From NCBI GenBank assembly GCA_029931535.1, contig JAQPZY010000374.1, positions 62,001 to 126,000 of the forward strand: a DNA stretch of 64,000 bases, read 5' to 3'. Shown here piece by piece: positions 1-64,000 of this stretch. The notes beneath the pieces were generated by a model that was given only the letters and a program-made list of their open reading frames with translations, was not told the DNA's origin and did no database searches. A program made the position numbers and the translations under genes. Numbering within the stretch: the stretch's first letter is position 1; each line of letters opens with the position of its first letter. This DNA comes from Margaritifera margaritifera (lineage: Eukaryota; Mollusca; Bivalvia; Unionida; Margaritiferidae).

Positions 1-274
1 TACTTCTGACTCTTTGACAAAATTAAACATGTTATAACCTTAATATAGAAAAATGATAGAATGCATACACATGTATATATAATTATCAAGTTCAATGCAA
101 TAATTGATGACAGCTGTCAGTGTTGAATACATATGATGTGTCAGTCAAGCACTCTATATAGGTGAAAGTTCAATTAATTTAACCTTCTTTTATCAAATAA
201 ACATATAATAAATAATACCACATGCACAGTTATTGATGATATAAGTTAACATGCAAAATCTTATCAAAATCTGA
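1..274. other. AT-rich non-coding sequence
   Basis: No open frame of note, RNA gene or recognisable repeat was seen here on either strand. Confidence 0.5.
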
Positions 275-625
275 TAAAAAAAATATGGCATCTAGAGTGT
301 TCACATGCTTAGCCATTCAGGTAGAAGATCACCTCATTAATAAGCTTGAATGTCGTTCATAACGAATGTCATCTGAGAACTTGATGATACAGCTTACATA
401 CCAAATCTCATCAACATTCGATCTCGAATGTCCACAAGATCATCAATCAGATGGAAGATTACCTCAGTAATATGCGTGGATATCGCTCGCAATGGAACTC
501 GTCTGATGATGTGATAATACAAGATTACATACCAAACCTCATCAAAATCTAATCAGATCCATGGTTTCTAGGGTGTTCTCCGTCGATCAGATGCAAGATC
601 ACCTCATTAATATACCAATGGTCAA
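275..625. repeat. Degenerate tandem repeat, 130-140 bp unit, about 2.5 copies
   Basis: The phrase AGATCACCTCATTAA recurs with small changes at 326-340, 456-470 and 596-610, giving spacings of 130 and 140 bp. The blocks between also match: 'ACATACCAAA(T/C)CTCATCAA' and 'TCTAG(A/G)GTGTTC' recur in the same order. The copies are diverged, so the array is old. No coding function is apparent. Confidence 0.7.
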
Positions 626-1121
626 CGGAACCTTACTTCGTATCAGTGCCCGACAGATCTCCGTTACGTCGGAGATATAGATGTTAATCATAATGGACAC
701 AGTGCAGCTACGGTTTGGTGAAACTGAGGACATAACAAGTATTCTCTAGTAAGCGGATGGTCGGTTAAAGACAAGGCATGTGAGTGGATGTTGTCGTTAC
801 TGTTAAAGGTGTAATTCTAGTATCAGTCTTAGAGTCCCATATTTAACTTGTTGTGTTAGTAAACATAAGCATGAAACGCTCTGCCGTACCATAATTTACA
901 GTGACAATATTGTCTGTAACTTTTTGTACACATACAATTTTGACACTTTCACAGTTAAAATCATCAGAACCAAAGGAACACACACAGACATATATACACA
1001 CACATATAATGAAATAATAATAAAGGAAATAACAGATCATACATGAGATTTTTGCGGATATTTGTTCTTACTGATTCACGTAGATACAGACGTTTTCTTA
1101 GCAGTTTAACTATTGGTTGAT

Positions 1122-1122
<1 letters not shown>
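626..1122. other. Non-coding, no feature seen
   Basis: Mixed-composition sequence without a convincing open frame. Short frames near 843-1149 overlap the CA repeat and carry low-complexity C/V/Y-rich translations, so they are not called. Confidence 0.4.
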
Positions 1123-1123
<1 letters not shown>

Positions 1124-1206
<83 letters not shown>

Positions 1207-1213
1207 TATATAT
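1124..1213. repeat. Compound microsatellite (CA)n(TA)n
   Basis: About 14 CA units run directly into about 30 TA units. The same CA-then-TA arrangement recurs elsewhere in the window (15464-15551, 25655-25712, 51925-52015, 54320-54412). Confidence 0.95.
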
Positions 1214-1397
1214 AAGCGGATGACTTATTGTAAATGCAGTGTCACGAATTCCTTTTTAAAGACGAAACCGTGTGTTCGAATTAGCAGATTGTGATTTTCA
1301 AATGCGTGCTAAATGTTTGAAAGATAAAGTTGATTATATGACAAAGTCCTACAATTTTCGTATTTTCTCGGTATTATCTTTGCTTATTTAATACATC

Positions 1398-1411
1398 TGT
1401 CTCTCTCTCTT

Positions 1412-1442
<31 letters not shown>

Positions 1443-1477
1443 ATATATATATATCTATCTCTCTCTCTCTCTCTCTC
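1398..1477. repeat. CT-rich microsatellite with a short TA block
   Basis: Runs of CT broken by TTTC and by a TATATATATATC segment. Confidence 0.9.
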
Positions 1478-2726
1478 GGGGTGTTATTATGATTCGGGTT
1501 AATGAAATGTGTTTAAGAGATATATTCTGTGTGAATTACTGCTTGAGGGTATTTCTCGACGCTTTCATCCCTTCTTGTGTATTTAGTGTCGCTGACCTTC
1601 CTTCGTGAAAGCACATTTGTACTATATCCAATAACTGGCGAAGGGGGTGGAATTTATTTGGAAGTGAGAGTACGGTTTTCAGACTCCATCTCCTACTTAT
1701 TGCGAATAAAGCGATTTAAAGCAGTCTCATCACCAGAGTAAATTTCAGCGGCACATAATGCAATACGGTGTTACTGTATTTTTCCAAGTCGCACTCACAC
1801 AAGTGAGCACACTCTAGACTTATCTCTGTCGTTTCTTGATACTCCGGCAAACCAGTTTCTATACTGTTCGTTCTACATGAGACTTTACACGAAAAGTGTA
1901 GACATTGATATGCTAGTGCATTATGGGACAGCAGAGCTTTTCGCAGCTGGGCATATGTTATGTTGTGATAAATACGGTCTCTTGAATGAAACTAATGGGT
2001 TCAAGGTTAAGGAGACAGACGGAATGTAGTCATTACACAAACATGGTTCTGGACAATGGACGCATTAATTATAACACGGACCTGTTTGGCGGAAGCTGGT
2101 CTGCAATATAGAAAAGAGGACACCTAAATAAATGAGAGAAGTGTTGATGGAACACTGATGCCACACTGCTGTGAATGAAATTACCTCAACGCAAAACTTC
2201 TGTATGTATGTATGTTTGTATTTATGTGGTGAACGGTACATCAGCACAATCATGGTCATATAGTAGAACCAGAGAAATAAAGGATAGCATCATAATATGC
2301 CCCTAACACTGTCATGGTGGTTCATGACAAAGGTCTCTACGAATTTACTGTTTCTTTTTTATGCCTCACCAGGTATGTGGGTGCACATATAGAGTTACGA
2401 TTGTCCTAGTATAATTTGCGTTTTGGTCGCTGTGATAGGACATTCGTGTTCCGGAAATGTATTTCCAGTTTCTGATCTAACGGAAAATGCTTTAAACGTT
2501 TATATTTTCTTGTACCGTCTATCCTTCTCCCATAGAAGCAGCTCGATCTAAAGATAAATTTTTCAACTGGTAATACTAAGTTTGGTAACTCGAGAACAAC
2601 ATTCAGACCTTTCTAGACAAGCGTTTGAAATTTGACAACTATATTTACACGGCTCACCATGGCATAAACCCACGCTTCATACTACATCCAGTATGCTCAA
2701 AAAGAAAAGTAAACAGATTTTAAACA
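1478..2726. other. Non-coding, no feature seen
   Basis: No convincing gene, RNA or repeat was found on either strand. The only longer frame (2065-2259, minus) has no family resemblance or splice context. Confidence 0.4.
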
Positions 2727-2957
2727 TCAATGTGCTTTATTTGTTTTTTTTTTAATACATTTCACCTTTGAATCCTCATCAAACGTTTCACAAGAAGAGG
2801 GAGCCAAAAATGATCCCCTCTTTTGCCGATAGTGACCGTATGGACAAGATACAATACAGTTGTTTGAATTTCCACCCAAATGTTTAAGAGTTGTGGTAGG
2901 TGGTAACCGAGAAACAGACGAATGAGAAACGTTTACCACAATGTGCACGATCGACAC
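2727..2957 (-). CDS. Weak candidate 3'-terminal exon, Cys-containing tail
   Basis: On the minus strand an open frame starts just after a CACTTTAG that could be a splice acceptor. It has no ATG and ends with four cysteines in a CxxxC...C...C arrangement and a lysine-rich tail. AAATAAA, a poly(A)-signal-like string, overlaps its end. The composition is more protein-like than the low-complexity frames nearby. I do not recognise a family. The acceptor has a poor pyrimidine tract, so chance is a real alternative. If real, it would lie downstream of the secreted-ligand exon at 5537-5944 on the same strand, but nothing seen links them. Confidence 0.15.
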   Translation of the reverse strand: MSIVHIVVNVSHSSVSRLPPTTTLKHLGGNSNNCIVSCPYGHYRQKRGSFLAPSSCETFDEDSKVKCIKKKTNKAH

Positions 2958-2972
2958 TAAAGTGTATGGACA

Positions 2973-2991
2973 CTATATATATATATATATA
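2973..2991. repeat. Short (TA)n run
   Basis: About nine TA units, followed by GTGTGTGT about 20 bp further on. Confidence 0.8.
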
Positions 2992-3233
2992 CATTATATG
3001 CATGCCTGTGTGTGTGTTTCTTTTGTCTTCGTGTCAGAAATATGCCATATATATGGGAAATTCCAAGTGATTTTTTCCGTGTCTTTCAAAAGTCGAGTCT
3101 AAATGAAGACAATTTTAACCTTGCGGAATTTTAAAAAGCTCAACAATTTGTGTCACCAAAATTAAAAAGCCGCAAAAACTATAAAATTAGAAATTAAGGA
3201 AAAGGAATTTATCCGTACACGATATTTCCGGCT

Positions 3234-3328
3234 ACACACACACACACACTCAGACACACATACATACATACATACATACATACATACATACATACATACA
3301 TACATACATACATACATACATACATACA
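3234..3328. repeat. Compound microsatellite (CA)n-(CATA)n
   Basis: CA units to about 3258, then about 17 CATA units. The minus-strand open frame across it (YVCM repeats) is a product of the repeat. Confidence 0.95.
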
Positions 3329-3631
3329 CGTGCGCACGCTTGAGGAAGCCACGAGTGGGGTGGGTTTTAAGGGGGATGATTATTTTTTGTTTTTTGTCTT
3401 TTTTTCGGGGTGGGAAGGATAGTTTATTTCCCACTCCTGTCTGGTCAATAATGAAAAAATATATAAAAGCTCTGATCATCTACCATTTCCAGTAAGTGCT
3501 TATTTTATGGTCAGTCACGTCGATCCGTTCGCCCATCCGTCAGACACTCTGTTTTCATTGTAACCGGTATAATGAATGATTAGTGTTTAATAGCACATCA
3601 ATTTAGGAAATGCTATATCATTCTGAGGCAA

Positions 3632-3706
3632 CAGATGAAGTGTCAAACCCACATCCTTTTTCTTGTGAATACTGTACGATAACCACTGAGCTATCGCGGC
3701 TCTTCC
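3632..3706 (-). repeat. Decayed tRNA-like SINE head (candidate)
   Basis: Read on the minus strand, the segment starts GCCGCGATAGCTCAGTGG, a good tRNA A-box (TAGCTCAGTGG). About 40 nt later comes GTGGGTTTGACACTTC, a degraded B-box (consensus GGTTCGANTCC). Spacing and total length (about 73 nt) fit a tRNA-derived head. The cloverleaf is not intact, so a functional tRNA is unlikely. No clear SINE body was seen downstream. Confidence 0.45.
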
Positions 3707-3768
3707 CCCCTCCCCACACACACTCACGCACATGCACACGTATGCACACCCACACACACACAGCGCAA
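3707..3768. repeat. Imperfect CA-rich simple repeat
   Basis: CCCCACACACACTCACGCAC and related CA-rich runs; irregular rather than a clean array. Confidence 0.7.
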
Positions 3769-4770
3769 TGGACCGATATAGCGAATAGAAAGGTTTCCGA
3801 TCATAAATGCAACACTTGATAGTGACGATTGGGTTGGGTGGGATGGAATGTAGAGCGGCGAAAGCCCACAACCATGTTTTATATTTTTTACTGGTTATTG
3901 ATGCGCTTTCAAAGAACACTTTTAAAACTCACTTGAGCCATCCGTACGTAAACTTGTTCTATACCAGTGAATATACAGGCTTCCTTCCTTTGAGGGTCTT
4001 CCTCTGAATATTTAGCCCCGAATGGGTAGAAGGGATGAATAATTGATAATTAGGTCTCTGCGGAAGACTATGTTTCACATTTTTCCTCCTCAGCCTATCG
4101 TCTTGCAGTTGTTTACTATAAGTGAATTTTCCTTTTCATGCCATGCAAGTGTATAAATACTCTAGGGTCGGGCTACCAACATTTTCTAAGTTGTGACCTA
4201 TGGGCCAGTCCCAATAGGGGTAATGGGAGATCTAAGGGTTAATACAAGCTGCATTCATGATTTAATCTTCTCGTGAAGAGGCAGTGCATATGTGGTTATT
4301 GGGTGGAGATCTCAATGGTTTCATGTTACGACCCTAGGTGCGGAGGTAAGGGCAGAAGCTTTGCTGACTCCATACATTAATTCCTCTTGTAATGTCAAGC
4401 AATTGTAAATATACTTTCAGGATGGGACTTTGAAGTTATGATTCAGGGCCCATTCCCGGGGAGCAGCGTGAGACACTTGGGCTAATGCTAATATATAACT
4501 TCCCCTTTCATGTCGAGAAAGTGTATATGATTACTATTACAGGAATGCGTATTCATTTGTTCCATTTCATTTGGCGATTTTTCAGTGTGACAATTGCAGC
4601 ATTTTCCCCCGTCCCTTTAAGTGTAGTAGTAAGATTTTTAATAGAAGGATTCCAAGAGTTGTGCCTGTAATTAACATTGCTAATTCAACTTTTGAACTAT
4701 CGTTTGATTTATTTTATTTTCTTAGCACTATACGACTGTGTTGGTGCGTTGCGATTGCGCATGATAATTT
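3769..4770. other. Non-coding, no feature seen
   Basis: No supported gene on either strand. The plus-strand frames at 4485-4862 overlap each other in different phases and end in the TTA microsatellite. Confidence 0.4.
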
Positions 4771-4774
4771 TTTT

Positions 4775-4783
4775 CTTTTATTA

Positions 4784-4816
<33 letters not shown>

Positions 4817-4834
4817 AATTATTATTATTATTAT
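4775..4834. repeat. (TTA)n microsatellite
   Basis: About 17 trinucleotide units with one AAA interruption. Confidence 0.9.
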
Positions 4835-5536
4835 TGCTGTCGTATCGGTACGCATGGGTTGATGTACTATATTATGCCGCGCTATTACTTAACAGTGTTA
4901 ATTCAACAGTTTGAGTAATACTGCTAGAAAATGCTTAATTTGTATGTTAGTGTTGTCGCATCTTTACACGAGAATATTAATATGAACATTGTGTACTGCG
5001 CCAGTAATTAACACTTTTAAATTCGCTAGCGATTGAAATATTGTACTATTTTTAAATTTTACCATGCGCCAGGACTGCTTTATATGACCGATCATGAAGC
5101 AATTATTTAATCAAAGTCGTTGACTAGTTTAGGTCCAGAACTTGGGTAAATTACGTTTATTTTAAAGGAATAGAGTCATTATTGCAACAGTCAGGTTTTA
5201 GCCATTGTTTCTCACAACATAATCAGATTAGCGATATTCTCCATAGTGTTGCGTGGATTTGGTTGGTTGTGGTAAGGCCCAGTGTGGTAAGGACGGCAAC
5301 ATATTCATCGGCTTTATCAACCAAGTTCGCTGATGTAGGAATGGCGCGACGTTTCCCATCGTGATCCACTCTACATATGTTGAAGGCAATCACGTCAATA
5401 TATTATTCAAACACGTGTACTTGACAGATGTCAGTCAGTGTTTGGGTACCTTCCATACTTCTCGACTTAGTTCACTATTTAGACATATGTTTAACATACG
5501 GTCAAAAAAGAAAAGAACAACTGTGATTTTACTTAC
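4835..5536. other. Presumed intron downstream of the ligand-like exon; no other feature
   Basis: For the minus-strand exon ending at 5537 this is the beginning of the intron (GTAAGT at 5536-5531). No matching 3' exon with a cysteine-knot mature domain was found anywhere in 1-5530, so the intron would leave the window or the domain has been missed. Confidence 0.35.
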
Positions 5537-5944
5537 CATCATTGACCAATCTATTTATGACGTCATTTCCGTTGATTTCATGAATATCCTGTGCAGGGAT
5601 GTTGTTAAATGCCGACTGTGGTAGACTTAGCCCCACTCGCGCTGTCCGAAATTTATCGTCGCTTCTTATCTTGTTATTGAGCTCTAACATAGAATCCGAC
5701 TTCTCGATTGCGTTGATTTCAGTGGGGTTCCGTCTTTGGTGTAGCTCCAAAAGGGCCAATATTTCTTTTCTCGTCTTCTCCTGCAGTCCACTGTCAGCGA
5801 TTGTCTGTTTCAAACCATTGTCAGCTTTGTTAACTGTCGATTCAGAACAATACACTTTGTACAAGTGTATGATAAATGCTAAACTAAGAAGAATTCTCCA
5901 CGTTAGAGATCCCCCTGCATTCATATTGGCGTATGTTACAACAC
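5537..5944 (-). CDS. First coding exon of a secreted protein resembling a BMP/TGF-beta family propeptide
   Basis: The ATG is at 5924 and 129 codons run to a strong splice donor (G|GTAAGT at 5536-5531), leaving the intron in phase 1. Upstream of the ATG a pyrimidine-rich stretch ends in CCAG at 5948-5945, a good acceptor, so this is probably exon 2 after a non-coding exon. Residues 1-27 form a signal peptide: a short polar start, a hydrophobic core LLSLAFIIHL, then small residues before a cleavage site. Residues 48-66 (KTRKEILALLELHQRRNP) resemble the conserved propeptide helix of BMP/TGF-beta ligands (family pattern REIL..LGL..RP). From what I know of BMP2/4 genes, the coding region is split once within the propeptide at roughly this distance, which fits. 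The frame stays open on the complementary strand too, but that frame lacks these signals. The mature domain is not in view, so family assignment is inference. Alternative: another secreted protein. Confidence 0.55.
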
Positions 5945-6325
5945 CTGGATCTTATTAAAGGAGAAAATCAAACAGAAAATTATTTTATACTATCTGTGCT
6001 TAAGCAACCGTGAATAAAACAACACGGTGTCAAATTATTAACACTGGATATATATCTCAAGTGCCCGAATTCGCGCAAACTTCAATATATACTCAACTTG
6101 TAAAACGCCGGTGATCTGAAAAATGTCACCGGAGAATGAACTTTAGTACTCATACGCTTCACCATTAACAGTGTAAATAAACATATCCGGTTTAGGCAAA
6201 TGACACATTGATCCAAAATATTTGAATATATGATGAAAATATTTTGAAAAATCAGAAGTAGATTATAAATTTTGAATTTACACATACAATTTGTGCCATG
6301 GTTTTAAGCAAACCATATTAAAAAA
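5945..6325. other. Non-coding; presumed intron upstream of the ligand-like exon
   Basis: AT-rich sequence. The only identified signal is the candidate splice acceptor at 5945-5948 on the minus strand. Confidence 0.4.
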
Positions 6326-6467
6326 TTTACATCTTAGATACATGAATTAAATTTACATCCAAGATACATGAATTTAATTTGCATCCAAGATACATGAATT
6401 AAATTTACATCCAAGATACATGAATTAAATTTACATCCAAGATACATGAATTAAATTTACATCTATG
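6326..6467. repeat. 26-bp tandem repeat, about 5.5 copies
   Basis: Unit ACATGAATTAAATTTACATCC plus AAGAT, repeated with very few changes (one TTAATTTG variant in the second unit). The first and last units are diverged. Confidence 0.95.
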
Positions 6468-7110
6468 TACTTTAATCATATTGAAAAAGGAATTCTTACT
6501 CATTTTAACTCAATAATTTATTTATGTTCTACATTGTGATACTTAAAACTTGAAAATCAAGGTTGTCTTAAGAGTAGCAAAAATATTCCTTTTCAAAACC
6601 ATTAGCTTTGCCACTATCTAGGATAAAATTACAACAACAAAAATATGACAATCGATTCCTATATCTAAGAATTCGATTCCTCGCTAAAGATTACGGAAAT
6701 ATTCCAATACAATTTATGATTGCTTTAAGTTAAAAACATATGCATAAAAGTGACAAAACAAAATACTTCACTCAAATAGGATATCTGGTTACCGATATAT
6801 GGGCATTCAAACTTCTAAAGAATAACCTGCATGGTCAATTTTCCTCCTAAGGTCCCATTTTACAGAAGCTCGCTGACCTAAAATATGTGTGCATTGTATA
6901 CGAAATAAATGATTAGAGAATCAAAAGTTATCGCGGCTAATTTTGGCTTGAGAAACTATTTGGTTCTCAAATTTTGTTTTTTCAAGGTAACACTCACATG
7001 TTTTATCTTATTAGAGATAAGTGGTCTTTATATTGAAAATATTTATATCACTTTCCATCAAAAAATTACAAGAACAAAAAAATATCAGATGGGGGGGTGA
7101 GATGGCGATT
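6468..7110. other. Non-coding, no feature seen
   Basis: AT-rich sequence with no supported gene. Confidence 0.4.
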
Positions 7111-7113
7111 ACA

Positions 7114-7144
7114 GTTTATTATTATTATTATTATTATTATTATC

Positions 7145-7203
<59 letters not shown>
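7114..7203. repeat. Compound microsatellite (ATT)n(TA)n
   Basis: About 18 ATT units with one CATT interruption, then about 17 TA units. Confidence 0.95.
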
Positions 7204-7206
<3 letters not shown>

Positions 7207-7807
7207 GATAATTTTAAAGATGTTACATGTTTGGCAATAAGCCTGTTATTCATGTAGGTCCTAAAAGATCTATATTATTTTTGAAATATTTTCTAATACT
7301 TTCATCTAAGCAAAATTAAGTAAATCAATTTTATTTGAAAGTGTAGAGCGTAGAAAATCATTCATAATTTCTTTCACCAAATCCCATTGGCCACTCACAT
7401 TCAGCGGTCAAACAAATGTAGTATCCATTCCTCAGAGGTATTAAACCCGACCAATGCAGATCAACAACTTTTCATTGCCGAAAATTACTGCTAAATTTCG
7501 CCCAGAGTTAAAGGATGGGACAATATCCTTCTACGTAAATCCTGCTTTACTTTTAGCGCACGGATACCACTCACCGCTTTCTTTTTGTATTTTAATAATA
7601 CTCATTATAAGAAAACAAGTCATAGATCGAGTACATAGAAAAATATGTCAGAATAGAGAGAAACAGCTGATGTTTCGTTTGGAACTGATAGTAGCAATAT
7701 ATTAAATATTAATTAAAAACAGAACATTAGAAAATATACATTCCTATCTAACAGAACAGTATAGCAGATAAGTTCAACCTGTTACCCAGGTAAGCACAGA
7801 CAGATTT

Positions 7808-8002
7808 CTAACCTGAGAGCAAATTTCCCCCTGCTGTGCCTTTGATCCTACTTCTCAAACGACCATTCGGAACCCCATTCGCACATCGAAAGGAAACAGA
7901 CGATATTTGGCAGACACTCTGTAATTTACAATCCTGTGTTGTGTGCTCTCCCTGTTGTGTTTGAAATCTTGTAGTTTTTCTTTCTGTTATTAGCAAAATC
8001 AC
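7808..8002 (-). other. Low-confidence candidate upstream exon on the ligand-like gene strand
   Basis: A 64-codon minus-strand frame ends beside a donor-like TCTCAG|GTTAGA at about 7815. It lies about 1.9 kb upstream, in transcription order, of the exon at 5537-5944. A 5' non-coding or alternative first exon is possible. No protein family is recognised and the donor is imperfect. Confidence 0.12.
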
Positions 8003-8235
8003 TGATTAATTAAAACAGTTTTTATTTTTGGTACTATAATTGTATTTAAATATCAAGGCTTAATTTTTCCGATATATTTTTTATAACAATTTTAATCTAG
8101 GATCAGATGATGAAAATACAATTGCACTTTTGCATGAAATTTGCGGAACTTATTGACTAAGGGACTTGTTAAGAGTGTGTATTGCACTGTTTTGTTGAAA
8201 ACAAGAAGCTGGTAATGTCCTGATATAATAGACTA

Positions 8236-8428
8236 TCGTGGTATACAAATAGTGTTTGAACTCTCAATCAGCGTAGTATACAGATAGCGTCTGCATGAAC
8301 ACTCAATCAGCGTAGTATACAGATAGCGTCTGCATGAACACTCAATCAGGGTAGTATACAAATAGCGTTTGCTGGACTACTCAAAAAGAGTAGTATACAA
8401 ATAGCGTTTAATGGACCACTCAACCAGT
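8236..8428. repeat. 39-bp tandem repeat, about 5 copies
   Basis: Unit beginning CGTAGTATACAGATAGCGTC with spacing 39 at 8271, 8310, 8349 and 8388. Copies 2 and 3 are nearly identical; the outer copies diverge. Confidence 0.93.
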
Positions 8429-10087
8429 TTCAATACTTTACATCAGATTAAACCAGTTTTTTTTTCTTTATCTGAATTTTAAATCTCGTATCTGAATACA
8501 AGAAAATTATCTGACCACTCATTTATTTTGAAAACAAAAATACCTCGAAGTCCCTGGATCATAGCCTATATTGGTTATGTTTTTTACATTGACATGAATT
8601 TGTCAGGTCCTATGGCACTGCTTTTGTAGTGAAAAGCTATACAGTATTGAATTCCACAGTTTTTGTTGAGGTGATATAGACATTTTATGAGTGTAACATG
8701 AACTCAAAACTATCGGTCTCAAAAGATAATTGTTTAGATGGTCATAGCTAATTGTGTTGCAAAATAACGTACAAGAGAATACAACTGTTCAGCTTTCTTT
8801 TCCAAACATCGTTAGAGGTATACTAAAATACTTTGGAAACGGTTCTTATTGACATATTGCATTACATGATAGAAAACCTGGGACAAGATGGTTAGTACAG
8901 GACAGTACGAGGGAGGTAAACATTATGTTTCAGATGTGGGTAAGTGCATTCATTTGTGTTGGGCAAAGTACACAGTACAATTTAATGATCTGGTACATTT
9001 TACAAATTCAATCTGCAACCATGCAATATAAACAGCTTTAGAATTTATGGAGAAAAAAAATGTAAAAGAATAAATGGTCACTCAGTATAAAAAAGTAGCT
9101 ATATTCGAAATCAAGTAAATGAATGGCAAAATCTGACATCAATCTAAACTCATTGTTACATTTGAGAGGATTGAAGAAACGTTGCAAATTGCAGAACATA
9201 AACGTACTTGCTGTAGATCGGTGTCTTGAAGGCTTCATAATAACAACTAATGACAATTTATCAGCCGTGAAGTAATCATTTTATATTTTTCTCAATTTAA
9301 ATAATACGCCAAAATGTCGGAGACGACTGAAAAATAATAGTATTTGAGACATCTTTACTTAGCTCATGAAAGTATAATTGCTTACACAAATATCACTCAA
9401 ATGTTGGAACAAATTCAACGCGGCAAAATTAAAATGAAATATGCTGAACAATCGAGCGATACATTACGTACGCAAGCGATAAAAATATTTCCACACCAAA
9501 GGTTCATATTTTCCTCACGTGAATGACAAGTAACAGTGACACATCTGTGACATGCAAGCCAATGAAAATATAACAATGGACACATATACATCTTGACAGT
9601 AATATAAAACTTTATCAAAATACGCTTTATCTGAAAAGCAAGAAAGAATAAAGGAGATGACATACAGTATGCTTTAAAAGAAATTTTTAAAGAGCAAAAC
9701 CCAGAAAACACAGATATGGATGAAAGAAACAAGTTTTAAGACAGGAAAGTTAAAGATTCTTTGGAAAAGGAAAATTCGAATACTTTCAGTTTATTCAAGC
9801 AAAGAGGCATCTCTAGTAGAAAGGTTTAATATAACCTTAAAACTATTTACGCGAGAAATTTATGGGAGGTGTGATTGAGTCCACATGTTTCCGCCAGCTT
9901 TGGCGTGCAACCCGCTGTTAAGGGTCAATATATTTAAAGTGTCGGGTCATATGTTCTGTCCATACAATCGCAATTCTTTCGCGACGTCTTCGCGCGGAGG
10001 GATTCCCTCTGGTAATGACCTTTGGCGTCAGTGGAGCCAATTTCGTTATGGGGTACAGACATGTTGTCTTTATTTATTTTTATAATG
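8429..10087. other. Non-coding, no feature seen
   Basis: No supported coding region. A relatively GC-rich patch at 9960-10060 has no recognised identity. Confidence 0.4.
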
Positions 10088-10905
10088 TATTACTAATGCA
10101 TTTACCAACCTCTGTTAATTTTGTATCCCCTTGTTTTAATATTTGGATACCTCACAATTTAAAAAACAATAGTTTTGTAATCTTATTTTCTCAAGGTCCT
10201 TCTTCATTTGACATAAGCCGTTTAATCCAAAGTGATCTCAATGTACTGAATAAAAAAACGAGCATCAACCATCTATAGACCACCATCTGCAGATGGGGCT
10301 GTAAGTGTATCTCTTTGTGGCTACAACCACCCCAAATAAATTTCAAAAATATTTTGTTCTATTCCTTTTATATATTTTTAACGGAGGGTTAGGCAATGCT
10401 GAAAATAATTGAATACATTTTGTCAAAATCAATGATTTAACAAAAGTTATTTTTTTAAAATAAGGAACAGATTTCTCCTCATCCAACAGTTTGTTTGCTT
10501 CTTTAACTTCTTTGCATAAGTTAACTCTAGCATATCATCTTAGTTCAAAGAAAACTTTATTCATAAAAGTCGAAAGTAAGAAGTAGACAACACTATTTTA
10601 ATGTCTGATCATATTTTTCTTCCGAAATGTGTTCCTTCCTTTACAACCAAACAACGTTAGAGTCTGATACATTACAATGTAAACAGGATACTGATGCAAA
10701 ATCCTTAAGTCTTTTGATGGAAGATTCGGTTTGCTTATTAGTGATCCGTGCTGCAATCTCTGTATCACTTCTTTGAACCTAAATTTTCAGCCTCAATTTG
10801 TTTAACGTGTTGTTTTTTCTTGCTTTGCTTTCACTGTGAATCGTCAGTTGCTTCAGCTCTAATTTTCCTTTTAAGAATTTTCAAAAAAGAGCTGATAAAT
10901 ACATT
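10088..10905 (-). pseudogene. Old L1/Tx1-like LINE ORF2 remnant: linker and RT C-terminal part
   Basis: Translated on the minus strand with frame changes, this reads as the late part of a reverse transcriptase. A lysine-rich linker comes first. An FxxxSGL-type segment like that after the YxDD box follows; it is clearer in the partner copy as ERLKDFASVSGLHCNVSNS. Then come a CWMRRN...FVKSLILTKC thumb segment, SALPNPP, and a GGLxMVDxRxFI box typical of L1/Tx1-type ORF2. Fingers and palm, including both catalytic Asp motifs, are missing. Copy 1 breaks off at 10088, whereas the partner continues to a zinc-knuckle-like tail at 45480. Confidence 0.7.
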
Positions 10906-10920
10906 TTTGCTTAACTTGTA

Positions 10921-11187
10921 GTGAATAATATTTATTACCAAGGTCCGATTAAAGGCGGAGCAAACGGAGCAGTTGTTTCAGGTGCCCAAACTGGCAACGC
11001 AATGACATGGTATGTATTTGCTTTTTATTTGGTTGGTGGGGGGGGGTTCGGGGGGGGGGGGCATTGTGAAATTGCTGCAAGGCCTCCTACCACCTTAACC
11101 GGTATTGTTTGTCACCCTCAAGATAGTACTCTTCAACAGTATTTACGATACAAATTTTATTGTATTAGTGTATTCCTGTTGTCTTAA
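10921..11187 (+). other. Short open frame kept in both duplicates, function unknown
   Basis: A plus-strand frame lying between the two LINE ORF2 remnants begins VNNIYYQGPIKGGANGAV and is interrupted by a G-rich tract at 11037-11060. The partner at 47071-47295 keeps the same frame before and after the tract despite a different tract length. A TTGTAG acceptor-like site precedes it and a TG|GTATGT donor-like site follows NAMTW. The acceptor is lost in the partner (TGTAAT). I do not recognise it; an accidental frame in an old repeat is the simplest reading. Confidence 0.15.
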
Positions 11188-11218
11188 CAGTGTTCGATTG
11201 AATTTTCAATAACCATGA
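11173..11218. repeat. Direct repeat partner of 15552-15597
   Basis: TCCTGTTGTCTTAACAGTGT and the following bases to ACCATGACAT are repeated almost exactly at 15552-15597 in the same orientation, bracketing the inverted-repeat region and LINE A. Confidence 0.8.
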
Positions 11219-11640
11219 CATCTAGGTAGTTCAGATAATGAAAAGGTTAAAGTTACAGCAGAGTGATTTGCTTTGTACCCTGGAACAATAGCTGAATCTG
11301 TGAAATATGAAAACATATGCCCAGAAATCAGGATATAATATAATCTACTTTGTTTTAGAGAACTGGACTATCTGCAAGTAAATAATCTAGCATCGGGGTT
11401 GACTACACGCCATATATATAGTAAATCTAGTTCATTCTTGATATCCTTGTTTGCTTTGCTTGCCAACGGATCTCTATCATAAATAATATTATATATTTCA
11501 AGTTCCATGTCCTAAAGAACATTCCATTCGCCACAAATGATAATAGATGAATAATAAAAGTTAACAAATAATCGTGTCTTAGATTCTTAAAGAATTCGGC
11601 ATTATCATCATTATCCCATATATATTGACCGGGTGTAAAA
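11215..11640 (-). pseudogene. Old L1/Tx1-like LINE ORF2 remnant: endonuclease domain
   Basis: The minus-strand translation, with one frameshift, reads as the AP-like endonuclease of L1/Tx1-type elements. In order: NDDNAEFFKNL, then IIICGEWNV (the GDxN motif with Asp to Glu; the partner at 47350-47790 keeps GDWN). DxE and an IWR segment then FTCR follow, then LKQSRLYYILIS and NHSAVTL (normally SDHS). A stop follows FTCR. The endonuclease and the RT piece at 10088-10905 are separated by only about 300 bp, so most of the RT has been deleted. Confidence 0.7.
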
Positions 11641-11755
11641 CAAAATCCACTCAGGACAAAGTCCCCCTAGCTAAATGGAAGATAGGACATAATCCCCTCC
11701 CCCAGTCTGAGTTTAGCCCTTTTTAATCCGTCACAAATATACATCTATACTGGTA
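11640..11755. repeat. Inverted repeat arm, left
   Basis: The sequence from AGGACAAAGTCCCCCTAGCT to CGTCACAAATATACATC is the reverse complement, with scattered changes, of 15173-15310. The pair exists in the partner duplicate too (about 47785-47890 and 51630-51760), so it predates the duplication. Confidence 0.8.
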
Positions 11756-12106
11756 ACATGTTTTCAGTATGTTAGCATTATAGAAGCGGGTTAAAATATC
11801 TGGTACCGGCGTATTTTAAAACGGGATAGGGAGAAAGAAAAAAGAAAATTAATGACGATTAACATGGAATTCGTATTTCTCTGATAAATAAAATAAGTCC
11901 CAAAATCTTGGCGCTATTTTTCTAAATATCTTATACGATAAAATGCAAGTGTTCAAAACATCGCCGAAGGATTGAATGCGATGTATTAAAAGTGTGTGAA
12001 GTGATGCTTATGAAAGCGAGGCGGCAAAGCACATGCGCGTGCAATTAGTCTTCAGATCAAAACGATCATTACGCATCTTAATCACCTTGTCTGTTAAGAT
12101 TTAACA

Positions 12107-12346
12107 TCTAACCCACACACTATACGTCTTCCGTCTACTCAAGGGAAACCAACACAAAATTTCAATGGCCCACAAACACGTATATATTCATCTAACCCGC
12201 ACACTATACGTCTTCCATCCACTCAAGGGAAACCAAGACAAATTTCAAAGGGCCCACAAACACGTATATATGTGATGTTATCTAACCCGCACACTATACG
12301 TATTTTATCTACTCAAGGGAAGCCGACACACAACGTCAAAGGGCCC
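12107..12346. repeat. 84-93 bp tandem repeat, 3 copies
   Basis: Unit: ATCTAACCCGCACACTATAC, GTCTTCC, then CTCAAGGGAAACCAA, AATTTCAAAGGGCCC and CACGTATATAT. The three copies are conserved in the partner (51372-51618). LINE A is inserted at the AAAGGGCCC of the third copy. Confidence 0.9.
12338..12346. repeat. Target-site duplication of LINE A, left
   Basis: AAAGGGCCC here is repeated at 15151-15159. The partner duplicate has it once (51610-51618), so this is a true insertion scar. Confidence 0.85.
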
Positions 12347-12350
12347 GAGA

Positions 12351-12449
12351 ATGGCACGAACTAAGCAAACGGCAAGAAAATCTACTGAAAAAGTTATATA
12401 CCCCCAGTTTTCTAATACGGAGGACAGCCAGCCTTGCAGTTTCTTTTAG
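12351..12449 (+). CDS. Upstream ORF starting with the histone H3 N-terminus (chimeric, 32 codons)
   Basis: ATG at 12351, only 4 nt after the element's 5' boundary, opens a frame reading MARTKQTARKST, the invariant first 12 residues of histone H3. The frame then passes into LINE 5' UTR sequence (EKVIYPQF...) and stops at 12447. The H3 match ends at about 12387. H3 is normally about 136 residues, so only the tail is present, including Lys4 and Lys9. The head most likely came from an H3 transcript by template switching at the end of reverse transcription. Whether it is translated is unknown. It could act as a short upstream ORF ahead of ORF1. Confidence 0.85.
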   Translation: MARTKQTARKSTEKVIYPQFSNTEDSQPCSFF

Positions 12450-12699
12450 TGCCTTTCTAGATAAGTATATGAATCATGAATTTAAATATTTCAACATAGA
12501 AATATTTGTAAACAGAAATGAATTGAAAATAACATTATTATACCTGTGAAAACTATATCTTGTGATACAGAACAAAGCATTTGAAGACAAAAATGAACAT
12601 ATGAATGTGAATACCTGTGAAAACCATATATGGTGACTATTATACATTGTGACAAGTATATTTTGTAAACATCATACGTGATATTGACATAGACCAGAA
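12388..12699 (+). promoter_or_regulatory. 5' UTR of LINE A
   Basis: Non-coding leader between the H3 head and ORF1. The stretch TTTTAGTGCCTTTCTAG with following ATAAGTATATGA aligns with the 5' leader of B (about 50345-50416, minus). No promoter motif is recognised. Confidence 0.6.
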
Positions 12700-14053
12700 A
12701 TGTCCGTGCTTGAGCAATACTTCGACACGAAGCCGGTTTTCACAAAGCAGGGCGGAAAGCTCGTGACGGCCAGGAGACCAGTGGTACAGGGACTGGATAT
12801 ATCCCACTACCTACCAAATGAAAGGCCGAGCTGTGGAGAAACTATAGCCGCTATACAAGCGACAGGAGTAAATAAAAAAGACATAGCAGCACTATCATTC
12901 GGCGGAAAAGGCACCCTAATAATACATCCGACGGGAGCGAAACCACTTCTAAACACAAGCACCGTGAAAATTGGTACCAAATTTGCAAACGTATTTGTAG
13001 TACCACCGATCGAAAGAGAAATACAAATCAAACAAGTCGACGTAATCCTTACAGAAATTCCGCTGGAAATCCCCATCGAAGCAACAGTTGAAAGGTTTAA
13101 ACAGAAATATGCAATGGAAATAACATCTTTCAAAACGGCCACCTACAAACTCTATGAAACTATCCGGACGGGCGCAAGGATTCTTCAAGTGGCGAAAGGA
13201 AATGAAGAAAAATCCCCCCCCCCTTCTTCTACATCCACAGTTTCATGGCGAAATTGGGGTACAGAGGATGCATTTTCCACATAAAATGCACAAAATGTGC
13301 GAGAAAGGGCCACGACCCCAGAAAATATATAGTACAAAAAGAGTCAACACAGGAAGAGCAAATTACAACAAACAACGAGCAACAAGAAGTGGAACCAATG
13401 GAACAGGAAACAAGACTGCAGACCAGGCCAGAAATGGATATACTGGCAAACAGACACCTAGTATCAAATTTCTTGACACAGCATAATCTAACGAGTCAAA
13501 CAGTGAGTCCAGCAGCAAAGGAAACAAACAAAAAATGCCAACACCCCAACGAGAGGCGCCTATAAGAACAAATCAACAACAAATCACAGAACCAAAAATC
13601 CCATCACGGGTGGCGAAAACACATGAAGAGCTAAAGAGAACCAAACAACATGAACTAAAGACTCTACCACAGATAGCGACACCACAGGAAGCGCCAATAA
13701 ATATACCACAACTAACGACAACAGACGTAACAACACCACCACCACCAACAACAACAACAGCGATAGGTAAAAAAGTAACAACGGCGGCACCCCAAGAAAT
13801 GCCTCACAGGGAGCCAGCCAAAGAAAGGCACACCAAACAAGGAAAACGAATAATAAAGAAAAACAGGGAAAAATATTATTATCGCTTAGTCTATAACTCG
13901 GAATCAACAGACGAAGAAAGCCAGCCAAAAGGGAAGAGGAAATTCATCTCCCCCCTTACAACCAGAGAAAGCCAAAAAGAAATAGCACTTAGAAAGGAAA
14001 TACCATATATGTCAAAAACACTGTTAAACATATTTACAAATATCTATATATAA
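12700..14053 (+). pseudogene. LINE A ORF1 (RRM-like region plus CCHC knuckle), two frameshifts
   Basis: The ATG at 12700 (MSVLEQYF) aligns with the start inferred for B (MPILQHHF). Residues 1-100 align with B and E through a conserved RPxxxE...G(V/I)...IHPxGxxPLL block. Residues 105-170 (PPIERE...VDV...EIP...TIRTGAR) look like the RRM-like domain of Tx1/L1-type ORF1 proteins. A homopolymer shift in the C-run at 13214-13223 moves the frame into PPFFYIHSF, then GYRGCIFHIKCTKC. The zinc knuckle is CxxCxxxxHxxxxY, its last Cys replaced by Tyr. A second shift near 13525 moves to the frame at 13535-14053, whose acidic NSESTDEE tail matches C and B. ORF1 proteins bind element RNA in the RNP. This copy is non-functional. 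Confidence 0.85.
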
Positions 14054-15150
14054 TTAAATAATAATAATAATAATAACAAAAAAAATATGTATATATTACA
14101 AATATGTAACATGAATAATAATATAGCCTAAAAGCAGAACTAACCTTAAGATAACATATCTTAATAATGAGTCTAACAATATAATATTGAACTAGCTAAA
14201 TAATAGCATGCATAAACCCAAATCTATTACGCCTTTACGGGAGGGTGCGCGAGAATAGACCCCCTCGCTCACTTTGCCTAATACTGGAATCTAAACATAA
14301 TAATATACAATATAAAACTAATCATAATAACAATATACTATAAACTAAAATTCAACAATATACTATAACAATAAACATAACTATATATAACAATATGATC
14401 TAACTCTAATAATATAAAATGTATAATAACAGAAATCATAAACCTTTTGCTTTTGTGTATGTCTGGTTTGTGCGGATATATCCAAACCAGCTACATGCAC
14501 AAGGCAGCCCAGAAAACATAATCGTATATAACAATATGAACTAACTCTAATAATATAAAATATTTAACAACAGAACAAATAACAACAACCCTCCTATCTG
14601 AGACATGTGAGCGCATGCCCAGGCCCACATCGTCTTACAATGGGAATCTCCAAAATTAAACAAATAAAAAAATAACATAACTTACTAATAACGAGAGAGA
14701 GAGAGAGAAGGAGATATCTGGTGACAAGTAAGCCACAACACACGCACACACCAATATAAATAAAAATTAGAATATAACTCTGAAAATTTGACAAAAAGCC
14801 CAAAATGTATACATAAATCTAAAACACAAACATTATAAAGAAAACCAATCTTAACAAACTCAAGCAAGACCTCGGGCGGAGGTCACTTTGAATTAGAAAC
14901 TGACTCAGGGTGGAAAGGAAAGGAAATCAGCCCAACAGGAAATACATGAAGGGAGGAAGGAACTGACCCAGAAACCTGAACTCTAAAAAATTTGAACTCT
15001 AGGAAACAAACCTAGAAGAACCGCTATCAAAATTAATTTTATAAATAAATACTAAAACCTTCGGGTATGTTTGAAATTTATGCGGGGACATCTCTATAGA
15101 TCTAACCAGCTATATATGATGGGAAGGGCTAAGAGATGACCACAAATAAA
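14054..15150 (+). other. 3' UTR of LINE A, no ORF2
   Basis: AT-rich tail with AATAATAATAATAA near the start and a GA-repeat at 14694-14707. A GACCTCGGGCGGAGGTC stem-like segment is followed by AAGGGAGGAAGG, then ACCTTCGGGTAT...GGGGACATCT, and the end is CCACAAATAAA. The same succession occurs in C (42950-43290) and B (minus), and from the GA repeat on in D (minus). A weaker version occurs at the end of E. Confidence 0.8.
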
Positions 15151-15172
15151 AAAGGGCCCAAGCAGACACACA

Positions 15173-15310
15173 AGGATGTATATTTGTGACGGTTTAAAAA
15201 GTTTAAAAAGGGTTAAAATTTAGACTGGGGGAGGGGATCCTATCTTTCATTTTGCTGCTGGGATTTTGTCCTAGGGGAATTTTGTCCTGGCGGATTTAGT
15301 CTGCAATCCT
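15173..15310. repeat. Inverted repeat arm, right
   Basis: Reverse-complement partner of 11640-11755. It contains GGGATTTTGTCCTAGGGG followed by another ATTTTGTCCTGG, a short internal repetition. Confidence 0.8.
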
Positions 15311-15463
15311 CATTGACCATATTTATTCATTGGATTTATTTGATATGTCACTCTGTTAGCTTAGCAGGGTCCGTTACGGCAGTATACTAATGTTCCATTA
15401 TGACCTAATGTTTGCGAATTAAACTTTGATCTAATTAAGCTGGACTGTTGTGATATAACCTCC

Positions 15464-15547
<84 letters not shown>

Positions 15548-15551
15548 TATT
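15464..15551. repeat. Compound microsatellite (CA)n(TA)n
   Basis: About 23 CA units then about 14 TA units, followed by CACACATATATAT. Shared in position with 51925-52015 in the partner duplicate. Confidence 0.95.
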
Positions 15552-15597
15552 CCTGTTATCTTAACAGTGTTCGATTGAATTTTCAATAACCATGACA
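15552..15597. repeat. Direct repeat partner of 11173-11218
   Basis: Ends in ACCATGACAT like its partner. Homology with the other large duplicate is lost just before this point. Confidence 0.8.
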
Positions 15598-17077
15598 TGA
15601 TAGAGAAGAATATATTTTGAATAGCTTGTGTGCCCGTATATTTAATGTAACTCGAAGTATACAACATATATATCAAAGATGTAAAACACGGTAATGATGT
15701 TGTCATCGGGTTACAGGCCAGATTTTGCTTTTGAAAGGGACGAACGATCGTTGTGGAAACGCCATTAAAAATGATTGTGAATAACATACACAGTGTGAGC
15801 TTTTTGTGCGTCAAATATTGTAAACGTATATCGTGCGAGGCATATATGTCACATTTCCATCGAAGAATATCTCAAAAGAAAGTTTCTGACTTTGACTTTA
15901 AAACATGCCTAAAAGCACACGAAGCAACTTCTCAAGAAAGAGAACCACAATTTAGAAATCCAAGTTGTGACGCACAGTGTCACGAAAAATTAGCAACAAT
16001 AGAACTACACGATTTAAAAGACTCACGGTACTATTTATATGGCAAAATGGGAACCAGTGTATAAATGGGTCGACATAAAATAGAGTATATATGGGTTTGG
16101 AGGGCCATAATATGTTGATAATGAAGAGTACACATTTTAGTAAAACAATCTTCTCAGTGCTTATCCTTTTTTGTAAGTGAAATAAATAGAGACGATATTC
16201 AATTGATGTAATTGCAGGTTGTTTGAAAGCTTGAAATCAATACTGAAAGTAGCAAGCGATTTGTTACGTGCAGAATTCGAAACACATGTTTTATAGAGAT
16301 TTAGATCAAAACATATGATTTTCTCCACACAGAAACCTGCATCTTGGATGGGTCAATCATGATCTAATCACGAATATTTCTTAACTAAAAGTTATTAAAG
16401 TTTGAATTATATGGTGTTTTCATGGGTTTACTATGGCAGTTGAATTCGTACTGTATGTCATATCAACTTCAACAGCTTTACATTGGTTCCACATAAGCAT
16501 GTACAACTAAGTTACTATATATGCACTATTATGGTTCTATTTGATAAAACAAACAAAATAAATATATTTTGTCTCCCTCTGAAAGCTACTCAGTGGGACA
16601 TTCAACACACTTTCAGATATGATAACTATTACCATGAAGGCGGTCGGGAGGGGGGTATGGGGAGTAGGGGTTGGAGTGGGACTGTATAGGATGTGCATTT
16701 TGACCATCTTTTGAATGGGATGCTTTGCATTGGTTGATATATGTGTAACCAAATATATTTTTCAGACAGTTTACTATTTACAGATGATGTTGGAAGGTGT
16801 AGATCCTGTTGAATGATCTGGTTTATGACGCATTAGTCATGAGTGCGGTTAGTGTTTATCGTTGTATTAAAAAATAATCTGGTACCGATATACTTTAACT
16901 GTGTCCGCGCAGGACGCGGACACGGGGCATGATATCATCGATCAAAAACCTTGTCGTGTACACTGTTTTCCTTATATTTTGAGTGCCGGTTACACCATTC
17001 TCATTTTATAGTCAAACTTTTTCTTGATTGTGATGTGCAAGACAGTCCAAATTTGTCGGACACACTGTTCATTCTTC
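15598..17077. other. Non-matching segment inside duplicate copy 1
   Basis: Replaces 52015-52681 of the partner. No supported gene. A plus-strand frame at 15753-16064 (103 codons) lacks splice or family evidence. It contains a strong hairpin at 16901-16923, and 'TACACCATTCTCAT' occurs near 16990 and again near 17092. Confidence 0.4.
16901..16923. other. Perfect GC-rich hairpin
   Basis: GTGTCCGCG, loop CAGGA, CGCGGACAC: a 9-bp perfect stem with a 5-nt loop in AT-rich surroundings. No run of T follows and no RNA gene context was identified. Confidence 0.8.
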
Positions 17078-18043
17078 ATTGCCAGTGTTTGGTACACCAT
17101 TCTCATATTAGATTCAGCTTTCTTATATGATTCTGAGAAAGACATTCCTATAAGGAAGGATTATTTTGCTTCAAGAAATAAAAAACAGCACGCATATATA
17201 CCCATATCTAATGTTTCAAATCTAATAAAGAAGATGCTCTAGCGTCCTCTAATTATCGTGAGAGATCACATCAGCGCTTGAAGGTATGGAGCCTAGTGAC
17301 TGATCAGGTTAATGACACACAAGTGACGGGTATATGTAGAAATTATCTTTGTTCTACAGTTTAAATACCCCAACTACATTAATACGGCGTTCACATTGTT
17401 TGGAAAACAATAAAGAAAAAAACAAAAACAAATGTATAAAAGTGTTCACACTGTATAAGTTTTACAATAGATCAGATCTGATATTGCTTTAGGCAAGACA
17501 ATACGTTTAGGATTGGCATGGCTAGACATTAGAGCGAAAACAAACCAAAATACAAAAGAACGCAAGGCCCACCCTCTCCAAGGAGTCAAGTAGGAAACGG
17601 GCATGGCAACAGCGCTATACCAAAAACAGAGTAAATATGTAAGCTTCCATGTTTTCACAACCTCTCTGCTTTTGGAAAATAGACAGTGGTAAACAAAAGA
17701 TATATGTAAACATTTTACCCCTTAAATCTTGAAATTTTGCCATAATTTCTAGGTTTATTAACCGATTTCTTAAAAATAGTTTGACTAAAATCATATTAAA
17801 AAAGTTTTTTTTTCACCAAAAGGATAACCTTTAGTATATGTGTATTGATAATTTGATTTACAAATTGTGAACTTTGTGTTCTAATAATTTTTTGTGGTTC
17901 TTATTAAGAAAATCCGGCGCACTTTCCTTACAAATGCCCAAATTAAACAGGGTTTTTTTCCCGCTAGCCAAATGCCCTGGCTGAATAACCCCAAAATAGT
18001 TGTATAACAACAAAACTTTGATTCGCTGGTAGTCATCATTTTT

Positions 18044-19648
18044 CTTTTATTTGTGGATCCCTCTCCGACCTTTAGCTATGTTAAACTAAAAGGCCTTTAA
18101 GGTATCCCCCTTTGTGCCGAAAAGTATGAAAAAAGTATTTTATATATGTTTGTTTCCCCCTAAGGTCTGTTGTTGTGGGTTTCAGTAGAAAAAATAGAAT
18201 TTTGAAAGAAAAGTTTTTATTTTTTTTGATTGTTTTTGATTAGGGATGTTCTTGATTTGCTTTTTTGATAGAGCGTACTTGTTTAGGTTCCCGTTTTCAG
18301 GTTCCCATTCGTTCCGCCCTTTGGCCAAAATAAATTTACACTATGGCTTGTACTACCCTCCCCAGAAATTACCCTTGCGGCTGGTTTTCTTGCCATATTT
18401 GTATATAGTAGTTACAGTGATCCTTGCCAGGGATCTGTATAAGTTCAAGTGTGTGCTATATGTATATATGCTATATATGTTTTGTCGTATGCTATATCCC
18501 CTGTGTTCTTGTTTGGACTGGCTGTAAATTTTTCAAATCTTGTTCTAGTTTTTTATTTAGAATTTATATTAAAGAAGAGGAAAAAAAATCTATAAAAGGT
18601 TTTAAGAAGGAGACTGGTGGTGCATCATTTCTAGTCTTCGACCGAGTTTGGGCTATCTCGTCTCGAGACCTATACTATGTGCTCCCCCTGTCTCCATATA
18701 TATCTAATGGTCTCAAAGCCATTTGAATTTTGTTGTTACCCCTTTTAAGAGGGGGAACCTATGTAGTATAAAAAAAATAAAAAAAGGAGAGCTTGTTTTA
18801 TGATGTATGTATGTATGTATGTAGTGTGTGTTGGACGGGAAGTAGAGCTCGCTGTTGTTAGTGTTTTATATTGTTTCCCCTTTGTTTTTGTTTTTTTGTT
18901 TCGTTATATTGATTTGTTATGCCTCATTTTTAGGTACTCTGATTTGACCCATGTAGCATAGGCGTCTAGTCGTCATCATATCTTTCTGTGAGTTACATAA
19001 CCCTCCTGTGTTTTATGTATTTTTTTGTTTTGTTCCTATATGTAGTGTTAAATTATATTAGTTCCTGCGAGTTTCTCCCTTGTTATTAGTTGTTATTTCT
19101 CAAGTGTTCTTGTCTTATGCTTAGGTCATTTATATGAGGTTAACCTTTCCAACATGTGAGAGAATAGGATCCAGGTCGCCTTTACGACGTAAATCCCCCC
19201 TAATGGGGGGGGGGGCATACTGGTTCCCATATCTTACAGTGGTTGTACTTGGTTCCTCTAAGAAGTTAATATCTGTATTATAAGTTCATTTTTGAGAGGT
19301 TTACCTTTGCAACATGTGAGAGAGTGGTTCCCATCTCCCACAGTGGTTGTACTTGGCTCCTCTAAGAAGTCAGCATCACAATTATGTTGGCTACTTTTAG
19401 GTCTAAAGGATTTATTTTAAATTTAGATTGTCTTTTAACAAAAAAGAAAAAAAGAAATTTAATATATCTATAAAAAAAAGAAAAAAAAATCAAGAGTGGG
19501 GTTGATTACTGAGCGTTTAAATCTCGAATCACGTCTCCCTATTTTATTTTCATATAGACAAGAACACTGTTGGTTATTTATTATTTGGATTATGATATTT
19601 TATATTCCAGTGCCTTGTTTTCTACATTTTCATTTTCATTTAGTTAGG
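18044..19648 (-). other. 3' UTR of LINE E
   Basis: In element sense it contains a GATCCCTGGCAAGGATCACT segment and GGGGAGGGTAGTAC, which correspond to GACCTCTGGCAAAGGTCACT and GGGAGGTGAGTACC in C, and it ends TCCACAAATAAAA. A duplicated module at 19140-19380 (ACATGTGAGAGA and CAGTGGTTGTACTTGG, each twice) and a GTAT repeat near 18804-18822 are also present. Confidence 0.7.
19140..19380. repeat. Duplicated module within the LINE E 3' UTR
   Basis: CAACATGTGAGAGA occurs near 19151 and 19310, and CAGTGGTTGTACTTGG near 19238 and 19340. The two parts have different spacings, so one copy has gained or lost about 57 bp, including the G-run at 19205-19213. Confidence 0.75.
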
Positions 19649-22600
19649 TTAGTTATTATCTTTCTTTCCACACTGAATCATTATATCTATAATGTAGTCT
19701 ATTATTTTTAAATATATATTATTATTGTTTATTCTGTTTGTGTATAGTATTTGTTTTCCATAATAGTTATATTTAGTTTTAATACTATCAATTATTTTGA
19801 TACGTGCTCTTCTGGTTTCTTCACAATATAGCATTACATGTTTTTTGGTGTATATACATTTGTTACATATGGGGCAATTTGATCCTGTTTTTATTATACG
19901 TTTTTTGTGGGCTAGCTCTCCTGTGGACCACACATTATGTAAGTATAGATATATCATACTTTGTTTCGATGTTGATTTTATTTTTGTCCATTTTCCCCAT
20001 ATTCCTTTCCAGGCTACTTCTTGATTGTTCCATTCGACTTTTATTCGTACTTTACTGTTGATGTCTTGTTTCAGTATAGGGTATATATTTTGATCTTCTG
20101 TTTCACTCCATATTTTTGTAGTATTTGTATATTTAAGAATTATATTTTGAGTATATTTCATGGCTTGAGGTGGACTTAGCAGTTTTTTGTAATTTATTAT
20201 TGTTGTATATCTCTGGTATTGGTTTTATCATAAAACCAAACCAGTAGATATACAATGAAGCCCATGCATACTTTGTATTATCCTTAATATGTCTTAATCT
20301 ATTTAAAATATTTGAAATTTGTTTATATTTGAGATGTGGGATATTTAAACCCCCTTCTGTTTTCGGCTTGTATATATATTCTCTGGCGAGGTAATGTAAT
20401 TTTCCTCCCCATATAAAGTATATTATAGTTTTATCAATTGTATCTAGCATTTTATCATATAGGTCTATGTTGTTCACTATGAACCAGATTTTGCTATATA
20501 TGTATGTATGAGCAATTTGTATTCTTTGTATTAAGTTTAATTTTATATGAGACCACAGTTCAATGTTATAATGTATTTTTGTCAATATTTGGTTATAATT
20601 TATATTCATGGAGTTTTTCCCGTATACTATCCCTAAGGTTTTTATTTCTTCTTTTATGAGTCTTGGAGGTAACCCTGGGTGGTTTCCCCGCCAATTTCCT
20701 ATAAGCAAGATTTCTGTTTTTTCGTGGTTTATCTTCGATCCTGAGGCTTTCCCGAAGGCATTATATTCATCCTCCAGATGTTTAAAAGAGTAATCATCTT
20801 TAATGAAATTGGTGCAGTCATCTGCGTGCTGCACCATTTTTAATTCCTTGTCTAAATTCGGAATTTTAAAACCTTTTATATTAGTGTTATTATTTATTTT
20901 TGTGCAGAGTGTTTCTATCGCTATGACATATAATAGCATTGATAAAGAACACCCTTGCCGTACTGACCTTTATATTTTAAAAGTGTCAGTGGTAGCTCCA
21001 TTGACTTGTATTTTTGAATTTATGTTTTTATATAATATATTTACCCATGTACAGAAGTTATTTCCAAAACAATATTTCTTTTGAACCATGTCTATGAAAT
21101 TATGTTCTAGCCTATCGAATGCTTTCTCTTAGTTATATAATATCATTGCCCCTTTTTCCCCCTTTGTGTTTATATAATCAATAGCTGTTTGTATGGTTAG
21201 TATGTTATTTTGTATATTTCTACCTTTTTCACCGCAACTCTGGTTTTCATTTATTATTGTTCCCATGCATTCTTTAATTCTATTGGTTAGTATTTTGCTT
21301 AAGATTTTATAATCAGTATTTAACAAGGAGATTGGCCTCCAGTTTTTGAGTTCTTTACTATCTCCTTTTCCTTTATAAATTATGGTAATGATTCCCTCTT
21401 TCATACATTTTGTCATTTCATTATTTATAATTATATTATTGTATACTAGTTCCAAAGATGGAATTAGCTGGTTTTGGAAAGTTTGATAGAAATTTGCCGT
21501 GAGTCCATCAGACCCCGGCGACTTTCCTGTATTTAGCTGTTTAATGGCTTCTTCTATTTCGTTATTTGTTATGAATTTATCACAGTTTATTTTATCTTCT
21601 GTTTGAATCTGTTTGAAATCAATGTCATTTAAATAGTTGTTTAGTTTAAACTGTTCAATATTTTGGGTTGTATATAACTCTTTATAAAATTGCATTATTT
21701 CTGTCAAAATCATTTTTTTGTCTGTATATATTATGTTATCTTTTATTAAAGAGTCTAAATTTCTTTCTGTTCCTTTTCTTGTTTCTTCTCTTTTATATAA
21801 TCCTCTTCCCCTTGTGTATAAATCATTATATGTGCCGGCTCTTACTGCCAGCCATTTCTTTTTATATTCTTGTATCAGATCATATTTCTTTCGAGCTATC
21901 TCTGTTTCTAATGCGTTCCCCTCATTATTTAGAATTATATTTAGTTGTTTCTCCATTGTTTTCCTGTTGTTATTTTTATCGGTGCAATATTGTTTAGTTG
22001 TTTCTTTAATGTCTTTTTTTAGTTGTTTCCATTCCTCTAATATATTGAAAGTTTCTGTATTATTAAAATTTTCTATTTTACTTTTAATCATTTCTTTATA
22101 TTCTTCTTCTTCTAATATTGCGTTATTTAGTTTCCAGTTACCAGGTCCCCATTTTGTTCTTTGTATGATCTTTACTATTAATTCTACAGGGTAATGATCT
22201 GATATCACTATTTCCTTTATGCTACATTTCTTAACTGAGTATTTTCCTGTTTCTGTGGTGTAGAATTTATCTTGTCTACTACCTTTATTTTCCCCATATA
22301 AATATGTATATTCCTTTTTATCCTTATTTTGAAGTCTGTATGTATCTGTTAATTTGTTGTTTAATATGTATGTTTTTACTTTTTCTAGTATGTTTTTATC
22401 TTTGTCAGATAGACCTGTGCTCCTGTCAATATCTGACTCGATCCAATTAAAATCTCCTGCTATTATGGTGTTTTCCATAGAATAGTTTTGAGCATAATCA
22501 TCCAATTTATTTATGAAATTAATTTTATTTTTATTATATTGTGGGGGCACGTATACATTTAGTATGTGCCAATTATTAGATTTTATATGCAAAAGTCTTC

Positions 22601-22861
22601 CTTTGAAAAATTCGTTTGTTGTTATCACTTCCCATGGTTTAGTATTTTCATTGTTTTTTTATTATAATTGCTACTCCTGCTATTTTTGTAGTGTTATTAC
22701 TTCTTATTATTATTGCATTAAATTTTTCTTCAATCTGACACGCTAATTTCTTATCTATGTTATGCGTTTCCTGTAGCAGTATTATATCGTAATTTATTTG
22801 CCAGGTCATGTAATTTGTCTAGTTTATTACTGTTTATTCCATTTATATTCAAAGATAACAT
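19649..22861 (-). pseudogene. LINE E ORF2: endonuclease plus reverse transcriptase, inactivated
   Basis: Starts MLSLNINGIN at 22861, the canonical opening of an L1-type endonuclease. After a frameshift near 22793 comes LLQETH. After another near 22650 come NVYVPP, IAGDFN, SRQDKFYT (usually SRLDY) and SDHYPV. The RT follows in one frame: GKSPGSDG, WRPISLLN, TNRI and a motif A reading ILYN-stop-EKAFDR. The first catalytic Asp is thus Asn and a stop follows (21129). VRQGCSLS and HADD (YxDD box with Tyr to His) come next, then the SGxKxNxxKTE region. A further stop lies near 20973 and a frameshift near 20150. The C-terminus (19649-20161 frame) has CPICNKC...H...C, the usual zinc-knuckle-like tail. 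Layout matches Tx1/L1-type ORF2, about 1,070 codons. The family is clear; clade naming is tentative. Confidence 0.92.
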
Positions 22862-22977
22862 TCAGAGGTTGTGTCCCTCCATGGTGTCTTTGGGAAAATG
22901 CTTCGATAATCTAAGTATTTGTATATTTCTCAAAAGTTTTTATATTATTATGTTTATTATTATTATGTTAGTCATTA

Positions 22978-24331
22978 TATTAAATTTGTTTTCTCTTGGA
23001 CATATTCGGCAATCGCACTTACATTTTCTGATCTTTCAGCTGACGTTTCGTCCTCATTATTTGTGTCAGTTCCTAGATTAAGTTTATTTTTTGCCCTATA
23101 TTGTTCTATTGTGGTTTTTTGTCTTGTAATTACGGTCTCCGTAATTCCTTCCTTATTTGTTTCTTCTCAGAGGTTCCTTTGGGGTTTAGACCCTTGGTCT
23201 GTTTCTCCCCATTCACCTGAGGGTGTGCTGTCATGTTTTCTTTTTTGGGAGGGGAGTGGGGTAGAGGTGAGCTGGATTGCTTCCTCTTCCATTTGCATTT
23301 CTTTTTCCGTGCTTAGTGTATGTATCTCTACTTTTACTAGCTGATTTATTGTGATTTGTTTATTTAGGTTGTGTGAGGGGGGGGGCATCTTCCTCTTCAG
23401 AGGTTGTTTCATCGAAATTTGGCTCGATACGTTTGTAGTAAGGATTGTCTTTTGTGTAGAGTTCCTTACTTATCTGACTTGTCTTTTGTTTTTGTGTCTT
23501 TTTGGTTCTTTATATCCTTTTCACTACCTGGTAGTTTTCTTCCACCTTCTCGTGGAAGTTTTCCCACTCTAGTTCTACCTTTTGGCCTGATTTATTTGCT
23601 ATGACGGTATTTGTGTCCTCCTCAGGTATTTCTAGGTTATATGTTTCCTGATTTTCTGTGTCTAAAGCGACATTAGTCTCAGGAATGTCATACGTTTCCT
23701 GGGTGTCTATGTCTAAAGCGACATTAGTCTCAGGAATGTTTGCTGCTGCTTTCGCAGCATATGCATTTGCGGGTGTTCTAGGCAATGGGTGAGGGCATTC
23801 CCTAGGTACGTGTCCAGTTTGTTGACATCTGGGGCATTTTCTGTGATGAATACACCCCTTCTACCAAGTTTTGAGTTAAAAGCCCATTAGACAGAAAAAG
23901 GTGGGTAGTTTTTTGGCTTGTTCAATCTTTACAGTGACTATCCTTACCCCAGATTTGATAGTGGGGAAACCCCATATGTTTGCTGTTCTCGATTTCAGAA
24001 CTTTAGTTTGTAGCTTTTTTTCCATTTTTCCCTTGAGTTCTTCCGTAGAGATCTCTATCGGCAAACCCGATACATGGACCTCTACGGACTTCGCCTCCAC
24101 TATTCTTTTTATGGGTGGGGCGTCCATAATTTTCACTTTTTTCCCTAGGATATCTATTATCCCATTTGGAAGAAGTGGGATTTCTCCCTTTGGGTAGAGG
24201 AAAAATTGTCCATCTCCGCCACTTTGAAAGGTGTCAACGTCAGTGATGTTGACTCCTCTGGTGACGAGGGATGACATAATTTCCGCTGGTTTTGGGCGCT
24301 CTTCGAACCTTAAATGCTCGAGGCTGATCAT
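22978..24331 (-). pseudogene. LINE E ORF1 (RRM-like region plus CCHC knuckle), inactivated
   Basis: ATG at 24331 (MISLEHLRFEERPKP). The RPxxxE...YPKGEIPLLP block and PPIKRIVEAKSVEV...LPIEIS align with A and B, which carry about 37 more N-terminal residues, so the true start of E may lie further upstream. Two in-frame stops follow TFFCLMGF, at 23876-23878 and 23861-23863. Beyond them the same frame continues KGCIHHRKCPRCQQTGHVPREC, a complete CxxCxxxxHxxxxC knuckle at 23795-23836, the only intact one besides that of B. A duplicated IPETNVALD peptide lies near 23640-23740. A stop lies at 23510 and a run of G at 23378-23384 marks a frameshift. The tail is acidic and Gln/Lys-rich and ends near 22978. 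Expected role: RNA-binding chaperone in the retrotransposition RNP. Confidence 0.85.
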
Positions 24332-24490
24332 CTAGCACCCGCCAGGGCGGTGCGTTAGGAGGATCCTGTCAGCTCCCTCACTCACTACTTCCGCCCGGAA
24401 GTAACTCTCAAGTTTTTTCCCTTCCATTTTGGGAAAACAGTGTATTAGTTTTCCGTATTTGAAATAAATGTTTTAAATGGTTTAGGCAAC

Positions 24491-24785
24491 AATATCTATA
24501 GATATATATGTATGAATATATCGTATAAAAATAACGAGAGAAGGATATTTCAGAGAGAGAAGAAGCAAGGAGAGTATGAGAAAATACAAAACAAAATACA
24601 AAGAAAATTCAAAAAGTACAATAGACTGACTATGTCTATAGATATAGATGTAAATGTATCGTGTGGAAATAGCGAGAGAAGAAAATTTTCAGAAAGAGAA
24701 GGCAGGGAGAGTATGAGAAAAAAAAGAGGAAAAATACAAAGAAAAATACAAAGAAATTACAAAATACAGAAAATACGATAAACTA
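24491..24785. repeat. Two tandem monomers (period about 141 bp) in the LINE E 5' UTR
   Basis: TCTATAGATAT...TATCGT...AACGAGAGAA is followed 141 bp later by TCTATAGATAT...TATCGT...AGCGAGAGAA, and both continue with GAGAGTATGAGAAAA. Repeated 5' UTR monomers are known in some L1 elements, where they carry promoter activity. That role here is inference. Confidence 0.8.
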
Positions 24786-24924
24786 ACCTTACTCCACGGC
24801 ACGGGAAGACCGTGGATTAAAGTAGAAGGCTGTGAAGCCCTATACTTGCTTCAATGTTACTATGTAGTATGTAAAAAACCAAGATTTTACATGTAGAAAT
24901 TCTGAGCGATGTGAGCGATGTTCA

Positions 24925-24975
24925 GATCCGTGTGATCCGTGCACCTTTGCTGCCTGCTGCTTGCTTTGGAGGCAT
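24925..24975 (-). CDS. Short ORF at the extreme 5' end of LINE E (MPPKQAAGSKGAR...)
   Basis: An ATG lies about 7 nt inside the element's 5' boundary and opens a 17-codon frame, MPPKQAAGSKGARITRI, ending in TGA. Its position matches the H3 head of A. An MPPK start with Ala/Lys/Gly-rich sequence is reminiscent of invertebrate histone H2B N-termini, but the match is too loose to call. Confidence 0.3.
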
Positions 24976-25652
24976 TGTGCAATTTTTTTTAAAGACAAAA
25001 ACATGTATGCCGAACCTGTCTCACTAACTCAAAAACAGTTGTAGTTCCCACGAAACACATTCTCCCTCTTTATCCTAATTCAGTACCCAAGATGATCTAA
25101 GAAGAGGTATAATTTGAGTAACAGGGTTTGAATTAGGTGACATGATATTTATTTAACAGATTATTTTGTAAAAAGATATCATAAACATAAACTATTAAAG
25201 TGTATCGGCATTTAGTGCATGGCGTTTTGGCTGGTTCTAATGTGTCGCGGGCGGATATGATAGCGTATCAGGACCACTACCATAAAAGGCCCTGGGGGAT
25301 CACATGTTGGCTATATTAGATGTCTTGTTTTGCGCATTAGTTAATAGATATGCCACCAAGTATATACATTTTAGACTGTTTACTACTTATAGAGTACATA
25401 TGACCGCCAATTTGTTATTTCCTGGCTGTGTTTTGAAACATTATGCTTGAAATTTGATAATTGTGATCTCTAACACACGCATAATGCCGCCGACGTTGCG
25501 TGGTTTCCTGTCCTTTCATTCAGTGAATGTTTTGGAACTTCATAGTTTGTATTTACATTGGCTTGCCTTCTCTCCACTAGTTTTAAAGTATATGGATGCT
25601 TGAGGAATTTTAAGTTATTGCTGACATATAAATTGCATTTTTTCAAGTATTG

Positions 25653-25654
<2 letters not shown>

Positions 25655-25743
<89 letters not shown>
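25655..25743. repeat. Compound microsatellite (CA)n(TA)n(GA)n
   Basis: CA units, about 19 TA units, then GCAGAGAGAG. Shared with 54320-54430 in the partner, where the CA part carries GCAC/TACA interruptions. Confidence 0.95.
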
Positions 25744-25746
<3 letters not shown>

Positions 25747-26000
25747 TGCATATGGTAACATTGAACTTTTACTCCTAATGAATAATATGCAATGTTATTA
25801 ATATATTTCAATCCTAAATTGAAGGAATATAAGAGGAATTAAACCAAGGGAGGACGCTGTTGAAATATTGCTTAAAACAGAGTTTTCACTGTGCTAAGAC
25901 ATCAATCCAACTTAAACATCAGTCTCTTCTTTCAGATATGTAATTTGATAATAATATGAAGATTTGTGCGACGAATGAATCAACATGAAATTATGTAGCA

Positions 26001-26934
26001 TGAATATGTCTCTCTCTCTCACACACACACATTCTTGTATTTGTTGGAAATCGAGGACTCGGGTATGGAACCCCGTACCGAGGACATTTGTTCTGGCTAT
26101 CTTGGAGTGAAACTTCATACATTTTCTGGCAGTAAATTTATAGCAAAAGATGATGTATCGAGGAGGATACTGTATGATTGATTCTAAGGAATATGATATT
26201 TCGCAATGCAAGCGAGGACGCACACGTTTACACAAATGGTCTGTACTATCCATTCAAACGAAGGACACACACAACTATTGACCAAATAATGGAAACTGTA
26301 GACAATGGGACGTCATGGACAACTGGGACTCCCATTATCTAGCAAAATGAAAATGAAAAGAAGCAGTGTTAATCCGTACATGAACGGTTCACACTCTAAG
26401 GATTAGTGCACTCAGACGTAATTGTGGTTCGTTTTTGCATCTCAGACAGATCTTTAACCGTTTCCAAAATCAAAGAACGACCACAATGTGATTATCCCTT
26501 CTCTATGTAATGTATCAGTCGTTAATTGGTAATTGTTACTTCATACAGCAATGTGGCAGCCTGGTGATTCCACACAGTTTATAAATGTGCCTAGACAGAA
26601 GCACATGACGGACTTGGTAAATAAGTTCGTGTATCAAATTGTGTATTGTGCTATTGCAGGTGTGCTTAAATTGATACTATCAAGAACAATTTATAGATGA
26701 CGCCAACCTATTCTACAAAATCTGAAACCATCATATAATTTATGAAATCTGAAACTGATTTTTTTGGTATTATTACTGACTTTGCTTTATTTGGATTCTA
26801 TTATTTGTTTCATAGTAGCTATTTTATATAAAGTTTGCTAGTTAAATAAGATCTAAGAATTTAACGCACGCTTTTACACTGATGGTCTGTACCATACTTA
26901 AAAGATAAGACAATACGTATTTTCAAAAAGCATG
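26001..26934. repeat. Minisatellite flank, higher-order copy 1
   Basis: 26230-26335 is a diverged 103-bp-type unit (TTTACACAAATGGTCTG...CAATGGGACGTCATGGACAA). 26336-26720 (from AAAATGAAAATGAAAAGAAGCAG through GATTAGTGCACT, GTGATTATCCCTT and GCAGCCTGGTG) recurs at 27915-28290 and 29057-29440. Confidence 0.75.
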
Positions 26935-27890
26935 AAGAATGTGGAAAATGGTACATCATGGTCGAAGAGGAAATCTGTATGAAAATACAAAGAGCTATCA
27001 ATACAGGCAAAAGATGCACGTAACTACTGACACAAGCACAGAGACTGTGGACATCATGGACAATGAGGACATGTTTACTCAGACCAATAAACTATCAATA
27101 CATACTAACGACGCACGTAATTATTGAAAAAAAACATAGGGACTGTGGACATTGGTACATCATGGACAACCTGGACATTTTTACACATCTAGTCTGAACT
27201 ATCAATACAAACTACGGACACACACTATTAACAAAAACGTGGAGACTGTGGACATTGGTACATCATGGACAACGAGGACATGTTTAAACATCTTGTCTGA
27301 ACTATCAATACAAACTGCGGACGCACACTATTAACAAAGTCATAGAGACTGTGTACATTGGTACATCATGGACAACGAGGACATGTTTACACATCTTGTC
27401 TGAACTATCAATACAAACTGCGGACGTACACTATTAACAAAGTCAAGGAGACTGTGTACATTGGTACATCATGGACAACGAGGACATGTTTAAACATCTT
27501 GTCTGAACTATCAATACAAACTGCGGACGCACACTATTAACAAAGTCATAGAGACTGTGGACATTGGTACATCATGGACAACGAGGACATGTTTACACAT
27601 CTTGTCTGAACTGTCAATACAAACTGCGGACGCACACTGTTGACAAAGTCATGGAGACTGTGGACATTGGAACATCATGGATAACGAGGACATATTTACA
27701 CATCTTGTCTGAACTATCAATACAAACTAAGGACGCACACTATTAACGGACGGACACTACTAACACAGAAATGGAGACTGTGGACATTGGTACATCATGG
27801 ACAATGAGGACATATTTACAGATCTAGTCTGAACTATCAATACAAACTAAGGACACATACTATTAAAGATAAACACGGAGACGACGGACA
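26935..27890. repeat. 103-bp minisatellite, about 9 copies
   Basis: Unit: GAGACTGTGGACATTGGTAC, ATCATGGACAACGAGGACAT, GTTTACACATCTTGTCTGAA, CTATCAATACAAACTGCGGA, then CGCACACTATTAACAAAGTCAT. Units start near 27039, 27140, 27242, 27345, 27448, 27551 and 27654. Adjacent pairs around 27240-27650 are most alike, suggesting expansion in two-unit blocks of 206 bp. The 60-codon frames with MVHHGQRGH starts come from the repeat. Confidence 0.95.
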
Positions 27891-28400
27891 ATGTTATACA
27901 TGAACAGTTGGAACTCGTTTTAACTTGTAAAATGAAATTTAAAACTAAAACATAATGAGGCCGAGCATGAATAGTCAGACTCAGGTAGTTAGTGCAAACA
28001 TATGTAATAGTGTTTCGTTGTTTAATCGTGGACATAACCTTGACCCTTTCCAGAAACAAATGATGATTGGACTATGATTATCCCTTCCCTGGGTAATACA
28101 TCAATTGTTAATTGCTAATTCATACAGCAAGGTGGCAGCCTGGTGGTTACATACTTTTACATACATGTATTGCATAAATAATCACATGTATGAACATGTC
28201 TTTTTTATAGTTCGGGCGTGATTAAATTTACAGTATCAACCTATTCCAGAAAATATGAGATCATCATATCATTAATAGTATCTCAAGCTGATTCCTTTTT
28301 GTTAATTATTATTGCGTTTATTCTATTTGGATTCTGTTAATTTTGTATAATATTTCTTAAAAAAAGAAGTGTGTTTGTTAAATGATACATGATTATTGAA
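27891..28400. repeat. Minisatellite flank, higher-order copy 2
   Basis: Shares GTTAGTGCA, GATTATCCCTT, GCAGCCTGGTGG and the following AT-rich stretch with 26336-26720 and 29057-29440. Confidence 0.75.
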
Positions 28401-28690
28401 TGCACATGTTTACACTGATGGTCCGCAGTACCATGTAAAACGAAAGACGCACATAATAATTTACAGAAACATAGAGACTGTAAGCAATGGTTCATTGCGG
28501 GCAATCAGGTCATATTTACACACGAATAGTCTAAACAATGAATTGAAACTGAGGACGCGCCGTTCGACCAAAACATGTATTTACACAAATAGTCTGAAAT
28601 ATCAATTCAAACAAAGGACGAACATATTTATTACACAAAACATGTAGATGGGGGTAAATGGGACATAACGGACAATCGGGACATTCTTAG
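28401..28690. repeat. Diverged 103-bp-type minisatellite units
   Basis: TTTACACTGATGGTCCGCAG, CAATGGTTCATTGCGGGCAA and CAATTCAAACAAAGGACG are decayed relatives of the 103-bp unit: about three copies. Confidence 0.65.
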
Positions 28691-29440
28691 ATACAGACCC
28701 GTCAACAGAAATTCCCGGCCTATGGGCAGAGCAGTCATGGGCCACAAAACTAGTTTCATTTTTTGTATATATAACCTATTGTAATCTATCATAACTTAAA
28801 CTCTTGCAAGGAACAAATTTTAATATTTACTGCAAAGATTAATTTATTCATTATATAACTGATTTGTCGGCGGGCCCTAGAAATCGCCGGACTCCTGGGC
28901 AATTGCCTCCACCCCCCACCCCCTTCTCTTTTACGGCGAGCCTGCTTACACAGTCTAAAGTATCAATAAGAACTAAGAACTAACATAATTATTATTTTTT
29001 TTAAATGAACTTGTAGACAGTGTGACGTCACAGACAACGAGGATTCACTTTATCCTGCAAAATGAAAATGAAAATAAACAGTATTATGCCTTGCATGAAC
29101 GGTTCAAATTTAGGGAGTTAGTGCACTAGGCGTATTTTGGAACATTTTTTAATCCCAAAAATATCATGAATCCTTCAAAGCATTAAAGAATTAAAGGACG
29201 AACTCATTATGATTATCCCTAATCGAGGTAATATATTTATTGTCAATTGATACTTCAGACATCAAGGTGACAGCCTCGTGGTTCATACATGTACTCAGAA
29301 GTACATGATAGCGTGCATCAATAAGCTAGTTTATCAAAACATCTGTTTGATATTTCATATGTAATTTTCATGAACAGCAAAATTTCTACGTTATAACAAT
29401 CTGTTCCTCATAATCTACAGATAGTATATAATTCATAAAC
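28691..29440. repeat. Minisatellite flank, higher-order copy 3, with an unrelated GC-richer patch
   Basis: 28960-29440 repeats the flank of copies 1 and 2. 28860-28935 (GGCGGGCCCTAGAAATCGCC then CACCCCCCACCCCC) has no partner here. Confidence 0.65.
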
Positions 29441-29949
29441 TCACGAGCTGATCTTTCTCTATTGTTATTCCCTTTCTTCAAGTAGTAGCAAATTGGGTAT
29501 TTTAGACTTAATATCGAGAACGATTTAAGACTTCTATACGACATGACTTTTTCATAAAACACATTAAGTGTGCACTATTTAGGAGAACAATTAGTAAATT
29601 TCAAAAAGGCATTCAAATAATATTTTTCTCCCGTGTTGTTTTTGTAGAGGAGACACAATACAGACAGAATACATTGAGAAAATCTCAAATATTCAACAGA
29701 GATTATGTTTGAATACATAGACAAGCCCGTCTAATGTGTGTAATCATCATAATTAAATTTCCTCCTTGCTATAGATTGATCTTTCTTTATATCTTCCGAG
29801 ACTTTATGAACTTTGCATAGTAACTCTCTCCATTTTTCTTTATAAAAGAGTTTGGAACGGGGTGTTTTAGATTTATTTAGGCTGCAACGTAACAGAAATG
29901 TACATTGCCTCTAAACACAAAAACAAAAACGATAATAAAATTAAAAAGG

Positions 29950-29950
<1 letters not shown>
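29441..29950. other. Non-coding, no feature seen
   Basis: AT-rich; nothing recognised. Confidence 0.4.

Positions 29951-30010
<60 letters not shown>
29951..30010. repeat. (TA)n microsatellite
   Basis: About 30 uninterrupted TA units at the edge of the duplicated block that begins at 30060. Confidence 0.95.
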
Positions 30011-30012
<2 letters not shown>

Positions 30013-30059
30013 AATTCTTTATCAGTATTTTTCGAGATTCGAGTTTAATTTTATTATTA

Positions 30060-31536
30060 TTAAATCAAAACCCCTCTATTTGAAAACCGAAACAAATTTC
30101 GATCCTAGATTTCAATTTTACACTAAATAAAACCACATAAAACCCAACACACTTCAAACTTGGAAACGTATTTTAGCTGCTAAATTCCTGGCGCGCGCTG
30201 GACCAGATCACTGACGGTTAGCAATTACTGTAGTAGCCCTATCGGTGAGAAAATGTGCCAAGGATACGCGTGGTTAAATCAACACTTGGCAAGTGAGCCG
30301 ACGCAGATTAGGCCGACTATGATCTAATGTGAAGTCCTTGCACCATCAAAACTAGCCAGCTTTTAAGGTGAATTATTAATAACTAAACGCTTGTAGATAA
30401 GCCATTTAAAAAGAGTATGTTTATCTGCTTATTATATAACTGTGATTGATTCTTTTAGTTTGTATACAGGATCCATATAACGAATTTTGTTTATTTGTTT
30501 ATTATTTGTTTAGAATTAAATTAACATAACTGGTTAATAAAGCCCGGGTATTAGTAGAAAAAAAAATCAATGAAATTCGGAACTTTTATGACAATAATAA
30601 GTATATACGCTCCTACATTTTCACAATTAGCATTCATTAATTTGTGCTCTATTTAAGCTAAACTTGACTTGTCATTCCATATCATCTGACAACAAAAGTT
30701 CATCTCCATACATGAATAACAAGTGTTCCCATCCAAATATGCTGGCACACATACCTCTCGACAGAAGATCAGCTACTTACAGCTGGTATCGTGTAATTCT
30801 CTTATTAGCGATTCTAAAGCAATATTGATACGTGCATACAAGAAAATAAAAGAAAGAAAACATACCATAGAGACATGATTATACTAAATTTAGTAATCAC
30901 GTTATTGTAACAAACAAAGCATTAACTATAAAAAAGTTGTATTTTATTATAAGAAAAATAATACATAACCCATTATTAATCTGTTTAAGGGTTTACTTGT
31001 CGATACAACTAAAAATCATGTAATTTATTTTTACAATAGACATTTTAATTCCCAAACCAAATACAGAGATCATAATATTACATAAAATTGGGTGTTCTTT
31101 GAGATCATCATAAATGTATGTCGGAAAAGTAAGAAGTGTCATCTATGTTCATCTCAAAATATTTGTAGGCATTTCCGCTGACTCCTCCTGTCTAAGCATA
31201 ACACAACACAGAACTCTCTCTTTCTCTCTCTCTCTCTCTATCTCTCATAATACTAATCCATGTGCAACGGGGCTATACGTATTGCGTTGTATAACAACAA
31301 AGCCTTGAGCAACTGCTAAGAGTTTTCCCATAAAACCTGACGGGACAACTTGTATTGAATTGACTAGTATTCGTTTGGTACCAGTTTCAGTGGATTCCGT
31401 AGTTGTCAAAAACTTCAAATATACAGATCCAACGAAAAATTATACATCTGTGAAGACAACAGCACCCCATCACAATCAAAGGCAGATTCACGAATTTATA
31501 AACTGATGAAAAAGTCATATTTTTGCAAAACACTCA
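30060..31536. repeat. Diverged duplicated block a1 (partner 34225-35770)
   Basis: TAAATCAAAACCCCTCTATT opens both copies. Long colinear matches follow, e.g. ACGGTTAGCAATTACTG, CTAAACGCTTGTAGATAAGC, ACAAGTGTTCCCATCCAAAT and GTTTACTTGTCGATAC. Both contain a CT microsatellite (31215-31246 and 35441-35463). Substitutions and indels are frequent, so this duplication is older than the 10-26 / 46-55 kb pair. No gene seen. Confidence 0.9.
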
Positions 31537-31614
31537 ATAACATAACGAATGACAGCATGACGATATATAATTTGAAGGTGTTACGCCCAAGACATCCGAA
31601 TGTAACTTTATATT

Positions 31615-31626
<12 letters not shown>
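31537..31626. repeat. Short dispersed repeat (also near 33205 and 37700)
   Basis: ATGACGATATATAAT(T/G)(T/C/G)GAAGGTGT and following CC(A)AGACATCCGAATG recur at three places in the 30-38 kb region. Confidence 0.75.
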
Positions 31627-31673
<47 letters not shown>

Positions 31674-31680
31674 GTGTGTA
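31617..31680. repeat. Compound microsatellite (TA)n(TG)n
   Basis: About 6 TA units then about 22 TG units with one GCG interruption. Confidence 0.93.
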
Positions 31681-31820
31681 CACAGAAGTACCTTTATGAC
31701 CGTGCAGTTGAAAGTAGGAATAAATATGTTTATTCAAAGATAAAATTTAAATATTTATGACTAGACACCAGTACTGTTATAGGTTATTCTCAGTAACATG
31801 TGAATATGTAGGAATTAAAA

Positions 31821-31935
31821 CAGGTATGTGCAACCTATGGTCTGCGACCTAGTTTTATCCGCTTAGTTAAATCATAAGGTGTGGCTTTAAAATCGATTAT
31901 CCGGTCCGCGACCTTGAGAAAGTTGGATATGCCTG
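31821..31935. mobile_element. Candidate short hAT-type MITE
   Basis: A 115-bp segment with imperfect terminal inverted repeats: CAGGTATGTGCAACC at the left and AGTTGGATATGCCTG at the right (11 of 15 positions complementary). Ends of CAG/CTG and the internal 'GGTC(T/C)GCGACC' repetition are typical of small non-autonomous hAT elements. No clear 8-bp target duplication was found, so the call is moderate. Confidence 0.5.
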
Positions 31936-32026
31936 TTGTAGAAGAATGGACAGCATACATTGCAGCTGCAGTAGCTTCTTGTTTCGACAATACAAATAGT
32001 TTCTGAAGTTGATTTTTTATTAGGAA

Positions 32027-32492
32027 GTATCTGCAGTTTAAAGCTTGGAGTATTATACAAGTAGAAAGCAAATAAACACTTCTATAAAATGAGAAAATTC
32101 ACACTATTACATTTTCAAACTAAAGTTTCTGTTTCACTCGTTTATGAATAATTAAAAATGTGTGAATTAGTAACATGGAATATATAAATTATTCAGCCCA
32201 ATATTCAGTTTTCGTTGTTAAAGAATGATATTTTTATGCTTATTTTCCAGACTAATATTAAAAGTTTGTCGAGAAAAAAATAAAATAAGAAAAGAATAAT
32301 CTTACTATTTTTAAACACTGTGGTTGCTGTTTTTTCTTTTTGTTATTTTTTCATCACAAAGCCAAAGTAGAAAAACTCCAGTATACATGAACAACTAAAA
32401 TATAATAATGCCTAATACGTTTCTTTGCATGTTAAGATATATTTTATAGTCTTGGCTTTGTTCTTCACCTGCACGTTGCTCAAGCAATAAGA
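32027..32492. repeat. Diverged duplicated block b1 (partners 38270-38640 and 38640-39000)
   Basis: ATCTGCAGTTTAAAGCT(T/G)GG, ATTATACAAGTAGAA and ACTTCTATAAAATGA, then TTATGAATAATTAAAA, TAATAATGCCT and TTGGCTTTGTTCTTCA, match 38270-39000 in order. In the partner the first part is a three-copy 138-bp array. Confidence 0.85.
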
Positions 32493-33344
32493 CAGGGGCC
32501 GCTGAAACAAAATGTGACTCATGTTCGTTAGGGATGGAGGGCGGGAAGGGGACTGCGTAGTTTGTTCAAATCGCAGTTTGCTTGACTGTTGTCAGAAAAA
32601 AACGTGTGAATGGAAATGGACATTGGGGTAAATTACACATACATGTAAATACCGTGTATACCTGAGATAAAATCTGGGAACTGTTATGTTATTTTGATAT
32701 AACACACTCATTAGTCGTGAAACACTGCTATCACAGTGAAAAAAACACTCATGTTTCGGGTTATACGTTATTTTGATATAAACAACTGTTATAATGATGA
32801 CAGGGAAAATTAGTGCAATAAATAGTAGAGTTAACTGCATTAAACTCGCTACCATGATCGTTAGCAACGGTTGAGTGCTACAGTATATCATCTTCCTCTA
32901 TAATGGCATTTACACCAACCTTAGATTTGAAATTAATAAAACAACAAGTGCGATCATGTCATGACGAGATTTTGAACCTGTGATATGTGTCGTCATTTTT
33001 GACATCAAGACGTTACATCTTGGCATTTTTAGGAAAGCGTCTTTCATTGAAAATATTAATTACTAAGGCAATGTAAATACTTTCGTTGTTTCATTTATGT
33101 GTATAATCTGCTTGAAATATATTAGATCATCATATGGTTACTGTGTTGTTAGATTAATATACCCACATCATATTTTCCAATATTACACACGTTTAATATC
33201 ACATGACGATATATAATGTGAAGGTGTAATGACCAAGACATACGAATGTAATTTAAAGTGAATTTTTTATAAAATTTCTTCTATTCTTATTGAGTAACAT
33301 TGGTATTTATATATAATATCATCTTACATTTGAGAATATTAAAT
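32493..33344. repeat. Diverged duplicated block c1 (partner 36432-37860)
   Basis: GACAGGGGCC...ACAAAATGTGACTCAT, a long near-identical run around 32585-32755, GTTAGCAACGG, ATCATCTTCCTCTATAATGG and TATGTGTATAATCTGCTTG are all colinear with 36432-37860. Copy 1 reads straight through CTCATGTTTCGGGTT, where copy 2 has about 580 extra bases. Minus-strand frames here (to 99 codons) are matched in the copy but lack family identity. Confidence 0.88.
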
Positions 33345-33455
33345 TGTTGGTCCCTAATATAATTGTGGTATACCGTGGTACGTATCGCAGTACGTACCGA
33401 AATACCGCGGTAAACCGCAGTACAATATTTGTCGTGTTACCCAGCTCTACTGCAT
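33345..33455. mobile_element. Candidate hAT-like MITE remnant, one end
   Basis: Repeated TACCG(T/C)GGTA words, a hairpin GGTACGTA-TCGCAG-TACGTACC (33377-33398) and a right end TTACCCAGCTCTACTG, whose reverse complement CAGTAGAGCTGGGTAA resembles hAT-type inverted termini. The left terminus was not found. Confidence 0.35.
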
Positions 33456-34127
33456 ATAGAGATATTGAGTTTGTACATTGGCACGAGATCAATCTATTGC
33501 TAAGTTAAAAACCGGTCGTTCACCGCGTGCTGATTCCCTTCAATCGGAACACCTTAAATATGCTACTGAAAGGTTGTGTGTGCTATTTATGTTTTGTTTT
33601 AATAAATCCAATAAAGTTTAAAACATCCTGTTATGGACTTTCATTTCTCTTATGGCATATTCGTTCGTCATCGTGAAAAAATGGTGTTTTAAGACCTTTT
33701 ACAAAGTTTATATGGGCAAGGGTGTTTTTTTCTCTCGTTTTAAATGTCATTTAATCGTAATAAGTTTTAGTATTAAACTTAAAGCAACAAAAGCTGACAC
33801 TTATAGCGGTTATTAATTCAGTACAAAATTACGTTATTGACGAAAGATCATCTCGAAACAAGGATTTATTAATTAATCATGCAGATTTGTTTCAATGCTC
33901 ATCATTCCGCCAAAATGCTGTTGATTATAACTTGTTCTCGCCCTTGATACATGCAACACTATGCTGAAAGTCTGCAAACTGAACAGAGTTTTGAGTTTTA
34001 AATGGTATTTGTATGGTCGAGACCAGTCTGTGATTTTAAGTGATCGATGGTAATCGAGTGCTCAGTGTTTGAGTTTTCGAAGTTAATTAATATGAAAACG
34101 TGGTCCATTTTAAGCAAGGAATAAGCA
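33456..34127. other. Non-coding, no feature seen
   Basis: Lies between duplicated blocks; nothing recognised. Confidence 0.4.

Positions 34128-34197
<70 letters not shown>
34128..34197. repeat. (CT)n microsatellite
   Basis: About 34 CT units with one TTTC interruption, just before block a2. Confidence 0.95.
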
Positions 34198-34202
<5 letters not shown>

Positions 34203-34224
34203 ACTTTTCTTTATAATCATCTTT

Positions 34225-35770
34225 TTAGCCAGTAAATCAAAACCCCTCTATTCGAAAACCGAAACAAATTTATATCCTAAATTTCAATTTTACACTAAAT
34301 AAAACTCCATAAAACCGAAACTCGCTTCAAACTTGGAAATATATTGTAGCTGATAAGTTCTTGACACGCGCTGAGCCAGACTGTTTACGGTTAGCAATTA
34401 CTGCATTAGGCTTATTGGTGAGTAAATCTGCCAATGACACGCCCGGTTAAAAGAACACTTGACACGTGCGCCGACACAGATAAGGTCGCCCATGGGCTAA
34501 TGTGAATCGTTGTACCATCAAAATCATCCAGTAATAACTAAACGCTTGTAGATAAGCCATTTGAAAAAGGATTATGTTTATCTGCATATTATATAATTGT
34601 AATTGATGTATTTCGTTTGCTTAAAAGGTCCAAAGAACGATTTTTGTTTGGTTATTTTTCTTTTCTTTTTTTGCTATTAAATTAACATACCTGGTTAATA
34701 AAGCCTGGATATTAATTTTAAAAAATCAAATTTGGAACTTTTGTGACAATAATAAGTATATACCCTCATATAGTTTCACAATTAACATTTTCATATAATT
34801 TGAATCACTTCCGTCATCTAGAAAAAAACAGACCGTGGATAAAATTTAGGCGTTGTATAAACAGTTGGCAATGTCTCTTTCATTACTTTGTGCTCTTTTC
34901 AAGCTAAGCTTCATTTGTCATCTGACAACAAAATTGCATCTCCATAAATGAATAACAAGTGTTCCCATCCAAATATGCTAACACACCGACGTCTCTATGG
35001 ATGATCAACTAGTTACAGCTGGGATTGCATAATTCTCTTACAAGGGTTTCCTAAGCAATGTGGATACGTTCATAAAAAAAAAGAAAAGAAAAAAAATATA
35101 CCGTAGAGACATGATTATTGTACATTTAGTCAGCACGTTATTGTACCAAACAAAGCATTAACTACAAAAGGTTTTATTTTAGACAAAAAATAATATATAC
35201 CCCATGAATAATCTGTATAAGGGTTTACTTGTCGATACGAATAAGAATCATATCATTAATTTTTTACAATAGACATTTTAATTTCCAAACCAAATATAGA
35301 GATCATGATTTTACCTAAACTTGGGGGTCCTTTGAGATCATCAAAAAGTATGGAGGAAAAGGAAGACGTGTCATCTATGTTCATCTCAAGATATTTGTAC
35401 GCATTTCCGCGTATTCCTCATGCCTACCCATAACACAGAACTCTCTCTCTCTCTCTCTCTCTGATCTCTCTGATCTCTCTCTCTTAATATTAATAGCTGG
35501 ACAACGGGGCTATAAGTAATATGTAGAATATCAAAAAAGACCTGAGCAAGTGCTAAGAGTTTTCCCATAACACCTGACGAGAATACTTGTTCTGAATTGA
35601 CTAGTATTCATTTGGTACAAGTTTTCATGGATTCTGTAGTTGCCACTAACTTCGAATATACAGACCCAAGGAAAAATTATCCGTCTATGAAGACAACAGT
35701 ACCTCAACACAAGCAAAAGCATATACACGAATTCATAAACTGATGAAAAAGACAACTTTTTTTGGCAAAA
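34225..35770. repeat. Diverged duplicated block a2 (partner 30060-31536)
   Basis: Colinear with a1 until GATGAAAAAG, after which the two diverge completely. It contains about 70 bp near 34810-34880 not seen in a1. Confidence 0.9.
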
Positions 35771-36431
35771 GCACGGAATTTGATTCTCAGAAAAATTCAT
35801 GAAGTCAAACTATTATGGACAGCTATGTAGTATTTTGAAGTGGACATCTGTAATAGTAAAGGGAACGGCAATTTACTCTGAACCAGATATATAGACCAAT
35901 TCAAACAATAACTGTACACTGTAACCGATTGCCGCTCTTTAAAATGAACTATAATTTCTGTTTTGTTTTTTGTGTTTTTGTTTTGTCTTATACTAAATAA
36001 ATAAATTGAGAAAACAATAGATGTTTTAGGTAGTACTTCCCACTCTTCTAAACCTACAGAAATGCTAGTTACAAATGTCCTTTTACATATTATTAATTAA
36101 TCACTGCTATATTTGCAAGCAACGAAAACTATTTGCAATCCGAAAGTCGCCTGTTGTGTTTTGATATTAAGATTGCCTCAGATATTGCCTATTCGCATTA
36201 AATCGCCGTTCATTGCATGATGGGGGATACTGCTTTATGATATATAATTTACTATTTTATGTTGATGGAAGTAAAATCGAGCATGTCCTTAAAGCTGGTA
36301 TTAAGTGTGGTGCATTAAATTTTGCAATATTAGTCAGGACGCAAAAACCATACAAACCTTGGACTCTATTAATCCATGGAGTTTACAGGTCTTTAGTTGC
36401 ATATACTCAGAATTTTTAAGTTTGCCACCAG
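35771..36431. other. Non-coding, no feature seen
   Basis: No block homology detected. A plus-strand frame at 36213-36419 lacks supporting evidence. Confidence 0.4.
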
Positions 36432-37860
36432 GACGACAGGGGCCACGGAGACAAAATGTGACTCATATTAGTTAGGCATGGAGACTGTGTAGTTTTGCTC
36501 AAATCGCAGTTTGCTTGACTATTGTCAGAAAAAAACGTGCGAATGGAAATGGACATTGGGGTAAATTACACATACATGTAAATACCGTGTATACCTGAGA
36601 TACAATCTGGGAACTGTTATGATATTTTGATATAACACACTCACTGGTTGTGAAACACTGATATCACAGTGAAAGAAACACTCATGTTTGAAAATAAGGA
36701 CTTTTATTTGAAAAAAGGAGATAAAAAACAGTGTTGTTTTTGCTGGTTGTCGACAATTCATGTCAAAAATGACAGTGTAGGAAGCAATTGTTTTTGATAG
36801 GTTGAACGTTCTTTAAATCTTGTTTTGTTTTATTGGCAGATCTCTGTTTTCTGATAGCCGTTGAGACTAAACGTTATTTCTGATAAATTTGTACTTGTCT
36901 GAGGTTTACGTAAGATTCTTATTTATATCACATTCTTAGCCTTTCTTCAAGCACATGCTTCAGTCTACCTGCGTGTGTGTGTGTGTGTGGGGGGGGGGTG
37001 AGTGGTGATTGGAAAAGGGGGTTGGGGTGGGAGACGAAGTTGAAATATTTCCAATGATCAGCTGATTGCTGGAAGAGGGCATTTTTATTATTAATATTTT
37101 TATGTAACGAACCTTAGATTGTGATGAATGGAAAGTCAAATAGGAAACTTCAATCACTGGCAGACTAAATGAATTTCTACCCCGTTTTCTCTCTACAGAT
37201 GGCGACCAGAACATTAATCAATGCATGCTTTCTATCAAATATAAAATGATGGAAACGTTGTTGCGGCATAGTTTCGGGTTATACGTTATTTTTATATAAA
37301 CAAATATTATGATAATGCCTGGAAAAATTCGTGCAATGAATAGAAGTATTAACTGCATTAAACTCTCTACCGTGATCGTTAGCAACGGTCGAATACTACG
37401 GTATATCATCTTCCTCTATAATGGCATTGACACGAAACTTCGATTTGAAATTAATAAAACGACACATACGATCACGTCATGACTTCATTTTGAACCTGTG
37501 ATCTGTTTGGTCATTTCTGACACCTTGACGTCGCATCTTGACGTTTTAAAGAAAGGGCCTGGCAAAGAAAATAATAATTACGAAGTCTATGTAAATACAT
37601 TCGTTGTTTCATTTATGTGTATAATCTGCTTGAAATATATGAGTTTATCATACGGAAACTATGTTATATTCCAATATTACACACGTTTGATAACACCCAA
37701 TGACATAACGAATGATGGCATGACGATATATAATGCGAAGGTGTAATGACCAAAACATCTGAAAGCAATTTAAAGTCATTTGTTATTATTTTTGCTGTCA
37801 TTATTGAATAACATTAGTATTTATATATATAATATAATCTTATATTTGAGACTATTTCAG
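36432..37860. repeat. Diverged duplicated block c2 with a 580-bp insertion
   Basis: Matches c1 at 36432-36689 and 37268-37860. The extra segment 36690-37267 is flanked by GTTT on both sides. Confidence 0.88.
36690..37267. mobile_element. Insertion private to block c2, type unknown
   Basis: Begins GAAAATAAGGAC and ends GCGGCATA, with GTTT present on both sides and once at the empty site (CATGTTTCGGG near 32751). No inverted termini, poly(A) tail or coding region was recognised. It includes a GT/G-run at 36972-36998. Confidence 0.6.
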
Positions 37861-38216
37861 ATGAAAGTTATGAAATACGTTGAATATTTTTTTAAAAATT
37901 CGCGAGCCCTTAATCATTCAACTCGTTTAATATATTTCAGTTGAAACAGAAACTCGTATGATCCTTCACTGCTGTTCATATAATTTAACATGTCATTTTG
38001 TTATTGACAAACACGTTGCTTTCGAAAAAGGTAACTTCATTTTGTTCTGCCTAGCATTCCATAAACCAATTTAATACTCATTTTATCTCTGCAATACAAA
38101 AATGCAGACAATCCACCTATCTTGAGCCCTATTTTACCTTTTGCAACTGTACATGAGGGAGAATGCTGTATCTCGTCAGTGCGTAACTATGGAAACGTTA
38201 TGTCAATACCTTGGGG

Positions 38217-38640
38217 ACCAGCCTTCACCTCTTAGATTAGTTCTGAAATCACCAGTGTTATATAATTTGTTTTGACACTTATCTGCAGTTTAAAGCTGGG
38301 AGCATTATACAAGTAGAATAGTAAATAACACTTCTATAAAATGAACAAACACGCACCAGCTTTTACCTGTTAGATTAGTTCTGAAATTACCAGTGTTATA
38401 TAATTTGTTTTGACACTTATCTGCAGTTTAAAGCTGGGAGCATTATACAAGTAGAATAGCAAATAACACTTCTATAAAATGAACAAACACGCACCAGCCT
38501 TGACCTCTTAGATTAGTTATGAAATCACAAGTGTTATATAATTTGTTTTGACACTTATCTGCAGTTTAAAGCTGGAGCATTATACAAGTAGAATAGCAAA
38601 TAACATTTCTATAAAATGAACAAACACGCACTATTACATT
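38217..38640. repeat. 138-bp tandem repeat, 3 copies
   Basis: TAGATTAGTT occurs at 38233, 38371 and 38509, exactly 138 bp apart, each followed by CAGTGTTATATAATTTG (AAGTG in the third) and the block-b sequence ATCTGCAGTTTAAAGCTGG. Copies are nearly identical, so expansion is recent. Confidence 0.95.
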
Positions 38641-39000
38641 TTCAGACTGAAGTTTATGTTTCACTAGTTTATGAATAATTAAAATATGCGCATTAGTAAC
38701 ATGGACTATATAAATTCTTCAGCCCAACATTCAGATTTCATTTTAAAGAATTATACTTTTTATGCTTACTTAACAGACTAATTTTAAAAGTCTGTCAATA
38801 AAAACTTGAAATGAACAAGGATAAAATTGCAATTTTAAAACAGATTTATTTTTTTTTTACGAAGCCAAGGCAGGAAAACTACAGTAAACACGCAAAACCA
38901 AAATGTAATAATGCCTCATAGGTTTCTTTGTATTTTAAGATACATTTTATTCTCTAGGCTTTGTTCTTCATGTGCAAGTTGGTCAAGAAATAAGGTCATT
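38641..39000. repeat. Diverged duplicated block b2
   Basis: Continues the match with 32100-32490 through TTTGTTCTTCATGTGCAAGTTGG, then ends. In copy 1 block c follows here; in this region block c lies upstream. Confidence 0.8.
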
Positions 39001-39744
39001 GCTGTATCAAAACCTGTCCGGCGTTAAACCAGACACAAATCCCTGTATAGTAAGTTTACGTTCAAAGCCATAAAGATGAAGATTCAATTTTCAGTTGACT
39101 TACATAAAACCAACTGAAACACGTATGTAGAAATAGCATGATTTATAAGTACTTCTTGATACACAAAGACCGATTTTGGAAGACTGTATATTCTTGTTGC
39201 ATATATAAATCTCACCCGTATGTTATCATGTTCTGGTGATATAACTTCTAGTTTTAAAAAAAAAATGAATGAAAATAATTTGAGAAACTGTTATGTGCAC
39301 AGAGTTTGAACTATCAGTGTGCATAATCAATGTACTCTTTGTGCCAATTCACTATTGGCCAATAACTTAATTAGGCTGTGCCAGAATCTCGAAGATAAAA
39401 TAATTATAATTAAAATCCTTTTATGTTTGTCAAAGTTTTGTGTCCCTTCGAGAAGGAGCGAAACCTAATTAAAAGGACAAATGTTTTCTGCACAAACATA
39501 CATATAATTTACACAGGCAAGGTACACTTGTTGTGAATTAAGGTGAAGTTTTTCGGAAAGAACTGTTAGTCGGGGTAGTTTTTAATTATCGATACTTAAA
39601 AACTTATTGTGAACAATAAAGTAAAACTATCATTTTACATGTACATTTAAAAAAAGGCTTTTGTATACTGTCAAAAGTGATATGTGTTTCATTTTGTAGA
39701 TAAGTGTGGCGGGGAAGAAAGAAATGAACGTACGATCGGATTGT
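39001..39744. other. Non-coding, no feature seen
   Basis: AT-rich; nothing recognised. Confidence 0.4.
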
Positions 39745-39920
39745 AGAAGCTGCAGTGGCTCAGTTGTTAGCTCTCTGGATAAGCTACCAAAAGGTTGCGG
39801 TTTGGAATCCTGCCATCGTATCAGCCTGGGTCGGTTACACTGGCGTGTCCCTGGGCAAAGCACTTTACCCCAAGCTGCCTTGGAACTAAATAACCTACCT
39901 CTGTTTAATTGAGGCCCTAC
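39745..39920 (+). mobile_element. tRNA-derived SINE
   Basis: The tRNA-like head has an A-box TGGCTCAGTTGTTAG at 39756-39770 and a B-box GGTTTGGAATCC at 39799-39810, the spacing expected for an internal RNA polymerase III promoter. The body CGGTTACACTGGCGTGTCCC and TGGGCAAAGCACTTTACCCC resembles a central motif common in invertebrate SINEs. The head no longer folds as a clean tRNA. A clear tail or target duplication was not identified. The minus-strand open frame here is incidental. Confidence 0.75.
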
Positions 39921-41165
39921 ATTACAAGTATTCTATCGCAGCTAGTAGTACATTGCCATGGAAAGAGCAAGTACCTGCATTGCTAACAAGGCCTAAATTT
40001 CGCAAAGTTTTGATTTGCGAGTGAATATACCTTTTAATAAAGTAAGAAACACTTTTAAAAGTGATATTTTAAATATTATGTAAAAAGAGGAATAGCTAAA
40101 CATAATTACTGAATACAAACATAAAATAATCACAATTTTTAGAAGCAAGTAAAGTATAGACTTGACATCAATGTGATAACACAAACATGAAGTCCAAGAT
40201 GAAATATATTTTCAATAAATCGTATACACTTCAGATTTTCCGTGTGTCAGTGCGGGCAACAAAAAAAAAAGAAGAAAATATTATAAAGAAAACTAGTCTT
40301 GAACGGTAGTCTTTACAAACTTTAGAAAACTATATCGCAACATGTACATAATAAGGCTTTGAGGCACACGACAGGATGTATCAATCACACCGCTGTGACC
40401 CTATGACACTGAAATATACACGGTTCTCGTCTAGCTAAGACAGGCAGCTTAATATTCTACTGTTCAGCCGAAACAAGAAATTTACAAATACTGAGTCAGT
40501 AATAAAATGGATACAGTGTATCATTTAATATGATAAAAAGTCGGTCAGTTTATACAACTGTTTAAGCACAATTTAAAGGTAAGGCGGTCAGAGATAAACA
40601 TACACCTTTCAGAGATTTATTGAATTGGCTCACAATAGCTAGGGTGACGTGTCATGTAAAATCCTTTGAGCACTGCTGAGGGAGAGCCCATTAGGCTAAT
40701 TTGCATAGGTAAAGTACACTAAGTGGAACAACCCAATTTGCCCGAAGTTAAGTACATCAAAGAGAGAGAATCTAATGCGAATCGGCACGTACGAATGTAA
40801 AGGAGACTTCGACTTTGAAAGTGCATTCAGCAAGTGGGCAGCCGTAAAATCACGACGCATACTCAAGTGACATTCGATTTATCATTTTTATGAAACAACA
40901 TTTTAACAGTGCAAAACATTATAAATAAGTATACAAAATAGTCATGTAATGACTTCTTCTGTAATATTGTGGTATCGTATTGTTTGCTGTCAATAAAGTA
41001 ATAAATACTCGCATCTTTTTCAATTTTCATTGCCTACTACATTAATAGACATGGAAAAATACTTACTCCTTGCTTGGCGACACTTTCTGAAAATTGCCTA
41101 CAAAATATTGAGATTTGCGATTTTTTTGCCGACAACTTTTTTAAAGCCAGCACCATCCCTGCATT
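39921..41165. other. Non-coding, no feature seen
   Basis: No supported gene or repeat on either strand. Confidence 0.4.
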
Positions 41166-42180
41166 AAAGGGGAGAAAATAATCTATTAGAAAAGGGGCCC
41201 ATACAAATAGGAAAGAAAACAGGGCAAGTCATCGATCCACCAGAAATACAGAGAGACATCGCAAACAAATACGTGGATGTATACATAACTGGAATACCCA
41301 TAGAAATTCCCCTGTTAGTTACAAAATAAATACTGGAACAGAAATTTGGAATAAAAATAGAAGATGCACAAATGGCAACATACAAGGAATATCCTACTAT
41401 ACAAACAGGAGCTAGGATCATTCAAATCCAGCTAGATGAAGCAAAAAAGATGACACCTTTCTACTACATTCATGGCTTCTTAGTTAAAACGTGGTATAGA
41501 GGTTGTATATACTACAGGAAATGCCCCAAATGCAAGTAAACAGAGCACGATCCGAGGAAATGTACCAAGATACAACTACCAAGTGAAAACATCCCTAGAA
41601 TAGAAACACCACCATTTCCTCAAACTATGGAACAAGGAAATAGCACACCGACTACACCGGAAATAAGAATAGAAAACCCTATCGAAATGGAAACACCAAA
41701 GAATAGACGCAAAACTCCAAAACAAGTAACTCTGTTCACTAGTCGGGCAGACCTACAAATTGGAGCAAAATACCAAGCACACTCAGAAACAGAGCCAGAT
41801 AAAGCAACAAATAAACAACAGACAGCAGCCCCAACTGTAGGGACAGAAAGAGAACTGCCAACAGGGGGGAGCACAGCAGAAAAAAGCAAAAAAAAAAACA
41901 AAGGGCAGCAACAACAGAAGCAACAACTCATAAAAAAGATACAAAAGAAACAGTAGAAAAAACAACAACAAAGAAACAAACGGGAAAAAGACAAAGGAAA
42001 GCGAAGGAAAACAAGACTGATACAGAAACCAGGAAAGAATATTACAAACTGGATTTCGGAGAAATAAATGTGTCAGATGAAGACATCTCTCCAACACAGC
42101 CACTACAAAAAAAAAACAAACAAAAAAAAAAAACAAGACAACCTGGAAAAGCCCAAAGTGCAAGGATGCAACCAAACTAA
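41166..42180 (+). pseudogene. LINE C ORF1, 5'-truncated, with stops and a frameshift
   Basis: The frame reads GQVIDPPEIQRDIANKYVDV...GIPIEIPLLVTK, stop at 41327, then ILEQKFGIKIEDAQM, TIQTGARIIQIQLDEAKKM, PFYYIHGFLVKTWYRGC and a zinc knuckle CPKCK-stop-TEHDPRKC. The stop at 41537 and a Gly to Glu change break CxxCxxxxHxxxxC. Beyond lies a Thr/Gln/Lys-rich tail. A poly(A) run near 41888 is a likely frameshift, and the acidic tail ends near 42180. Confidence 0.85.
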
Positions 42181-43290
42181 AGGAAAAAAATATTAATAAT
42201 AACAAGAATAACCGAATATACTAATCTACAATAATTTTCTTAACAGCCGTATTCTAATATATAATATAAATAACCAATACGGATCAAATCTTAACACCAA
42301 AAGAACGTACAAAGTAGACAGCGTGTAAGTCCTATGGGGGAGGGGAGTATTCTGTGTCTCGTTTTCCCCGGTACGAAAGATAGACAGCTGTCCATGTGTC
42401 GTCGATAACTAATATGCTGTAACAAATTATGACATAAAATAAGCATAATAATAACAACAATAACCTGATCTATTAAATCGCCAACAATATCTCTTACAGC
42501 TATACCTGGGAAGAAGTATATACAGGACCGCACAAGGTGGACATCATGTATGTCATTCCGGGGAAAATCGAGCCCTCTTTCCAAGAACGGATGATGGACA
42601 GCTGCCCCATTTTTGCTTGAGTCCATGTATAAATATACTAATATACAACATTATAAACTAATACTGATTAAATCGCTATACTTAGCAGAAAAGAAAAAAA
42701 AATGATCGACAACTACACTATTAATAAAATGTATTAACAAAACATAACATAAAATATGAACCTAACAAGAATCATAACAGTGAAAGAGAAGAGAGAGAGA
42801 AAGACGAACATACATACACGCATATACAAAAAAAAAAGAACTTGTGGAATTAACATAAAACTGAAAATAGAAATTTGAACTATATAGTGCCTTTCCCAGA
42901 CAACAAATATATACATAACAACAAATACACACATGACAACACAAGAGACTTGAATCTAAAGAAACCAAAATAAGACCTCTGGCAAAGGTCACTATATCCC
43001 ATAACTTAATTTAGGTGAGAAGGGAACGGAAACCCGCCCGACAGGCAATACCTGAAGGGAGGTGAGTACCAGTCTAGACCCTTAAACAAAGAAAACTTGA
43101 AATATAGGAAAACAAAAGAGGAACCTCACTCAAAAACAAAATTGTTTTTCCTGTCAAAATTTTAACATTAACCAACTTTAAAATAGTATCAACCTTTTGG
43201 TATTTGGAAATTTATTGAGGGGACTTTTCCAATGCTCTAACCAGCCATATATGCTTGGAAGAACTAGGATTAGACCACAAATAAAAATAG
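41166..43290 (+). mobile_element. LINE copy C: 5'-truncated ORF1-only element
   Basis: Begins inside ORF1 (AAGGGGAGAAAA aligns with the middle of B ORF1). It continues through the rest of ORF1 into the shared 3' UTR and ends AGACCACAAATAAAAA. ORF1 passes directly into the 3' UTR with no endonuclease or RT, as in A and B. Closest relative in the window is B. A clear target duplication was not found. Confidence 0.85.
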
Positions 43291-43430
43291 GAACGAAAAA
43301 CAGAGAAGACATAAGGTGGCTCTTTTTACGTGACTAATGTTTCGTTGCGTCTTTAAATTTGCGGTTCGGGGCAACAACAAAATCCACTAAAATTGGTACC
43401 CCGCGAAAATTTGTGATTCTACAGTACTCT

Positions 43431-44130
43431 ATTGTTCATACTAGGATTAGAAACCAATGTAGCGACCTTAAAAAAGATTAGTATGACAATCACCTGATAG
43501 ACAAACCCTTATGCAACTGTGGGGTAGAGGCAGAAAGTGCACATCATTATATTTTCATTTGTACTCATTACACATTCGAAGGAAAAATCGAATACTTAGT
43601 CTTATCGCAATGCTCGTCCCAATCTCTACGAACACTCTTCTATTTGGCGCACCTGAACTTGCAACTGAGCAAAATATGAATATATTTACGTTGTTTCAAA
43701 ATTACATTAAATATACGAGGCGTTTCAACTAACGTGTCTTCCTTACATTCTAAATGTAAAGGGATTATTGCTATTATTAATATTGCTCTTTCTCAGACTG
43801 TACATTGACCAATCGATAGTGATATTGGTGCATTATATACTATATGCTTTTTCTTTCGAGGTTTGGTAACATCATTGTTTACTTACCTTGAATATATCTC
43901 TTCATTTTTCCCCTCTCTCTAACATTTATCCTTTAATTATTGGCACATCTGATTTGTTGTTGTTCTTTTTGTAATTTTAAAAAATTATTTCTCCTATATT
44001 CTTTTCTTTCCCCTGCCTCTAGTCATGTTTCATTAATTTGTTTCACAATATTTGAATGGGGAAGGGCTTATCTTATGCTGTGAGAACCTGTAGCCCGACC
44101 CCTTTTGCCTAATATAGCAAATAAAAATAT
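43431..44130 (+). pseudogene. CR1/Jockey-like LINE tail: RT C-terminal zinc region and 3' UTR
   Basis: The translation from 43435 reads HTRIRNQCSDLKKD-stop-YDNHL then PLCNCGVEAESAHHYIFIC, the His/Cys-rich segment at the C-terminus of CR1/Jockey-type reverse transcriptases (LHTRLR...C.CG...HF...C). A frameshift near 43570 leads to LLFGAPELATEQNMNIFTLF and YIKYTRRFN with the stop at 43732. An AT-rich 3' UTR follows, ending about 44130 with CCTAATATAGCAAATAAAAA. This is a different LINE clade from copies A-E. 5' truncation removes the rest. Confidence 0.75.
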
Positions 44131-44266
44131 GCTTAAACCAGAGGTAGTCGTTTCATTTTAAACAAAATACAAAAACTAAATTAGAGGAAAACTAAACATT
44201 ACAAACTGCGCAAACAAAAAAAGCTGTCATAATTTAAGACTCAGAATTAGTGTGCTCATCGTAAGA

Positions 44267-44645
44267 AACAACCATGCATACATGATAGGTATTGTATTGA
44301 AGGATATAAACAACCATGCATACATGATAGGTATTGTATTGAAAGATATAAACAACCATGCATACATCATAGGTATTGTATTGAAGGATATAAACAACCA
44401 TGCATACATGATAGGTATTGTATTGAAGGATATAAACAACCATGCATACATGATAGGTATTGTATTGAAAGATATAAACAACCATGCATAGATGATAGGT
44501 ATTGTATTGAAGGATATAAACAACCATGCATACATGATATGTATTGTATTGAAGGATATAAACAACCATGCATACATGATAGGTATTTAATTGAAGGATA
44601 TAAAAAAACATGCATACATGATAGGTATTGTATTGAAGGATATAA
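44267..44645. repeat. 42-bp minisatellite, 9 copies
   Basis: Unit ATACATGATAGGTATTGTAT, TGAAGGATATAAACAACCAT, GC. Copies are nearly identical, with single changes such as GGATAT/AGATAT. Because 42 is a multiple of 3 and the unit lacks stops in several frames, long open frames arise on both strands (14-residue repeats such as NHAYMIGIVLKDIN); no protein is claimed. Confidence 0.97.
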
Positions 44646-45479
44646 TTTGCGCCTATCACAGACATTTAGACAAATTTACACTTTCTGCGGATGTTTTGAG
44701 GGGAAAATAAATTCTTGGACACGTTTTCCCTTGAGGAAACAAAATGACTCAGCAGTACGTTTTCCTAAAGGGAAAACCACGCTGAAGCCGTTCTGTCGTT
44801 TAATCAAGAGGGTTTCTTTCAGTGATGGGGGCAGGGGGTATGCAATGACTCGTGGGAAAAACTACAGTGGAAAACCAGCACGTGGTCTGAACTCATAAGC
44901 TGAGTTGAATTGCTGTTCAGATTAATAAGTAAATGTAAATTATTACAACAAATCCATAATATTCCCTATTTATGTATTGCATTTTAATTTAAACTTGGCG
45001 GTCAGGATTTTACAAATTCCCTTTAAGACCATCTGACACAACGTTTTAGGACTTATGCATTACTGTTGAGAAGTCCTGACTTGTAGTTTACACATTCTAT
45101 ACTAATGACTACAAATACATCTCTCTCTCTCATACGCATCACACACACACACACCCACACACACACATAGTAAGACACAAAAGAAGAGCATACATGAGTC
45201 GTAACATGCATCAAGGAAAATAGGATGTTGCCCAGATTGGGAAATTATACAAAAAATACAAAAATCAATAGTGGATATATGGTTAGCTGTGGTATTCTAC
45301 AAACTGTAAACGTTTTTAAAAAGGGTCCACTTTTTCTCCAACATAAACGTTTTATTAGACAGCACTGTTAAATATTTTTCCATTTTTTACAGCATAAAAA
45401 TGTTGCTTTTGTAACTTGCAATTTATTTGTTTTCTTTAAAGCACAGAGTGACCTATAAAATATATATCCTGCAATCAGA
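44646..45479. other. Non-coding; CT/CA-rich patch at 45119-45168
   Basis: Two near-palindromic words GTTTTCCCTTGAGGAAAC and GTTTTCCTAAAGGGAAAAC lie 33 bp apart at 44723-44775. Otherwise nothing recognised. Confidence 0.45.
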
Positions 45480-47045
45480 ATGAAAATAAAATATTGAATT
45501 CACCAAACTTGTCATTTCCAAAAACTGCATCGCTTTTTTAAATCGTAACATTTGGTATATCATTCTAATCAATGCAATACAGGATTTTTAAAAAATCGTC
45601 AATACCTGGATAATCATAAAATAAGTGTTCAGTATGATTTACTTCTTGTTTACAAACAATACACGTATCATCATCGATGAAATTCTTTTTCTTCTTTTCA
45701 AAAATTGATTTGTTACAATAATTATGTGCATGAATTGAAACTAAAATGAGCTTAAATTTTTATCCTTGGTGCACTTCTTAGCTCAAATGACAGAAATGTT
45801 TGTTCTCCAGTTTTGATCAATTATTCCGCACCTTAACTGTCTGAACCAAGCCTAGTATTTTCCATAAGGTTTATTTATTTTATTCTTTACCAAATCTTAA
45901 TATTAAAATTCTTATTTGCTGAGAGCAACTTTTTGTCTGAATTTCTGTTCTAAGAGTGTTTCCTTGTTGATATAAGTTTTAATCTTTCTTTTCTAGTGAC
46001 CAGATATTTTTGAAATAATTTTAAAATATTCAATGAAATTATTAGTGTCATTCTTTTGACGTAGTCCTTCAAAATTGTGTAATGATCATTGACTATCAAA
46101 GAGGCGTTTGACCGCCATTTACTATATAGGAATGAAAGTTATTAATATCAGCAAAATTTAGAATTTCATGTGATAAGTATCCTTTCACTGAAGATGGTTC
46201 CCTTGTCACATTGCTAAGGCATAAATAGCATCTAGCCAAAATTTATTACTAATGCATTTACCAACCTCTGTTATTTTTGTATCCCCTTGTTTTAATATCT
46301 GGATACCTCACAATTTAAAAAAAAATCAGTTTTGTAAACATAATTTGTCAAGGTCCTTCTTCATTTGACATAACCCGTTTAATCCAAAGTGATCTCAATG
46401 TATTGAATAAAAGAACGAGCATGAACCATGTATATACCACCATCTGAAGATGGGACTGTAAGTGTATCTCTTTGTGGCTACAACCACCCCAAATAAATTT
46501 CAAAAATAATTTGTTCTATTCCTTTTATATATTTAACGGAGGGTTAGGCAATGCTGAAACTAACTGAATACATTTTGGCAAAATCAATGATTTGATAAAA
46601 GTTATTATTTTTAATAAGGAACAGATTTCTCCTCATCCAACAGCTTGTTTGCTTCTTTAACTTCTTTGCATAAGCTATCTCTAGCATATCATCTTAGTTC
46701 AAAGAAAACTTTATTCATAAAAGTCGAAAGTAAGAAGTAGACAACATTATTTTAATGTCTGATCATATTTTTCTTCCGAAATGTGTTCCTTCCTTTCCAA
46801 ACAACGTTAGAGTTTGATACATTACAATGTAAGCCAGATACTGATGCAAAATCCTTAAGACGTTCGATGGTAGATTCAGTTCGTTTATTAGTTATCCGTG
46901 CTGTAATCTCTGTATCACTTCTTTGAACCTAAATTTTCAGCCTCAATTTGTTTTACATGTTGTTTTTTCTTGCGTTGCTTTTCCTGTGAATCGTCAGTTG
47001 TTTCAGCTTAAATTTTCCTTTTAAGAATTTTCATAAAAGAGCTGA
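45480..47045 (-). pseudogene. Old L1/Tx1-like LINE ORF2 remnant: linker, RT C-terminal half and zinc tail
   Basis: Duplicate of 10088-10905, extending further. In element sense it has a KKKQHVKQIEAEN linker, ERLKDFASVSGL, the SALPNPP thumb segment, the GGLxMVD box, a W-rich segment near 45850 (NKPYGKY...WFRQLRCGIIDQNW) and a C-terminal CIVCKQEVNHTEHLFY knuckle near 45660. Frameshifts and stops are many. The fingers and palm are deleted, as in the partner, so the deletion predates the duplication. Confidence 0.7.
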
Positions 47046-47349
47046 TAAATGCATGTTAGCATAACTTGTAATGAATTATATTTATTACCAAGGTCCGATC
47101 AAAGGCGGAGCAAACGGAGCAGTTTTTTCAGGTCCCCAAACTGGCAACGCAATGACATGGTATATATTTGCTTTTTTGGGGCGGTTGGGGTCGCGTGGGG
47201 GGTGGCATTGTGAAATTGCTGCAAGGCCTCCTACCACCTTAACCGGTATTGTTTGTCACCCTCAAGATAGTATTCTTCAACATTATTTACGATAATTTGT
47301 TTTATTGAATTAGTGCATTTCTGTTGAATTAACAGTGTTCAATTGAATT

Positions 47350-47790
47350 TTCAATAACCATGACATCTAGGTGATTCAGATAATGAAAAGGTTAAAGTTA
47401 GAGCAGATTGGTTTGCTTTGTACCCTGGAACAATAGCTGAATCTGTTAAATATGAAAACATATGCTCAAAAATCAGGATGTAATCTAATCTACTTTGTTT
47501 AAGAGAATTGAGCTATCTACAAGTAAATAATCTAGCATCCGGTTTGACTACACGCCATATATATAGTAAATCTAGTTCATTCTTGATATCCTGGTTTGCT
47601 TTTCTTGTCAACGTATCTCTATCATAAATAATATTATATATTTCAAGATCCATGTCCTGAAGAACATTCCAATCGCCACAAATGATAATAGATGAATAAT
47701 AAAAGTTAACAAATAATCGTGTCTTAGATTCTTAAAGAATTCGGCATTATCATCATTATCCCATATACATTGACCGGGTGTAAAACAAAA
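47350..47790 (-). pseudogene. Old L1/Tx1-like LINE ORF2 remnant: endonuclease domain, better preserved
   Basis: Partner of 11215-11640. Here the GDxN motif is intact (IIICGDWNVLQDMDLE), and the following NELDLLYIWRVV and LFTCR segments are in one frame. It keeps NDDNAEFFKNL in another frame, so one frameshift precedes GDWN. Confidence 0.7.
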
Positions 47791-48016
47791 TCCCCTCAGG
47801 ACAAAATCCCCCTGGCTAAATGGAAGATATGCCATAATCCCCACCCCCAGTCTAAGCTTAGCCCTTTTTAAACCATCACAAATATACATCTATACTGGTA
47901 ACATGTTTTCAGTATGTTAGTATTATAGAAGCTGGTTAAAAGATCTGGTACTGGCCTATTTTGAACGGGATAGGGAGAAAGAAAAAAGAAAATTAATGAC
48001 GATTAACATGGAATTC

Positions 48017-48024
48017 GTATTTCT
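48017..48024. repeat. Target-site duplication of LINE D, left (GTATTTCT)
   Basis: Matches 51167-51174 (GTGTTTCT) at 7 of 8 positions. Copy 1 has the site once at 11873-11880. Confidence 0.7.
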
Positions 48025-48846
48025 GTTTATTTGTTGTCTAATCCTAGTCCTTCGCAGCATATATGGCTGGTTAGAGCATTGGAAAAGTCCCCTCAATAAA
48101 TTTCCAAATACCAAAAGGTTGATACTATTATAAGGTTGATTAATGTTAAATTTTTGAAAACCGGACTTTATTTTTGTTTTTGAGTGAGGTTCCTCTTTTG
48201 TTTTCCTATATATCAAGTTTTCTTGGATTAGGGGTCCAGGCTCGTACTCACCTCCTTTCAGGTATTGCCTGTCGGGCGGGTTTCCGTTCCCTTCTCCCCT
48301 AAAGTAAATTATGGGATATAGTGACCTTTGCCAGAGGTCTTATTTTGGTTTCTTTAAATTCAAGTCCCGTGTATTGTCATGTGTGTATTTGTTGTTATTT
48401 ATATATTTGTTGTCCTGGGACAGGCACTATGTAGTTCAAATTTCTATTTTCATTTTCATGTTAATTCTACAAGTTCGTTTTCTTTGTATATTGCGTGTAT
48501 GTGTGTTCGTCTTTCTCTCTCTTCTCTTTCTCTGTTATTCTTATTTTATGTTATAGCTTGTTAATACATTTTATTGGTAGTATAGTTGTCGATCGTGTTT
48601 TTTTTGTGTTGTTTGTTTTTGTATATTTCTATTAAGTATTACGATTTGATCAGTATTAGTTGATAGTGTTGTATACTAGTATATTGATACATGGACTTAA
48701 GAAAAAAGAGGGGCAGCTGTCCATCCTCCGTACGGGGGAAAGAGTGCTACATTTTCCCCGGAAAGACCTACATGCTGTCCACTTTGTGTGGCCCTGTATA
48801 TACTTCTTCCCAGGTATAGCTGTAAGAGATATTGTTGGCGATTAAT

Positions 48847-48980
48847 AAATCAGGTTATTGTTATTATTATTATTATTATTAATATTATTATTATTATTAT
48901 AAGAGATATTATTGTAGATTAGTAAGTCAGGTTATTATTGTTATTAATATTATTATTGTTATTATTATTATCGTTATTTT
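48847..48980. repeat. (TTA)n-type microsatellite in the LINE B 3' UTR
   Basis: Two blocks of TTATTATTA around a duplicated AAGAGATATTNTTG...TCAGGTTATT phrase. A shares AATAATAATAA at the corresponding start of its 3' UTR. Confidence 0.85.
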
Positions 48981-48984
48981 TTTT

Positions 48985-50210
48985 TTCCTCAGGTTTGTTG
49001 CATCCTTGAGCTCTGGGTTTTTCCTGGTTGTCTTGTTCGTTTTAATAGTGGCTGGGTTGGAGACATGTCTTCATCTGACACATTTATCCCTTCAAAGTCC
49101 AGTTTATAATATTCTTTCCTGGTTTCTGTATCAGTCTTTTTGTCCTTTGCTTCCTTTGCTTTTCTCTGCCTTTTTCCCGTTTGTTTACATGTTGGTGTGT
49201 TTTCTGTTTCCATTGTTTCTTTTTTGTTGGTGGTTGCTTCTGTTATAACTTCATTGGTTTTTTGCTTGTGTTCCGCTGTGCTCCTCCCTGCTGGCAATTC
49301 TTTTCTGTTGGGAGGTGCAGCTGCAGTCTGTTGTTTCTTTGTTTCTTTATCTGGCTCTGTTTCTGAGTGTGCTAGGTATTTTGCTCCAATCTGTAGGTCT
49401 GCCCGACTAGTGAACATAGTTACTTGTTTTGGAGTTTTGGGTCTATTCGTTGGTGTTCCATTTCGGTAGGGTTTTTTATTCTTATTTCCGGTGTAGTTGG
49501 TGTGCTATTTTCATGCTCTATAGTTTGAGGGATTGGTGTTGTTTCCATTCTAGGGTGATTTTCATTTGGTTCTTGTATCTGAGTACATTTCCTTGGATCG
49601 TGTCCGGTCTGCTTGCATTTGGGGCATTTTCTGTGGTATATGCAGCCTCGATACCACGTTTTAACTATGAAGCCGTGAATGAAGAAGAAAGTTGTCATCT
49701 TTTTTGCTTCATCTAGCTGTATTTGGATGATCATAGCTCCTGTTTGTATAGTTGAATATTCGTTGCATGTTACCATTTGTGCATCTTCTATTTTTATGCC
49801 GAATTTCTGTTCTAGTGTTTCTTTTGTAACTAACAGGGGAATTTCTATGGTGATTCCGGTTATATAGACATCCAGATATTTATTGGCAATTTCTCTCTCT
49901 ATTTTGGGTGCATCAATTACTTGCCCTTTTTCTTTCCTATTTGTATGGGCCCCTTCTCTAGCAGCGTGTTTTCTCCCTTTGGATGTATCAAGTATATTCA
50001 TTTTCCATTCTGTGTCAATGCCTCTATGAGTTCTAGTTTTATACCTTTAGCCATTGATGTGCTAAGGATTTCCTCTGTTCTGGGTCGTTATTCCGCTGTG
50101 TATTCAGATAGATCTATCTCTTGTGTACCTGGGCGTCTGCTTGCCACGAGTTTTCACTCTCCCGCCCTGTACTTCACCGTCGAGTTGAAATGGTGTTGAA
50201 GGATTGGCAT
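48985..50210 (-). pseudogene. LINE B ORF1 (RRM-like region plus intact CCHC knuckle), stops and frameshifts
   Basis: The start is inferred at ATG 50210: MPILQHHFNSTVKYRAG aligns with MSVLEQYFDTKPVFTKQGG of A. A TGA follows, then KLVASRRPG...IDLSEYTAE, a second stop, and RPRTEEILSTSMAKGIKLE. In the best frame from 50001 come APKIEREIANKYLDVYITG, EIPLLVTKETLEQKFGIKIE, TTFFFIHGFIVKTWYRGC and CPKCKQTGHDPRKC, a complete CxxCxxxxHxxxxC zinc knuckle. A frameshift near 49418 moves into FTSRADLQIGAKY..., ending with the acidic DFEGINVSDEDMSPTQ tail. Length and order match A, C and E. RNA-binding is expected from the family. Confidence 0.85.
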
Positions 50211-50423
50211 TCTCGTGGTGTCCGTGCGACTTGATTATATAAACTATCGTCTTCTTGTTCACAAATAGTATTTCACAATATGTATCATTCAATGAAGCAT
50301 TAAAAAAGAACAAATTATGTCAGTTCATAGTCTTAAGAGAAAAAGAATGTTCCCAGTTTAAAAATATTATATCGATTCAAAACATATATACTTAACTAGA
50401 AAAGGCACTGAAAAGCCTTTCCT

Positions 50424-51166
50424 GTTTATTTGTGGTCGTCTCTTAGCCCGTCCCAGCATATATAGCTGCTTAGAACTGTAGAGACGTCACCGCAAAAATG
50501 TCAGAAGTACCCGAAGGTTTTAGTGTTTTATTTTTAAAGTAAATTTCTAGCTTCGGTTCCTCTAGTTTTGTTTCCTAGAGTTCAAGTTTTCTAATGTTCA
50601 GGGTTTCTGGGTCCGTACTTTCTTCCCTTCAAGTATTTCCTGTTGGGCCGATTTCCTTTCCTTTCCACCCTGAAAGTTATAAATCTCAAGGGGACCTCCG
50701 CCCTGAGGTCTTGTTTGATTTGTTAGTTCTTTTTATTTTATAATGTTGATGTTTTGTCTTTTATATTTATGTTTTGGGCATTTCGTCAAATTTTCTGAGT
50801 TAGAGTTCTGATTTTTATTTATATTGGTGAGTGTGATGAGTGCATGTGTGGTGGCTTACCTGTCACCATACAGTTACTTCTCTCTCTCTCTTTGTTAGTT
50901 TCTTTATTAGTTCACTATATTATTTAGTTTTTTTAAAGGGTTTCGACCATGCGACACTGCTAGTGGGGAGAGGATTGCCCGTTCGCGTGAGTCGGAACAC
51001 CTTTATTAGATGTTTTAATGTGTTATTTAAGTTTATTGTTATTATGTAATATATTATTGGAGTTAGTTTTAGAGCATTTAGATTTCCGGGCAGTTTGCTT
51101 TGTTCGGGCCACGTTGAGACTATTTTCGTCAACGACTTTCCTTCGCAAGTATGAGTGTAAGAAATT
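50424..51166 (-). mobile_element. LINE copy D: short element with a histone H3 head and LINE 3' UTR tail
   Basis: In minus sense it starts at 51166 with about 50 nt of leader, then H3 codons (51112-51080). It then joins sequence matching the A 3' UTR from about 14540 (ACTAACTCCAATAATAT), including the GA repeat, 'GGTGACAGGTAAGCCA' and ACCTCAGGGCGGAGGT. It ends CGACCACAAATAAA at 50424. ORF1 and the LINE 5' UTR are absent. It is flanked by the 8-bp duplication listed at 48017 and 51167, with B nested at its 3' end. Confidence 0.8.
51080..51112 (-). pseudogene. Histone H3 5' fragment at the head of LINE D
   Basis: On the minus strand, GTG (in place of ATG) is followed by ten codons reading ARTKQTARKS, residues 2-11 counting the start Met as 1. 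The frame then continues into non-H3 sequence. About 50 nt upstream, to the element boundary, is non-LINE sequence that may be the H3 mRNA leader. Compared with the A head, codons 2-11 differ at six bases (GCA/GCC, ACT/ACA, ACG/ACT, GCA/GCC, AGA/CGG) and every change is synonymous. Confidence 0.88.
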
Positions 51167-51174
51167 GTGTTTCT
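51167..51174. repeat. Target-site duplication of LINE D, right (GTGTTTCT)
   Basis: Partner of 48017-48024. Duplicated-segment homology resumes here. Confidence 0.7.
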
Positions 51175-51371
51175 CCGATAAATAAAATAAGTCCAAAATC
51201 TTGGCGCTATTTTTCTAAATACCTTATACGATAAAATGCAAGTGTTCAAAACATCGCCGAATGATTGAATGCGAGGGATTACAAGCGAGGTGTCAAAGCA
51301 CATGTGCGTGCAATTAGTCTTCAGATCAAAACGATCATTACGTGCCTTAATCTCCTTTTCTGTTAAGATCT

Positions 51372-51618
51372 AACATCTAATCCCACACACTATACGTCTT
51401 CCGTCTACTCAAGGGAAACCAACACAACATTTCAAAGGGCCCACAAAAACGTATATATTCATCTAACCCGCACACTATACGTCTTCCATCGACTCAAGGG
51501 AAACCAAGACAAAATTTCAAAGGGCCCACAAACACGTATATATGTGGTTTTATCTAACCCGCACACTATACGTCTTTTATCTACTCAAGGGAAGCCGACA
51601 CACAACGTCAAAGGGCCC
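51372..51618. repeat. 84-93 bp tandem repeat, 3 copies (partner of 12107-12346)
   Basis: Same unit and copy number as in duplicate 1, here uninterrupted by LINE A. Confidence 0.9.
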
Positions 51619-51922
51619 AATCAGACACACAAGGATGTATATTTGTGACGGTTTCAAAAGTTTAAAAAGGGCTAAGCTTGGACTGGGGGAGGGGATCCTA
51701 TCTTTCATTTTCCTGGGTGGATTTTGTCCTAAGGGAATTTTGTCCTGGGGGATTTTGTCTGTACCCCACATTGACCATATTTATTAATTGGATTTCTTTG
51801 ATATGTCACTCTGTTAGCTTAGCAGGGTATGTTACGGCAGTATATTAATGTTCCAATATGGCCTAATGTTTGCGAATTAAACTTTGATCTAATTAAGCTG
51901 GACTGTTGTTATATAACCCCCC

Positions 51923-51924
<2 letters not shown>

Positions 51925-52015
<91 letters not shown>
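51925..52015. repeat. Compound microsatellite (CA)n(TA)n
   Basis: About 21 CA units then about 25 TA units. Homology with copy 1 stops at its right edge. Confidence 0.95.
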
Positions 52016-52019
<4 letters not shown>

Positions 52020-52681
52020 AATTAAAAATTATATAACCTGTACGATAATGAGTATTTCTACATATTTAAAAATTCTGCTAATGTAATCAAGCATTCTTCT
52101 GTAGAATCCAGGAATGGCACTTTTGCTTCTGTTTGGTGTATATTTGTATTCTCTCTTTCTCTCTCTCTCTCTCTCTCTTTATATATATGTATACATAAAC
52201 AGCCCTTTTAAGACCTTTCCTAGTTGCAAAATGTTCCTTTAGACTTAATTTAGAAAACTGGCATGCATGCATCACTGCATCAGGCAACAACTTGAAATGG
52301 CCTTTATCAGTCTGAAATATGGCGACACGGGGTAGCTGTAATAGTTCATTTAGATGTTTCATGTCTACAACATAATCTTGGATTCAGGCATCAGGAAACA
52401 CCTCGAAACATGCTTCATTAATGTAAAATATGAAAAAGAAATTCCACACATCCCCGCCCTAGCCCGTTAATTTTTCCTCAGTGATTATATAATAAGGTAA
52501 GCATATAGTAAATAGTTCCATGGAAGATTCTTAAACACAAGGTTAAGATTTTTGCTTTTTCCAGCAACATTGAGGAAACCACGCTTTTGAGAGTTATAAT
52601 ACAATAACAACAATATTAATTATAAAATATAGCCAATGTAATCGAATAAGTAAAGACATAAAGAATAATAAATAAATATAT
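52016..52681. other. Non-matching segment inside duplicate copy 2
   Basis: Occupies the place of 15541-17077. It contains a CT run (52152-52178). No gene recognised. Confidence 0.4.
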
Positions 52682-54319
52682 ATTGCCAGTGTTTTGTACA
52701 CCATTCTCATATTAGATTCAGCTTTCTTATATGATTCTGAGAAAGATATTCCTATAAAGAAGGATTCTTTTGCTTCAAGAAATAAAAAAACAGCACGCAT
52801 ATATACCCATATCTAATGTTTCAAATCTAATAAAGAATACGCTCTAGCGTCCTCTAATTATCGTGAGAGATAACATCAGCGCTTGAAGGTATGGATCCAT
52901 GTGACTGATCAGGTTAATGACGCACAAGTGACGGGTATATGTAGAGATTATCTTTGTTCTACAGTTTAATTACCCCAACTACATCACTACGGTCAACATA
53001 CGACCCATTGTTCACATTGTTTGGAGAACAATAAAGAAAAAAACAAAAACAAATGTATAAAATTGTTCCCACTGTATAAGTTTTACAATAGATCAGATCT
53101 GATATTGCTTTAGACAATACAATACGTTTAGGATTGGCCTGGCTAGACATAAACAAACCGAAATACAACATAACGCCAGGCCCATCCTCTCCAAGGAGTC
53201 CAGTAGGAAACGGCCATGGCAACGCGCTATATAAAAACAGATTAAATATGTAAGCTTCCATGTTTTCACAACCACACCGCTTTTGGAAAATAGACAGTGG
53301 TAAACAAAGGATATATGTAAACATTTTACCCCTTAAATCTTGAAATTTTGCCATAATTTCTAGGGTTATTAACCGATTTCTTAAAAATAGTTTGACTAAA
53401 ATCATATTAAAAATTTTTTTCACCAAAAATATAACCTTTAGTATATGTGTATTGAATATTTGATTTACAAATTGTGAACTTAGTGTTCTAATAATTATTT
53501 GTGGTTCTTGTTAAGAAAATCGGGCACACTTTCCTTACAAATGCCATTATTAAACATGTTTTTTTTCCCGATAACCAAATGCCCTGGCTGAATAACCCTA
53601 AAATAGTTGTATAACAACAAAACTTTGATTCGCTGGTAGTCATCATTTTTAAAGACAAAAACATGTATGCCGAACCTGTCTCACTAACTCAAAAACAGTT
53701 GTAGTTCCCATGAAGAAACACATTCTCCCTCTTTATCCTAATTCAGTACCCAAGATGATGTAAGAAGAGGTATAATTTGAGTAACAGGGTTTGAATTAGG
53801 TGACATGATATTTATTTAACAGATTAATTTGTAAAAAGATATCATAAACAGAAACTATTAAAGTGTATCGGCATTTAGTGCATGGCGTTTTGGCTGGTTC
53901 TAAAGTGTCGCGGGCGGAAATGATAGCGTATCATGACCACTACCGTATAAGGCCCTGGGGGATCACATGTTGGCTATATTGGATGTCTTGTTTTGCACAT
54001 TACTTAATAGATATGCCACAAAGTATATACATTTTAGACAATTTACTATTTATAGAGTACATATGGCCTCCAATTTGTTATTTCCTGCCTATGTTTTGAA
54101 ACATTATGCTTGAAATTTGATAATTGTGATCTCTAACACACGCATAATGCCGCCGACGTTGCGTGGTTTCCTGTCCTTTCATTCAGTGAATGTTTTGGAA
54201 CTTCATAGTTTGTATTTAAATTGTCTTGCCTACTTTCCACTAGTTTTAAAGTATATGGATGCTTGCTTGAGGAATATTAAGTTATTGCTGACATATAAAT
54301 TGCATTTTTTCAAGTATTG

Positions 54320-54355
54320 CACACACATACACACGCACGCACATACACACACACG

Positions 54356-54417
<62 letters not shown>

Positions 54418-54430
54418 GAGAGAGAGAGAT
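54320..54430. repeat. Compound microsatellite (CA)n(TA)n(GA)n, interrupted
   Basis: CA part with TACACACGCACGCACA interruptions, about 24 TA units, then GCACAGAGAGAG. Confidence 0.93.
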
Positions 54431-54693
54431 ATTCATATAGTAACATTGAACCTTTACTCCCTAATGAATAATATGCAATGTTATTAATATATTTCAATCC
54501 TAAATTGAAGAGGGATAAAGAGGAATAAAACCAAGGGAGGACGCTGGTGAAATATTGCTTAAAACAGAGTTTTCACTGTGCTAAGACATCAATCCAACTT
54601 AAACATCATTCTCTTCTTTCAGATATGTAATTTGATAATAATATGATGATTTGTGCGACGAATGAACCAACATGAAATTATGTATCATGCTGT

Positions 54694-54694
54694 A

Positions 54695-54726
<32 letters not shown>

Positions 54727-54727
54727 G
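54694..54727. repeat. (CT)n(CA)n microsatellite at the duplication edge
   Basis: Copy 1 has a shorter CT-CA run at 26010-26029. Homology ends here. Confidence 0.85.
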
Positions 54728-55228
54728 CACTTACAAACCATATATTTTTTCTCCATAATATCATGTCACAGAGTTCGAAATAAAGTCACAAGACTTCAAC
54801 TGACTGATTGGAATTTTATTGCATGACTTGATCTGCAATATAGATATGATAAAAAGACTAGTTTTCATCACAGCAAAAAATGAAATCTTCATTATAACAT
54901 GGCTGAATGGCAAATGCGTGGTACATATTTTTAGACAACAAATATGTAATGAATAATTAAAAGACGAAAATTCATGAGGATTACGAACATACATTCTACG
55001 CAATGAAATTACAGGTTGAGACAGTGTTCTTAAATACATGTTCTCTTCGCTAAGTGTTCAATATGTGATCAATATTCATACGACACTCAATAGAGGTCGA
55101 TGCTAGGAATTATTGCAATTAATTAATTATCCTGGCTACAAATAATGTTAATTCATTACTTTTATTGCAAATATGATCAAAGAATGTTCCAGGTATACGT
55201 GTTTTTTATATTGTAATAATTCCTGACA
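54728..55228. other. Non-coding, no feature seen
   Basis: Nothing recognised on either strand. Confidence 0.4.
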
Positions 55229-56005
55229 TGGATCAATATATCAACGTATATACCGCGACATTGCACTTGTCAATAACGGGAGAGAGGGAGGAATATTAGA
55301 AAATTTCCTTGGTCAGGCCGGACGATTTAAACGGTTCTACACCATTCCAGGGTGCTATAGAGTTCTTTGGGTTAGCACATGGTATACGTCACTGCTGGGG
55401 TGAGACTCTTATTTGCCCCGTCAGTCAATGTGACCGTATTTACCGCGACATTTCATTTGATCAGTATGGAAAGGTGAAAGGGATATTATAAATTTTTTTA
55501 AGTCGGACTGAACGATTTAAATGGGACTACACCATATCCGAGCCCTAGAGGGGTCCTTGGGCTACCACCTGGTATGCATTACCGCTGGAAAAAAAAATTC
55601 TTGTTTCCCAAGCGGTCAATGTCAAACTTCCCGGTAAGGATCTTATATTGGTGGTGGGTAGGGGAAAACTCTTGTCGCTTGGAGATCTTGATTTATACGG
55701 GTCTACACTGTCACCGAGCCCTTTAGGGGTCCTTGTAGTATTTGTCGGTGTAAGTCACCTCCTGGGGAAATCTCTTGTTTTCCCGGCAGTCAATGTCTAA
55801 GTATATACAGCATCATTTACTTTTAACAGAACGGGAGAATGAGAGGGATGTTGAAAAATGTCTTAGGTCCTGCTTGACGATTTAAAAGAGCCTACACCAT
55901 ACCCGGGCCCTACAGGGTTCCTGGGGCTAGTACGTAGTATACATCACTGCTTTTGTTTCTCCAGCAGTCAATGTCAAACTTTCCAACAACGATCTTCTGA
56001 TGGCA
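55229..56005. repeat. Degenerate tandem repeat, 174-191 bp unit, about 4 copies
   Basis: GTCAATGT occurs at 55424, 55615, 55789 and 55967. Each unit also contains GACGATTTAAA-like, CTACACCAT and GGGTCCTTGGGCTA-like phrases followed by a (T)CACTGCTGGGG-like element. ACCGCGACATT heads the first two units (55252 and 55442). Confidence 0.88.
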
Positions 56006-56947
56006 CCTGAGAAAGGGAAAACTTAACACAATAAGAGAAAATATTCTAAAATACCTTTTTGTCCTTATTCTGTATATTTTGTTAATTTTTTATCTTTGGG
56101 TAATGACCTTATCTTCAGTTACTCAAGTTTCCACCACATACACATCCATGAATAATACCTTGCGAAAATGCATTCACACCTGATATCACACACAAAATAC
56201 ATCAATAGGTGGCCTGGCGTATTATAATGAACATTCAAAAAACGAGTTAGGATAAGGAATTACGTGTATAATTTACACTATATTAGAAAGACAAAAGATA
56301 TGCCGCCATTATTGATCATCGCCAACAAACTGCCCAGAACCAATTTCCAGACTATTTAATTCCTGCGTCATACCACCACCATCTCCTATTGCCATTCGCC
56401 AGCCTAAAATTTGTACAACAATTGACTTTGTTATAATGCCACTTGTTCCCACAGGCATTAATATCCTCCTTCTGACATTTGATAATTCTTTAAAACAGTT
56501 ATTGCCTTTTTTGCGTTCTTCAATCTTTCGGTCTCCGACATAATGCTAAATGGGTAGCAGTTTTGTTAAAATATAGACATCATAGCATATCCAGTGCCAA
56601 ACATGATATTATGTGTTAAGAGCACCCACGTCAAATAAATGTTGCACCGTGTATATTAATAGTACCATACATTAACGGCTTTCCTTTTAAATTTATGACA
56701 TCAAAATAAAGAAAATTGTTTCTTTATGAAGACATATAGAATCACCAAAAATCGTATTGTTAAATTTTAGTTTGAGGACTATAAACTTCTGCGACGAACT
56801 TATATTGACGTCTTTTAATCTCATTGAAACTTATTAACCGAAATAGGATTTGACTTCTACATTTTGACTATTATCACGTATTAAATGTAACTAACTGTAG
56901 CTTATTAGATCATTGTTTATTTTATATGTATCATTCTTCGCATTGGC
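56006..56947. other. Non-coding, no feature seen
   Basis: No supported gene or repeat. Confidence 0.4.
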
Positions 56948-56964
56948 TATCTATCTATCTATCA

Positions 56965-57010
<46 letters not shown>

Positions 57011-57084
57011 ATATCTATCTATCTATCTTTCTTTCTGTCTATCTATCCATATGTCTGTCTATCTATCTATATATCTATCTATAA

Positions 57085-57139
<55 letters not shown>

Positions 57140-57140
57140 C
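56948..57140. repeat. (ATCT)n microsatellite
   Basis: About 48 tetranucleotide units with scattered variants (CAAT, ATAT, TTCT, GTCT, CCAT). The LSIYLSIY open frame across it is a product of the repeat. Confidence 0.97.
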
Positions 57141-57635
57141 GTGCTCTTAATGATAGGTGGGACCAGAACACGTTATACCCTGAATTTAATTATGACGCCA
57201 ATCTCCATATAACGCCAAATCTAGATGGACAAATGTTGACGTTATAATCAGTGTAGATCCTACACTGTTTTGATTTCGACGGAAATATCGTCTTAAATTG
57301 TATCGTTACAACCCTTAATACGGGAAATGTAAGATTGGGTACAGAAATAGAAATGTCGGAAAATTACTTTCTTCGGATCAATTTTGATTTTAAAAAGTGA
57401 CCCAAGTGGCCTGAATCTCTAGATCATTTATTTAAAGTTCGTATTTCAATATTGATAAATAAACCACAGGTGTCATTAACTATGTGCTGCGCTTCGTGAA
57501 CCTCCTGTTTGTTTTATTTATTTTTTTTTTTTTTTGCTTTGCTTTTTTTTTTCTTTTTTTTCTAAGTGTTGTTCTCATGTTATTTCCTGAAAGTTTATTA
57601 TCTTGGTCATTTATATAATAGTAACAAGAAGAGGA
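57141..57635. other. Non-coding; T-rich run at 57521-57564
   Basis: Nothing else recognised. Confidence 0.4.
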
Positions 57636-57663
57636 ACAACAACAACAACAACAACAATAATAA

Positions 57664-57699
<36 letters not shown>

Positions 57700-57704
57700 A
57701 TAAT
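57636..57704. repeat. (AAC)n(AAT)n microsatellite
   Basis: Five to six AAC units then about 15 AAT units with one ACT. Confidence 0.9.
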
Positions 57705-58649
57705 AACAGTCGGAAATTCTAAACCTTTTCCATTGCAAACTGGAAAAAAAACATCGGATGCAAGTAATGGCCATTTTGATCTGCCCTAAAGATCGCGGTT
57801 GTTATTATATCATAATAAATTCATTGACGCCACAATGACTAGACGACGTGTCATCACTAACAGCAACGTTAGCAATAGTTAGAGGCTACTTAAAAACCGA
57901 ATGATTTTTTTCAATTTTGTGGTTACAAATTTGCAGGAATAACGTTAAAAATTAAAAGTGCATGTATTGCATTGATTGCTGAAATATCGTTGAGTGTTAA
58001 TTTCAACTCCTAAGATTCAGTTCTTCAAACATCTAGCCGGATGTTTGCTATCCAAAACTTATCATTTTTGGAAGCATCACCACAATTACCTCCGAATGTC
58101 TTTTGGAAATCGAAGCTATTCGACCCACATCGGAAGGAGACGATTATGTCTCGAATGACCAATTTGCACACTTTGTCACACAATCACACAATTACTCACA
58201 TATATGAACGCTTACCTGTCCCTATTTTCAATAAATCTTAATAATGATACTTTGTACAATATTGGAGTTATTTTTGCGGAGATAGAGATAATAGAAAGGA
58301 TCAGTATTTCTAAAGTTCGGAAATTGATCACCCGAGATTATTTTGTTTATTCTTCAAAAAGATCAGAAATTCTGCAAAATTTGCGGAAATATTCAACATT
58401 TCTTCAGATATGAAAAGATAATATTTTCAAGAGAATTCAATTTATTTTGATCATATTTTAATCAATATTGCCTGCCGAATATCAGGTTAAAAATACCTTG
58501 CTGGAAACTAAGCATTAATACAAATATTGAAAATCTCAAATTTAGGATGAAAATCAGAGATATTTAGTGACGCTGCAGTCAGGAACCATGAATATATAAA
58601 TTAGAGGCCTGCGGATCGGAGTTGCACTTGAAAGTGTATAAAGATATGT
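57705..58649. other. Non-coding, no feature seen
   Basis: A plus-strand frame at 58041-58241 has no splice or family support. Confidence 0.4.
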
Positions 58650-58761
58650 AGATAGAGCGAGAGACAGAGAGAGAGAGAAAGAGAAAAAGATAGAGAGATG
58701 GAGAGAGAAAGATAGAGAGAGAAAGATAGAGAGATGGAGAGAGAAAGATAGAGAGAGAGAA
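58650..58761. repeat. GA-rich simple repeat
   Basis: GAGAGAGAAAGATAGAGAGA with a repeated GATGGAGAGAGAAAGATAGA module. Confidence 0.93.
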
Positions 58762-61152
58762 TAGTTTTAACCAAAAGTGATGAGCCTAGAAAAGCGTATT
58801 TTAAAGGATGCATGCAATGAAGTCACATATGATAAGAAAATGTTTAATTTATGGCTGGTGTTTTTCACTGGAAAAGGTTTCTGCTGTTGCTGGTAACTTA
58901 TGCATATTCATGATCACCCCTAAACGTACTCTGTATAATCCATTGTACAACAATTCGTAATTTTTAAGAAAATCCGGTTTTTTAATGACATATCGGTGAC
59001 ATATCGGTGTTCTTAATCTGTTTCTGTTCAATGTCATATTTTTATGTTTTAGTGTTCATTTTGTTCTTAATTGCACTGCTTTCATTAACAAATACAATTA
59101 AGTCTTGTCCATATATACAATTTATAATAGATGGACACAATCATGCAATTAACTGGTTGAAATAATTAGGATGTGTTATGATGTATCTTACATCTTCTGC
59201 AGTTAAATCTATATAATACACGTTTTTGAATAGCTAACGCCCCCCCCCCACCCGAAAAATAAAACAAGCAATGGTTCCGATTATAATGACCATGACCGTG
59301 ACAGAAGGTGTAAACAGGATATACGCTAGTGAAGGTGCACTGAAGGTTTGCCACAAGAAAGTACACCGAAGGTACAAGGTGCTAAATATGTACGATACCA
59401 CACAACGAAAGTCAGATAATTATACCAATGTTCTTACAGTAGTATAAGGTGCACTCATTACAAATCTCTGAAGGTGCAAGTACTAGACTAAATGGTTTGA
59501 GGTGCTACCCAAAAGGTGCACATCCCTGACGTAAGTGTGATAATAATCAGTACATTTTACACCATAATGTGCGTTGGCTCCAGCCTTGTGAGAGAAATGT
59601 ATAATCCCGCATTGTGCACACACTACGAAAGTAGGCTCTAGCCTATCTTATAAGAAAAGAATAAGTTTCGGAGGTGTGCAAACAACCGCATTGAGGGTTC
59701 CGTGTATCAATCGCAACATTCTCTGGAGATAATCGTACCTCTATGTTTATAATATTATTTCTACGCCATCCTAGATTGTAATAACAGGCAAAGGTAATAG
59801 AAAATGGCCTCGTAAAAACAATGGGAGTACAGTGAGTATTACCTAATAACATCGGCTTATTACTCATTTCACAAAATTCATCTTGATTGGATAAGATTGC
59901 TATGAAAGCACACGAAGTCCTGGAAATTAATGTAGATTGGATGAAGATTGAACAATACACATATGTTCAGGCTAGGTTGTACACAAAATAACAGGCCCCA
60001 ACTCCCACCACCCAAGTCATTTATCGATGCCCGAAATTTTTAAATAAATTTATTTTCGTAGCAATATATAGATAATGTCAGTTTTTATCTTGCATCTTGG
60101 CTGAAGAGCTCCTTCTTTGTGTTTCAATCCAATTATTAAAACATTTTTTTTCTTATAGATAGTAGGTACGTGTTTCTTTTGCGCTGTATAAATAAGGCAC
60201 AGATTCTTTTTTAACGTCAACTGAGTAAGCAACACGTTTGTTGTTTACGCCTAATACAATGTAATAGTCAACATAAAATCCAAAACATCTTGTGTCTACT
60301 GGTTCAGTATTTAGGTTGATAAAAATTGTGTTTATCTGAATAACATATTAATTTAAAGCATCAATTGTGTCTAAGCTGTATTCAGCAAAACGTGATGGAT
60401 AAACCCACAAACGTCACCTAAACTTCTAGGTGTTATTTCAGGTTAATAAATATCCAACAACCAGTGCTTAAATGCGACACTATGGCTAGTAGTCACGTGA
60501 TCTTTCCATCTCTTTGCAGAATTAAATCTAAGTCTTCTAAATTTATACCTAATTTAATATCATCCGGATGTTGAGTGCAAAATATAAAACAAATGTTCAG
60601 TGATATAATCCATCTCACCTCTGCTCGTTATATGTATAAGTCTTATTCAATGGCAAATTTCTCTGTATTCAACCTTCTCTACATCCTGAGTTGGTTTCTT
60701 CATAAGTCTGATAGTCAAGTCAAGCTGAACTAGTACAGACCATAATGTACGGATGTTACTAATGATGATTTCGTTCAAGTAGGGTTCAATCCCATCGAAA
60801 TAAATTCAAGTCTTGATTGTAACTCTGAAAAAATAACACAGAAAATTAAAGGGCAAGCATTTTAATTCGTATGATCTTAGTCCTGTCTGAAAAAGGAAGC
60901 ATTTTCTTTTTCTACTTGGAACGTCTTCACATTACTGATTTAAATGTAGCTATGATCACAATATGCGATGCTACTGACCAGTTTCAATGCATCAGATCAT
61001 AAACAAAGGCAGGTAAATATATTGTTATGTCTTCTTCAACCTTATGAAGTATTTTACATGTAAATATCTATGTTGCAGATGGCACATGTTAAGGAATTCT
61101 TTTATGTTGAGATCATGCCTAGATGTAAATTTGAAAACCCTTTGGCTGTCTG
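58762..61152. other. Non-coding, no supported feature
   Basis: No convincing gene. A short minus-strand stretch near 60520-60590 reads HPDDIKLGINLEDLDLILQ and is mildly protein-like, but it is isolated and unrecognised. The minus-strand frame at 59643-59960 has no support. Confidence 0.4.
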
Positions 61153-62650
61153 TTGATTCATAAAAGTTATGGATTAGAAATGATAAAAGTAACACACATG
61201 CAGCATTTTGCCAAATGTAACAAATCCATTGATTTAACATCGATGGGTACTACTGCTGTGGATTCTCATTCAAAAGGAAAGAAACATAAGGAGAGGGTAG
61301 ACAGGTTACGTTTAGAAGGAAACTTACAACTCTTCATACGTCCATGTCCAATTCACTCCACTAAGCCAGCCACAACATATGCTGCCATGACAATAGTCAT
61401 ACCTTCATATACTACATTGTCAGCATCACAGTCTACAGCATCACTTTCATAATATATGAGGAAATCTGAGACCCTTAATGCGGAGGTGTGGTGGTTTTTA
61501 TAAATTATAATTTCTAGCTATTCATTTTCATCAAATGAAGAAACACCATATGTGTTTCAACAGATGTTTCCAGACTCTATCATTGTCAAAAGTATGAGCT
61601 ATGGTGAGACAAAATACATGCATATTAAATGCTTTGGAATTGCACTATACTTAAGTGCTCTATTGGAAAAGAATATGTTAAGCAGTATGTAAAGAGTGTT
61701 GAGATGAAAGAAAGCAAATAATCCAGGAACTAAATCTTTCAATACAGTAAGGGTATGGAGTTTTCAAAATCAAAACTAGCAGCCATTGTGCCCGTAATAA
61801 AACATGTAGAAACCGTTTTAAAAGTATATAAAACTGACAACAATATGACCCCTTTCCTTTCCAAAGACTTGGAGGATATAACGAGAACCACAATGGAGAG
61901 ATTTATCAAACAGAGTGTAATGGAGACAACTTGATCAACACAAAACTCTGCAAATATTGATGTTACAGACAAAGACAACTACAAAACGTATCAGCATGAT
62001 GATACATGATTTATTGCAGATATGGAAGTAAATAAGTTGCTAGCAGAGAAACAAGGAATTAGAAAGGGCATTCTATCTTTTAGGGCAGAGTGTAAAGAAT
62101 TAGTTTGATCCTTTGTACATAAAATGAAAGAAAAGACTCCACTAGCATACACCTTTGTTAGAAGTTTGTCATGTCAAGACCAAACTCGGATGTGCAAAGG
62201 CCAAGAATAGTGCATATATTAATTCAGACGAGTACTATACATTCTTCACTAGTGTCAAAGAGTTGATATCAAGGAATGTGACCAAATAAAAGATGAATAT
62301 AATTAATTTGTAAAAGAGACACGGCATCTGTCTTAATTTAGGGAATTTAGAAAAACCGAAGACAGTGTAGACAAGCTGTTTTATAACAGTATGACAGGCA
62401 AGGAAACAAACAGTAGGGTATGGAATATAGTTCGTGTGCTACTAATTTTGTCTCATGGCCAGGCTAGTGTAGAACGTGGCTTTTCTGTGAAAAAGGAAGT
62501 CAGTCAAAGAATCTTTCAATGAATAGCTTGATTGCACGCCGATTAATAAAGGACCATATACAAAGTGTTGGATGATTTAAGTGATTAGTGGTGTCTCAGG
62601 AACTCCTACAGTCAGCCCAGAGTGCAGGTTGTTAAGAAAAAGTTCAATTT
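61153..62650 (+). pseudogene. Decayed hAT-like transposase (or hAT-derived) gene
   Basis: Conserved pieces of a large hAT-superfamily protein appear in order, split by stops and frameshifts. 61153-61452 has a zinc-finger-like AKCNKSIDLTSMGTTAVDSH ending HSKGKKH (one expected Cys appears lost). 61564 starts MFPDSIIVKSMSYGETK...CFGIALY. 61753-61930 has LAAIVPVIKHVETVLKVY, then MTPFLSKDLEDI and MERFIKQSV. 62030-62190 has the KxxF..EC..LV...KMKEKTPLAYTFVR segment. 62415-62510 has the hAT C-terminal dimerisation signature VLLILSHGQASVERGFSVKK. 62521-62630 has a LIARRLIKDHI tail. The middle, with most of the catalytic region, is missing. No terminal inverted repeats were identified, so an immobile remnant of a domesticated copy is possible. 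Confidence 0.72.
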
Positions 62651-64000
62651 AAAAAAATGCATTTGCTTAATAATATATAATTGTTTGATCATATTCCCAG
62701 GCAGAGTTCTACCTTGGTGAGCTTGAGCATGAACTTAAGGGAATTGTTTCCCTTTTACAAATGCATAATGTTATCAGAAGTCTAGTCTCTCGATATTTTC
62801 CACTGTATCTCAATCAGCCAAAATGAGTATATAACTTACATTCAATTTAGATGACAACCTAATATTTTGCATCTGTTGGTTTTCTTATACTAGGATATCA
62901 TGCATATAGATTTCAAGTAGTACATGTACCAAATCCTTGTATTTGGTTTTGAATTTGCTGACACCAGTAACATTCGTATTCCGTAATTATATGCTATATC
63001 AGTTAAGATATGTTGTACTTGAGAAATCGCTATCTTGATTTTCAACTGATTATTCTGATTTCTTTAGAATTAAAAGTTTGGAAAGAAAACAAAATTAATT
63101 TTGCTGAATATCTTGCCATGTATTTTTTATTTTTGCCTCCAATCTGGATCTTGCATGGTTTTGGGTATATGTGTGTTTGTGTATGTATGTATGGATGTGT
63201 GTAAATTAAATATTTGAAAAAAATATCACTTTGAAGAATTAACACAATTAATCAAATATGCCATTACAGAAAATACAAAATCTTTAATAAGTACTTCTCC
63301 TGAAGCAAATTTGAATTATTTTTATTCATAAAGAAAATACTTTTCATGAAAGTGTCATCCATTTGTCAATAATTGCTATTTTCACTTTTAATTTTAGCTG
63401 AGCAATATTAGTCACACTTAAGCGATTCCCCAACTATAATTGATTTCAAATTCTTTAGATGAACATATAAGTAGGTAGATATTTCAAAATTAACCAATTT
63501 TCAAACATCTGTTACCCTGAAACATTTACCTTACTGCTTCCTTTCTCCAGTGAAGCATGATACTGAATCACCCTATCATGCTCTATTCCACTCAAACCCA
63601 CACAGATTTTGTCTCTGAGAAGACTCTCTGCAAGTTAATTGGACAAATCAATCCTGTCCTGACTGCCAGAAAAGTGTAATTTTGATATCCCTCTCACTTC
63701 CAGAAAGATAGGTAAGAAAATCTATTTCATATGAATTGAACATAAACAAATTGTAACAAAAATGTGTTTGTCACTCTTTTTACACAAAAGTATAGGTCAG
63801 ATTTGTACACAAAAATTCTTGGACAGCTTTTCAAAATTTAATCTAGTCATAATTTGTGGAATACTGAATGTCTGGAAAGGTCAGGTAAATCACCAAAGTA
63901 TATATTTAAGAAAAGCCAAGATTGACATTGCTAGATGTATTCCTAGAAAAGCCAACATTTCTTCCAGTATTGTGGGTTGCCATAGAGAATCGAGCTTCTC
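62651..64000. other. Non-coding, no feature seen
   Basis: AT-rich, with a short GTAT-rich patch near 63166-63200. No gene recognised up to the window end. Confidence 0.4.

Follow-up and report, generated by a model that had tools for sequence, protein, structure and literature searches.

An ORF1-only retroelement begins with histone H3 codons

The window analyzed here, the whole 64,000-nucleotide stretch of Margaritifera margaritifera DNA, contains at 12347..15150 of the plus strand a 2.8-kb ORF1-only retroelement, LINE A, which we delimited by reading the sequence and comparing copies and which ends in CCACAAATAAAA. A 9-bp target-site duplication (TSD), AAAGGGCCC, flanks it on both sides (12338..12346 and 15151..15159, plus strand), and its insertion site is an 84-bp host tandem repeat (CATCTAACCCGCACACTATACGTC...; 12105..12346) outside the element. 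An ATG at 12351 opens the first 12 codons of histone H3 (MARTKQTARKST; ATG and residues 1-11; 12351..12386, plus strand; throughout, H3 residues are numbered from Ala1, and codons with the ATG as 1). The frame runs on through 20 codons of the element's 5′ UTR (EKVIYPQFSNTEDSQPCSFF), which yields a chimeric upstream ORF of 32 codons at 12351..12449 (plus strand, including the stop codon at 12447-12449). The initial annotation had placed the ATG four bases inside a TSD-bounded element, with 12 exact H3 residues at the head of this chimeric ORF, and element start, coordinates and frame all proved correct. LINE A provides the sole 12/12 match to MARTKQTARKST in the window; the next-best match (10/12, minus strand, 51112) belongs to a second element, LINE B.

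The element had initially been called a LINE. It is indeed a retroelement with a TSD, but it is ORF1-only, its ORF1 (12700..14053, plus strand) is broken into open stretches at 12700-13284 and 13535-14053, and a search with LINE C of the same window as query found no EN or RT match. These features make LINE A a non-autonomous element related to an L1-type LINE and lacking ORF2. HAL1-type half-LINEs have likewise kept ORF1 and lost ORF2; LINE A differs from them in host, in family and in its histone mRNA 5′ end. Ahead of the ATG lies GAGA (12347..12350, plus strand), probably the remnant of an H3 5′ UTR cut short, which is too short for statistics and not above shuffles. Because this leader comprises just 4 nt, LINE A looks like a slightly 5′-truncated daughter and not like the capture event itself.

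Searching the genome (2.45 Gb) with positions 12200-12900 revealed copies that share the junction. Homology of L003, L005 and L006 begins at query bases 146-148, with starts at window positions 12345-12347 and different flanks, which places the H3 piece inside the element. All three hold the tail in LINE A's frame, with one stop codon in L003 and Q as residue 2 in L005; L004, from the same search, has no H3 tail, and L007 is decayed or cut at the tail region. The copy on contig C1095 has LINE A's flank too and reflects duplication of the locus, not an independent insertion. One could read the H3 piece as an H3 pseudogene at the insertion site, beside the LINE, and some LINE copies do sit in H3 genes (see below); yet the TSD of LINE A encloses the piece, and the same stretch recurs in frame in copies with unrelated flanks. 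Chance similarity, already held implausible in the initial annotation, is excluded by the 12 exact residues together with matching host H3 genes and host leaders in relatives. We give the two readings practically no weight.

Related L1-type elements

LINE B and LINE C both lie on the minus strand. In the short LINE B (50425..51164), an H3 cassette is joined to sequence that by eye resembles a LINE 3′ UTR, with the 3′ end CCACAAATAAA at 50435-50425; an ORF1 fragment follows. The 5′ cassette of LINE B (51077..51164) has an H3 leader that starts at 51164 and agrees with the C1607 H3 gene in 47/51 positions, and H3 codons from 51112 in which the ATG has become GTG. LINE C (18044..24975) is L1-type, with ORF1 from about 24427, an interrupted EN-RT ORF2 at 22658-19652 and the 3′ end CCACAAATAAAA; its 5′ end (24940..24975) carries the first 12 codons of H2B, MPPKQAAGSKGA, the same as in host H2B genes. 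Part of its ORF2 matches L1 ORF2p residues 16-496 (E 5.9e-34), with Pfam RVT_1 above the cut-off and Exo_endo_phos_2 scoring under it. No clear TSD was found at the ends of LINE C.

Elsewhere in the genome, L038 (C183) contains an H3 leader, ORF1 and L1-type EN and RT pieces between H1-like repeats. Its RT part matches L1 ORF2p (2.9e-25), and the CCACAAATAAA signature was not found in this 9.9-kb locus. L044 is flanked on both sides by the TSD ATAAATTAAAAAC; a zf-CCHC hit in its ORF1 (E 0.012) stays under the Pfam cut-off, the ORF1 of L043 has no listed zinc knuckle, and a protein search with L044 ORF1 returned nothing. As far as sequence features go, EN, RT and TSDs identify the lineage as L1/Tx1-type, with a putative placement in the Tx1 clade.

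The H3 tail in dispersed copies

Searching with the tail peptide of L006 brought up 29 matches, a set biased to the tail; in none of them does the sequence go on as H3. So that H3 played no part in the choice, we also took 10 copies that match beyond the tail (nine from q499-501 onwards, the C59 copy from q417) and fetched their upstream DNA. The 5′ end is reached in five of these, and all five have the tail in frame (12, 11, 12, 12 and 11 of 12 residues); three others break off or decay within the tail, and two break off downstream. The copies on C632, C791 and C621, from the same list and found earlier via the H3 query, also have the tail.

Across 38 copies, we counted 22 extra synonymous codons, spread over all 11 post-ATG codons, and 21 distinct non-synonymous codons including two stops, each in a single copy. 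When only the 10 copies outside the H3-peptide query are considered (LINE B, from the window tail scan, among them), 17 synonymous stand against 5 non-synonymous changes, compared with a neutral expectation of about 28-30% synonymous. Leader types of the copies do not track the downstream families, which suggests exchange.

Two further observations concern the layout of these elements. Many of them (L003-L058, L095, L097, including two that start with H4) carry by eye a splice-donor-like GTRAGTAT or ATAAGTAT about 40-80 nt past the histone start; we weighed a splice joining the H3 tail to ORF1 and discarded it, as the GTRAGTAT motif is, by eye, not consistently GT. The 5′ ends of L059, L060 and L007 lie directly or closely behind the 3′ end (CCACAAATAAA) of another element, in head-to-tail stacking.

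Host H3 genes as the source of element 5′ ends

Host H3 genes form tandem arrays on C642, C308 and C528, with further genes on C1607, C19, C1339 and C947, and they match both the leaders and the first codons of the elements. The C528 gene agrees with L044/L045 in 25/25 leader positions and in the codons as well, the C642 gene matches the leader of L053 (47/50), and the C1607 gene matches those of L042 (49/52) and L025 (46/49) in addition to LINE B. Leaders of 29 of the 39 copies align to host H3 5′ UTRs above the best of 200 shuffles (L041 marginally). The ten that do not are LINE A (GAGA only), L002, L003, L005, L010, L027, L028, L030, L052 and L056. In L022 the leader alignment is weaker and reaches -72.

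To describe the borders of the captured pieces, we used a 300-base query covering promoter, leader and 67 codons of a C642 H3 gene, and scored 40 of 222 candidates. These comprise 21 H3 genes or large parts thereof, 16 dispersed pieces (91-99%) and three others (C817:357497, C1339:121574 and C791:1343953). All 16 dispersed pieces begin between -54 and -47 of the ATG, eight of them precisely at -54, which is the A of CATTC, and promoter sequence is absent from all. We take CATTC to be the histone cap motif, and hence -54 to be the presumed cap site. At the 3′ side, 11 pieces end at q136-140 (codons 12-13) and the rest at 143, 146, 146, 156 and 156. The 5′ junctions of L090, L091 and L093, which we read, start with ATTCTCACAC in different flanks, and L094 begins a few bases further in; attachment to a LINE was read directly in L053, one of the 16 pieces. 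Six of the 16 (on C1339, C817, C308, C226, C669 and C524) lie 7.5-7.7 kb from an L075-family 3′ end in the right orientation, a spacing from which full-length elements probably measure about 7.5-7.7 kb. As a separate observation, C1339:121574-121659 holds an H3 promoter and part of the leader (q1-86), with the rest of the gene not adjacent.

Judged by these borders and matches, the element 5′ ends are starts of histone mRNAs, acquired repeatedly from different genes and with RNA-type borders, and their position at the presumed cap site may reflect transcription of elements from a host histone promoter. The proposed capture of an H3 transcript end is thus well supported, and goes beyond what had been suggested in being recurrent, in drawing on several H3 genes and in extending to H2B and H4 (see below).

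The matches to host genes also bear on whether the peptide itself matters. On a mimicry reading, one ancient capture has been kept because the translated MARTKQTARKST peptide binds readers or writers of H3K4/K9, for example blunting silencing. We first favoured selection on the peptide because of the synonymous variation. In support of this reading, the tail is in frame, with A at -3 and with G at +4, elements whose ORF1 proteins are just ~38% identical have kept as many as 12/12 residues, and the variation that copies share within the 36 nt is synonymous. The host H3 leader matches demoted this explanation. Repeated copying from host H3 genes (C528 for L044/L045, C642 for L053, C1607 for L042 and LINE B) produces the same pattern, H2B and H4 starts occupy this place as well, and in individual copies K9, R8 and R2 are affected by stops or replacements. 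A YY1-type site (ATGGC) would be another conceivable cause of the conservation. We now regard mimicry as quite improbable. Conservation of the tail would follow from recopying of host H3 genes that are themselves under selection, and since each amino-acid change is private to one copy and the common variation is synonymous, the H3-tail peptide is probably a passenger, whose presence would need no function to explain it. Of the earlier suggestion that the element could express an H3-tail peptide, the ORF stands, and a meaningful peptide finds no support beyond it. More generally, perfect histone-tail ORFs can arise in a transposon without selection for mimicry, which calls for caution in reading such motifs as functional.

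H2B and H4 starts

Host H2B starts with MPPKQAAGSKGAKK. L044 and L045 open with 13 and 14 H2B codons, respectively, continue with an H3 leader and tail, and then show a second H2B-like start. With a host H2B query we obtained four pieces from q73-77 to q137-141 and one from q100 to q140 (from alignment coordinates alone); the other matches were H2B genes, one of them split (on C542), and an H1::H2B satellite. In the split gene (C542:3287866-3291530), the leader and ATG region match 3.5 kb apart, seemingly through an insertion in the 5′ UTR. H2B matches starting at residue 7 had been considered as LINE-interrupted H2B genes; five that we read (L084-L088) are instead copies of the satellite, in which an H1 C-tail is fused to H2B from about codon 7 with a period of ~1.74 kb. 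This satellite occurs on C668, C349, C318, C885, C751, C1281 and other contigs, and many of the 150 scored H2B matches resemble it in start point and spacing.

A host H4 query, meant as a negative control, was positive, with five pieces that start near the expected cap and have five different ends. Of three continuations read, that of L096 leads into a 5′ UTR 85% identical to those of L055 and L056, which are H3-cassette elements; those of L095 and L097 match none of the sequences compared. The habit reaches beyond H3, and the end is clustered in H3 and H2B and not in H4.

These pieces bring in template switching as a second way to obtain histone starts. During target-primed reverse transcription at ordinary sites, the RT would leave the LINE RNA for an abundant histone mRNA and copy the latter to the cap; a resident H3 tail would guide later jumps by homology, refreshing the cassette without insertion into a histone gene. 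Starts at the cap site fit this equally well, and the five different H4 ends, the run of L096 into an H3-related 5′ UTR and the stacked H2B, H3 and H2B-like starts of L044/L045 speak for it. Site-preferring switches are described for Magnaporthe in the available part of PMC2104539. As for entry points into the partner mRNA, H4 ends vary, whereas H3 ends cluster (11/16), and a switch by itself gives no reason for the break to fall early in the mRNA as opposed to its 3′ end.

LINE 3′ ends in H3 genes

We searched for LINE 3′ ends with a query made of such an end plus 34 nt of H3 and scored 40 of 440 candidates. Four of the 40 abut H3: two run fully into H3 at residue 7, and two do so elsewhere (C817, C1339). 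In L075 (C642) and L074 (C1339), the LINE 3′ end CCACAAATAAA is joined at the same base after the residue-7 GC, and the junctions read GC/ACGGAAATCC and GC/GCGCAAATCT, respectively, with two H3 types and an identical LINE part over the compared region. The two look like independent insertions at one base, with gene conversion as the alternative. In L089 (C817) a related LINE is joined to H3 at residue 32 (ACGGGTGG), and the fourth 3′ end, on C1339, has its last base at 90257 and abuts an H3 fragment starting from residue 16 (90256), as taken from coordinates alone. A strict single site holding most copies is not what we observe, as the four junctions fall at three positions (residues 7, 7, 16 and 32).

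Several dispersed 3′ ends also touch the target sequence. On C104, C469, C95 and C308 they extend into the residue 7-12 target for 13-16 nt before the sequence diverges; the C104 flank reads ACGGAAATCCACC followed by other sequence, and the C531 flank, scored 5 nt past the end, reads ACGGACTAAGC, that is, ACGGA and then non-H3 sequence. The distance from the residue-7 junction to the cassette ends is 13-17 nt, which fits a normal TSD. In L059 the 3′ end abuts another element's H3 tail at the residue-7 place, so that H3 tails in dispersed copies can themselves be targets. An H3 gene on C791 keeps its promoter, breaks at ACCG and continues in A-rich sequence, which may be LINE 3′ UTR (a low-complexity match).

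The 3′ ends also crowd near histone genes. Five histone-bearing contigs (C642, C1339, C308, C226 and C817), which together span 2.85 Mb, 0.12% of the genome, harbour nine of the 40 scored ends against 0.05 expected, and 5/36 remain when the four H3-abutting ends are removed, where these contigs were chosen after seeing the matches and the query itself holds 34 nt of H3. On C528, the 3.2-Mb H3 array contig, there are 0 of the 40. Both junctions of one insertion in a single H3 gene were not found among the loci examined, and the 5′ flanks that we read of long elements with H3 on the 3′ side (C1339, C817) are non-H3.

Template switching alone leaves LINE 3′ ends inside H3 genes, two of them at one base, without explanation, and equally the 3′ flanks reading ACGGAAATCCACC and the crowding on histone contigs. 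We consider it rather unlikely as the main route.

Insertion and co-transcription as a proposed route

Our overall reading, in which we have reasonable confidence, is that LINE A derives its H3 start from the 5′ end of a host H3 mRNA and that the lineage reacquires histone mRNA starts, probably via insertion into histone genes and co-transcription. For the route taken by itself, insertion followed by co-transcription from the histone promoter, our preference is slight. An L1-type LINE lineage and its ORF1-only offshoots carry at their 5′ ends the beginning of a histone mRNA, usually H3 but also H2B and H4, from about the cap site up to roughly codon 12. Some copies would insert early in an H3 gene, the best supported site being GC/ACGGAAATCCACCGGA at residues 7-12, and targeting would predict complete insertions bracketed by ACGGAAATCCACCG(GA). 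Driven by the histone promoter, such copies would give an RNA running from the H3 cap to about codon 12 and on into the LINE, which could be reverse-transcribed elsewhere. LINE A would descend from an RNA of this kind, and its H3-tail upstream ORF would be a by-product of histone-promoter use.

We rank this route above template switching because of the early junction, the LINE ends at the matching H3 base and the concentration of copies around histone genes. Several findings weigh against it: H4 ends vary, the junctions in H3 occupy three positions, the 5′ flanks read on C1339 and C817 are non-H3, and no gene was found with both junctions; moreover, most copies lie outside histone genes, and the 40 scored matches include no conspicuous cassette ending at residue 16 or 32 plus a TSD. 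The residue-16 junction and the contig crowding pull in opposite directions, the one on site strictness and the other on histone targeting, and left our estimate unchanged. Both co-transcription and template switching may act.

A bolder version, which we put forward tentatively and think somewhat doubtful, is that of a LINE lineage with histone genes as landing site, H3 residues 7-12 above all, and as promoter. Its rounds would start from the cap, presumably in S phase, and its transcripts would first translate an H3, H2B or H4 N-tail micropeptide that could mark or decoy chromatin readers. Histone genes are multicopy like rDNA and strongly expressed in dividing cells, and retrotransposition would, if this is true, be tied to S phase. 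The cassette would also serve as a natural tag, recording the histone gene from which a given copy set out and the base where its transcription began.

Comparison with known systems

Site-specific LINEs (R1/R2 in rDNA, Keno/Utopia in U2 snRNA genes and spliced-leader LINEs) resemble the present elements in having 3′ ends that fall on a single base of a multicopy gene, of which we have two independent-looking cases, and in plausible transcription from the host promoter, with several 3′ flanks here being target sequence. They differ in that the target here is a protein-coding histone gene, and in that the copies here are mostly dispersed and bring the host leader with them. The targets named in the available text of PMC4640811 are rRNA, SL, tRNA, transposon, microsatellite, telomeric and U2 sequences, and no word beginning with "histone" occurs in that main text. 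Our literature search (open-licence PMC text, titles and abstract starts) yielded, among the matches listed, no histone-gene-targeting LINEs and no histone mRNA starts on LINEs; protein-coding histone genes as LINE target and promoter would, if true, be a new niche so far as the searched literature goes.

Other systems share single traits. Mammalian LINE-1 5′ transduction and promoter co-option, as covered in the accessible part of PMC13174262, also place host first-exon sequence at the LINE 5′ end and co-opt a host promoter. They concern individual insertions, whereas here one class of host genes is reused across a lineage and the H3 borders are nearly fixed. The WEIRD/MGL elements of Magnaporthe and U6/L1 chimeric retrogenes, in the portion of PMC2104539 available, likewise fuse a 5′ part from another abundant RNA to a LINE, with preferred switch sites; in our case, histone mRNAs serve as partners and contribute just their first ~60-150 nt, and H3 genes hold LINE junctions. 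A transposon also multiplies H3 sequence in the fungal hAT case (excerpted text of PMC6710886), where histone H3 was captured and amplified. That is gene capture by a fungal DNA transposon, and not an mRNA 5′ end serving as the element's own start.

Other repeats in the window

Neither Rfam (at gathering scores) nor a tRNA scan gave any hit in the window. The 84-bp tandem repeat at the LINE A insertion site is present on many contigs and adjoins both H3-tailed elements of the window (12105-12346 and 51374-51619). Further tandem repeats in the window have periods of 103 bp (27051-27866), 138 bp (38217-38631) and 42 bp (44266-44645).
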